IMG/VR virus record: IMGVR_UViG_3300036790_000230
Location: 1 to 37,260 of that record
Length of the DNA stretch: 37,260 nt
Origin: a virus
Strand: one strand, 5' to 3'
Under the pieces are notes generated by a model. The model was not told where the DNA came from, searched no databases, and saw only the letters and a list, made by a program, of their open reading frames with translations. Shown in pieces: positions 1 to 37,260 of the stretch. The translations under genes were made by a program, and so were the position numbers. Position 1 is the stretch's first letter, and each line of letters starts with the position of its first letter.

Positions 1-258
1 CTGGGTCGCCGCCAGTGCCGCCGCCTGGGTCGCCGCCAGGGACGCCGCCTGGGTCGCCGCCTGGGTCGCCGCCAGGGACGCCGCCTGGGTCGCCGCCAGT
101 GCCGCCGCCAGTGCCGCCGCCAGGGACGCCGCCTGGGTCGCCGCCAGTGCCGCCGCCAGGGCCGCCGCCAGTGCCGCCGCCAGGGACGCCGCCTGGGTCG
201 CCGCCAGTGCCGCCGCCAGTGCCGCCGCCAGTGCCGCCGCCAGTGCCGCCGCCAGGGA
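1..258. repeat. 12-bp GC-rich tandem repeat array
   Basis: About 21 tandem 12-bp units of a few variants (gtgccgccgcca, gggacgccgcct, gggtcgccgcct) run from the left edge to about 258. On the + strand the frame entering from the edge reads a proline-rich tetrapeptide repeat of PPGS, PPGT and PPVP blocks. It continues past 267 (MNGYTIYSW) and then stays open as a likely shadow of the next gene up to 671. The repeats may be the end of a proline-rich protein whose start lies outside the window, or non-coding. On the - strand they would read Gly-rich or Ala-rich. The array is cut by the window edge, so its full size is unknown. Confidence 0.85.
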
Positions 259-342
259 CGCCCACAATGAACGGCTACACGATCTATTCCTGGCCCTCCA
301 GGAATCGGGGCCGGTCGATCCGGAGAGAGGGGGGCGGATTTC

Positions 343-732
343 ATGAGCGTCGCGGCGACCGACCAGACTCGCGACGAGGCGCAGTCGCGATCCAGGAATT
401 GCGTCCACTGCTCGGGCTCGGGGCAGGCGACGGTGTTCGACCCGGACTTCGACGGCCGTCGCATCGTCGAGCGAGACGTGGTCATCCGGGGCGAGGTCAA
501 GCGATCGACCTACGCGATGGTGGTCACGGCCCACTGCGTCTGCCCGATGGGGGAGTGGATGCGGTCGAAGACGGATCGGGACGTGGTGCACCGCATCCCG
601 GCGCTGCTGGACGTGCTGGCGGGCCGGACCCGCTGGCTGGCGGCCGACCCGACCGGCGACCGGCCGTATGACCCGGGTTGCCGTGGCGGCGGCGGGGCGA
701 TCAGGGTGCGGGATGGGAGGCCGGCGGGATGA
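343..732 (+). CDS. Small zinc-knuckle-like protein, function unknown
   Basis: A 129-residue protein. The start at 343 follows a purine-rich stretch (ggagagaggggggcgg). Near residue 20 it has CVHCSGSGQ, the CxxCxGxG pattern of DnaJ-type zinc knuckles. A second cysteine pair, CVCPMG near residue 68, could complete one metal site. The C-terminal third is basic and Gly-rich. I do not recognise a specific family. Its stop overlaps the next start (ATGA at 729-732), so it heads a translationally coupled chain. A similar CxxCxGxG pair occurs in the gene at 11268. Confidence 0.7.
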   Translation: MSVAATDQTRDEAQSRSRNCVHCSGSGQATVFDPDFDGRRIVERDVVIRGEVKRSTYAMVVTAHCVCPMGEWMRSKTDRDVVHRIPALLDVLAGRTRWLAADPTGDRPYDPGCRGGGGAIRVRDGRPAG

Positions 733-890
733 CCAACAAGGAATTCGATCAGTTTGATCGGACGCGGCAGACACTCAAGCGAATACTCCGCATCGACACA
801 TCGGGATTGACGCTCGATAAGCTGGCCCTGGAAGTCGAGCGGGAAGTGACGGAGCTCCGCCTGAAGCTTGTGGAGAAGGTGTGCCCATGA
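729..890 (+). CDS. Small helical hypothetical protein
   Basis: A 53-residue charged protein (MTNKEFDQFDRTRQ...) predicted mostly alpha-helical, with no cysteines until near the end. I chose the ATG at 729 rather than the more upstream in-frame ATG at 678. It overlaps the previous stop as ATGA, and the longer version would read a shadow of the previous gene. Its own stop overlaps the next start at 887. Function not recognised. Size and position fit the small early genes of a temperate phage. Confidence 0.65.
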   Translation: MTNKEFDQFDRTRQTLKRILRIDTSGLTLDKLALEVEREVTELRLKLVEKVCP

Positions 891-967
891 GGCTACCGCC
901 GCAGGTCCCGAGCATGCCCCGCCCGCCGAATCCGCCGGGCCCCGGCGGCGGCTGCGGGGGCGGATGA
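887..967 (+). CDS. Possible 26-residue Pro/Gly-rich peptide
   Basis: This short frame starts with ATG overlapping the previous stop (887-890) and ends in a TGA overlapping the next ATG (964-967), so it fits the coupled chain exactly. The product (MRLPPQVPSMPRPPNPPGP then Gly/Cys) is low-complexity. It may be a real small peptide or simply a ribosome-passing link between neighbours. The only support is the overlap pattern at both ends. Confidence 0.4.
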   Translation: MRLPPQVPSMPRPPNPPGPGGGCGGG

Positions 968-1197
968 CGGCCGAAGTGATGCCGGCCGTGGGCCGGCGGG
1001 GAGATGGCGTGAGGACCGATCCGGACACGGGCGAGCAACTCCCGACCGGCCACCTGACCCGGCGCGAGCTGGCCCGGTGGTGGGCGCAGAACGAGCGGGC
1101 GTGGCGCGAATGGAGCTTCGCGGAGGGACCCCCGGAGCCGCGGGGCTGGGCGTGGACGTGGAGCGTCGGATGGACGAAGGAGAAAACAAAGAGATGA
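964..1197 (+). CDS. Small tryptophan-rich hypothetical protein
   Basis: A 77-residue product starting at the ATG that overlaps the previous stop. The segment LTRRELARWWAQNERAWREW is amphipathic and Trp-rich, followed by a second Trp-rich stretch (RGWAWTWSVGW) near the C-terminus. No family recognised. It ends in an ATGA overlap with the following gene at 1194. Weakly supported in function but well supported as coding by frame chaining. Confidence 0.65.
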   Translation: MTAEVMPAVGRRGDGVRTDPDTGEQLPTGHLTRRELARWWAQNERAWREWSFAEGPPEPRGWAWTWSVGWTKEKTKR

Positions 1198-1670
1198 GCA
1201 TCTCAGATATCCTGGACAACATGGACCTGCGGGGCGCCGCGCCGCGGCCGCGCGGCGGCGCCCGGCGGCAATATGGCCGGGGGAAGTCCGACGAGCAGGT
1301 CAAGGCCGAGATCCTGGCGATCTACGCCGAACGGGCCGAGAACGGCGAGGGCATCCCCACGGCCTATCAGCTCAGGAGCGGCATCAGGAACGCGAGCGAG
1401 CAGCGCGTCCGGCAGATCCGCATGACCATGATCCTGGGCGGCGAGATCGCGGCGCCGAAGATGTCGCGGAGCGTGACGGCCGCGACCATCCAGCAGGCCG
1501 CCGGATGCCGGCCGCGGGATGCGGCGCGGGACCGTCCGCCCCGCGCGGATCGGCATCCGTCGGGCGCGATCGTCAGGGAGCACTTCAGGGCAATCAGGAG
1601 TCTGAGACAATGGGCCTCTCTCTGGAGCAAGCGAGATCTATCGGCATCGGACATTTGCACCCCTCGATAA
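1194..1670 (+). CDS. Hypothetical phage protein, possible DNA-binding
   Basis: A 158-residue protein beginning MSISDILDNMDLRG at an ATGA overlap. Residues 30-90 form a regular helical region (KSDEQVKAEILAIYAERAEN, then YQLRSGIRNASEQRVRQIRM) that could be a winged-helix or similar DNA-binding fold. I cannot name the family. The C-terminal 60 residues are basic, of poorer coding quality, and overlap the next gene by 61 bp, so the functional part may end earlier. It lies directly upstream of a nuclease gene in the early region. Confidence 0.65.
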   Translation: MSISDILDNMDLRGAAPRPRGGARRQYGRGKSDEQVKAEILAIYAERAENGEGIPTAYQLRSGIRNASEQRVRQIRMTMILGGEIAAPKMSRSVTAATIQQAAGCRPRDAARDRPPRADRHPSGAIVREHFRAIRSLRQWASLWSKRDLSASDICTPR

Positions 1671-2119
1671 ATCGGGGTAAGTCCGTCGAGCGGCTGTACG
1701 CCGCCGAGGAGCCGGCGAGCAAGGCGCCGGCCAAGGATGGCATGAATAAACTTGAACGCGACTTCAAGGCGCGAGTACTCGAACCGGCCTATGTTCGCGG
1801 CGATCTGCGGTGTTATTGGCGCGAGCCGATCAAGCTCAGGCTGGCAGGGCGCACGTTTTACTCGCCGGATTTCCTGGCGATATCGGGTATCGCCGGCGAG
1901 CATGGCATCCCGCCCCGATTCATCCTGATCGAGTTGAAGGGCTATTGGCACGAGGATGCGAAGGTCAAGACGAAGGTAGCGGCATCGCTCTATCCGTGTT
2001 TCGATTGGTTGGTCGTCTACCGGGACAAGGGGAGGGGATGGCTCGTGCATCGGGTAACATCGTCCGGCGGCATCGAGATCAATCCTACCATCGTTTCCTG
2101 GATCAACGGAAACCCTTGA
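1610..2119 (+). CDS. PD-(D/E)XK nuclease, DUF1064/VRR-NUC-like
   Basis: A 169-residue protein (MGLSLEQARSIGIGHLHPS...). A conserved acidic helix (MNKLERDFKARVLEP), then FYSPDFLAI and FILIELKGYW, give the E...D...ExK arrangement of PD-(D/E)XK nucleases, as in the DUF1064 family of phage nucleases. A strand-helix ending with LYPCFDWLVVY follows. Such proteins act on branched or recombining DNA in phage early regions; the substrate here is inferred. The start at 1610 has AGGAG nine bases upstream. A long upstream in-frame extension to 1505 is judged a shadow of the previous gene. Confidence 0.75.
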   Translation: MGLSLEQARSIGIGHLHPSINRGKSVERLYAAEEPASKAPAKDGMNKLERDFKARVLEPAYVRGDLRCYWREPIKLRLAGRTFYSPDFLAISGIAGEHGIPPRFILIELKGYWHEDAKVKTKVAASLYPCFDWLVVYRDKGRGWLVHRVTSSGGIEINPTIVSWINGNP

Positions 2120-2144
2120 TATCAAGAAAGGTAATTGATATGAT
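2116..2144 (+). promoter_or_regulatory. Sigma70-type promoter for the HNH gene
   Basis: TTGATA at 2116-2121 and TATGAT at 2139-2144 are separated by 17 bp, close to the sigma70 consensus. The -35 lies inside a perfect palindrome (TTGATATCAA, 2116-2125) and covers the stop codon of the nuclease gene. The surrounding AT-richness is unlike the rest of the operon. It would give the homing endonuclease its own transcript. Confidence 0.6.
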
Positions 2145-2151
2145 AGAGCGA

Positions 2152-2181
2152 CCCGGACGCGAGTTGGTGCTCACGTCCGGG
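2152..2181 (+). promoter_or_regulatory. Leader hairpin before the HNH gene
   Basis: CCCGGACG (2152-2159) pairs with CGTCCGGG (2174-2181), an 8-bp perfect stem with a 14-nt loop. It lies just after the -10 box and before the AGGAGG ribosome site at 2205-2210. It would sit at the very 5' end of the transcript. It could limit translation, stabilise the RNA or act as an attenuator; it has no T-run. Confidence 0.55.
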
Positions 2182-2218
2182 CCTGACCACAACATCCACC
2201 TTGCAGGAGGTGCGAGTC

Positions 2219-2863
2219 ATGGCTGAATCTCAGCTTACGCTCCCGTTTCTTCCGGTCAAGTCCAACCGTCGGAACTACGTCGGTGAGGCTAATCCCAACT
2301 GGAAGGGCGCCCCGATCGACAAGATGTGCGCCCGATGCAATACGCAGTTTCGTGTGGCGTATGGCAACAGGAAGGCTCGATTCTGTACTCTCGAATGCTT
2401 TAATATCTGGCAGCGAGAGAATCACGTCGGGAAAGGAAGGCCGAAGAAGGCGAGGGTGACGGTGAGTTGCCTTCGGTGCAGTAAAGAGTTCTCCATTCCT
2501 CCTTCCCACGTGGAGCGGAGGAAGTTCTGTTGCAGTCAATGCCATTTCGACTGGAGGTCGGATCGAATGGTCCTGGATGGGAACCCGCGATGGGAGGGAG
2601 GTCTGGCCAAATTCCCGTATCCTCCCACGTGGGGCATGGAACGACGGAAGATCGTCGCTAGGGACGGCGGTCGATGTCAGAATCCTCTCTGCTGGGGGAC
2701 ATCGGCGAAAATCAATGTTCACCACATCGATTACGACAAGAATCATTGTGAGCCCGCTAATCTCATCACGCTTTGCGTATCCTGCAATTCGAGGGCGAAC
2801 AACAACCGTCCGTGGTGGGAGACTCATTACGTGGAGATCATGCGGGCTCGCGGATTGGCCTAG
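2219..2863 (+). CDS. HNH homing-type endonuclease with zinc fingers
   Basis: A 214-residue protein. The N-terminus has GEANPNWKG, a motif common in free-standing phage HNH enzymes, repeated as DGNPRWEGG near residue 120. Two treble-clef-like zinc segments follow: CARCNTQF...FCTLECF and CLRCSKEF...FCCSQCHF. The HNH core is RDGGRCQNPLCWG, then INVHHIDYDKN and LITLCVSCNSRANN, with catalytic His-His and a structural Cys pair. Start at 2219 follows AGGAGG by eight bases. Base composition is visibly lower in GC than its neighbours and it has its own promoter and leader, signs of an inserted mobile gene. It probably cuts a related phage lacking the insertion. Confidence 0.9.
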   Translation: MAESQLTLPFLPVKSNRRNYVGEANPNWKGAPIDKMCARCNTQFRVAYGNRKARFCTLECFNIWQRENHVGKGRPKKARVTVSCLRCSKEFSIPPSHVERRKFCCSQCHFDWRSDRMVLDGNPRWEGGLAKFPYPPTWGMERRKIVARDGGRCQNPLCWGTSAKINVHHIDYDKNHCEPANLITLCVSCNSRANNNRPWWETHYVEIMRARGLA

Positions 2864-2914
2864 GAATCGGGCGGCAACCGATCCTCATCCCCTGGATCTG
2901 ACGGAGGGCGACAC

Positions 2915-3115
2915 ATGCTCGTTTTGAGCCGACGCGAGGGAGAGGACATCATCATCACGGCCGGCGACGGGACCCGCACCCGGGTCGCCGTGGTCGAGAT
3001 CCGTGGCGACAGGGTGCGACTGGGCTTCGAGGCGCCGGACGATACGTCGATCCATCGCCGGGAGGTGCAGGAGCGGCTGGACGCCGGGGAAATCATGCGG
3101 GGAGGTCCGAGATGA
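2915..3115 (+). CDS. csrA: CsrA-family RNA-binding regulator
   Basis: A 66-residue full-length CsrA homologue. MLVLSRREGEDIIIT matches the first strand, with Leu4 and Arg6 of the RNA-binding face. VRLGFEAPDDTSIHRREV matches the fourth and fifth strands and carries the key Arg of the HRE/HRR motif. CsrA dimers bind GGA in hairpin loops, often at ribosome binding sites, to repress or stabilise mRNAs. Here the gene sits in a phage early operon and overlaps the next gene (ATGA at 3112). Its own ribosome site (GGAGGGCGACAC before ATG) contains GGA and could be autoregulated; that is inference. Confidence 0.92.
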   Translation: MLVLSRREGEDIIITAGDGTRTRVAVVEIRGDRVRLGFEAPDDTSIHRREVQERLDAGEIMRGGPR

Positions 3116-3729
3116 TGGAGTCGTGGGATGCGCTGGTGGAGACGGCAGCGGATCGATTGGCGAGGCGGTGGCCGAGCCTGACGACCACGCCTGCGGCGGT
3201 CTTGCAGGGGCACGCGGAGATCGAGCGGCTGCGGGATAAACTCGCGGTAACCGATCGAGCACTCTGCGTGATGACGGACTCCGCATCGGAGTACCTGGGC
3301 CGCGCGGAGGCGGCCGAGCGGGAGCGGGATGAGGCGAGGGCTGTGCCTCCTTCCCGATTGGATCGGGAGGCGCTGATCAAGCGGCTGATGAGCGGCCTAG
3401 AAGTGTTGACGGGCCACGGGTTCTCGCCGAAGTATGAGCCGATGAAATCGATCATCGAGGCAATTGACCTTGTCGCCGCCATCCCGCCCGCGGCGCCGGC
3501 GGCGATCGTACTGCGACGCCCAGCCAATCGCGATGTCGCCGAGTGCCTGGCGATGACCGGAGCAATTGCAGCGGTCGTTCATGGTTTCGCGCTGGCCGGT
3601 GATGCCCTGGCTTGGAAGCGGGCCACGCAGCGAGAGGGTGGTAGTCGGATCTTCAGTCTGATCGATTGCCAGGACTACACCTGGCATCCCGCCGCGCCGG
3701 GCGAATCCGGGGAGGCCACCGTTGGATGA
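3112..3729 (+). CDS. Hypothetical protein with coiled coil
   Basis: A 205-residue protein whose start overlaps the csrA stop; the ATG at 3115 is an equal alternative. Residues 38-85 are a charged helix with coiled-coil character (EIERLRDKLAVTDRAL, then EAAERERDEAR). The second half has shorter hydrophobic helices and ends SLIDCQDYTWHPAAPGESG. This EIERLRD/ERDEAR pattern is common in small phage early proteins, but no function is assigned. Coupling to csrA suggests co-expression, not shared function. Confidence 0.7.
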   Translation: MMESWDALVETAADRLARRWPSLTTTPAAVLQGHAEIERLRDKLAVTDRALCVMTDSASEYLGRAEAAERERDEARAVPPSRLDREALIKRLMSGLEVLTGHGFSPKYEPMKSIIEAIDLVAAIPPAAPAAIVLRRPANRDVAECLAMTGAIAAVVHGFALAGDALAWKRATQREGGSRIFSLIDCQDYTWHPAAPGESGEATVG

Positions 3730-3946
3730 CGAACTGCTGACGGTGCCGGCGGCGGCGGCGATGCTGTGCGTCAGCTCGGATTATCTGTATGCCGAGTGCC
3801 GCGCCGGCCGGCTGCCGCGGTACAAGTTCGGCGCGAGCGTCAGGATCGCCCGCGCCGATCTGGAGGCTTTCGTGCGGGCGTGCCGTCGGACGGCGGCGGA
3901 GGCGCGGCCGATGATGGCCTTGCGGCACGTTCGGCTGCCTTCCTGA
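3722..3946 (+). CDS. Excisionase-like helix-turn-helix protein
   Basis: A 74-residue protein of the HTH_17/excisionase type (MerR-like wing). LLTVPAAAAMLCVSSDYLYA is the helix-turn-helix, followed by GRLPRYKFGASVRIARADLEAFV, the classic wing and last helix. Start is TTG at 3722, the only in-frame start that keeps the domain, overlapping the previous stop by 8 bp. It converges on the integrase and shares its last 107 bp with the integrase 3' end on the other strand. Likely role: directionality factor for the integrase, or small regulator. Confidence 0.8.
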   Translation: MDDELLTVPAAAAMLCVSSDYLYAECRAGRLPRYKFGASVRIARADLEAFVRACRRTAAEARPMMALRHVRLPS

Positions 3947-4910
3947 GATCCTGCTCCTCGGGATTGAGGTAGAACTGCACCAGCATGCCGACCCGTTCGG
4001 TGTCCGCGTGCCCCAGATATTTCGCGACCATCGCCGAGTCCGCCCCGCCGGCCACGGCGCGCGAGGCGAAGATGCCCCGCGAGTGATAGGGCTGCATCCG
4101 GCCGCCGCCGCCACGCTTCGAACACCGGGCGAACTGGCACTGGAGCGCCTTCTCGGTCCATTCGGCCCCGCGGGTGTTGCGGAACACCGGCCCGGTCGGG
4201 TTGGCGGCGCAGAGGGGCCTCAGGAGCCCCACCACGGCATCCGTGAGCGGGACGTCTCGGAGTCCGGTCTTCCCGTCCACCGTGCACAGGCCAGCGTCCA
4301 GGGCGATCCTGGAGGCCGTGAGCGTCCGCGCCTCGCCCGGGCGGCATCCCGTCTGGATCAGGAACTCGAAGATCAGGCGGAATGCCTCGGAGCGGATGCC
4401 GTCGGGGAGCTTCTCGGCGGCGCCGGGCGGGGCAGGTGGACGCGGATCGCCCTTCGGCACCCGGACCAGGCCGATCGGGTCCCGGTCGATCCAGCCCTCG
4501 AGGGTGGCCCAGCGGAACGCCATCTTGGCGACGGACAAGGCCAGCCCGCGAGTGTTCTCGCTGGCCCACCCGGGGTGGGCCTTGAGCCACGCCGTGAGGT
4601 GCAGCGGCTTCAGCTCTCGCGCCAGGGCCCGGCCGCAGTGGTCCGTCAGGCTCTGGGCATATTCCTGGTATCGCCCCCAGGTGCGCGGCTTGACCCGGGA
4701 TTTCCACTCTTCGAGCCAGAGGTCGATCAGCTCGGCCACCGTGATCCGGCCCGGCGACGGGGCCGGCTGCCCCCGCGCGGCGAGGAGCCGATGGAGCTCG
4801 GCCTGCGCCCCGGCCTTCGTGTCGCCGAGCCTGGTCCATTTCTTGCCGGCCTTCGTCCAGTAGCCGGTGCGGTCCGGTCGCTTGAAGGGCTTGGGGACCC
4901 GCGGCATCAT
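3840..4910 (-). CDS. Phage tyrosine integrase
   Basis: A 356-residue tyrosine recombinase for phage integration and excision. Residues 55-145 form the SAM-like core-binding domain (ITVAELIDLWLEEWKSRVKP...). The catalytic domain has Arg190 (TGCRPGEARTL), Lys214 (DGKTG), Arg278, His301 (YLGHADTERV) and the nucleophile Tyr314 (VQFYLNP). The usual box II His is a Tyr (PYHSRGIFAS). The Pro-rich basic tail (residues 328-356) comes from the region shared with the convergent HTH gene. Start ATG at 4910 follows AAGGAGGT; a second ATG is at 4907. Promoter not clear; repeats lie just upstream. Confidence 0.93.
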   Translation of the reverse strand: MMPRVPKPFKRPDRTGYWTKAGKKWTRLGDTKAGAQAELHRLLAARGQPAPSPGRITVAELIDLWLEEWKSRVKPRTWGRYQEYAQSLTDHCGRALARELKPLHLTAWLKAHPGWASENTRGLALSVAKMAFRWATLEGWIDRDPIGLVRVPKGDPRPPAPPGAAEKLPDGIRSEAFRLIFEFLIQTGCRPGEARTLTASRIALDAGLCTVDGKTGLRDVPLTDAVVGLLRPLCAANPTGPVFRNTRGAEWTEKALQCQFARCSKRGGGGRMQPYHSRGIFASRAVAGGADSAMVAKYLGHADTERVGMLVQFYLNPEEQDLRKAAERAARPSSAAPPPPSDGTPARKPPDRRGRS

Positions 4911-5203
4911 GCCACCTCCTTCCGTGGAGGCGGAAAGGTACCGGGAAAGGTACCGGCGGGGAAGTCGAGTCCGGAAAAATAGGCCGGTTTCGCCCGGTGT
5001 TCGCCCTCCAACTTGTAGGGCTCGCTCGCCGCAAGTGCCGTGTTTACAGGCTGTTCAGCGGCGATCGGGGCGACGGGGACGGCCCGGCGGATGGGCAAAG
5101 GGACCAAAGGGACCGGATCGCATCGGAGGGACACCTATGGGATAGCCGGAAAGGTACCAGACCCCGGCGTTCGGGCCGGGGCGGGTGGGGTTAGGCGAGC
5201 CGG
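4911..5203. other. Integrase upstream region with repeats, candidate attP
   Basis: I see no convincing gene here. GGAAAGGTACCGG occurs twice in tandem (4932-4944 and 4944-4956), right upstream of the integrase start, and GGAAAGGTACC again at 5148-5158. A different tandem, AAAGGGACC twice (5097-5114), lies between. Such spaced short repeats fit arm-type sites for the integrase or its partner, so this may be the attachment region or the integrase operator. A 75-codon - strand frame (4907-5134) overlaps the integrase start but its translation is Pro-rich and runs through the repeats. Confidence 0.45.
5160..5192 (-). repeat. Intergenic hairpin module, copy 1
   Basis: CCCCGGC (5162-5168) and GCCGGGG (5175-5181) form a 7-bp stem with a 6-nt loop, flanked by a G-rich tract (gcgggtgggg). 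It lies just past the stop of the - strand gene at 5204. The same element follows the stops of the next two genes. Read on the - strand it resembles a terminator stem but lacks a T-run. Confidence 0.7.
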
Positions 5204-5413
5204 TCAATCCAGGATCTCATACCCTCGCTCCTTTGCGTACAAGACGGCTTCTCGCCTCGTCGGGCGGGAGGCGATGAATTCGCCATCAGGGCCGTCGACG
5301 ACCCATTCGGTCCGGATGCCCGAGTAGAGCCGACCATTCCGGGCTTCACGGGTGCCTTCCTGGATGTCCTTGAGGATTCGGACCCGTTGCTTGGCGTTCG
5401 ATCCGGTCATCAT
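5204..5413 (-). CDS. Small hypothetical protein in repeated cassette
   Basis: A 69-residue basic protein (MMTGSNAKQRVRILKDIQE...). It looks like a compact alpha/beta domain: WVVDGPDGEFIASRPTRREA followed by LYAKERGYEILD, a pattern seen in DUF2188-like small domains, though I would not assign it. Start at 5413 follows GAGGAGCACGACG; longer upstream frames are shadows. It shares its leader with the gene at 6153 and its downstream hairpin with both neighbours. Function unknown. Confidence 0.65.
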   Translation of the reverse strand: MMTGSNAKQRVRILKDIQEGTREARNGRLYSGIRTEWVVDGPDGEFIASRPTRREAVLYAKERGYEILD

Positions 5414-5433
5414 CGTCGTGCTCCTCGTCTCGT
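5406..5433 (-). repeat. 28-bp identical start-region repeat, copy 1
   Basis: These 28 bases, which cover the ribosome binding site (GAGGAGCACGACG) and first codons (ATGATGAC) of the gene at 5413, are identical to 6146-6173. A shortened form (TCATCGTCGTGCTCCTC) is at 5691-5707 for the middle gene. The conservation goes beyond a plain ribosome site and suggests a shared translational control or duplication of the cassette. Confidence 0.8.
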
Positions 5434-5440
5434 GGTAGGT

Positions 5441-5475
5441 GATGCCCCGGCGTGAGGGCTGGGGCGGCGTGGGGG
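5441..5475 (-). repeat. Intergenic hairpin module, copy 2
   Basis: CCCCGGC (5445-5451) pairs with GCTGGGG (5458-5464, one G-T wobble), followed by ggcgtggggg. It lies between the stop of the gene at 5476 and the leader of the gene ending at 5413. Sequence matches copies 1 and 3 over about 40 bp. Confidence 0.7.
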
Positions 5476-5694
5476 TCAGGACTCGATGCCGGCATCGGCA
5501 TAGGCCGCGCGGCGCGACACAAATCGTCGCATGCCGGACCACGACCCATTGCAGAGCAGATGGAGCACGGTCCACTGGTGGAGGCCGGTCCGGGACACCT
5601 TGTTCTCCACGGGAAAATCCGTGCCCATGATCGTCCTGGTCCCGACCCGGTGATATGCGGGTTCCTCGTTCGTCCAATTCGCTTTCGTCGTCAT
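5476..5694 (-). CDS. Small hypothetical protein in repeated cassette
   Basis: A 72-residue protein (MTTKANWTNEEPAYHRVGTR...), start ATG at 5694 behind the conserved GAGGAGCACGACG ribosome site. The middle (VSRTGLHQWTVLHLLCNGSW) could be a short helix pair. No family recognised. Between the hairpin modules at 5441 and 5717, it is the middle of three similarly built - strand genes. Confidence 0.6.
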   Translation of the reverse strand: MTTKANWTNEEPAYHRVGTRTIMGTDFPVENKVSRTGLHQWTVLHLLCNGSWSGMRRFVSRRAAYADAGIES

Positions 5695-5716
5695 CGTCGT
5701 GCTCCTCTGAAGGTAT

Positions 5717-5755
5717 GATGCCCCGGCGTGCGAGGCCGGGGCGGGGTGGGGGTCA
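5717..5755 (-). repeat. Intergenic hairpin module, copy 3
   Basis: CCCCGGC (5721-5727) and GCCGGGG (5735-5741) form a perfect 7-bp stem with a 7-nt loop, flanked by gcggggtgggggtcag. It follows the stop of the gene at 5761 and precedes the leader of the gene at 5694. Confidence 0.7.
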
Positions 5756-5760
5756 GCAGA

Positions 5761-6153
5761 TCAGCCCTGCACACCTTCGGGCTTGTGATACGGCGTCCGG
5801 TCTTCGCCGCGTCCCGGCGTGGCGCCGAGTCCGAATAATGAGCGATAGTTCTGCGAGGCCCATCGTCGGACTTCGATGTCCGCCTCGGTGGCCGCCACGT
5901 CGACCCATTCGCCGCCGGGGGCGTAATACCCCGGCCTGATCCGATCCTTGTGGTCGTAGTTCACGCCGCACCAGCCCGGCCGTCGCGCGCCCGGAAACTC
6001 GCCGCCGCGGAGCACGGACAACCCCCGACTATCCGAGTAGTCCAATTCATATGTGTGACCTTCGTGTTCGAGCACCGCAAGGCCCGAAACGCCGCGACCT
6101 TCGGAGTCGGCCGGCTCGTATTGTCGCACCACCTTCGCGTCGATCGTCATCAT
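5761..6153 (-). CDS. Hypothetical protein in repeated cassette
   Basis: A 130-residue protein from the ATG pair at 6153 (MMTIDAKVVRQYEPADSEG...). It has several beta-rich turns (LEHEGHTYELDYSDSRGLSV, PGYYAPGGEWVDVAA) and an aromatic C-terminal helix (RRWASQNYRSLFGLG). I do not recognise it. The longer in-frame extension to 6348 would run through a promoter and the RHH gene and is rejected. A strong promoter lies 63 bp upstream of the start and the leader repeat covers its ribosome site, so this is probably the first gene of the three-gene - strand transcript. Confidence 0.7.
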   Translation of the reverse strand: MMTIDAKVVRQYEPADSEGRGVSGLAVLEHEGHTYELDYSDSRGLSVLRGGEFPGARRPGWCGVNYDHKDRIRPGYYAPGGEWVDVAATEADIEVRRWASQNYRSLFGLGATPGRGEDRTPYHKPEGVQG

Positions 6154-6173
6154 CGTCGTGCTCCTCGTCTCGT
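6146..6173 (-). repeat. 28-bp identical start-region repeat, copy 2
   Basis: Identical to 5406-5433. It covers the ribosome binding site and first codons of the gene at 6153. The shared bases end on both sides at the same point, which argues for duplication or a selected RNA element. Confidence 0.8.
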
Positions 6174-6215
6174 CGCCTCGCGTCTCGCGGGCCAACCGGC
6201 TCGCGTCATGTAGGT

Positions 6216-6243
6216 AGTATACGGCAATGTACGGCAGAGTCAA
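6216..6243 (-). promoter_or_regulatory. Sigma70-type promoter for the small-gene operon
   Basis: On the - strand, TTGACT (6243-6238) and TATACT (6221-6216) are spaced by 16 bp. The box overlaps two copies of a motif, GTATACGGCAA (6217-6227) and GTACGGCA (6229-6236), that recurs at the RHH promoter. The transcript would start near 6209, giving a leader of about 55 nt for the gene at 6153. The -35 overlaps the stop of the RHH gene. Confidence 0.65.
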
Positions 6244-6428
6244 GGGGTGGTCTCTGGTTTTTTTCGATTGCACCCCTCGGCCAGCCACGCGCGATCGATC
6301 GCCTCCTCGATCGCATCCGTCTTGGACAGCGGCCTGATGCCGCCCCACGAGCGGGAGAGCTCCTCGAGCTGGGATTCCGTCTTCGGCGTGATCCGCGCCT
6401 CGAGTCGCTGGGTCCTGGACTTGGGCAT
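6240..6428 (-). CDS. Ribbon-helix-helix regulator
   Basis: A 62-residue protein (MPKSRTQRLEARITPKTESQ...). RLEARITPKTESQLEELS followed by LSKTDAIEEAIDRAWLAE is the beta-strand, helix, helix pattern of Arc/CopG-type ribbon-helix-helix DNA-binding proteins, which bind as dimers. ATG at 6428 follows AAAGGAGGGCACC; the upstream extension (MEYRKEGT) would place the start inside the promoter. The motif GTATACGGCA is present both at its own promoter and at the promoter downstream of it, so autoregulation and control of the small-gene operon is a reasonable inference. Confidence 0.75.
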   Translation of the reverse strand: MPKSRTQRLEARITPKTESQLEELSRSWGGIRPLSKTDAIEEAIDRAWLAEGCNRKKPETTP

Positions 6429-6450
6429 GGTGCCCTCCTTTCTGTACTCC

Positions 6451-6479
6451 ATTGTACTACGTTATACGGCAAAGATCAA
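6451..6479 (-). promoter_or_regulatory. Promoter of the RHH regulator
   Basis: On the - strand, TTGATC (6479-6474) and TACAAT (6456-6451) are 17 bp apart. The spacer contains TATACGGCAAA (6463-6473 on the + strand), the same motif as in the promoter at 6216. It diverges from the + strand promoter at 6522. Confidence 0.65.
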
Positions 6480-6502
6480 GTCCCGCGGTCAACGGTGCGT
6501 CC

Positions 6503-6550
6503 AAGTCCACGGATTTGCAACTTGACAAGTCCGTGGATCTTGCGCAAGAT
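6503..6550 (+). promoter_or_regulatory. Divergent promoter with operator-like repeats
   Basis: TTGACA at 6522-6527 and CAAGAT at 6545-6550 with a 17-bp spacer form a promoter for the HTH gene at 6565. Two 12-mers, AAGTCCACGGAT (6503-6514) and AAGTCCGTGGAT (6527-6538), match at 10 of 12 bases, and their cores (TCCACGGA and TCCGTGGA) are also inverted repeats. A perfect palindrome CTTGCGCAAG (6539-6548) overlaps the -10. These look like operators. Confidence 0.65.
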
Positions 6551-6564
6551 TGGGCCTGACGATC

Positions 6565-7023
6565 ATGCGCACACACACAATCGACGACATCGAGAGGGAC
6601 CTCGGCTGGCTTTACGAGCTGGAGTCCACCGGCATGACCCAGATGCAGCTGGCGCAGCGGGAGGGCCTCAGCGAAGGCCATATGTCCCGGCGGCTGATGA
6701 GGGCCCGGCGGTGGATGGCGGAGCTGAGGGCGATCGATCGTGTCGAGGTTGAGCGGGCCATCAAGGCGGCCGAGTCCACCGGCCGTGAGATCCCCTGGAT
6801 CGAGATTGTGAATCAGTTCCGGCGTGGCCACCACTATCGGCTTCCCGTGGATCAGCTCTCGAATCTTCCGGCAGGTCTCATCCGGATCGGGACAAGCAAG
6901 GGCTACGTGATGGTGGCCGACAGTTCCGACGGGGTGCCGATCGACTCCATGCCGGCCAATGAGCCGGCCAAGTTCAAGCCCAAGCGGCCGCGCAAGAAGC
7001 GAGCCAGCCCCGCCCCGGCCTGA
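6565..7023 (+). CDS. Helix-turn-helix DNA-binding protein
   Basis: A 152-residue protein (MRTHTIDDIERDLGWLYE...). TGMTQMQLAQREGLSEGHMS followed by a basic helix (RRLMRARRWM) is a helix-turn-helix resembling sigma-factor region 4 or Xre-like folds. The rest is mixed, with a basic Lys/Arg/Pro-rich tail. I use the ATG at 6565; an in-frame TTG at 6550 lies in the -10 box. Standing alone behind an operator-rich promoter and divergent from the RHH gene, it may be part of the lysis/lysogeny switch, but it lacks a cI-like C-terminal domain. Confidence 0.7.
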   Translation: MRTHTIDDIERDLGWLYELESTGMTQMQLAQREGLSEGHMSRRLMRARRWMAELRAIDRVEVERAIKAAESTGREIPWIEIVNQFRRGHHYRLPVDQLSNLPAGLIRIGTSKGYVMVADSSDGVPIDSMPANEPAKFKPKRPRKKRASPAPA

Positions 7024-7204
7024 AGGGCGGGACGGATTGACCGATACCGATCGTGCGGCGGGGCGAGATGACCCGCAGCGATAAGGCACTAAGCCCCCGC
7101 GTAAAAGCATGGTGCCTGACGGGAGTCCCGCGAGAGCGGGCCGGACAACGCCAGCGGGGCAGCCGGGGCAGGACCGGCCACGATCGATGGGATGAACGAG
7201 ACAT
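7024..7204 (+). other. Non-coding leader before the tRNAs
   Basis: No convincing gene. Two hairpins are visible: GGCAC (7085-7089) with GTGCC (7112-7116), and CCCGC (7127-7131) with GCGGG (7136-7140) closing a GAGA tetraloop. A 28-codon frame (7110-7196) has no ribosome site. The stretch may be the processed leader of the tRNA transcript. Confidence 0.4.
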
Positions 7205-7277
7205 GGCCCTGTCGTCTAGCTAGACAGGATACTCGGCTTCCCGGCCGACGACGGTGGTGCAACTCCACCCGGGGCCT
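7205..7277 (+). tRNA. tRNA-Gly-like (TCC), atypical anticodon arm
   Basis: A 73-nt cloverleaf can be drawn. The acceptor stem is GGCCCTG (7205-7211) with CGGGGCC (7270-7276), one G-T pair. The D-arm starts with GTCT at 7214. The T-arm is GGTGG / CCACC (7253-7257, 7265-7269) with loop TGCAACT. The anticodon arm CTCGG...CCGAC has an 8-nt loop (CTTCCCGG) and one mismatch. In this register the anticodon is TCC, for Gly codon GGA. The T-loop has G at position 55, and the variable loop is only 3 nt. No CCA is encoded. It may be a degenerate or specialised phage tRNA. Confidence 0.6.
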
Positions 7278-7278
7278 T

Positions 7279-7353
7279 TGCAGGGTAGAGGAGATGGCCG
7301 TCCTCGCAGCGCTCATAACGCTGAGATCGCAGGTTCGAATCCTGCCCCTGCTA
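7279..7353 (+). tRNA. tRNA with CAT anticodon, initiator-like
   Basis: A 75-nt clean cloverleaf. The acceptor stem is GCAGGG (7280-7285) with CCCTGC (7346-7351). The D-stem is GAGG/CCTC (7288-7291, 7302-7305). The anticodon stem is CAGCG/CGCTG with loop CTCATAA (anticodon 7314-7316), the variable loop is AGATC, and the T-arm is GCAGG TTCGAAT CCTGC. Discriminator A at 7353; no encoded CCA. Positions 1 and 72 are T-T (unpaired) and position 11-24 is A-T, both hallmarks of bacterial initiator tRNAs. Stem pairs 29-31 are G-C, C-G, G-C instead of three G-C. Elongator Met or Ile (lysidine) identity is possible. Confidence 0.85.
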
Positions 7354-7404
7354 CTCCCGCAAGGGATGGTTGCGCCGCCGCGATGAATCTATGAAAGGCA
7401 CCGC

Positions 7405-7626
7405 ATGACCCTCCAGTCCCTCTTCGCCTCGATCGCCTCACTGACCGAGGCCGCGAAGTCCCTCCCCTGGCATGCCTACGAGGAGGACGCCTTGATCATC
7501 CTGCATGAGATCGAGGCGTCGGATCTCGTGCCCGTGACGATGAAGCCGTCGCTGATCGGTGCGATCCACGCGCTCAAGTTGCTCGAGCAGATCACGCCAC
7601 TCACCCCGCTCGAAGGGACCCGATGA
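7405..7626 (+). CDS. Small helical hypothetical protein
   Basis: A 73-residue protein (MTLQSLFASIASLTEAAKSL...) behind GAAAGGCACCGC. It reads as two or three amphipathic helices with a hydrophobic core, no membrane segment and no known motif. It overlaps the next gene as ATGA (7623-7626). The pair resembles small coupled phage proteins; function unknown. Confidence 0.65.
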   Translation: MTLQSLFASIASLTEAAKSLPWHAYEEDALIILHEIEASDLVPVTMKPSLIGAIHALKLLEQITPLTPLEGTR

Positions 7627-7844
7627 ACGCGAAAGCCCTCTTCAATGAGCTGTTCGGCGCCGTCCGCGGCCATGCCGACCTCTCGCCGGCCACCGCCGCC
7701 GTGCTCAAGTCCAACCCCCAGGCGCAGGACCTGTACACCGCCATCGAGGCGCTGGCGAAGGCGCCGGGCACGATCAACTGGGCCACGCTGCTCGCCGCGA
7801 TTGAGGCGCTCATCACCACGCTCCTGCCGCTCCTGGGAGGCTGA
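7623..7844 (+). CDS. Small protein with hydrophobic C-terminal helix
   Basis: A 73-residue protein (MNAKALFNELFGAVRGHADL...) coupled to the previous gene. The last 25 residues (INWATLLAAIEALITTLLPL and LGG) form one hydrophobic helix that could lie in or on a membrane. A role near lysis is possible from position but unproven. It ends three bases before the TTG start of the methyltransferase. Confidence 0.65.
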   Translation: MNAKALFNELFGAVRGHADLSPATAAVLKSNPQAQDLYTAIEALAKAPGTINWATLLAAIEALITTLLPLLGG

Positions 7845-7846
7845 GG

Positions 7847-9061
7847 TTGACGAACCGCATCGCGCATCTGTTGATCCAGGCCGACGCCCGGCGGATTCCG
7901 CTGGCCGATCGGAGCGTCCATTGCGTGGTCACGAGCCCGCCCTACTGGGGCCTCCGTGACTACGGAGTAGGCGGTCAGATCGGCCTCGAGGCCACTCCGG
8001 ATGCGTTCGTGGCCGAGATAGTGCGGGTCTTCCGCGAGGTGCGGCGGGTACTCCGGGATGACGGCACGCTGTGGATGAACCTGGGAGACTCTTACGCCAG
8101 TACGGGAGAGTTTGGCCGGAATGACGGGGGCGGACCCGGTCGTCTCCTCGGCGAGGTTCAAGCCGAACGATCCAGCCGACGGCTCAAGAACGATCACGGC
8201 CTCAAGCCCAAGGATCTGATCGGCATCCCCTGGCGCGTCGCCCTGGCACTCCAGGCGGACGGCTGGTATCTCCGCTCCGACATCATCTGGGCCAAGCCGA
8301 ACCCGATGCCCGAGAGCGTCACGGACCGGCCGACCAAATCGCACGAGTACCTGTTCCTGATGGCGAAGTCCGAACGGTACTACTTCGATGCGGAGGCGGT
8401 GCGGGAGCCGGGTACTCGGTACGAATGGAACTCCCAGAAGTTCAAGGGTGGTGATCTTACGCGGCATCACGGGAGCACGAGAGGCAAGGAGACTGCAGAT
8501 CCCGAAGCCGGCCGCAACCTCCGCACCGTCTGGCCCATCGCCACCGAAGCCTATCCAGGAAGCCATTTCGCCACATTCCCGCGCAAGCTGGTCGAGCCGT
8601 GCATCAAGGCCGGGACGAGCGAGAAGGGCGTGTGCCCGACGTGCGGCGCGCCGTGGGAGCGGGTCGTGGAATCGGAGCGAATCAGGACTCGCCCCGGCCT
8701 TGATTCGAAGTGCTACGATCGCTCGACCGGCGAAGAACTGGCCGCGAACGATAAGCCGTGGGCATCCGAGCGGGTCGGTAATCGCGATCCCGGACGGCAT
8801 ATCTCAGTCAAGTCGACCACGGGATGGGCAGCGGGCTGTGAGTGTGGGCGAGGACCCATCCCGGCCACAGTCCTTGACCCCTTCGCCGGGTCGGGCACGA
8901 CGCTGGTCGTGGCCAACGCCCTCGGGCGCCGCGCGGTCGGCCTGGACCTGAGCCGCGAGTATCTCGGGCTGGCCGCGAATCGCATCACCAGGCCGCACGC
9001 CATGATCCCCCGGGCCGGCCGGGACGAATCATTCCCCCTTTTCGAGGCTGCCCCGTGCTGA
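7847..9061 (+). CDS. DNA methyltransferase, N4-cytosine/N6-adenine type
   Basis: A 404-residue SAM-dependent DNA amino-methyltransferase of the beta class. The catalytic motif SPPYW is at residues 30-34, near the N-terminus, and the SAM-binding motif LDPFAGSGTT is at about 343-352, followed by GLDLSREYLGLAANRI. Between them lies a Cys cluster, VCPTCGAPW and CECG, probably binding zinc, common in this family. Start is TTG at 7847 after GGGAGGCTGAGG. No restriction enzyme is adjacent, so it is an orphan, likely protecting phage DNA or marking it. The target sequence cannot be read from the gene. Confidence 0.9.
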   Translation: MTNRIAHLLIQADARRIPLADRSVHCVVTSPPYWGLRDYGVGGQIGLEATPDAFVAEIVRVFREVRRVLRDDGTLWMNLGDSYASTGEFGRNDGGGPGRLLGEVQAERSSRRLKNDHGLKPKDLIGIPWRVALALQADGWYLRSDIIWAKPNPMPESVTDRPTKSHEYLFLMAKSERYYFDAEAVREPGTRYEWNSQKFKGGDLTRHHGSTRGKETADPEAGRNLRTVWPIATEAYPGSHFATFPRKLVEPCIKAGTSEKGVCPTCGAPWERVVESERIRTRPGLDSKCYDRSTGEELAANDKPWASERVGNRDPGRHISVKSTTGWAAGCECGRGPIPATVLDPFAGSGTTLVVANALGRRAVGLDLSREYLGLAANRITRPHAMIPRAGRDESFPLFEAAPC

Positions 9062-10290
9062 TCCGCAAGCTCGCCATCCTGTCGCTGTTCGTGCCCCTGA
9101 CCGTCGCGCTCGGTTGTCTCGCTCCCGAGGTACTCCTCGCGCAGCAGCCGATGGCCAGCCCGCAGTCGCCGCCCGTGCCGGCGGTGAATCCGCCGCAGGG
9201 CCGGCCGTTCCCGGGCCCGCAACCGAAGCATCTCCGCGGTGCCCGCCCCTCCCCTCGTCACAAGATCTTCGCCGCGCCGAAGCATCAACCCAAGGCCGCG
9301 CCGGTCTCCTTCACCCCGGCCGTGATCCTCACCACGGCCCAGATGTCGTATTGGGGAAATGACCAGTACGGCGACTGCGTCACGGCCGAGGAGATGTTCG
9401 CAAAGGATGTTTATCCGCTCTGGTATTCGGCCACCGGCAAATCGGTGGACATCCCGACCGCGACCGCGACCACATGGGCGCGGCAGAACGGCTACCTGAA
9501 CGGCGCCGACCTGACGAGCGTCATGGAGTCGATGGCCAGCCCCGGCATCCAGTACAACGGCGTCACCTACACCGACGGCCCATACCAGTCGGTCGATTAT
9601 ACGAACTGGACCACCCTCACATCGGCGATCTATCAGGGGCCGGTGAAGATCGGTGTGGCCTCGAGCCAGTTCGACAACGTCGCCAACGTCGGCGAGCAGA
9701 ATGGCTGGGTCATGACGGGGTTCCGGAGCGACAACTCCGAGGACCACTGCGTCAGCCTGTGCGGCTACGGCACGATGCAACAGCTCGCCAGCGCGATGGG
9801 CGTCACGCTGCCGAGCGGCGTGAACGGCTCGGGCAATGGCCTGCTCCTGTTCACCTGGGACACGATCGGGATCATCGATTTCTCCTCGATGACGGCGATC
9901 ACCGGCGAGGCGTGGCTCAGGACGCCGACGACCCCGCAGACCGTCCCGCCCCAGCCCACCCCGACTCCGACGCCCACCCCGACTCCGACGCCGACGCCGG
10001 GCGCCATCACCTACGCCCTGGCCGGTGCCGCCCCGGCCGGCGCGGCGATCGATCCGTCGACGGGCGTCTTCACATGGGCGGTGCCGGCGAGCCAGGCCGC
10101 GGGCACCATCACGGTGACCTTCACGGCCAGCGCGGGCACCTCGTCCGCCGTCGGCACGTTCGTGATCGTCGTCAGCGCGGCGCCGAGCGGCGCCGTGGTG
10201 ATCGGCACGATCCCGCAGCAGTCGGCCGTGACGGGCCAGGCGTTCACGCTCAACCTCGGCACCTACGTGAGCCAGGGAGTATCGAAGTGA
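9055..10290 (+). CDS. Secreted papain-like protein with Ig-like tail
   Basis: A 411-residue protein from GTG at 9055, overlapping the methyltransferase stop. The N-terminus is a signal peptide with a lipobox-like end (VALGC near residue 21). A Pro-rich spacer leads to a papain-fold domain: WGNDQYGDCVTAEE (Cys) and EDHCVSLCGYG (His), then LLLFTWDT where papains have Asn-Ser-Trp. Then comes a PTPTPT linker and an Ig-like He_PIG domain (AIDPSTGVFTWAVP). A second Ig-like domain (IPQQSAVTGQAFTLNLGTYV) breaks off after one strand. It may be the lysis or a host-surface protease; no other endolysin is visible. Confidence 0.75.
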   Translation: MLIRKLAILSLFVPLTVALGCLAPEVLLAQQPMASPQSPPVPAVNPPQGRPFPGPQPKHLRGARPSPRHKIFAAPKHQPKAAPVSFTPAVILTTAQMSYWGNDQYGDCVTAEEMFAKDVYPLWYSATGKSVDIPTATATTWARQNGYLNGADLTSVMESMASPGIQYNGVTYTDGPYQSVDYTNWTTLTSAIYQGPVKIGVASSQFDNVANVGEQNGWVMTGFRSDNSEDHCVSLCGYGTMQQLASAMGVTLPSGVNGSGNGLLLFTWDTIGIIDFSSMTAITGEAWLRTPTTPQTVPPQPTPTPTPTPTPTPTPGAITYALAGAAPAGAAIDPSTGVFTWAVPASQAAGTITVTFTASAGTSSAVGTFVIVVSAAPSGAVVIGTIPQQSAVTGQAFTLNLGTYVSQGVSK

Positions 10291-10490
10291 TCGCCGGCTA
10301 TTCCATCGTCCAACTCGCGATCTTCCTCATCATCGCCTGCGCCGTGGTCGGGATCGCGCTGGTGGCGATCCGCCAGAGCGGTGTTGCCGTCCCGGGGTGG
10401 GCCGTCACCATCTTCTGGATCGTCGTCGTCGCCCTGGTGGCGATCTTCGCGATCAAGCTACTCGTCGGGGCTGCGGGCCCCGCCATGTAA
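10287..10490 (+). CDS. Two-helix membrane protein, holin candidate
   Basis: A 67-residue protein from GTG at 10287, overlapping the previous stop (GTGA). It has two transmembrane helices: IVQLAIFLIIACAVVGIALV and WAVTIFWIVVVALVAIFAIK. The short loop between them contains Arg, and the short tails are small. Size, topology and place after the papain-like gene fit a holin, but holins cannot be proven by sequence. It ends just before a strong hairpin. Confidence 0.7.
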   Translation: MIAGYSIVQLAIFLIIACAVVGIALVAIRQSGVAVPGWAVTIFWIVVVALVAIFAIKLLVGAAGPAM

Positions 10491-10497
10491 TCCAACA

Positions 10498-10531
10498 GGC
10501 CGGGCCACCCGCGCAAACGAGTGGCCCGGCC
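10498..10531 (+). terminator. Strong hairpin, probable terminator
   Basis: GGCCGGGCCAC (10498-10508) pairs perfectly with GTGGCCCGGCC (10521-10531), an 11-bp stem with a 12-nt loop, directly after the holin candidate. There is no T-run after it (cctcccc), so it would be a non-canonical or partial terminator, or an mRNA 3' end stabiliser. Confidence 0.6.
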
Positions 10532-10571
10532 CTCCCCGACTCGCCGCGCTAACGACGAGGCCGGTTACGCA

Positions 10572-10646
10572 ATGGATCAGGGATCGGGCGAGAAGACCGA
10601 AGCGGCCCCCACTATTACCGGAAAACAGGGGGAGTCGCGACAATGA
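10572..10646 (+). CDS. Possible 24-residue leader peptide
   Basis: A short frame (MDQGSGEKTEAAPTITGKQG...) that starts after the hairpin and ends in TGA overlapping the next ATG (10643-10646), in keeping with the coupling seen throughout. It has no motif. It could simply tether ribosomes to the membrane-protein gene after it. Confidence 0.35.
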   Translation: MDQGSGEKTEAAPTITGKQGESRQ

Positions 10647-10891
10647 TTCCGTGGATTTTTCTCTGGGCCGAAGGAGCCTCCGTGGACCCGGGCGTCGGAT
10701 CGATCGTCCAGCTTGTCGGGGGCCTGGGTGCATCGGCGGCGGCCGTGCTGGTGGTCTGGATTTTCGTGGGGTACATGAAGTCCACGGCCGGCCAGAACAG
10801 CGAGGCGCTCAACAATCTCGCCGAGGCGGTCCGCGAGATGAAGGCCATGGTGAGCAACGCCTGCCGCTATCAGGGGCCGCGCAACCAATGA
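10643..10891 (+). CDS. Membrane protein with coiled coil, lysis candidate
   Basis: An 82-residue protein. The N-terminal part has one clear membrane helix (GASAAAVLVVWIFVGYM) after a short periplasmic-looking segment, then a cytoplasmic helix of coiled-coil character (EALNNLAEAVREMKAMVSN). This layout occurs in small phage holin-like proteins (BhlA/XhlA type). It overlaps the next membrane gene (ATGA at 10888). Confidence 0.65.
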   Translation: MIPWIFLWAEGASVDPGVGSIVQLVGGLGASAAAVLVVWIFVGYMKSTAGQNSEALNNLAEAVREMKAMVSNACRYQGPRNQ

Positions 10892-11271
10892 CCGCGACAT
10901 CGGCCGACCTGGGACGGCTGGGCGGATTCATGGCCCGCATCCAGGTGATCGTGGTCAGCACCCTGGTCTTCGCGGTGCTGACCGTCATCGGCGCCGTCGT
11001 CCAGCGGGCCGGCGATAACGCGGCGCTGCGGGCGAGCCTCGCGGATCTCCACGGGCAGATCGAGAGCCTCGCGGCGCAGAACGAGCGCCTCCGTGGCGAG
11101 AACGACGCCAGATGGCGCGAGAACGTGAAGTCGAAGACCGACCGCTACGACATCCACGACACACTGAAGCGGCTCGACGAGCGGTCGGATTACCTCGACC
11201 AGACGGTGAGGGGGCTCATCAAGGCCGAGCGCGAACGCCAGCAGCGGCGGAAGGCGGAGGCCGGGAAATGA
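10888..11271 (+). CDS. Membrane-anchored coiled-coil protein, spanin-like
   Basis: A 127-residue protein from the ATG at 10888 overlapping the previous stop. One N-terminal membrane helix (IQVIVVSTLVFAVLTVIGAV) is followed by a long charged coiled coil (ASLADLHGQIESLAAQNERL and on to KAERERQQRRKAEAGK). This is the layout of inner-membrane spanins (Rz type) and of some phage anti-lysis proteins. The next gene starts with a signal-like segment but is not a clear Rz1. Confidence 0.65.
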   Translation: MTATSADLGRLGGFMARIQVIVVSTLVFAVLTVIGAVVQRAGDNAALRASLADLHGQIESLAAQNERLRGENDARWRENVKSKTDRYDIHDTLKRLDERSDYLDQTVRGLIKAERERQQRRKAEAGK

Positions 11272-11615
11272 CCCTGATCCTCGCACTCGCCCTGCTGGCC
11301 CAGCCCGGCGACATCGCCGCCCTGGGCGCCCCACGCTGGGCCGACCGCGAGGCGGCCGAGAAGCGGCTGGATGCCGGCCCGATCGAGGCGGCACTGCCGG
11401 GACTGCACTCGCGCGACCCGGAGATCCGCCGCCGTGCGCTGCGGTCCATCCGTCGCAAGTCGCCGTGCATCTCGTGCGACGGCAGCGGGGTGCATGCCCA
11501 TTGGGTGCAGCCGTTCCCGTCCATGAAGGGATTTTACGTCGGCGAGCTCTGCGCGACGTGCGGCGGCTGGGGTTCGAAGTGGCTCCAGAGGCGGATGGCC
11601 AAGGGGAAGGCATGA
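11268..11615 (+). CDS. HEAT-like plus CxxCxGxG zinc protein
   Basis: A 115-residue protein from the ATG at 11268, overlapping the previous stop. A short hydrophobic N-terminus (MTLILALALLAQPGDIAAL) may be a signal peptide. Residues 22-62 (LGAPRWADREAAEKRL, DPEIRRRALRSI) match the short HEAT-like module very common in planctomycete proteins. Then CISCDGSGVHAHW and CATCGGWGSKW form a DnaJ-type zinc knuckle pair. The combination suggests recruitment of host-type domains. Function unknown. Confidence 0.65.
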   Translation: MTLILALALLAQPGDIAALGAPRWADREAAEKRLDAGPIEAALPGLHSRDPEIRRRALRSIRRKSPCISCDGSGVHAHWVQPFPSMKGFYVGELCATCGGWGSKWLQRRMAKGKA

Positions 11616-11821
11616 TCTCCGATCGCAGCAAGCTGGTGGGCCGCTTCAACATGATCGACAACCCCATGCCCAGCGACAGGGGGCCCGACGGCAGGCTGCT
11701 GATCGCGGCCGGGGTGATCCTGATCGTGCTCACGGTCGGCACGCTGTTCGCCTGCCTGTGGTCGATCCAGGGATTCGAGGCGCCGATCAGCCAGGCCAAT
11801 GTGAACAGGACGACGAAGTGA
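11612..11821 (+). CDS. Small single-pass membrane protein
   Basis: A 69-residue protein in a coupled chain (ATGA at 11612). It has a polar N-terminus, one membrane helix (LLIAAGVILIVLTVGTLFAC) and a short polar C-terminus. No family recognised. Together with the previous genes it forms a run of four to five small membrane proteins, which suits a lysis or membrane-modifying module. Confidence 0.65.
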   Translation: MISDRSKLVGRFNMIDNPMPSDRGPDGRLLIAAGVILIVLTVGTLFACLWSIQGFEAPISQANVNRTTK

Positions 11822-12003
11822 GCGAGGTCGAGGATTGGCTTGATAGTCCGGAGGGGAGAGTTGTCACCATCCGGATTTTGGAGGATCTAGGGCGCAGGAA
11901 GCTGCATAGGCTCCGAGAAGTCGCGGGAGCAACAGTCACCGTTGCGGAGTTCTGGTGGCTGCTACCTGCGCTGTTGGTCGATGGATTCTTGGAGGCGAAG
12001 TGA
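11818..12003 (+). CDS. Small hypothetical protein
   Basis: A 61-residue protein from GTG at 11818 overlapping the previous stop (GTGA). It has an acidic N-terminal half and a C-terminal hydrophobic, Trp-rich stretch (AEFWWLLPALLVDGFLEAK) that could be a membrane-associated helix. Third-position GC is somewhat lower than in its neighbours. Unknown function. Confidence 0.6.
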   Translation: MSEVEDWLDSPEGRVVTIRILEDLGRRKLHRLREVAGATVTVAEFWWLLPALLVDGFLEAK

Positions 12004-12356
12004 GCGGATTCGATCCCGACATCACGCCGCTGCATGGTACGCCCTCCGTCGAGGAGCAGGCGCGCGGTCAGCCCGCGCAGGACCGGCCGCATCCCCACGC
12101 CCCCGAACCGCAGGCCATCGACCCGCGATGGTGGGACCGGCTGTACCGCGAGATCGACATCGAGTCGCTCCTGTCCTCCGCGATGGCGTGCCATCGGGCC
12201 CGTCGCTACTGGGAACAGCCGGGATGGCCGGAGATCTATCAGCGACTCCAGCTCGTCAGGGCCGAGCTGTGGGATGCGATGGATCAGTACCCCGACAGCC
12301 ACCTGCTCAGGGAACTCTATCGCCAGGTGCTGTTTGTCATGAGGGGGCGAGCGTGA
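12000..12356 (+). CDS. Hypothetical protein, helical
   Basis: A 118-residue protein from GTG at 12000 overlapping the previous stop. A Pro/Gln-rich N-terminus leads to Trp- and Tyr-rich helices (WWDRLYREIDIESLLSSAMA and later RELYRQVLFVMRG). Not recognised. It sits between membrane proteins and the terminase and may be either late accessory or virion-related. An upstream in-frame ATG at 11955 would lie within the previous gene. Confidence 0.6.
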   Translation: MSGFDPDITPLHGTPSVEEQARGQPAQDRPHPHAPEPQAIDPRWWDRLYREIDIESLLSSAMACHRARRYWEQPGWPEIYQRLQLVRAELWDAMDQYPDSHLLRELYRQVLFVMRGRA

Positions 12357-12670
12357 ATATCGCCGACCCCTACGGCAACGAACTCCGTCAGATCCTCGCC
12401 AACCAGGTGACCATCCTCAACCTCCTCCACAAGCAAGGGAAGACCATGGACGCCATCTCGACCGACATCGCCAACCTCGTCAGCGAAGTCACCGGCATCA
12501 CCGCCGACGTGACGACCGTGCTCCAGGAGCTGGCGGGCGCCGGCAATCTCACGCCGGACCAGCAGGCCACGCTCGAGGCGCAGATCACCGCGCTCGGCAC
12601 CGTGGATGCGCAGCTCAAGGCCGCGATCCCGGCGCCCGCACCCACCCCGGCGCCCCCGGCCGGGAGCTGA
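12353..12670 (+). CDS. Coiled-coil hypothetical protein, Pro/Ala tail
   Basis: A 105-residue protein from GTG at 12353 (GTGA overlap). A helical region with regular hydrophobic spacing (ISTDIANLVSEVTGITADVT, QATLEAQITALGTVDAQLKA) is probably a coiled coil, followed by a low-complexity Pro/Ala tail. Such small proteins are frequent beside phage structural genes, but no role can be named. An internal ATG at 12447 is an alternative start. Confidence 0.65.
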   Translation: MNIADPYGNELRQILANQVTILNLLHKQGKTMDAISTDIANLVSEVTGITADVTTVLQELAGAGNLTPDQQATLEAQITALGTVDAQLKAAIPAPAPTPAPPAGS

Positions 12671-12691
12671 TCGGAACAGGTAGTATTAGGT

Positions 12692-13192
12692 GTGCCGTTC
12701 CCCAATCAGGCGACACAGTGGAAGCCGGGCCAGACGGGCAATCCGAACGGCCGGCCGCGCAAGGGGATCATCACCGGGGAGGCGGTCGACTACCTCCTCG
12801 AGATGCACCCCAAGCACGACGGGAAGACCCGGGCCCGGGTCATTGCCGAGCGCATGGTGGACATGGCCGAGACCGACCCGGATGCCCGGGAAAAGCTCCT
12901 CGACCGCGTCGAGGGCAAGCCGACTCAGTCGGTGGAGGCCAGCGTAACGACCCATGACGATCGCACCGCCGACGATCCCGAGCTCGATGGATATGCCGTC
13001 GAGCGGGCCCGCGCCCTCGCTCAAAAGGCGGATCGCGAGGCAAAGTCCGGCGGCGTTCGCGGCGATGGTGAGCCGGGGGCGGTGGACATGGGCGCCGCAT
13101 CTGGACCTGCTGAACGACCGGCTGATGGACGTGGCGGCGGGGAAGATCAGCCGCCTGCTGATCACGATGCCGCCCCGCCATGGCAAGAGTGA
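12692..13192 (+). CDS. DUF5681-type protein, small terminase candidate
   Basis: A 166-residue protein from GTG at 12692. The N-terminus QWKPGQTGNPNGRPRKG is the DUF5681 motif (PGxSGNPxGRPKG), common in genes directly upstream of large terminases and often regarded as small terminase or packaging partners. A helical domain follows (EAVDYLLEMHPKHDG, ARVIAERMVDMAE). The last 80 residues are Gly/Ala/Asp-rich and overlap the large terminase by 239 bp in another frame, so the essential part probably ends near residue 120. It lies 21 bp after the previous stop and starts the packaging module. Confidence 0.75.
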   Translation: MPFPNQATQWKPGQTGNPNGRPRKGIITGEAVDYLLEMHPKHDGKTRARVIAERMVDMAETDPDAREKLLDRVEGKPTQSVEASVTTHDDRTADDPELDGYAVERARALAQKADREAKSGGVRGDGEPGAVDMGAASGPAERPADGRGGGEDQPPADHDAAPPWQE

Positions 13193-14528
13193 GTTTGCGT
13201 CGAAATGGTTGCCGTCCTGGTATCTCGGCAACTTCCCCGACAACCGCGTCATCCTGGCGAGCTACGGCGCGTCGTTCGCCGCGAGCTGGGGCCGCAAGAC
13301 GCGGGACATCCTCAACGAGCACGGCCCCCGGCTGTTCGGCGTCTCGATCCGGAGCGACTCTAAGGCGGCCGACGAATGGCTGATCGAGGGGCGAGAGGGC
13401 GGGATGCAGACCTGCGGCGTCGGCGGCCCGCTGACCGGCAAGGGTGCCGACCTGTTGATCATCGACGACCCGGTCAAGAACGCCGAGGAGGCCAACTCCG
13501 AGGTATACCGTCAGAAGACGTGGGAGTGGTACACCAGCACCGCCTACACCCGGCTGGAGCCGGGCGGCGCGCTGGTGCTGATACAAACACGGTGGCACGA
13601 AGATGACCTCGCCGGACGAATCCTCGCCAACGCCGCCGAATCGGGGGAGCCATGGGTTGTCCTCAATCTGCCGGCCATTGCCGGTGAGGGAGATCAGCTT
13701 GGGCGATCGCCTGGTGAGCCGCTCTGGCCCGAGCGATTCGGGCTCGACGACTTCGACCGCATTCGCAAGGCCGTCGGCAGTTATCAGTTCAGCGCTCTGT
13801 ACGGCCAGTCTCCCACCCCCGCCGATGGAGGACTCTTCAAGCGGGCCTGGTTCCGATACTGGACTCCCGCGGGAAATGGCCACTATCGATTGGGGGCCGG
13901 AGGGGGGCTTGTATCGGTTGATCACTGTCGCCGGTTCGGCACGATGGACCTCGCGTTTTCCCTCAAGAAGACGGCCGACTTCACCGTGATCTGCGCATGG
14001 GCCGTGACGCCCCGATCCGACCTGATCCTGCTCGACATGGCCCGCTCCCGCATGGAGGCGCCGTCGCTGGTGCCGACCGCCAAGGACCTGTCGGACCGGT
14101 GGGACCTGGATTATCTGGGGATCGAGAAGATCCTGGGGCAGGCACTGGTGGTGAAGGAGGCGCAGGACAAGGGCATGACGGTCCGCCAGCTCATCCCCGA
14201 CGTGGACAAGATCACCCGCAGCATCCCGGCCCAGATCCGCATGGAGAACGGGCAGGTCTACCTGCCGCAGGGCCACCCCGACCTGGACGTAATCGAGAAG
14301 GAGTTGCTGACGTTCCCGCGCGGGACGCACGACGATATCGTGGACAACTTCAGCTACGCCGCGGCCGACATCAAGCGGTTCGGCGGGGCCGAGGAGCCGG
14401 CCGAGGTGCGGGAGGCGAGGGAGGAGGGCGAGAAGACGGTCGACAGGGCGAGGCGGCAGGAGCTCGATCGCCTCGCCCATGAAGACCCGTTCCATCCCAG
14501 GTGGTTCGACGGGGGTACCGATGGCTGA
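12954..14528 (+). CDS. terL: Phage terminase large subunit
   Basis: A 524-residue packaging motor and nuclease. Walker A is PPRHGKSE (residues 73-80), Walker B is LLIIDDP (167-173), and the coupling region includes TRWHEDDLAGRI. The C-terminal RNase H-like nuclease has acidic residues in GTMDLAFS, LDYLGIEKI and THDDIVDNF. Closest style is the terminase family with a separate C-terminal nuclease (phage_term_l). Start chosen as ATG 12954; the first 30 residues are Ser/Pro-rich, and later Mets at 12987 and 13065 are possible. It overlaps the DUF5681 gene by 239 bp, and the next gene starts before its stop. Confidence 0.95.
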   Translation: MTIAPPTIPSSMDMPSSGPAPSLKRRIARQSPAAFAAMVSRGRWTWAPHLDLLNDRLMDVAAGKISRLLITMPPRHGKSEFASKWLPSWYLGNFPDNRVILASYGASFAASWGRKTRDILNEHGPRLFGVSIRSDSKAADEWLIEGREGGMQTCGVGGPLTGKGADLLIIDDPVKNAEEANSEVYRQKTWEWYTSTAYTRLEPGGALVLIQTRWHEDDLAGRILANAAESGEPWVVLNLPAIAGEGDQLGRSPGEPLWPERFGLDDFDRIRKAVGSYQFSALYGQSPTPADGGLFKRAWFRYWTPAGNGHYRLGAGGGLVSVDHCRRFGTMDLAFSLKKTADFTVICAWAVTPRSDLILLDMARSRMEAPSLVPTAKDLSDRWDLDYLGIEKILGQALVVKEAQDKGMTVRQLIPDVDKITRSIPAQIRMENGQVYLPQGHPDLDVIEKELLTFPRGTHDDIVDNFSYAAADIKRFGGAEEPAEVREAREEGEKTVDRARRQELDRLAHEDPFHPRWFDGGTDG

Positions 14529-14781
14529 GGTTGTTTGTTGCCCTCGATGCCGAAAACCCGCCCTGGTCACGAGGACGCTCGTGGCGGCCCGGACGACGTT
14601 CATCTGCCGCGAATGTCGCATCGGCGCCGTCGAGCCGCCGTCTGGTACGGCCATCGCGTGGTTGGATGGCGGACCGGGCTGGCTCGAGCGGCTCAGGGCC
14701 ACCGTGGAGCATCAGGAGACGGTGCAGCAGATCCTGGAGAGCGACGATGAGGACCCAAGGTGGCAAAGGATGATGGTATGA
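14521..14781 (+). CDS. Small zinc-ribbon protein
   Basis: An 86-residue protein from ATG at 14521, inside the last codons of terL. CCPRCRKPALV and FICRECRIGAV form a four-cysteine zinc ribbon, followed by a helical acidic C-terminus (RLRATVEHQETVQQILES). No specific function known; small ribbons of this kind often sit beside phage packaging genes. Confidence 0.7.
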   Translation: MAEVVCCPRCRKPALVTRTLVAARTTFICRECRIGAVEPPSGTAIAWLDGGPGWLERLRATVEHQETVQQILESDDEDPRWQRMMV

Positions 14782-15068
14782 ACGGCAAGAAGGCGATCCT
14801 GGAGGCGATCCGGCGGGCGGCGGCCCTGGTCCACGAGAATCGGATCGAGGCACCGCTGGCCGATTTCCCCTGCGTGATGGAACATCTGCAGGCGGCGGCG
14901 GACGCCATCAGGAGCATCGACAAGATCCCGATCCAGGACATGCCCCCGGTGCGGTACGTCGAGTATGCTGACGCTTATCAGCCCGAGGAGCCTCCCGGGC
15001 CCGTCCCCGTCAAGCTTCGCGGGTTCACGTCCGAGCCCGTCCCCGTCAAGTTCCGGGGGTTCGCCTGA
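14778..15068 (+). CDS. Hypothetical protein with short C-terminal repeat
   Basis: A 96-residue protein from ATG at 14778 (ATGA overlap). An N-terminal helical region (KKAILEAIRRAAALVHENRI...) is followed by a Pro-rich end in which PVPVKLRGF and PVPVKFRGF repeat, from a 30-bp near-perfect DNA repeat (about 14998-15062). The repeat looks like a recent local duplication. Function unknown. The portal follows after 2 bp. Confidence 0.65.
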   Translation: MNGKKAILEAIRRAAALVHENRIEAPLADFPCVMEHLQAAADAIRSIDKIPIQDMPPVRYVEYADAYQPEEPPGPVPVKLRGFTSEPVPVKFRGFA

Positions 15069-15070
15069 GC

Positions 15071-16624
15071 TTGCCCGGCCTCCTCGACCGCGCCCGGATG
15101 TCGGTGGCCCGGATGATCGCACCGCGCCCGCGCAAGTCCGATCAGCAGAGGCCGCCCGGCCAGTTCAACCTCGGGACGTCCAATTGGTGGGGGGGCCCGG
15201 TCTATGTCGACGGGTTCGAGTCTCGCCGGGCGCCGACCCCGTACCAGCTCGTCGAGCGGTACAAGACGTTGGTCTTCGCGATGGCGGGCCGGAACCGGGA
15301 TGCCGTGAGCCGGCTGCCGATTCGGCTGTATGTGGACGGTTCGCGGGCGCAGGGCGGAAGGCCGCGGAGTGCCTGTGACCCCATCCGGGTGGGCCGCTCG
15401 GCCGCGGAGCGGTTCGTGCGGAACGGCATGGTCAGCGGGGCGGCGGTCGACCGGGTCTACGAGGTGCGCAACCACAAGATGCTCGACGTGCTCGACCGGC
15501 CCGACCCGGATGGCATCTTCGACCGCAAGGCGCTGATCGGCTTCCTGACGCTCTCCATGGACATCCTGGGCTCCGCCTACCTCGTGCCGGACGGAAACGG
15601 CTGGGATCGCGCGACGGGTGCCAGGGGGACGAATGCCCCCGAATGCCTGTGGGTGCTGTACTCGCAGTATGTCTACGGCCTCCCGCGGCCGTCGGACCCG
15701 CGGGTCGAATACTGGCAGTACTTCGCCGAGCGTATCCCGTTCGCCTCCGCCATCTGGTTCCGGCAGTCGGTCAGCCTGCGCCAGCCCTATGCCAGCGGCT
15801 ACAGCCCCGCCTATGCGGGTGACATGTACCAGGACCAGGAGCAGCGGATGGTCGCCATCGCCGATCAGTTGCTCGGCATGGGCCCGCGCCCGAATGTGGT
15901 GGTGAGCTCCAAGGACCCGATGATGCCGATGGGCGTCGACGCCAAGGAGCGGCTCAGGGCCGACCTCAACCGCAAGCAGGCCGGCCCGAACGCGGGCGGG
16001 GCGCTGGTGACCGACGGTTCGATCGAGGTCACGCCGATCAATCAGCCGCCCGCCGACTCGAGCTGGAAGGACCTCTCCGAGTACGACCGCAACTGCCTGG
16101 CATCGATCTTCGGCCAGCCGCCCACGTTCTACACGACCGACACGAACCTGGCGAACCTTCAGGCCGCCGACGAGCAGCATGCCCGGTTCGGGGTCGAGCC
16201 GCGGGGCTGGGCCATCGCCGGCAAGCTGACCCGGTTCGTGCAGGAGTTCGACCCCAGGCTATTCTTCGCCTTCGACGACGCCATTCAGGAAGATTCGGAG
16301 TCGAAGGAGAAGGTGATCTCGATGCGTCTGGCATCGGGCCGGACCGTGATCAATCAGGAGAACGAGGAAGATCGGTGGCCGCCGGTCAAGTGGGGTGACG
16401 AGCCGTGGTTGCCCTCGACCCTGAAGCAGCCGTCGATGATGCAGGCTGAGCACGAACAGGGGCTCGCGACGGCCAAGGCCGGCATCGAGCAGGGGCAGGC
16501 GAAGGCCGAGAACGAATCCAAGCTGACCAAGTTCCAGACGACCGAGACGGACACGGAAGAGCGGGCGCTGGTCGAGCGGGCGCGGTGGCTGATCGGTGAG
16601 ATCGAGGGGAGGAGGGCGGGATGA
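15071..16624 (+). CDS. Phage portal protein
   Basis: A 517-residue HK97-family portal, the dodecameric ring at the capsid vertex through which DNA passes. The N-terminal region (YQLVERYKTLVFAMAGRNRD) and the core (SMDILGSAYLVPDGNGW, GYSPAYAGDM, TPINQPPADSSWKDLSEYDR, IASIFGQPPTFY-like at LASIFGQPPTFYTTDTNLAN) follow the family order. A charged Glu/Lys-rich tail ends the protein. Start is TTG at 15071, just after the previous stop; an ATG exists at 15107. It overlaps the following gene at 16621. Confidence 0.92.
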   Translation: MPGLLDRARMSVARMIAPRPRKSDQQRPPGQFNLGTSNWWGGPVYVDGFESRRAPTPYQLVERYKTLVFAMAGRNRDAVSRLPIRLYVDGSRAQGGRPRSACDPIRVGRSAAERFVRNGMVSGAAVDRVYEVRNHKMLDVLDRPDPDGIFDRKALIGFLTLSMDILGSAYLVPDGNGWDRATGARGTNAPECLWVLYSQYVYGLPRPSDPRVEYWQYFAERIPFASAIWFRQSVSLRQPYASGYSPAYAGDMYQDQEQRMVAIADQLLGMGPRPNVVVSSKDPMMPMGVDAKERLRADLNRKQAGPNAGGALVTDGSIEVTPINQPPADSSWKDLSEYDRNCLASIFGQPPTFYTTDTNLANLQAADEQHARFGVEPRGWAIAGKLTRFVQEFDPRLFFAFDDAIQEDSESKEKVISMRLASGRTVINQENEEDRWPPVKWGDEPWLPSTLKQPSMMQAEHEQGLATAKAGIEQGQAKAENESKLTKFQTTETDTEERALVERARWLIGEIEGRRAG

Positions 16625-16809
16625 CCTACAGCGAACGAAAGAAGCTTGCTGACGCGGCGGTGGCATGGCTTGATGCCCTGCGCCGTCGGGGCAGCGACGT
16701 CCCCGACAGCCCGGTCAATCTCATGGGCGCATTGGATGCTCTCGGTGCACTCAGGCAGCCGGATTGGAACAAGATCGGTTGTCATTACGAGTACAAGGAT
16801 CAAGCTTGA
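16621..16809 (+). CDS. Small hypothetical protein after portal
   Basis: A 62-residue protein from ATG at 16621 (ATGA overlap with the portal). It is helical (KKLADAAVAWLDALRRRGSD) with a polar C-terminus (WNKIGCHYEYKDQA). Not recognised. Its stop overlaps a TTG start at 16806 that opens a long stop-free frame. Confidence 0.65.
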   Translation: MTYSERKKLADAAVAWLDALRRRGSDVPDSPVNLMGALDALGALRQPDWNKIGCHYEYKDQA

Positions 16810-18800
16810 GCCGCATCGCCGCCCTGCGATCGACCGTCGCCGAGCTGGAGCGGAAGTATCGCGCGCTGGGAGGGGATGATGGAATTCGTGGAACTGACGC
16901 CGGAGCAGGCTGCTGCGATCGATCGGGCGAAGCGGGAAATGTTCTGGAACGACCTGGATGCGGCCATGAAATACTGGGGCGGACCGGCGGCGGCAACCCC
17001 AACCACGACGACGACGGCAAGTTCGCCGCTTCCCCCGGCGGCGCAGGACACGGCAAGCACTGGGCCCGGCGGCAGCGGCGCAAGAAGCGGCTCAGGCGGA
17101 AGCTGCGCGAGCTGAAGGTGCAGCACAAGGCCGAGCGTCAGGGCCTGGCGCAGCGGCAGCGGGATCGGCATTGGAAGCATCGGGAGCGGTTCGACCGCAA
17201 GCGGGCGTCGCTCGACAAGCACCAGGCCCACGACCTCAAGCGGATGGACGCCGAGCACGCGCGCGAGATCCACGGGATGGAGCGGCGACGCGATCGCGAG
17301 CGGGTGCAGGAGTCGCGGCAGAAGGCGGGCGGCAAGGTCAACGACGAGCAGATCGCGAAGTGGGAGGCCGACCACGCCCGGGATGTCGAGTCGACGAAGG
17401 AGAGCAACGTCAAGATCCGCAAGGACCTGCAGGATACCCACGATTTCGATCGTGCCATCCTCCGGGACGAGCGGAAGGCGTGGGCCGATGATATCAAGGC
17501 CGAGCACGCGCGGCAGCGCAAGGGCCTGCTGAGGCGACATCGGGGCGAGCGGGATGAGGCGATCGAGGAGCACGGGTTCAGGCGACGGGAGGAGAGCAAT
17601 GGCAGATCGGCTCTATCGCGGGGGGGAGATGGATATCTACATCCCGGAGTCATGGCTGGCGGACGGGACATTGGAGGAAGTGGGCCGGGCCGCGGAACAG
17701 ATCCTCTCGAGCGGGACGACCTATCGCCAGCAGAGCGAAGCGATGAAGGAGCTTATGGGTCCGAAGACGGCGTTGGACGGATATATCACAGTGGTGTCGA
17801 AGCCGAAGGAGTAGCCGATGGACTGGACAGCTTTCACCGCGGGTATCTTGATCGGCGCGAACCTCGCGTGGGCCGCGGCGCTGCTGTGGCGGGCCCCCCG
17901 CGCATCGGCAAAGGCCGGACCCACAAGGCCTCCAACGCTGAGGCCATCCTCAAGCACTGCCTGCGAAGGCTCGGGCTGTCGGCATCGTATCGACACGATG
18001 AACTGACGGGCGAGCAGGCCATCGATCTCCTCGACGCCGTGCGGGACTATTCGCGGGCCTGGCTGCGACACGAGTGCGAGGCGCTGATCCGCCATTACGG
18101 GAGGGTGATCGATGATCAAGCTATCGCAGCAGCAGGCGAGGGCATTCGAACAGGCGATGCAGGAACGATTCATGGGGGGCAGTGCGGCATCGGTGGAGAT
18201 CATGACGGAAGAGGAATGGGCGGCGAGGTGCGCACTCTCTCTTCCGCCATGCGACACCATGTCGGCTACTTCTTCGACCGCGCCCGCAGCTTCATCCGAG
18301 AGTCCATCCTCGCCGGCGCCATGGCCCTCAGCGGACCCGAGGGCCTGACCCCCGATGACCTCGTCGAGGCGGATCGCCAGCATGCGGTGCAGGTCGCGTA
18401 CCTGGACCAGTTCCACCGCGATGTCGAGGTGCGCGGGCCGGCCGAGCTGTCGGAGCCGGGCCTCATGCCGCCGCCTGCCGACGCGATGACGGCACCCGAG
18501 ATGGCGGCGCGGGCCGAGATGTACGGCAGCGCGACGTGGGGCGCGGCCCATGAGATCAATCGCAGGGGGGTGATCCGGGACGGGAAGGCCGTGCGGGAGC
18601 GGCGGTTCCACTGGCGCGAGGTCGATCACCCCTGCGGGACATGTGCGGCCGAGAGCGGCAAGGGGTGGGTGCCGGTCGGCACGCTGCTGAAGATCGGCGA
18701 CTCGGAGTGCCTGGGCATCGGCTGCGACTGCTACTTCGTCTACAAAATGCCCGATGGGACGAATTTCATCACCCGGCGAGGATGGAGGAGGGCGGCGTGA
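16806..18800 (+). CDS. Minor head (MuF-like) composite frame
   Basis: One frame stays open for 664 codons from TTG 16806 to 18800. Coding quality (high GC at third positions) is in this frame only in parts: 16806-16875; about 16985-17595, with NPNHDDDGKFAASPGG then a long Arg/Lys/Glu coiled coil; about 17890-18111; and 18228-18800. The last part resembles minor capsid proteins, with HPCGTCAAESGKGWVPVGTL and CLGIGCDCYFVY cysteine pairs. Between these parts the neighbouring +1 frame carries separate small genes. It may be one protein, several (GTG starts at 17886 and 18228), or frameshift fusions. The head role is fairly sure; the gene structure is not. Confidence 0.5.
   Translation: MSRIAALRSTVAELERKYRALGGDDGIRGTDAGAGCCDRSGEAGNVLERPGCGHEILGRTGGGNPNHDDDGKFAASPGGAGHGKHWARRQRRKKRLRRKLRELKVQHKAERQGLAQRQRDRHWKHRERFDRKRASLDKHQAHDLKRMDAEHAREIHGMERRRDRERVQESRQKAGGKVNDEQIAKWEADHARDVESTKESNVKIRKDLQDTHDFDRAILRDERKAWADDIKAEHARQRKGLLRRHRGERDEAIEEHGFRRREESNGRSALSRGGDGYLHPGVMAGGRDIGGSGPGRGTDPLERDDLSPAERSDEGAYGSEDGVGRIYHSGVEAEGVADGLDSFHRGYLDRREPRVGRGAAVAGPPRIGKGRTHKASNAEAILKHCLRRLGLSASYRHDELTGEQAIDLLDAVRDYSRAWLRHECEALIRHYGRVIDDQAIAAAGEGIRTGDAGTIHGGQCGIGGDHDGRGMGGEVRTLSSAMRHHVGYFFDRARSFIRESILAGAMALSGPEGLTPDDLVEADRQHAVQVAYLDQFHRDVEVRGPAELSEPGLMPPPADAMTAPEMAARAEMYGSATWGAAHEINRRGVIRDGKAVRERRFHWREVDHPCGTCAAESGKGWVPVGTLLKIGDSECLGIGCDCYFVYKMPDGTNFITRRGWRRAA
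16876..17115 (+). CDS. Small gene, likely fuses into coiled-coil frame
   Basis: Starts ATGATG at 16876 right after GGGAGGGG, a strong ribosome site. The first 36 residues (MMEFVELTPEQAAAIDRAKR, then MFWNDLDAAMKYWGG) look genuine and have high third-position GC. After about 16985 this frame becomes PT-rich and poor, while the frame one base back becomes clearly coding (NPNHDDDGKF). A -1 shift here would give a natural minor-head protein. As written it is a 79-residue protein. Confidence 0.5.
   Translation: MMEFVELTPEQAAAIDRAKREMFWNDLDAAMKYWGGPAAATPTTTTTASSPLPPAAQDTASTGPGGSGARSGSGGSCAS
17599..17814 (+). CDS. Small hypothetical protein in head module
   Basis: A 71-residue protein (MADRLYRGGEMDIYIPESWL...) with GGAGGAG five bases before ATG 17599. 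Third positions are strongly G/C. A beta-hairpin start and helical end (EEVGRAAEQILSSG) are visible, with no known family. It is nested in the long composite frame, which in this stretch has poor coding quality. It ends in TAG, 3 bp before the next start. Confidence 0.65.
   Translation: MADRLYRGGEMDIYIPESWLADGTLEEVGRAAEQILSSGTTYRQQSEAMKELMGPKTALDGYITVVSKPKE
17818..18006 (+). CDS. Membrane-helix N-terminus, frame changes at C-run
   Basis: Starts at ATG 17818 behind AAGGAG. Residues 1-26 (MDWTAFTAGILIGANLAWAA...) form one membrane helix and are good coding sequence. At a run of six Cs (17894-17899) the coding signal moves to the -1 frame (RIGKGRTHKASNAEAILKHC). The remaining 36 codons of this frame are low quality. 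The true product is either a 62-residue protein or a fusion into the composite frame. Confidence 0.5.
   Translation: MDWTAFTAGILIGANLAWAAALLWRAPRASAKAGPTRPPTLRPSSSTACEGSGCRHRIDTMN
18112..18348 (+). CDS. Small gene before minor capsid segment
   Basis: ATG 18112 follows GGGAGGG by six bases. The first 40 residues (MIKLSQQQARAFEQAMQERF, EIMTEEEWAAR) are good coding sequence; after 18228 the frame becomes Ser/Pro-rich while the -1 frame takes over as the minor capsid segment. It is either a 78-residue protein overlapping its neighbour by about 120 bp or the start of a frameshift product. Confidence 0.5.
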   Translation: MIKLSQQQARAFEQAMQERFMGGSAASVEIMTEEEWAARCALSLPPCDTMSATSSTAPAASSESPSSPAPWPSADPRA

Positions 18801-19402
18801 GTTATGATTCCCGTCCTGATACCTATGCGCACATCCAGATGGTCCAGGGTCTCCTTGGCCGCGTGATCCGGCTGCTGACGAGGCGATCCGAGGCCCACGA
18901 CCGATCGAAGCTCGTCAGTCCCGAGGTTGAGGCGTTCGACGAGTTCACGGGCAGGCTCCGCGGCCTGACGTACGGCTCCGACGAGTACCGGGCGTGCCTC
19001 GCCGCGATGAAGCCGGCGCTCGACCACCACTACTCGCAGAACAGCCATCACCCCGAGCACTACCGTTGGCGATGCGGCGTCTGCGACCGTCGATGCCGCG
19101 ACGCGGAATGGGAAGTTGCCCCGCAAGGTCCGAACGACTCAGGCTTACGGTACTGCCCGGATTGTTGCCGCCACGGGATGATCTACGAGGCGTGGCTCAA
19201 GGCCGAGACGGACAAGGGCCTTCGCGGGATGACGCTCCTGGACCTGGTCGAGATGCTCTGCGACTGGAAGGCCGCGACGATGCGTCATGCCGATGGCGAC
19301 ATCCGGCGGTCGATCGAGATCAATCAGGGTCGATTCGGCTATTCGGATGAACTGATGCAAGTATTCCTCAATACGCTCGATGAGATCCAGGACGACGAAT
19401 GA
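18797..19402 (+). CDS. DUF5662-like protein with zinc cysteines
   Basis: A 201-residue protein from GTG at 18797 (GTGA overlap). HDRSKLVSPEVEAFDEFTGR and LDHHYSQNSHHPEHY match the DUF5662 pattern (HD..K..., N.HH.EY), thought to be an HD-like metal-binding fold. A cysteine-rich insert (CGVCDRRC and YCPDCCRHG) probably binds zinc. The C-terminal helices (TLLDLVEMLCDWKAATMRH) finish the domain. Enzyme activity unknown; such genes occur scattered in phage genomes and also as stand-alone accessory genes. Confidence 0.75.
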   Translation: MSYDSRPDTYAHIQMVQGLLGRVIRLLTRRSEAHDRSKLVSPEVEAFDEFTGRLRGLTYGSDEYRACLAAMKPALDHHYSQNSHHPEHYRWRCGVCDRRCRDAEWEVAPQGPNDSGLRYCPDCCRHGMIYEAWLKAETDKGLRGMTLLDLVEMLCDWKAATMRHADGDIRRSIEINQGRFGYSDELMQVFLNTLDEIQDDE

Positions 19403-19905
19403 TCTCCGTCACCTCCACCATCAACTGGCTGGGCCAGAAGGTGATCGACGGCGTTCTGGGCGACATCGACATACGCATGAACCGGGCCGGCCAGAAGTTC
19501 GTCGATCAGGTCCACGCCACCGTCCACGTCAAGACCGGTGCGATGCGGGCCGGGGCGTTCTATCGCGTCGAGGACCGCACGCTGATCCTCGGCGACACGG
19601 CCCCACACACGATGTTCGAGGCCTTCGGGACGCGGTTCCGGCCCGGCCATCCTCAGTATCTCGAGGCCATCAATTCGATCGGCTCCACGCTCGGATTCGA
19701 CCTCGAGATGAACTTCGTCGTGCCGCACATCAGCAGCCCGCTCATCGCCCACGGGGGCCGGTTCATCGTCCCGAGCGCCATCCAGCCGAAGCCGTTGACG
19801 CAGGCCCAGCACCGGCATGTGCGGGAGAATCTGGCTCCGGCCCTGAAGCGACTGCACCGGGGCAACGTGAAGAAGGCGAAGATGCGCGTCCGGAGGTTCG
19901 ACTGA
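19399..19905 (+). CDS. HK97 gp10-like neck/tail completion protein
   Basis: A 168-residue protein. VHVKTGAMRAGAFYRVEDR followed by MFEAFGTRFRPGHPQYLEAI matches the HK97 gp10 pattern (TGxLRxS... EFGT...PxxPFL..A), a protein of the head-tail or tail-terminator region. It is unusual here because it lies before the protease and capsid genes instead of after them. The basic C-terminus (RGNVKKAKMRVRRFD) ends where the next gene's CTG start overlaps. Confidence 0.75.
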   Translation: MISVTSTINWLGQKVIDGVLGDIDIRMNRAGQKFVDQVHATVHVKTGAMRAGAFYRVEDRTLILGDTAPHTMFEAFGTRFRPGHPQYLEAINSIGSTLGFDLEMNFVVPHISSPLIAHGGRFIVPSAIQPKPLTQAQHRHVRENLAPALKRLHRGNVKKAKMRVRRFD

Positions 19906-20105
19906 GTGCCGTGATCCGCGCCTACGATGCTGCGATTGAGCGGGAGGTAGATCGGGAGGTGCACCTCTGGGAGGAGCACTTCCGTTCCGAGGATGCCAGG
20001 GCGGACGCGGCCGGGTTGCCGCGTCCCTGGCATCCGCATGTCGGCCGGGAATATCTCCGTGCCGAGATCCTCCGACAACGTTCGCGAGATGGGGCCGTCA
20101 AATGA
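19902..20105 (+). CDS. Small protein duplicating protease N-terminus
   Basis: A 67-residue protein. Its first 13 residues (LSAVIRAYDAAIE) match the first residues of the protease just downstream (MTAVIRAYDAAID), with the DNA also alike. If the match is homologous, translation starts at CTG 19902, which has GGAGG five bases upstream and overlaps the previous stop; the first ordinary start is GTG 19911. The rest is charged and Trp/His-rich. It may be a truncated duplicate of the protease leader. Confidence 0.6.
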   Translation: MSAVIRAYDAAIEREVDREVHLWEEHFRSEDARADAAGLPRPWHPHVGREYLRAEILRQRSRDGAVK

Positions 20106-21121
20106 CCGCCGTAATTCGTGCCTATGATGCTGCGATCGACTCCGTGGACAAGGCCGATCGCTCGCTCGTCGCGCGCATCAATACGGCCGGGGTGGACCGC
20201 TACAACACGGTGATCGATCCCCGCGGCGCGAATCTCCGCAACTATCAGAAGAACCCCCAGTTCCTGTGGGAGCACGGCCGCGACCCCCGTCGCCACACCG
20301 ATCCGATCGGCCGCAATGTCTGGATCAAGACCAACGGTGGCCAGCGTCCCACGGAGCTCCTGGCACGCACCAAGTTCCTGAACGACGAGTTCTCCCAGCA
20401 GCGCTACGAGTGGTATCGCGACGGGGTCCTGAACGCCTTCAGCGTCAACATCCTGCCCGTGCATGAGCGATGCGGCCCCCCCACGGGGGAGGAGATCCGC
20501 GCGGTGCCCGAATGGGGCAACGTCGCGACGATCTACCGCGAGTGGGACCTGGCCGAATATTCGGGGACGGTTATACCTGGAAATGCTGATTGCCTGGTGA
20601 GCGAGCGGGCCGCGAAGATGCTCGACCTCGTCTCCCGCAACCTGCTCTGGCTCCCCGATGACGTGCGTCCGCTGGTCGAGGGCCGGGCGTCGGTGAAGCG
20701 GTACATCACCCACTCCGGCGACAAATGGATCGTCCATGCCGAGGACGGCAAGGTGCTGGGCGAGCACGACTCGGAGGAGGGTGCGAAGGAGCAGCTCGAG
20801 GCGGTCGAGGCGCACAAGCACGACGATCGCAAGGCCAACCCCGGCAAGCCGCCGGTGGCCAACGGGCGGACGGCACCGTACGTCGACACCGACGGCCAGA
20901 CCTGGGCGGTGCGCAGCGCCGAGGGCGTGGCGCTGGCCCTGTACGACGATGCGACGATTGCCGACGAGGCGCTCCGGCTGATGCTCGCCGCGAAGCCGGG
21001 AGGCCCCCGCGGCTTCGAGCGAACCCTGGTGGCGATGCTGGTCGAGCAGCGGGCCCACACCGAGCAACTCTTCGAAGACATGATTGGGCGGCTGGAGCTG
21101 AAGCTCTACGGCCGCGTATGA
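20102..21121 (+). CDS. HK97-family prohead protease
   Basis: A 339-residue U35-type protease that cleaves capsid proteins during head maturation. INTAGVDRYNTVIDPRGANL, LWEHGRDP (His58), AFSVNILPV (Ser114) and EWDLAEYSGTVIPGNADC give the fold and the catalytic His and Ser. After residue 200 a C-terminal extension has a DUF2188-like domain (KWIVHAEDGKVLGEHDSEEG) and further helices. The C-terminal extension may act as scaffold. It lies before the capsid gene as usual. Confidence 0.9.
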   Translation: MTAVIRAYDAAIDSVDKADRSLVARINTAGVDRYNTVIDPRGANLRNYQKNPQFLWEHGRDPRRHTDPIGRNVWIKTNGGQRPTELLARTKFLNDEFSQQRYEWYRDGVLNAFSVNILPVHERCGPPTGEEIRAVPEWGNVATIYREWDLAEYSGTVIPGNADCLVSERAAKMLDLVSRNLLWLPDDVRPLVEGRASVKRYITHSGDKWIVHAEDGKVLGEHDSEEGAKEQLEAVEAHKHDDRKANPGKPPVANGRTAPYVDTDGQTWAVRSAEGVALALYDDATIADEALRLMLAAKPGGPRGFERTLVAMLVEQRAHTEQLFEDMIGRLELKLYGRV

Positions 21122-21140
21122 CCGAAGCACGTTTCGTTTG

Positions 21141-22829
21141 ATGTGCACGATGATGACCGACCAGACGCAAGCCCCGGAGTGTCCTTCGAGGCCACAGGGG
21201 ATGCTGCGCCGGAGGTTCGGCACTTCGATGACTGCCACGCTGGCACTCATTGGGGTGATCACAGTGGAAACCGCGTTCATCGAGTTCACCACCAAGGTGG
21301 GCTCGTGGGAAGCCGGCGCGATCGAGACCATGCCGCGAGCCGTCGCGGATGGCTACGTCGCCGCCGGGCAGGCAAAACCGAGCGACCAGACCGCACACCT
21401 GCGGGCGTCGCTCCAGGCGGACCAGACCCGCCAGATCGCCGGGCTCGAGGAGCGGCTCCTGAAGGCGCTCAAGCCCGAGACATCGGGCAACGTCGAGCGG
21501 GGCCGGCTCAAGCCCCCCGGCGCCGGCGGGGCCGAGATCGAGCGGATCGAGAACGGCGATCGGCTCGATCCGGCCAAGCTCAAGAAGGAGGAGCGCTGGT
21601 ATCACGCCGGCCAGATGGTCCGGGCTGTGCTCTGCGCCCAGGCCACCGACACGCCGCCGGAGGACAGGGATTGGGGCCGCAGCCTGCTCCACAACCTCTA
21701 CTGCCAGAAGAAGAGGGTGGAGTACAAGGTCAACGAGGGCGACGGCGACAGGGATATCGCCCGCTACAGCGACAATGTGGGCGTCACCCGGACCGGCACC
21801 GACTCGGTATCGGGCGGCACGACCTATGGCTTCCTGGTCAGGCCCGAGTGGTCCGACTCCCTCTTCCGGATTCCGATCGAGGAGTCCGTGATCGAGCCCT
21901 ATGCCTTCGATGTCCCGGTCGGGCAGGCGCTCGAATTCAATATGCCCGCGCTCGACCAGTACACCACCCCGACGGCGGGCCAGTCCGCGGCCTATGCGGG
22001 CTTCCAGCTCTCCAGAAAGGGCGAGATCACCGCGCGGTCGCCGTCGGACGGCAAGGTCAACGAGATCAATTACAAGATCACCGACCTGACCGCCTATACG
22101 ACGTATTCCAGGGACCTGGACGCGGACGCCTTCATCCGGATCGGCTCGCTGATCCAGCAGGTGCTGGGGCAGGCGTTCCAGTGGAAGAAGGATTATGAGT
22201 TCATGCAGGGCAACGGCGTCGGGATGCCGCTCGGCATCCTGAACGGGGGCGCCCTCGCCGCCAACCTGCAGGCCTCGATCCTCAACGTGGATCGGTTCGC
22301 CGCGAACACGATCACGTATGAGGACACCGTCAACATGATGCAGCAGATCCACCCCGCCTACTGGAAGGAGATGTACTGGATCACCAACTCGGCGCAGACG
22401 CTGTCCCAGCTCGTCTCGATCAAGGATGACGCGGGCAACCGGGTCTTCCTGCCGAACTCGCTGGTCGGCCAGTGGATGACGCCAGCCCTGATGGGCGAGG
22501 GGAAGCCCTACAACAACCTCACCTACCAGGCGCAGGGCATGATGCAGGGCAAGCCCGTCCTGTTCTCGGAGAAGCTGCCGCAGCTCGGGAGCACGGGCGA
22601 CCTGATCCTGACCAACCCGCGATATGCCTACGGGGTGGCGACCCGGGCCGGCGTGGAGATGGCGATGTCCGAGCACTTCCTCTTCAGCACGGACCAGATC
22701 GCCATGCGGTGGAAGCTGCGCAACGACGCCAAGCCGCTGCTGCGCGGGCCCTACATCCAGTCGGATGGCGGCAAGACCTCCGGCAATTCCAAGACGTCCT
22801 GGTGCTCGGTCCTGGCGGCCCATACCTGA
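21141..22829 (+). CDS. HK97-fold major capsid protein
   Basis: A capsid protein of about 560 residues. The C-terminal 380 residues have the HK97 order (IEESVIEPYAFDVPVGQALE, ITDLTAYTTYSRDLDADAFI, MQGNGVGMPLGILNG, and the P-domain region to LVGQWMTPALMGEGKPYNNL). The N-terminal 150 residues are charged and helical, like the scaffold delta-domain removed by the protease. Starts at 21141, 21228 and GTG 21264 are all possible; from 21264 (METAFIEFTTKVGS) the sequence looks native. None has an ideal ribosome site. The next gene follows after GGAAGGAGGAG. Confidence 0.93.
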   Translation: MCTMMTDQTQAPECPSRPQGMLRRRFGTSMTATLALIGVITVETAFIEFTTKVGSWEAGAIETMPRAVADGYVAAGQAKPSDQTAHLRASLQADQTRQIAGLEERLLKALKPETSGNVERGRLKPPGAGGAEIERIENGDRLDPAKLKKEERWYHAGQMVRAVLCAQATDTPPEDRDWGRSLLHNLYCQKKRVEYKVNEGDGDRDIARYSDNVGVTRTGTDSVSGGTTYGFLVRPEWSDSLFRIPIEESVIEPYAFDVPVGQALEFNMPALDQYTTPTAGQSAAYAGFQLSRKGEITARSPSDGKVNEINYKITDLTAYTTYSRDLDADAFIRIGSLIQQVLGQAFQWKKDYEFMQGNGVGMPLGILNGGALAANLQASILNVDRFAANTITYEDTVNMMQQIHPAYWKEMYWITNSAQTLSQLVSIKDDAGNRVFLPNSLVGQWMTPALMGEGKPYNNLTYQAQGMMQGKPVLFSEKLPQLGSTGDLILTNPRYAYGVATRAGVEMAMSEHFLFSTDQIAMRWKLRNDAKPLLRGPYIQSDGGKTSGNSKTSWCSVLAAHT

Positions 22830-22844
22830 GGAAGGAGGAGTTCC

Positions 22845-23342
22845 ATGTTCGCATCGAGATTCTTCACAGACGTCTTCTCCTTCCTGGACGACGGCATCGC
22901 GGTTGGCGCGCTCGCCGCGTCGGGCACACACTCGGGCTCGGCGATGCAGGTGGGCGGCTCCGCGGCCGTGCCCTGGCGCAAGATCGGCTTCATCCTCGAG
23001 ATGGCTTCGGGCTCGACGTCGGCCGGGACCGTGACGTTCTACTTGCAGACATCGACGGCGTCGGCCGGGACGTTCGCCACGTTCTCGACCGCCAACAACA
23101 GCAATAGCTCGATCGTGGCCTCCGTGTCGAGCGCCGGCAAGTGGTACATCTATGCCGAGGCCCGCGGCGAGATGTTCACGGACCTGGGCACCAACGGCTA
23201 CTGGGTCAAGCCGGTGATCGCCCAGTCCGCCGTGGTCTGCCCGGTCGCGCTGACCGCGCTCGGGTTCGTCGAGGGCTCGCAGCCGGCGTCGAACTACAAC
23301 GAGTCGACGCTCGGCGGCGTCACCACGTTCATCCTGATGTGA
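22845..23342 (+). CDS. Capsid-associated structural protein, unnamed
   Basis: A 165-residue protein with a strong ribosome site (GAAGGAGGAGTTCC before ATG 22845). Beta-rich and Ser/Thr/Gly-rich (GSAMQVGGSAAVPWRKIGFI, GTVTFYLQTSTASAGTFATF). Position directly behind the capsid protein and the jelly-roll-like pattern suggest a decoration or head-fibre protein. I do not recognise a family. It is followed by a terminator-like hairpin. Confidence 0.7.
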   Translation: MFASRFFTDVFSFLDDGIAVGALAASGTHSGSAMQVGGSAAVPWRKIGFILEMASGSTSAGTVTFYLQTSTASAGTFATFSTANNSNSSIVASVSSAGKWYIYAEARGEMFTDLGTNGYWVKPVIAQSAVVCPVALTALGFVEGSQPASNYNESTLGGVTTFILM

Positions 23343-23348
23343 CCTCCA

Positions 23349-23382
23349 GCCCCGGTGGCCGGGTGGCCGGGCCGGGGCCTTT
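23349..23382 (+). terminator. Hairpin after capsid genes, probable terminator
   Basis: GCCCCGG (23349-23355) pairs with CCGGGGC (23372-23378), with an inner GGCC/GGCC pairing, and is followed by cttt. It separates the capsid genes from the glycosyltransferase, one of the few non-overlapping junctions in the virion block. Confidence 0.55.
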
Positions 23383-23399
23383 CCCATCCAGACGAGCCC

Positions 23400-24386
23400 A
23401 TGACACCAAGACTCACCATCGGCATCCCGACCCACGACCGGCCGGAGATGCTCCGTCGCGCCATCGGCTCGGCCATGGCACAGACCGTGCCGTGCGAGAT
23501 CGTCGTGATCCACGACGGCCCCGACGAGGATGCGACCCGTCTCGCCATACGCCAGGCGGCCGGGGACCATCCGACATTCACGAAGGGGGTCCTGTACAGG
23601 CACAGGGAGGCCATTGGCCTGTGGGCCAACTGGGACGCGGCGGCCCGCGACTGCGACACCGAATTCTTCCTGTGGCTCCAGGATGACGACGTCCTGCGGC
23701 CCACCGTGGCCTCGCGCGTTGCGGCGGCATTCGACCGCTTCCCCGAGGCCGATACCTGGATCGCGCAGAACAAGCTTGCCCTGGATGGCCGGCACATCTG
23801 GTGGAACAACGGCAACGGCCCGTGGGTCCCGCTCGAGGCCGATGGGGGCATCGACGAGTGGGAATGCCAGGTCTTCCGGCCCACCAGCTACTTCCTGTCG
23901 TGGTCTCTCTCGCCCGCGGTGGCCTTCCGCTGCGGTCCGAACTTCACCGATAGCCTCGACGCCATGCCGGCCGATTGCGCGATCTTCGCCGAGCGGCTGA
24001 TCCTGGCGGGGATGCGGGGCAAGTTCGTGGCGGACCCGATGGTGGCGGGGCTCTGGATACAGCACAAGGACAACGAGCACAGGAAGCTCCACGACGACCA
24101 GCCGCGGCAATCACGCATCCTGATCGACCGGCTCGATCGGCTGATGGACGCCACGCCCGACTGGCCCGAGATCCTCGACCTGTGGGCCCGGCTGCAACAC
24201 CCGCAGTGGGTCGTCGGCTGGATGGGCGACCTCGATCACGTCCAGCGGGAGGGCGGCCCGAGTCGGCACGGGCAGGCGATCCGCGAGGTGCTGTTCAAGT
24301 CGCTCGAGGGCCGGGTCAAATTCGTCCCCCGCTACCGATGGTGGCGGCGGGCGATCGATCGCATCGTCGGGAGGGCGGCGCTGTGA
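23400..24386 (+). CDS. Family 2 glycosyltransferase
   Basis: A 328-residue GT-A fold enzyme. TIGIPTHDRPEMLRRAIGSA and VVIHDGPDEDA form the nucleotide-sugar binding start, and FLWLQDDDVLRP holds the DxD metal motif. The C-terminal part is helical and less conserved. Start ATG 23400 is chosen over the more upstream frame start at 23355, which lies in the hairpin. It ends in a GTGA overlap with the spike gene. A glycosyltransferase in the middle of the structural genes suggests modification of virion proteins or of the host surface; sugar and acceptor unknown. Confidence 0.88.
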   Translation: MTPRLTIGIPTHDRPEMLRRAIGSAMAQTVPCEIVVIHDGPDEDATRLAIRQAAGDHPTFTKGVLYRHREAIGLWANWDAAARDCDTEFFLWLQDDDVLRPTVASRVAAAFDRFPEADTWIAQNKLALDGRHIWWNNGNGPWVPLEADGGIDEWECQVFRPTSYFLSWSLSPAVAFRCGPNFTDSLDAMPADCAIFAERLILAGMRGKFVADPMVAGLWIQHKDNEHRKLHDDQPRQSRILIDRLDRLMDATPDWPEILDLWARLQHPQWVVGWMGDLDHVQREGGPSRHGQAIREVLFKSLEGRVKFVPRYRWWRRAIDRIVGRAAL

Positions 24387-25939
24387 CGGCACAGTATGTC
24401 CCGCAGGTGTCGGTCGCGGTGCAATATGCGTCGCTGGTCGGATGCGTGGCGGACGGCGCGACCGACAACACCGCGACGATCCAGGCCGTGCTCGATGCCT
24501 ACGGGTCGGCCGCCGCCCCGCTGGAATTCGTGTTCGACCAGCCCGGGACCACGCTGATCGCCGGCACGGTGTACTGCTGGTCGAACCAGACCCTCCGGGG
24601 CATCGCCGGCGCGGGGCTCAAGAAGGCCGGATACCCGGCCACCAACGGCTGGGCCCTCTTCAGCAACAAGCACCCGGCCGTCACCGGGACCACCCCGACC
24701 GATCAGTACATCACGCTCCGGGACCTGGCGATCGACGGCAACAAGCTCGGCGGCGCCAACGGGGTCAGCGGCGGCGGCTCGACCCCCTTCGAGAGCCCGG
24801 CCGGCTATGTCGTGCCGACGCTGGGATTCTACGGGGTTTCCTTCCTCCGACTCGATAATGTGCACATCGTCAATTCTCCTTCCTATGGATTCCACCTCGC
24901 GAACGTGCAGCATGGCCTGGTGCTCGGCTGCTCGAAGTTCAACACGACCGACAACTTCGGCGGCGACGACTGCTACCACCTCAACGGCGGCTGCCTGGAT
25001 GTCCATTGCATCGGCTTCGGCGGGTCCGCGAACGACGACAATTGGAGCATCTGCGGCAACGACGGCAACGACCTCGTCAGCCCCACGATCACCTTCAAGC
25101 CGGGGACCGTGGCGCAGGGGCCGATCGTGCACTGCTCGATCCGCGACTCGGTATTTTCGCTGCCGACCTCCTCGTCCCCGCTCGGCAACGCGGGCCGATT
25201 CCTGAGCTCGAACCCCGCGTCGTACATCGAGGATTTCGTCATCGACAACGTCACGATGCCCTGCAACAACCGGGGCATCCGGATGGACAACTTCGGGGTC
25301 GCGCTCGGCAACGGCCTGTACCGCGCGATCACGATCGCGAATTGCACATTCTACCTGACCCCGCTGGCGAGCGGCACGCCGACCTATGCCGGGATCATCG
25401 ATATTGGATTCAATGGGAACGGGGCAACCGTCGACAACATCAATATCCACGATGTTGTGATGAAGCCGTCCGGCGGTGCCCTCTCGTTCCCGGCCCTGAT
25501 CCGCGTCGCCGCGGGCGGGACCGTGACGGCGATGAAGATCCACGATGCCTACCTCGCCGACCCGAATGGATATGTCTCGACCGCCCCCATCATCCTCGCC
25601 GGCACGGCCACGACCGCCGACGTCGCCGGCCTGGTGATCTCCCGCGGGACGCAATCGACGCTGGCGCAGCCCGCGATCTCCTGCACGGGGACGGTCGGAC
25701 GGCTCCGGGCGAACGGCGGCCATGTGGATCGGATGAGCAACGTCGTCAACGTCTCGGCCGGGACGACGACCGACGTCGGAGCGGCCGGCTACAGCCACAC
25801 CAATGCAAATGGCGGCGCGTCGTTCGCGCAGTCGTCCACGGGGACATTCTCGCGGCTGAGGGCCGCCTGCTCGGACACGGCGCTGCTCAGCTCCGGGACG
25901 ATCGCGAGCAACAAGAACGACGGGACGCAGGACAGCTAA
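24383..25939 (+). CDS. Right-handed beta-helix tailspike-like protein
   Basis: A 518-residue protein from GTG at 24383. The start (VGCVADGATDNTATIQAVLD) is the hallmark entry of phage pectate-lyase-like spikes (DGxxDnTaaiq). Following repeats of short strands (ITLRDLAIDGNKLGG, VHIVNSPSYGFHLANVQHGL, FVIDNVTMPCNNRGIRM, ITIANCTFYL) form a parallel beta-helix. The C-terminus is Ser/Thr/Ala-rich. Likely a receptor-binding or depolymerising spike. Catalytic residues cannot be assigned. Location before the connector genes is odd for a tailspike and could mean a head-attached fibre. Confidence 0.8.
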   Translation: MTAQYVPQVSVAVQYASLVGCVADGATDNTATIQAVLDAYGSAAAPLEFVFDQPGTTLIAGTVYCWSNQTLRGIAGAGLKKAGYPATNGWALFSNKHPAVTGTTPTDQYITLRDLAIDGNKLGGANGVSGGGSTPFESPAGYVVPTLGFYGVSFLRLDNVHIVNSPSYGFHLANVQHGLVLGCSKFNTTDNFGGDDCYHLNGGCLDVHCIGFGGSANDDNWSICGNDGNDLVSPTITFKPGTVAQGPIVHCSIRDSVFSLPTSSSPLGNAGRFLSSNPASYIEDFVIDNVTMPCNNRGIRMDNFGVALGNGLYRAITIANCTFYLTPLASGTPTYAGIIDIGFNGNGATVDNINIHDVVMKPSGGALSFPALIRVAAGGTVTAMKIHDAYLADPNGYVSTAPIILAGTATTADVAGLVISRGTQSTLAQPAISCTGTVGRLRANGGHVDRMSNVVNVSAGTTTDVGAAGYSHTNANGGASFAQSSTGTFSRLRAACSDTALLSSGTIASNKNDGTQDS

Positions 25940-27793
25940 ATGTCATACACCGTCTATCTGACCGAACCGTTCAGCGGGACGGCCTCGACCGTGCTGACGT
26001 CGCTCGCCGACGGATTCTGGCCGAATGATGCGACCCACGTCGGCGGCTCGAATGCGATCGAGATCGACGGCACCGGCTGGACCTTCCTGTCGGGGACGGA
26101 CAGCGCCAACATCACGAATCAGTCGATGCCGTCCGCGGGGAATTTCGAGGTCATCTTCCCGTTCCGCCGCAAGTCCTCGCTGGCCGGCGGCCAGAGCGCG
26201 CAGCTCGTCCTGTGGTCCACCTGGAACACATTCGCGCATCCCGTCGTGCTGATGTACTCCGACGGGGCGCGGGCGCTGTTTTCCTCCGGTTTTTCGTTCG
26301 CATCTTATGTCAGTTCGACCAATACGCCGATGGGTTCGGCCAATGCCGGACCGTCGATCAACGTGACATGGTACGTCAAGGTCACGGTGGCGACGACCGG
26401 CGGCAATACCACGTTCACGGCGTATTATTCGACCGATGGCGGGGTCACCTACACCGACATGGGGATCGCGGGGACGATCGCCACCCCCGCGTCCACGCTG
26501 TCGGTGGGGCTGTATTACGGGGCCAACGGCAATGGCGGCTGGACCGCGACGACCGGCCCGCAGATCGGGCAACTGATCGTCCAGGACCCGAGCGCGACGA
26601 CGGCCACCCTCTCGATCGCCTCGGGCTCGGGGCCGTCGGGGACCCCGGTCGAGCTGACGGTGACCCTGGACCTGCCCGCCGGCTCCGGCGGCCTCACCGT
26701 CCCCATCGCCCAGACCGGGGGGACCGGCACGCTCTCGTCGACCTCGGGCGGATCGACCGTCTCCTCGATCACGATCGCTCAGGGGGCATCGTCGGGCACC
26801 TTCTGGTGGAATTCGAGCGCGGCGGGGACCGCGAGCATCACGATCGGCCCGACGTCGCCGGTCCTGACGCTCTCCGGCTCGCCGAAGTCGTTCACGGCCA
26901 CCGACCCCTCGGCCACATATGGCCTGACCGGGCCGTCTTCCGGGCCGATCGGCGTGGCGTCGTCCGCCTTCACGCTGACGCCGTCGGGCTCGATCACCGA
27001 CACCGTCACCTTCGCCGACAGCCCGAGCGGCGGCACGTTCACGCCGACATCGCTGTCGTGGTCGTCGTCGTCGGCCGCCCAGACCTTCACGTATACCCCA
27101 GCGACGCCGGGCGCGAAGACCCTGACCCTGACGTCGGGCGCCTCGTATGCGATCACCGGCTCTCCGGCGACCTACACGGCCACCATGGTGGCGACCTCGT
27201 ATACGCTCGCGGGCCCGACGGCCGGCGTCGTGAATCAGTCCTCGACGGCGTTCACCGTGGCGCCGAACGGATCATTCACCGGGACCATCTCGGTCTCCCT
27301 GCTGGGGGCCGGGCTGGCGGGTCCGATCGTATTGGCGTGGGCCAATTCCTCGACGGCACAGGCCTTCGTGATCACCCCGCTATTGGTGGGCTCGGCCACG
27401 CTGACGCCCGGCAATTCGGGGGGGCTCACCGACGCCTCGCCGCTCGGCTACATCGCGACGGCCGCGCCGGCGACCTGGCAGCGGTGGAGCACGGTGGCCG
27501 GGTTCGCCGTCGGCCTGGCGACCGTCGAGTATCAGGTGATCACGGGATCGACCGGTGCGGTCTATTCGGCGTGGACAACCACCGGCGTGGTCGAGCAGGG
27601 CGGCGGGTCGTATGGGGCGAATGTGACGCTCCCCTCGGTGGGCGGCTACACGATCCTCTGGCGACGCTCTTCGACGGATTCGCCGCCCTATGCGACCGAA
27701 TCGACCTCGGCCACGCTGCTCATCAGCAGCGGCAATCAGGGGGCCGGCATCCTGCTGGTCGACCCGCAGGCGGGATCGGTGATCATCGGATGA
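25940..27793 (+). CDS. Fibre protein with LamG-like and Ig-like domains
   Basis: A 617-residue protein starting directly after the spike stop. Residues 1-215 look like a concanavalin/LamG-type beta-sandwich (FSGTASTVLTSLADGFWPND, GNFEVIFPFRRKSS, VTVATTGGNTTFTAYYSTDG). Residues 220-520 are three or four Ig-like Thr/Ser-rich repeats (ITDTVTFADSPSGGTFTPTS pattern repeated). A shorter beta domain ends the protein. Probably a displayed virion fibre binding host carbohydrate; that is inference from architecture and place. Confidence 0.72.
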   Translation: MSYTVYLTEPFSGTASTVLTSLADGFWPNDATHVGGSNAIEIDGTGWTFLSGTDSANITNQSMPSAGNFEVIFPFRRKSSLAGGQSAQLVLWSTWNTFAHPVVLMYSDGARALFSSGFSFASYVSSTNTPMGSANAGPSINVTWYVKVTVATTGGNTTFTAYYSTDGGVTYTDMGIAGTIATPASTLSVGLYYGANGNGGWTATTGPQIGQLIVQDPSATTATLSIASGSGPSGTPVELTVTLDLPAGSGGLTVPIAQTGGTGTLSSTSGGSTVSSITIAQGASSGTFWWNSSAAGTASITIGPTSPVLTLSGSPKSFTATDPSATYGLTGPSSGPIGVASSAFTLTPSGSITDTVTFADSPSGGTFTPTSLSWSSSSAAQTFTYTPATPGAKTLTLTSGASYAITGSPATYTATMVATSYTLAGPTAGVVNQSSTAFTVAPNGSFTGTISVSLLGAGLAGPIVLAWANSSTAQAFVITPLLVGSATLTPGNSGGLTDASPLGYIATAAPATWQRWSTVAGFAVGLATVEYQVITGSTGAVYSAWTTTGVVEQGGGSYGANVTLPSVGGYTILWRRSSTDSPPYATESTSATLLISSGNQGAGILLVDPQAGSVIIG

Positions 27794-29106
27794 GCCTCCC
27801 CGAACTCAACCTCACGCTCGGGTCCAGCCGGACGTTCGTGGTCCAGTGCTGGCAGGACTCGGCCCGGACGGTCCCGTGCGCGTTCAACGCCACCGACGCG
27901 CTCGCGGCCAACGTCTACCTCCAGCAGGGCCAGCCCCCCTATCTGCAGGGGATCACCGCGTGGTACACGGCCGGCGGCCAGCAGACCGGCTATCAGCAGG
28001 GGCAGCCGCAGGTCACCTTCACGACCGGCCTGTCCTCGCAGCTCCAGGCGGGCGTCTATTCGATCATCTTCTGGATGACCCCGCAGGGTTCGACCGAGAG
28101 TTACGCGGTCTGGGAGGGGACGCTCAAGGTCTCGCCGGGCGCGCCGTCGCCGCCGTCGGACGTGCCGCCCGACCTGATCACCGGGTCGTACTGCGTCCAG
28201 CTCCTGTCCCAGCTCGGCCCGACCGATGCCCAGCTCGAGTCGATCCCGCCGCTGATCGTCGCGGCCTCGAACGCGATCCGGTCGTGGTGCAACCGCCGAT
28301 TCGACCAGGGGATCGTGGTCGAGACGCTCCAGGCCGAATACGACGGGATGATCCGGCTGGCGCGGCCCCCCATCAATTTCATCAAGCGCATCCAGGACCA
28401 GCCTCAGCAGGCCCTCTCGATCAGCAATGGCACCGCGAATATCGCCTACGTCTATCCCGCGGCGACCGGCGACATCGCGACAGGCCAGACGATCTACGGG
28501 ATGACGCTCGAGTCGGTGACGAACGGCGTGCTGACGAGTCAGATCATCCCGTATCTGGGGAATCCGACCATCGCCGCGCTGGCGACCACCATCAACTCCT
28601 ATGCAAACGGGTGGACGGCGTCTCCCGACCCGACTTATGGCGCGTGGCCGGTGGCCGAATTGGGCTTCTCGGCATCGAAGGGCGCGGGGCCGAACGACCA
28701 GCCGTGGGGCGCGGCCCTCTTCTACGTGCTGGTCGACAGCGAGACGACCCCGCGATTCGACCCGGAGTATGGCCAGCGCACCGGGATGGTCTGGGTGGGG
28801 CGGGCCCGCAACGGCGGCGTGGCGACGCGATGGGGGCCGGGCGGCGAGGAACTGTTCGGGGTGTGGGGCTATCAGCCCGGCATCGTCAAGGTCACCTACA
28901 ACGGCGGATTTGCCACGGTCCCGCAGGAAGTGCAGCTCGCCTGCGCCGAGCTCGTCAAGGCGCAGCTCGAGCGGTTGAGGGCCCCCCTGATCCTCAAGTC
29001 GGAGGCGGCCGGCGAGTACCGATACGAGATCAACGACCGGATGGTCATGGCATTGCCGCCGCACGTCTTGCAGGGCCTCTCGCGGTGGAGGCTGACGAAC
29101 GCATGA
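27790..29106 (+). CDS. Head-tail connector with extra N-terminal domain
   Basis: A 438-residue protein (ATGA overlap at 27790). Residues 1-120 are a beta domain typical of phage fibre or baseplate N-termini (LNLTLGSSRTFVVQCWQDSA, YAVWEGTLKVSPGAP). From about residue 145 (AASNAIRSWCNRRFDQGIVV, VTYNGGFATVPQEVQLACAE, KAQLERLRAPLILKSEAAGE) it matches gp6-type head-tail connectors. The fusion of the two is unusual. A small DNA-binding or joining role below the portal is expected. Confidence 0.75.
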   Translation: MSLPELNLTLGSSRTFVVQCWQDSARTVPCAFNATDALAANVYLQQGQPPYLQGITAWYTAGGQQTGYQQGQPQVTFTTGLSSQLQAGVYSIIFWMTPQGSTESYAVWEGTLKVSPGAPSPPSDVPPDLITGSYCVQLLSQLGPTDAQLESIPPLIVAASNAIRSWCNRRFDQGIVVETLQAEYDGMIRLARPPINFIKRIQDQPQQALSISNGTANIAYVYPAATGDIATGQTIYGMTLESVTNGVLTSQIIPYLGNPTIAALATTINSYANGWTASPDPTYGAWPVAELGFSASKGAGPNDQPWGAALFYVLVDSETTPRFDPEYGQRTGMVWVGRARNGGVATRWGPGGEELFGVWGYQPGIVKVTYNGGFATVPQEVQLACAELVKAQLERLRAPLILKSEAAGEYRYEINDRMVMALPPHVLQGLSRWRLTNA

Positions 29107-29456
29107 TGTCCCCATCCGGCATGATCCTCGTCAATACGGTGAACATTTACCGCAACACATCCGCGCAGGATGCGGACGGCGGCCCGCAGTTCACGTACCC
29201 CGCCGCGCCGTCGCTGGCCGGTCAGTCATGCTCCGTCCAGTACCAGGATACGGGCGTCGACGAGCAGACGTTCGGGCGGCTGACCGTGGTGAATATCTAC
29301 CACGTGATGTTCCGGTTCGACCCGAAATTGAAGCCGCGAGACAGGATCGTGTGGACCGACCCTTCCCCCGCCCGCACCCTGTTCGTCGAGTCCAATCCCC
29401 CCAGCGAGGCCGGGCGCCGATCGGCGTTCGTCGTCCGCGCCGTCGAGCGAATCTGA
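29103..29456 (+). CDS. Head-tail stopper (head closure) protein
   Basis: A 117-residue protein from ATG at 29103 (ATGA overlap). NTVNIYRNTSAQDADGGPQF, then GQSCSVQYQDTG and KLKPRDRIVWTDPSPARTLF match the small beta-barrel stopper proteins that follow the connector in siphoviruses. Position between connector and tail terminator agrees. Confidence 0.8.
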   Translation: MMSPSGMILVNTVNIYRNTSAQDADGGPQFTYPAAPSLAGQSCSVQYQDTGVDEQTFGRLTVVNIYHVMFRFDPKLKPRDRIVWTDPSPARTLFVESNPPSEAGRRSAFVVRAVERI

Positions 29457-29474
29457 CCCGGAGGAGCAACCGCA

Positions 29475-29999
29475 ATGGCAGCGCAGATCGTCACAGGGCA
29501 GGTCAATTTCACCGCGAATTTCGCCCAGACACCGGCCGGCCTGCTGGTGACCACCCCGTACAACCAGCTCATCTCCGACGTGCTGCAATACATCAACAGC
29601 ACCGGCGTCAACTACGGCGTGGACCAGCTCTATGCCGAGGTCAATTCGCTGGCCTCGACGACGCAGACGATCCACTTCGAGACGGCGACCGCCAAGGATA
29701 TCTTCGGCAACACCCTGGCGATGCTCCGCATCCGCGAATTGATCATCCAGAATACCGAGACGACACTCTCGCATATCTTGAAGGTGTATTCTCCGTCGTC
29801 GAACGGGATCACCTGGCTGCCCCCGGTGGCGAATTTCCTCACGGTCCCGCCGGGGGGCGTGCTGCGGATCAGCGACCCCCTCTCGTTCGGCGGCGGCGTC
29901 GGCAACGTGGTGGGGGCGACGTCGGACGGGCTCACGCTCGACTCGGCGTCGAATACCGTCGGCTTCAAGATGATGGTCCTGGGATGCACGGTGGCCTGA
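29475..29999 (+). CDS. Putative virion structural protein
   Basis: A 174-residue protein with GGAGGAGCAACCGC before ATG 29475. A beta-rich, Asn/Thr-rich protein (QIVTGQVNFTANFAQTPAGL, GNTLAMLRIRELIIQNTETT). It sits among the joining proteins and may be a head-fibre or decoration protein or a joiner. No family recognised. Its stop overlaps the next start (TGATG). Confidence 0.65.
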   Translation: MAAQIVTGQVNFTANFAQTPAGLLVTTPYNQLISDVLQYINSTGVNYGVDQLYAEVNSLASTTQTIHFETATAKDIFGNTLAMLRIRELIIQNTETTLSHILKVYSPSSNGITWLPPVANFLTVPPGGVLRISDPLSFGGGVGNVVGATSDGLTLDSASNTVGFKMMVLGCTVA

Positions 30000-30502
30000 T
30001 GGACCCCGACGACATGCCCGAGGATATCCTCGCCGCCATCGCGGCCTATTTACAGGGGTCGATGGGGCTGTCGCTGGCCGCCCCCGCGACCGCGACGTAT
30101 CCCAACGGCTATCCGCAGGCCTACTCGGAGTATGCGCCTTCGACCAATCCCGACGGCACCGCGGTGACGTCGCCCTATGCGGTGATCAACGAGGGCGACG
30201 AGTCGTATCAGGCACAGAGCGAGGACCCGGCGACCGGCTATCTATTGTCGAACATTGCGAATGGCACGGCCTTCATCCACTTCCTCGCCCCGTCCAAGGC
30301 GGTCGCCCGGGCGCTCTGCCGCCGGGCCGTGCGGCTGATGTCGAGCACGGTGGTCCAGTTCACCGCGCAGGACGGTCGGGTGATCACGCTGCTGCCCCTC
30401 CGCAGCCAGCGGATGCCGCAGCCATCGGCCGGGATCGGCGATCAGCCGTCCATCTTCGAGCGTGTGTTGACCGTGCAATATCTACAGCAGTTCGTGGAGT
30501 AA
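29999..30502 (+). CDS. Tail terminator / completion-like protein
   Basis: A 167-residue protein from ATG at 29999. An N-terminal helix (PEDILAAIAAYLQGSM) and a C-terminal strand-helix (AFIHFLAPSKAVARALCRRA, IFERVLTVQYLQQFVE) have the general pattern of tail terminators that cap the tail tube. It lies directly upstream of the tail tube gene, the usual place. Assignment by position and fold pattern. Confidence 0.65.
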   Translation: MDPDDMPEDILAAIAAYLQGSMGLSLAAPATATYPNGYPQAYSEYAPSTNPDGTAVTSPYAVINEGDESYQAQSEDPATGYLLSNIANGTAFIHFLAPSKAVARALCRRAVRLMSSTVVQFTAQDGRVITLLPLRSQRMPQPSAGIGDQPSIFERVLTVQYLQQFVE

Positions 30503-30505
30503 ACC

Positions 30506-30928
30506 ATGGCCATCACCGAGACCCAGTCCATCACCGGGCGTGGGGGCAGTTTCAAGATCAACGGCGTGACGATCGGGATCACCGAATGGAGCGGCAAGCT
30601 CCACAAGGAGCTGGCGGTGTCGACCGACAGCAACAATTACGACCCCGTGTCGGGCCAGCTCTACCGCTCGCGCGCCCCGGGCGAGATCTGGATCGAATTC
30701 ACGGCCAAGGGCAATTACGACATGGCGGGCACCACCGACGCCAACTTCAGCCAGAAGTGGAAGCAGGACGGCCCGTGGCCGGTCGTGCTGGGCCTGACCT
30801 CGACCACCAACTGGGGCTCGTTCAGCGCCGACCTGGACGACGTCAACTTCGCCCTGTCCGTGCCCGGCGCCACCATGACGACGTTCGACATCTCCGGCCA
30901 GTCGAACGGCATCCCGACCATTTATTGA
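30506..30928 (+). CDS. Major tail (tube) protein
   Basis: A 140-residue protein. SITGRGGSFKINGVTIGITE, the beta-sandwich core (WIEFTAKGNYDMAGTTDANF) and the place just before the chaperones and tape measure identify a small siphovirus tail tube protein. It stacks as hexamers to make the tail. ATG at 30506 follows the previous stop by 3 bp. Confidence 0.82.
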   Translation: MAITETQSITGRGGSFKINGVTIGITEWSGKLHKELAVSTDSNNYDPVSGQLYRSRAPGEIWIEFTAKGNYDMAGTTDANFSQKWKQDGPWPVVLGLTSTTNWGSFSADLDDVNFALSVPGATMTTFDISGQSNGIPTIY

Positions 30929-30935
30929 GGTTGAT

Positions 30936-31400
30936 ATGTCCGATGATTATGGGCGAGATGTCGCCGCGCCCTCGACGATCACGCTGAACGGCGTCACCTA
31001 CCGTGTGGCGAAGAATGGGCCGCGCATCTTCGGCGAGCTGAGTCAGTTCCTCAAGTCGTACGTGCCCGACCCGCGGCTGCGGGCGAAGGAGATCATCCGC
31101 GACCTGCCGGACGCCGTGGCGCTCGAGATCTGGAAGGAATACAGCGAGGAGGCGAGGTACTGGCCGCCCACGCTCGAGTCGGTGGAAGGCAACACCATCC
31201 TGGTGACGACGATCGAAGGGGCGACGCAGGTCGTCTATTCGCTGCTGCGCAAGCACCACGGCGAGATGACGATCGAGAAGGCCCGTGCGATTGCGGAAGA
31301 CCTCACGACCGGGCAGGTCAGCGAGATGATCCGCCTGTCGATGCCGGAGGCCGACTTCGACCCAAAAGGCCCGGCGGATCGGGGGCCGGTGCCCGCATGA
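30936..31400 (+). CDS. Tail assembly chaperone (gpG-like)
   Basis: A 154-residue helical acidic protein (PSTITLNGVTYRVAKNGPRI, LRKHHGEMTIEKARAIAEDL). It lies between tail tube and tape measure, the place of gpG. Near its 3' end is C CCA AAA in the right register, and the next gene lies in the -1 frame without a stop between, so a gpG-T-like fusion of 218 residues is expected beside the short form. It binds and wraps the tape measure during tail assembly. Confidence 0.82.
   Translation: MSDDYGRDVAAPSTITLNGVTYRVAKNGPRIFGELSQFLKSYVPDPRLRAKEIIRDLPDAVALEIWKEYSEEARYWPPTLESVEGNTILVTTIEGATQVVYSLLRKHHGEMTIEKARAIAEDLTTGQVSEMIRLSMPEADFDPKGPADRGPVPA
31361..31367 (+). promoter_or_regulatory. -1 ribosomal frameshift slippery site
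   Basis: CCCAAAA read as C CCA AAA in the frame of the upstream chaperone, the X XXY YYZ form used for -1 frameshifting. After slipping, reading continues AGG CCC GGC... without a stop into the following gene. CCGGC (31371-31375) and GCCGG (31385-31389) may form a short stem downstream. The same arrangement makes the G and G-T proteins in lambda. Confidence 0.85.
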
Positions 31401-31591
31401 GCTACGGCGAGATCCGCGAGAAATTGATCGAGCTCCACCCGGGCTGGACCTACGACACCGTCGACGACATGAGCTTCGAGCAGATTGATCTGGCGATCGC
31501 GGGCGGCAAGCGCACCCGGGATATCCCCGTCAGCTCGGCGGGAGAGGTCCGGGAGATCGCGCGTGACTGGAGACAATGGTATGGGGTCTGA
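31397..31591 (+). CDS. Frameshifted tail chaperone domain (T-like)
   Basis: A 64-residue domain (SYGEIREKLIELHPGWTYDT...DMSFEQIDLAIAGGKRTRDI). It is probably translated mainly as the C-terminal part of a -1 frameshift product from the upstream chaperone; it also has its own ATGA-overlapping start at 31397. The small helical domain with Pro-Gly-Trp is typical of the T part. The tape measure begins 3 bp after it. Confidence 0.8.
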   Translation: MSYGEIREKLIELHPGWTYDTVDDMSFEQIDLAIAGGKRTRDIPVSSAGEVREIARDWRQWYGV

Positions 31592-31594
31592 CCG

Positions 31595-33049
31595 ATGAGC
31601 ACAGGACAAAGTCTCGGGTCCGCCACATTCGAGGTCCATGCCGACGTCGACGACATGGTGCAGGGCTTCGCGCGGATGAAGAAGATGCTCGACGAGATGG
31701 CCGTGATGCAGGCCAACGTGTCGAACGCGGCCAGTCACGCGGCTTCCATCACGGCGAGCCAGTGGAAGGGCGCCGGCATGGCCATGATGTCGGTCGGCTA
31801 CATCGCCGACGACCTCCAGTACGGATTCCGGTCGATCGTCAACAACATCCAGCCGATGGGGACCCAGATCGCGATGGCCTTCGGCGCCGCCTCGGGCGAG
31901 GCCATGGCCTTCGGCGGCGCGCTCGGCATCGTCGCGGTCGGGGTGAACCAGCTCATCAACCACTGGTCCGACCTGACCGACATGATGCAGGCCGCATGGA
32001 GCGGGTCGACCGTCGAACAGCTCCACAACATCCGCAAGGCCGCGGAGGAGGCGACCGAGGCCTTCGAGAAGGTGCCGCGACCCAAGGCCGAGCGGAAGGA
32101 GGCCGGGAAGGTCTCCGAGATGGTGGCCGAGGCCGACAAGGACAAGCTGGCCCATCGGCTCGGCGAGCTGATATCGGCCTCGCCGATGCGGGCGGAGATG
32201 GAGGCCGGCGAGAAGAAGCGGCTCGGCATCCTGGAGGAATGGGTCGCCGGCGGCGGCGGCGCGGCCGCAAAACGGGATCTCGCGCAGACCAGGGAGGCGA
32301 TCGGCGATCGGCTGGCGGCGGCCAATCGGCAGAAGGCGGATGAGCTGCTCGGCGCGGCGACGCAGGCGGGCCCCGCGGGGGCCAATGCCCGGCTCACCAT
32401 CCGTCGATTCTTCCCGAAAATGGCCAATGACATCGAGGCGGCCACGCCCGAGGGGCAGGGGCGACAGGCGGACTTCGACAGGGACCAGAAGACCAGGAAA
32501 GAAGTCCAGAAACGCATCAAGGCCGCGGAACAAGTCCATCAGAAGGAATTGCAGTTGGAGGTCGAGAATCAGCGGCGGATCGACGCGGAGAAGAGGCGGC
32601 GCGAGGCCGCCGATCGAGCGGAGGAAATCAAGCGATTCGACGTGAGGGCCGAGGTCCAGCGGAGGATCAAGGGGCAGGAGGCGGCGCAGCAGCGGAAGCT
32701 CGACGAGGAGCTGGCCGCCGGGCGCAGGGCCCTGGACATGAAGGAGAAGAAGGAGAGGGAGGCGGCCGTCGGCGAGAGGAAGGACGAGGTGGCGGCGCGC
32801 CATGGCCGACACCTCCGCTGGCAGGTCCAGGACATCATGAAGGGCGCCCGGCCCGAGCGCGCCAGGGCCGAGTTCATGGGCTTCGCCGAGTTCGCCAAAT
32901 CGACCCAGCTCGGCATCATGAATAACCCCGCCGAGATCCAGAAGAAGCAGCTCGAGGCCCTGGAGCGGATCAGGCGGCTGCTCGAGGACAACCCCCAGAT
33001 GAAGGTGAACATCATGGCGGCGGCGGCCGTCGCCGCGGGGCCTCCCTGA
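31595..33049 (+). CDS. Tape measure protein (short)
   Basis: A 484-residue protein. The N-terminus (LGSATFEVHADVDDMVQGFA) and hydrophobic segment (GYIADDLQYGFRSIVNNIQP, AMAFGGALGIVAVGVNQLIN) are typical of tape measures, followed by a long charged coiled coil (about residues 280-400). At about 480 residues it would set a short tail, if length rules from other siphoviruses hold. It overlaps the next gene (TGATG). Confidence 0.85.
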   Translation: MSTGQSLGSATFEVHADVDDMVQGFARMKKMLDEMAVMQANVSNAASHAASITASQWKGAGMAMMSVGYIADDLQYGFRSIVNNIQPMGTQIAMAFGAASGEAMAFGGALGIVAVGVNQLINHWSDLTDMMQAAWSGSTVEQLHNIRKAAEEATEAFEKVPRPKAERKEAGKVSEMVAEADKDKLAHRLGELISASPMRAEMEAGEKKRLGILEEWVAGGGGAAAKRDLAQTREAIGDRLAAANRQKADELLGAATQAGPAGANARLTIRRFFPKMANDIEAATPEGQGRQADFDRDQKTRKEVQKRIKAAEQVHQKELQLEVENQRRIDAEKRRREAADRAEEIKRFDVRAEVQRRIKGQEAAQQRKLDEELAAGRRALDMKEKKEREAAVGERKDEVAARHGRHLRWQVQDIMKGARPERARAEFMGFAEFAKSTQLGIMNNPAEIQKKQLEALERIRRLLEDNPQMKVNIMAAAAVAAGPP

Positions 33050-33891
33050 TGGGATTCATCGTGAGCCCCACGCAGGGGGGCGTCAACAGCCTGTCGGTGC
33101 CCGGCGGCTATGGGGTCCTCTGGGATTCCGGCATGGGGATCTCCGAGGCCGTGCCGGGCGAATCCGGCCCCACCGCCACCGTGAAGTACCGTTTATATGA
33201 CACGAACGACCGCTACTCGTTCGTCGCGCAGCTCCTGGGCCAGTGGACCGGCACCCCGCCGTCGAACCTGCTGTACACCGGCCCATTCCAGTATCCGCCC
33301 AGCCCGAACCTGATCTGCACGTCCATCGCCGAGGTCCGGTCATTCTCCAAGGCCTCGATCCTGCCGATCGGACTGCCATATATCTTCGGCAAGCAGGCGA
33401 TCGTCACCGCGGTCTTCACGCGGCCGGTCTGGCAGGCGGCGACCACGGGCAGCTACTTCTCGATCGAGATCGACGGCAACGGCGAGACGCTGACGATCCC
33501 CGAGACGAGTTATTTCTTCACGTCGACGGGGGCCCCCACCAACACGCCGGTCGGCATCCAGGTCATGGGCGCGGAGATCAACGTCACCCGGTTCCGGATG
33601 CCGTTCCTGCCCGATACCTACATGATCCAGCTCGCGGGCTACGTCAACAACTCGCCGTTCCAGATCGGCAACGTGATCTACGCGACGGGCACATTGCTGT
33701 TCGGGCCCGGCCGCAGCTCGACGCAGAGCGACCCGCTGGGCAACATTACTTACCAGTGTCAATACAAGTTCCTATTCAAGTATCCGGGCTGGAATTACTA
33801 CCTGAACCCGTCCACCGGGGCGTGGGACACGATCCAGTCGTCGTCGGGCGCGTTCCCGTACCAGGGCGCCAACTTCAACCTGTTGCCATGA
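33049..33891 (+). CDS. Distal tail / baseplate protein candidate
   Basis: A 280-residue beta-rich, aromatic-rich protein (GGVNSLSVPGGYGVLWDSGM, FFTSTGAPTNTPVGIQVMGA) directly after the tape measure, where distal tail proteins normally lie. No specific motif recognised. Its stop is 3 bp before the following start. Confidence 0.68.
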   Translation: MGFIVSPTQGGVNSLSVPGGYGVLWDSGMGISEAVPGESGPTATVKYRLYDTNDRYSFVAQLLGQWTGTPPSNLLYTGPFQYPPSPNLICTSIAEVRSFSKASILPIGLPYIFGKQAIVTAVFTRPVWQAATTGSYFSIEIDGNGETLTIPETSYFFTSTGAPTNTPVGIQVMGAEINVTRFRMPFLPDTYMIQLAGYVNNSPFQIGNVIYATGTLLFGPGRSSTQSDPLGNITYQCQYKFLFKYPGWNYYLNPSTGAWDTIQSSSGAFPYQGANFNLLP

Positions 33892-33894
33892 CAT

Positions 33895-34299
33895 ATGTGG
33901 TTTAGAAGATTGCCGGTGCAGGCCCCGGGGAAGCCGATCGCGGCGCAGACCCTGCGGCTGACGACCGAGGCCGCGGAGTGGGCGACGCGCATCCGCGCCG
34001 ACGCGCCGCTCAAGGTGATCTCGACCGGGTTCGGGCCGCTGATCCGGTACGCGGGGCCGATCTTCGGCGCGTACGTCGCCGTGTCGGGCGGCATCTCGGC
34101 CCGGTCGGGCTCGACGCCCGGCAGCGGCACCGCGACGATCCAGACCTGGACCGGCTCGACGCTGGCCGACATGACCGGGTCGGGCGCCACGCCGACCGTC
34201 CTCAACATCTCGTCGGCCACGGGCGGTATCGCGTCGGGCAAGTATATGATCCTCCTCAAGATCTCCGGCACCTACTGGGTGATCACCGCCGAATGCTGA
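33895..34299 (+). CDS. Putative tail/fibre protein
   Basis: A 134-residue protein from ATG 33895 (MWFRRLPVQAPGKPIAAQTL...). The second half is Ser/Thr/Gly-rich beta sequence (SGSTPGSGTATIQTWTGSTL, TVLNISSATGGIASGKYMIL), similar in style to small virion fibre domains. It overlaps the next gene. Function from position only. Confidence 0.6.
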   Translation: MWFRRLPVQAPGKPIAAQTLRLTTEAAEWATRIRADAPLKVISTGFGPLIRYAGPIFGAYVAVSGGISARSGSTPGSGTATIQTWTGSTLADMTGSGATPTVLNISSATGGIASGKYMILLKISGTYWVITAEC

Positions 34300-35489
34300 T
34301 GTCGACGCTGCCCCGGCTCCGGCTGGATCAATTCGCGCTGGGCGGCCTGGGGGCGTGCGCCACGCCGGGCTCGACGCCGTGCTGCGGGGGCGGCGGCTGC
34401 GGCGTGACGATCTGCGTCGCCGGATGCCCGTCCGGGACGCCCCTGACGGCGAATGTGACGGTCGTCGGCGAGGGATCGTGCTCCACGTTCGCGATCTCCG
34501 GCGGCTGTTGCACCGTCCCGCTCCCGGACGGGGCCGGCACCTACCCCGTCGCGATCACCGCCTCAGGATACAAGCCGTGGGGCGGAAATCTGGCGCTGAC
34601 GTGCGGCGGGACGGCGACGGTCACGCTCCAGCCGAGCACGGCGTCGCCGTCGGTGTCGTTCGCCGTACTCGGCTGCTGCTCGGCGGCGCTGCCTGGGGCG
34701 ACCATCACCCTCTCGGACGGGCAGTCCTGCACCACGGACGCGGGCGGGGATTGCGACTTCTGGCTCGGCGCGGCGGGCACGTACGGCTACACGGTCACGG
34801 GCCCGTGCGGATCGCGGTTCATCGCGGCCACGGGCACGGTCACGCTCGCCGCCTGCGTCACGGCCACGACCTCCATCGGCGTGGGCCTGCTGCCGGCGAC
34901 CGGCTACGTCTGCGGCACCGACGGCCCCTATCCGCTGCCGACGACGCTGCACCTGACCGACTCGATCTATGGCGGGTGCACCCTCACGTATGACCCGGCC
35001 GGCGGCCTGTATATCGGGACGCTCACGACCACCTATCCGGCGCAGGATTACGGGCCGGGGTTCGGCGGGGTCGAACGGCTCTGCCCGTCGTCATCCTTCA
35101 CGATGACGTACCGGCTATTCGGCGACTGCGGCGCCCCCGCGTTCAGCCTGGGGGCGACCTACAACGCGATCCAGTGCTGCCGATGCCTCCCGGGCAGCGG
35201 TGGATTCCCGACCCTCGTCCAGGCCATCGTCCCGTCCGACGTCGCCGGGCCCGCCGGCGCATGCACGGCCGATCCCCTGAAATGCAACACCGCGATCCTG
35301 CCGAACCAGGCCAACGACCTGTCCTCATCGCCCTGCGTGGTGACGGGCCTCCCGTCCTGCCCGTTCGACGTCGCGATCACGATCCCCCAGATCCTCTGCT
35401 CGGGCCTGCCCTGCGTCCCGGAATCGACCGGCGGCATCCAGCCCGAGGCGTGGACCAACTTCGGCGGCACGATCACGATCACGGAGTGA
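34299..35489 (+). CDS. Cysteine-rich virion/fibre protein
   Basis: A 396-residue protein from ATG 34299 (an ATG at 34293 is an alternative). About 29 cysteines, many in pairs (PCCGGGGCGVTICVAGCPSG, GGCCTVPL, CCSAALPG, QCCRCLPGS). Repeated beta modules of carboxypeptidase-regulatory or CNA-B-like type (VTVVGEGSCSTFAISGGCC, ITASGYKPWGGNLALTCGG, ATITLSDGQSCTTDAGGDC) suggest a disulphide-stabilised fibre, odd for a protein made in the cytoplasm. Likely a tail-tip or fibre protein. Confidence 0.68.
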   Translation: MSTLPRLRLDQFALGGLGACATPGSTPCCGGGGCGVTICVAGCPSGTPLTANVTVVGEGSCSTFAISGGCCTVPLPDGAGTYPVAITASGYKPWGGNLALTCGGTATVTLQPSTASPSVSFAVLGCCSAALPGATITLSDGQSCTTDAGGDCDFWLGAAGTYGYTVTGPCGSRFIAATGTVTLAACVTATTSIGVGLLPATGYVCGTDGPYPLPTTLHLTDSIYGGCTLTYDPAGGLYIGTLTTTYPAQDYGPGFGGVERLCPSSSFTMTYRLFGDCGAPAFSLGATYNAIQCCRCLPGSGGFPTLVQAIVPSDVAGPAGACTADPLKCNTAILPNQANDLSSSPCVVTGLPSCPFDVAITIPQILCSGLPCVPESTGGIQPEAWTNFGGTITITE

Positions 35490-35493
35490 CCCC

Positions 35494-35640
35494 ATGAACC
35501 CCCCGCCCCTCGGACTGCCCGCAACCCTCGTCTATACGGGCTCGTTGACCCTCAAGGAAGGCGGGATCGTCCTGGCCTGGGACGGCTCGGCCTGGGTCGG
35601 CACGGCCACGGTCGGGCCGCTCCGGATGGGGGATTCCTGA
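35494..35640 (+). CDS. Small hypothetical protein
   Basis: A 48-residue protein (MNPPPLGLPATLVYTGSLTL...) four bases after the fibre gene and ending in TGATG with the next. It looks like a single beta-hairpin unit (VLAWDGSAWVGTATVGPL). It may be a small virion accessory. Confidence 0.6.
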   Translation: MNPPPLGLPATLVYTGSLTLKEGGIVLAWDGSAWVGTATVGPLRMGDS

Positions 35641-36017
35641 TGGACTGGCCCGAGGCCCTGGAGATCGTGGTCGGCCGGACCGGGCATGGGCGTTATCGCG
35701 CCCTGTGCGGCGACGATCATCCCGACCGCGAGGCCTGGCGGTGGCGGATGATCGAGAAGGCGGCCGACGCGCCTGCCGTGCCGAGCTATCCCCCGGCCGC
35801 GCGGCAGGCCGCGAACCTGGCGGCTGCCCTGTGGTCATGGGCGGTCTCGGGATTCTCGATGGCCTCGGACGAGGAGCAATCGCGGCGGCGGTCGATCTGC
35901 GCCGGGTGCGAGCACTGGGACGCGGCGGCCCGTCGTTGCCGGATCTGCGGATGCCTCACCGACCACAAGATCCGGATGAGGACCGAGCATTGCCCGCTCG
36001 CCTCCCCGAGATGGTGA
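35640..36017 (+). CDS. Protein with C-terminal zinc ribbon
   Basis: A 125-residue protein from ATG 35640. The end CAGCEHWDAAARRCRICGCL and EHCPLASPRW is a Cys4-5 zinc ribbon (CxxC...CxxCGC...CP) often seen at the tail end of phage structural operons. The N-terminal half is helical with Arg/Trp. It is the last + strand gene of the phage block. Two bases after its stop comes the stop of an opposed host-like gene. Confidence 0.72.
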   Translation: MDWPEALEIVVGRTGHGRYRALCGDDHPDREAWRWRMIEKAADAPAVPSYPPAARQAANLAAALWSWAVSGFSMASDEEQSRRRSICAGCEHWDAAARRCRICGCLTDHKIRMRTEHCPLASPRW

Positions 36018-36019
36018 CG

Positions 36020-37260
36020 TTAGCGCGCCCCGCGCCGGACGGCCTCGAACGGCCGGGCGACGTCGTACGCGCGATTCGCGGCGGCGGCGGCCACCGGATC
36101 GTCGAACGGCGGCGAGTCGATCACGACGACCTGCCCGGTGCGGCCGAACAGGGTCAGCAGCGAGTATCCGCCCTTGAGGGTCGGCAGCGAGTAGGAGGCA
36201 CTCGTCCCGGCCGCCCGGGCGATCGGCAGGTAATGCGGGACACCGCCGACCGTCTCGAGGGGGGCCGGCGTCACGTTGCCGGCTCCGTCGTCCTGGAGCG
36301 GGACATCGGCCACATCCTCCCGCGAAGACAGCCAGAAATGCAGGAACATCCCGTCCATGCCGACCGAGGCCGGGGACGCGTAGATCGCCGAGGGGATCAC
36401 GGTGCCGTCGGGGGCCAGCAGGATGTCCACGGTGCCGGAGTAGGGGTTGACCGGCAGCCGCGAGCGCTCGGCCGAGAGCAGGGCGGTCGTGGCGTCGATC
36501 ACCATCGCGGTCGGCAGCGCGATCTCGCGGGCGTTGGCGGCGGCCGCCGGGCGGCGGCGGATCGAATAGGCGGCGTCGGCAACGCCGGCCGCCGCGGAGC
36601 CCAGCCAGGATTCGACCTCCCACTCGGCGGCTTCGTCGACCCCGTTGGCGATGTTGTTGTCCACGCCGTCGAAGCCCTCGTCGACCCACCCATTTTTGTC
36701 GTCGTCGCGGCCGTTGACCAGGAAGAGGAACTCGACCGGACGGCCGTCCCGGACCAGGGGCGAGTATTGCCGGGCCGAGCCCTTGCCGCCGCTGAAGTCC
36801 CACCCCGGCGGCCCGAAATTCACGAACATCTCGGGGTTTGCATAGGTCTTGTCGTCGTCCCAGGTCACGGGGGCCGGCGGGATCGTCATCGGCCCGACGA
36901 CCGTGTACCACGGGCCGCCGCCGTTGAGCTGGATCGCGTCGCCGACGCGGATGTTCCAGGACCACGACACAGGCGGATTGGGGGCCCCGGCCGTGCCGAC
37001 CGCGGACTCCTCGAGCATGAGCGCGGCGACGCCCGCCTGGAACCCGGGGACGAAGAACAGGCCGCCCCCCGCGTACGGGACCGCGTGGAGCAGCGCCCCG
37101 GCCGCGGCCGTCGGGATCGAGACCTTGCCCTCCGTGTACTGCGGCGGCGACTCGATCGGGATGACGCGGTTGAACGCCAGCGTCTGCCACGGCACGAGCT
37201 GGCCCCCGGCCGTCCGCTGCAATGGCCAGGAAGGATCGGGGAGCAGCCGGATGCCGCTCG
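36020..37260 (-). CDS. Host pilin/secretion-like protein, 5' end cut
   Basis: At least 413 residues on the - strand; the frame remains open to the window edge, so the start is outside. EWEVESWLGSAAAGVADAAY, REIALPTAMVIDATTALLSA and YSLLTLFGRTGQVVVIDSPP resemble the C-terminal parts of planctomycete prepilin-type (PilW or Verru_Chthon-like) proteins, which often end with a RTGQVV strand and YDVxRPF motif. There is no phage likeness. It is probably the chromosomal neighbour of the prophage; the gene's 3' end could be the attachment site. Confidence 0.6.
   Translation of the reverse strand, partial: SGIRLLPDPSWPLQRTAGGQLVPWQTLAFNRVIPIESPPQYTEGKVSIPTAAAGALLHAVPYAGGGLFFVPGFQAGVAALMLEESAVGTAGAPNPPVSWSWNIRVGDAIQLNGGGPWYTVVGPMTIPPAPVTWDDDKTYANPEMFVNFGPPGWDFSGGKGSARQYSPLVRDGRPVEFLFLVNGRDDDKNGWVDEGFDGVDNNIANGVDEAAEWEVESWLGSAAAGVADAAYSIRRRPAAAANAREIALPTAMVIDATTALLSAERSRLPVNPYSGTVDILLAPDGTVIPSAIYASPASVGMDGMFLHFWLSSREDVADVPLQDDGAGNVTPAPLETVGGVPHYLPIARAAGTSASYSLPTLKGGYSLLTLFGRTGQVVVIDSPPFDDPVAAAAANRAYDVARPFEAVRRGAR

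Follow-up and report, generated by a model that had tools for sequence, protein, structure and literature searches.

Small +1-frame genes are probably nested in the linkers of a single phage minor-head gene

We know of no nested open reading frames (ORFs) in the MuF-like minor capsid family. In phage lambda, Rz1 is a small gene that has its own start and occupies the +1 frame of the larger Rz (PMC6139136). Most known nested genes use the +1 frame, and overlapping proteins tend towards disorder, which has been proposed to relieve constraint (PMC8227390). Here we analyzed an IMG/VR virus record of 37,260 bases and 66.8% GC over its full length, hereafter called the window. In its minor-head gene, four ORFs, designated A1, B, C1 and D1, lie in the +1 frame on the same strand, all wholly inside positions 16806 to 18800.

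The parent gene encodes a 664-residue minor-head (MuF-like) protein in frame 0 of the plus strand (16806 to 18800). It is placed between the genes for the portal (15071 to 16624) and the major capsid protein (21138 to 22829), as are those of MuF-like minor capsid proteins. Frame 0 is free of stops from 16674 up to a TGA at 18800, and the likely start is a TTG at 16806, which overlaps the TGA that ends a small gene just before it and has an AAGGA ribosome site upstream. That small gene (16621 to 16809) sits between the portal and minor-head genes and is missing from the related contig L067, whose parent gene begins at the stop of the portal gene. The gene next after the parent (18797 to 19402) matched DUF5662 with an E value of 4.6e-31.

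The parent protein is laid out as a GNPNHD tag, a coiled-coil and a minor-capsid-like domain. Its N-terminal helix (SRIAALRSTVAELERKYRALGG, 16806 to 16875) is 68% identical to that of L067, in which the tag comes directly after the helix. In the window the tag, GGGNPNHDDDGKF, is at 16986 to 17024, and its residues G, N, H, G and F are invariant in all seven parents aligned. The charged coiled-coil region that follows (17025 to 17598) has predicted long helices and same-frame identities of 50% to L049 and 35% to L067. The first part of the capsid-like domain, C0 (17901 to 18107, running from GRTHKASNAEAIL to RHYGRV), shares 57%, 52% and 49% identity with L049, L067 and L046, respectively, and the second part, D0 (18228 to 18797), which carries a CxxC...CxC motif, shares 57% with L067, 52% with L049 and 43% with L046. 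A related tag, GNPYHDxEGHFT, is repeated in successive proteins of another contig (L011, 13117 to 21557; L046). By Pfam, these tagged proteins have portal plus ADP-ribosyltransferase, topoisomerase I, a second ADP-ribosyltransferase and GNAT domains, and a HEFGH metallopeptidase-like motif was seen by eye; they are possibly tagged virion cargo.

Searches of Pfam with the parent returned no family above the cut-off, and no described MuF or head-morphogenesis sequence family was matched. In PHROGs, phrog_24776, of unknown function, was matched at 1.7e-12 at best, and by D0 at E = 0.0011. The capsid-like domain modelled alone (the L083 domain, with 15 sequences) gave a pLDDT of 86, and many matches of the predicted domain in BFVD are named minor capsid, MuF-like or head morphogenesis proteins (E of about 1e-3 to 5e-2). 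Among solved structures, no fold match was obtained at E <0.001. A literature search found no description of the minor-head gene of these phages.

Each of the four nested ORFs has an ATG and is preceded by a ribosome site, and the strong sites that an earlier note on this DNA had described ahead of its +1 segments were all located. A1 (MMEFVELTPEQAAAIDRAKREMFWNDLDAAMKYWGG..., 16876 to 17115) follows the site GGGAGGGG (16868 to 16875) and may instead start at 16879; its +1 codon signal stops at about 16985. B (17599 to 17814), with the site GGGAGGAG at 17587 to 17594, is a gene of 71 residues with its own start and stop. C1 (MDWTAFTAGILIGANLAWAAALLWRAP..., 17818 to 18006) starts 3 bases past the stop codon of B, and its ribosome site, AAGGAG (17806 to 17811), lies within the end of B, as in translational coupling. 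The +1 codon signal of C1 fades at about 17893, and inspection of its sequence suggested a probable transmembrane segment. D1 (MIKLSQQQARAFEQAMQERFMGGSAASVEIMTEEEWAAR..., 18112 to 18348) is preceded by GGGAGGG (18099 to 18105), and its signal reaches approximately 18228. The +1 stretches fall in three in-frame additions or linkers, namely, A1 (16876 to 16985), B plus C1 (17599 to 17893) and D1 (18112 to 18228). A1, C1 and D1 are still open at the point where the parent domain resumes, and their putative products would end in a low-complexity tail of 35 to 45 residues. No homologues of any of the four were found in the fetched loci, nor of B in the phage collection; in Pfam no family scored above the cut-off, and PHROGs gave weak matches only (best, 0.01). 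Direct and inverted repeats were found, but they gave no sign of target-site duplications at the inserts, and Rfam searches found no element.

The alternation of coding frame reported in the earlier note was reproduced. Third-position GC and a codon-likelihood model returned the same +1 stretches as the earlier reader's, and an HMM placed them at 16867 to 16972, 17603 to 17884 and 18110 to 18213. We tested the +1 excess against 1000 synonymous recodings of the 664-residue parent protein. The observed log-likelihood (LL) excess was reached by none of the recodings for A1 (39.3), B (71.1) and D1 (31.5) and by 7 of the 1000 for C1 (15.4). No comparable +1 excess was found in the terminase, portal and capsid genes.

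The openness of the long frame carries less weight. Over 2312 codons of genes in this genome, the -1 frame contains 24 stops, compared with 72 for the +1 frame, and a 351-residue ORF lies in the -1 frame of the capsid gene. The probability that the parent frame would be open by chance through all four window stretches was about 0.16 to 0.22, which is unremarkable for the window alone because the -1 frame of real genes here seldom has stops. A calculation that took the nested peptides and the codon usage of each contig as given put this probability at about 0.22 for the four window stretches; for 12 tested segments of the window and relatives, it put the chance of the parent being open through all at 5.7e-6 (as a product), a value that is indicative only because the segments were hand-picked, mostly from phages with a fused parent. 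The earlier argument that so regular a pattern speaks against chance is thus borne out by codon usage and by the relatives but not by the stop-free long frame by itself.

Related contigs came from a terminase search and from profile searches based on the portal or on the capsid-like domain. Looking for homologues directly, with the parent or portal against viral_contigs and with the parent against the phage collection, yielded nothing usable. The closest relative found was L067/L083, with a capsid identity of 72%. In L067, the pre-tag segment, tag, coil, C0 and D0 are all in frame 2, without A1 and D1, and relative to L067/L083 the window has net additions of about 33 codons (A1) and about 36 codons (D1). 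The 3' end of the minor-head gene of L067 is overlapped by a GIY-YIG endonuclease gene that runs in the opposite direction (11062 to 11856, minus strand). The homologous protein of L049/L084 is a single uninterrupted frame, and the parent homologue is likewise continuous in L067/L083, L087, L089, L093 and L094. The tag, or a diverged form of it, is in one frame with the capsid-like domain in all of these and in L100 and L102; in L100 it is fused to the domain, and the linker has no nested ORF. C0 and D0 adjoin in L046/L085, L051/L093 and L006/L099, and D1 is missing from L067, L049, L046 and L051. Since the tag and the capsid-like domain share a frame in relatives, the long frame is a single gene, and its internal borders do not mark gene ends. 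The comparison of gene borders in related phages, which the earlier note had proposed as a check, thus gave a parent in one frame, with no separate genes or stops at the borders.

ORFs in the +1 frame recur at two sites among these phages. Just upstream of C0 they were found in ten phages (the window, L083, L084, L086, L087, L089, L093, L094, L101 and L102), and between C0 and D0 in the window, L086, L087, L089 and L101, with weaker cases in L088 and L100. They start with an ATG and have a ribosome site ahead in most cases. An unsupervised scan with a 1% threshold and no prior placement detected the upstream site in the window, L083, L084, L086 and L094 and the site between C0 and D0 in the window, L086, L087 and L088; L089 and L093 were borderline. 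The +1 signal was weak or borderline in the lower-GC relatives L087 (at the upstream site), L089 and L093. As the codon model transferred to lower-GC relatives proved unreliable for L051, locus-trained models were used. The nested peptides are mostly unrelated from phage to phage, and their conservation at the protein level is accordingly thin. The clearest similar pair among the many compared was that of L089 and L101 at the site between C0 and D0, where the +1-frame score of 41 was reached in 0 of 400 shuffles and the parent frame gave a p value of 0.075.

The C-terminal linker of the portal also contains, in the +1 frame, short transmembrane-like ORFs with their own stop (L091, 1986 to 2084; L092, 5829 to 5927; L096, 2324 to 2431; L097, 5829 to 5918; L090, 3802 to 3879). 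The capsid-like domain comes directly after the portal in L091 (2095 to 2164), L096 (2445 to 2520), L097 (5932 to 6010) and L062 (9506 to 9580). In L062, no in-frame ATG, GTG or TTG was seen before this domain, and a CTG overlaps the portal TGA.

AlphaFold2 modelled the 664-residue parent with pLDDT values below 50 mainly at residues 24 to 64, 267 to 375 and 433 to 477, close to the inserts, which occupy residues 24 to 60, 265 to 363 and 436 to 475. For the inserts, low values are in part to be expected, as insert residues lack aligned homologues. The model suggests that the parent-frame product of the +1 stretches is probably a disordered linker, and in the model of the capsid-like domain alone, the D1 site is in the loop joining two long helices.

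We consider it probable, at roughly 0.6, that small genes are nested in the +1 frame inside one minor-head gene, the linkers of which act as recurrent slots. The long frame would be a single minor-head gene encoding the tag, the coiled-coil and the MuF-like domain, and in its three linkers or additions the DNA would mainly code for small +1 genes (A1; B and then the coupled C1; D1). Ribosomes would start independently at the nested ATGs; those that initiate at the TTG at 16806 would continue in frame 0 through the nested stretches, and the extra parent residues would be accommodated as flexible linkers that lie between domains and in a surface loop. Stops seldom interrupt the -1 frame of GC-rich genes, so a +1 guest whose length is 3n can be carried without breaking the host gene, and the parent frame could survive in this way.

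The earlier note had offered three options, of which nested small genes within one long minor-head gene is the one with which the relatives agree. Separate genes that lost their stops through sequencing indels or assembly errors are a very improbable source of this layout. Indels typically yield frame changes within an open frame, but the relatives have one continuous frame without stops at the borders, and indels are unnecessary as an explanation because the same +1-inside-0 layout is repeated at the same sites in independent contigs. Moreover, indels do not give rise to added stretches of about 100 bases that have starts and a codon bias, and the neighbouring genes of the window are intact. 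The remaining option, serial -1 frameshifting, would make the +1 leaders the N termini of shorter products that shift into frame 0 (tag-coil, C0-D0 or D0) and thereby give alternative forms of head protein. It would explain the absent stops, since A1, C1, D1 and nearly all the nested ORFs of relatives, which also lack a stop before the next domain, are open across the junction; the +1 codon signal does not extend beyond the point at which the parent domain takes over again, and the direction of shift is always from +1 to 0. However, a canonical X_XXY_YYZ heptamer is near none of the 13 transitions, the single heptamer being 54 bases off, which concerns canonical slips. In addition, the leaders are not conserved, unlike the expected N termini of one protein, and B terminates at a stop of its own as a self-contained gene. 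Conserved parent codons fix the first +1 stop, about 103 bases into C0; this stop is present also in L085, which has no nested ORF, so that it does not discriminate between nested genes and -1 shifting. We regard frameshifting as quite unlikely.

It is also conceivable, though unlikely, that the guest DNA is unexpressed, with inserted small-gene fragments that are now mere parent-frame linker and a +1 codon signal that is a relic. The run-on ends without stops and the low conservation of the nested peptides fit this explanation. In contrast, every +1 segment of the window begins with a ribosome site and an ATG, the peptides of L089 and L101 are similar in the +1 frame, and distant phages show the recurrence, always in +1. 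These observations argue against a relic.

More tentatively, the minor-head linkers may be recurrent landing sites for small genes, with unrelated +1 guests at the same two sites, and the linker residues of the parent may be a by-product of reading guest DNA with an offset of one base, which would turn the usual course of overprinting around. The differences from known nested genes are the fixed sites, the exchangeable guests and a host frame that appears secondary in codon usage. Translation of the nested frames, if it occurs, would mean that a structural gene also serves as a cassette for exchangeable small proteins, and gene callers would miss these because only the long frame is kept. The locus would offer a natural, repeated case for testing whether overlapping genes originate by capture or by overprinting, and it suggests that in GC-rich genomes a compositionally open -1 frame lets one gene absorb another without a stop.

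Like MuF-like minor capsid proteins, the parent is encoded between portal and capsid and has cysteine pairs near its C terminus, and its predicted domain resembles BFVD models with such names at the modest E values given above; unlike them, it has no Pfam match and carries an N-terminal tag and a coiled-coil. The arrangement shares with lambda Rz/Rz1, which are embedded spanin genes, a small gene in the +1 frame of a larger one. Rz1, however, belongs to a lysis cassette, in which it is a conserved functional partner, whereas the hosts here are head-gene linkers and the guests vary between phages, most of them without their own stop before the next domain. As with gene E nested in D of PhiX174 and viral overprinting, the overlap is internal, mostly +1 and associated with disorder. 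In overprinting, however, the newer frame is usually the odd one, whereas here the nested frame has the normal codon usage of the genome and it is the host frame that looks secondary in these stretches.
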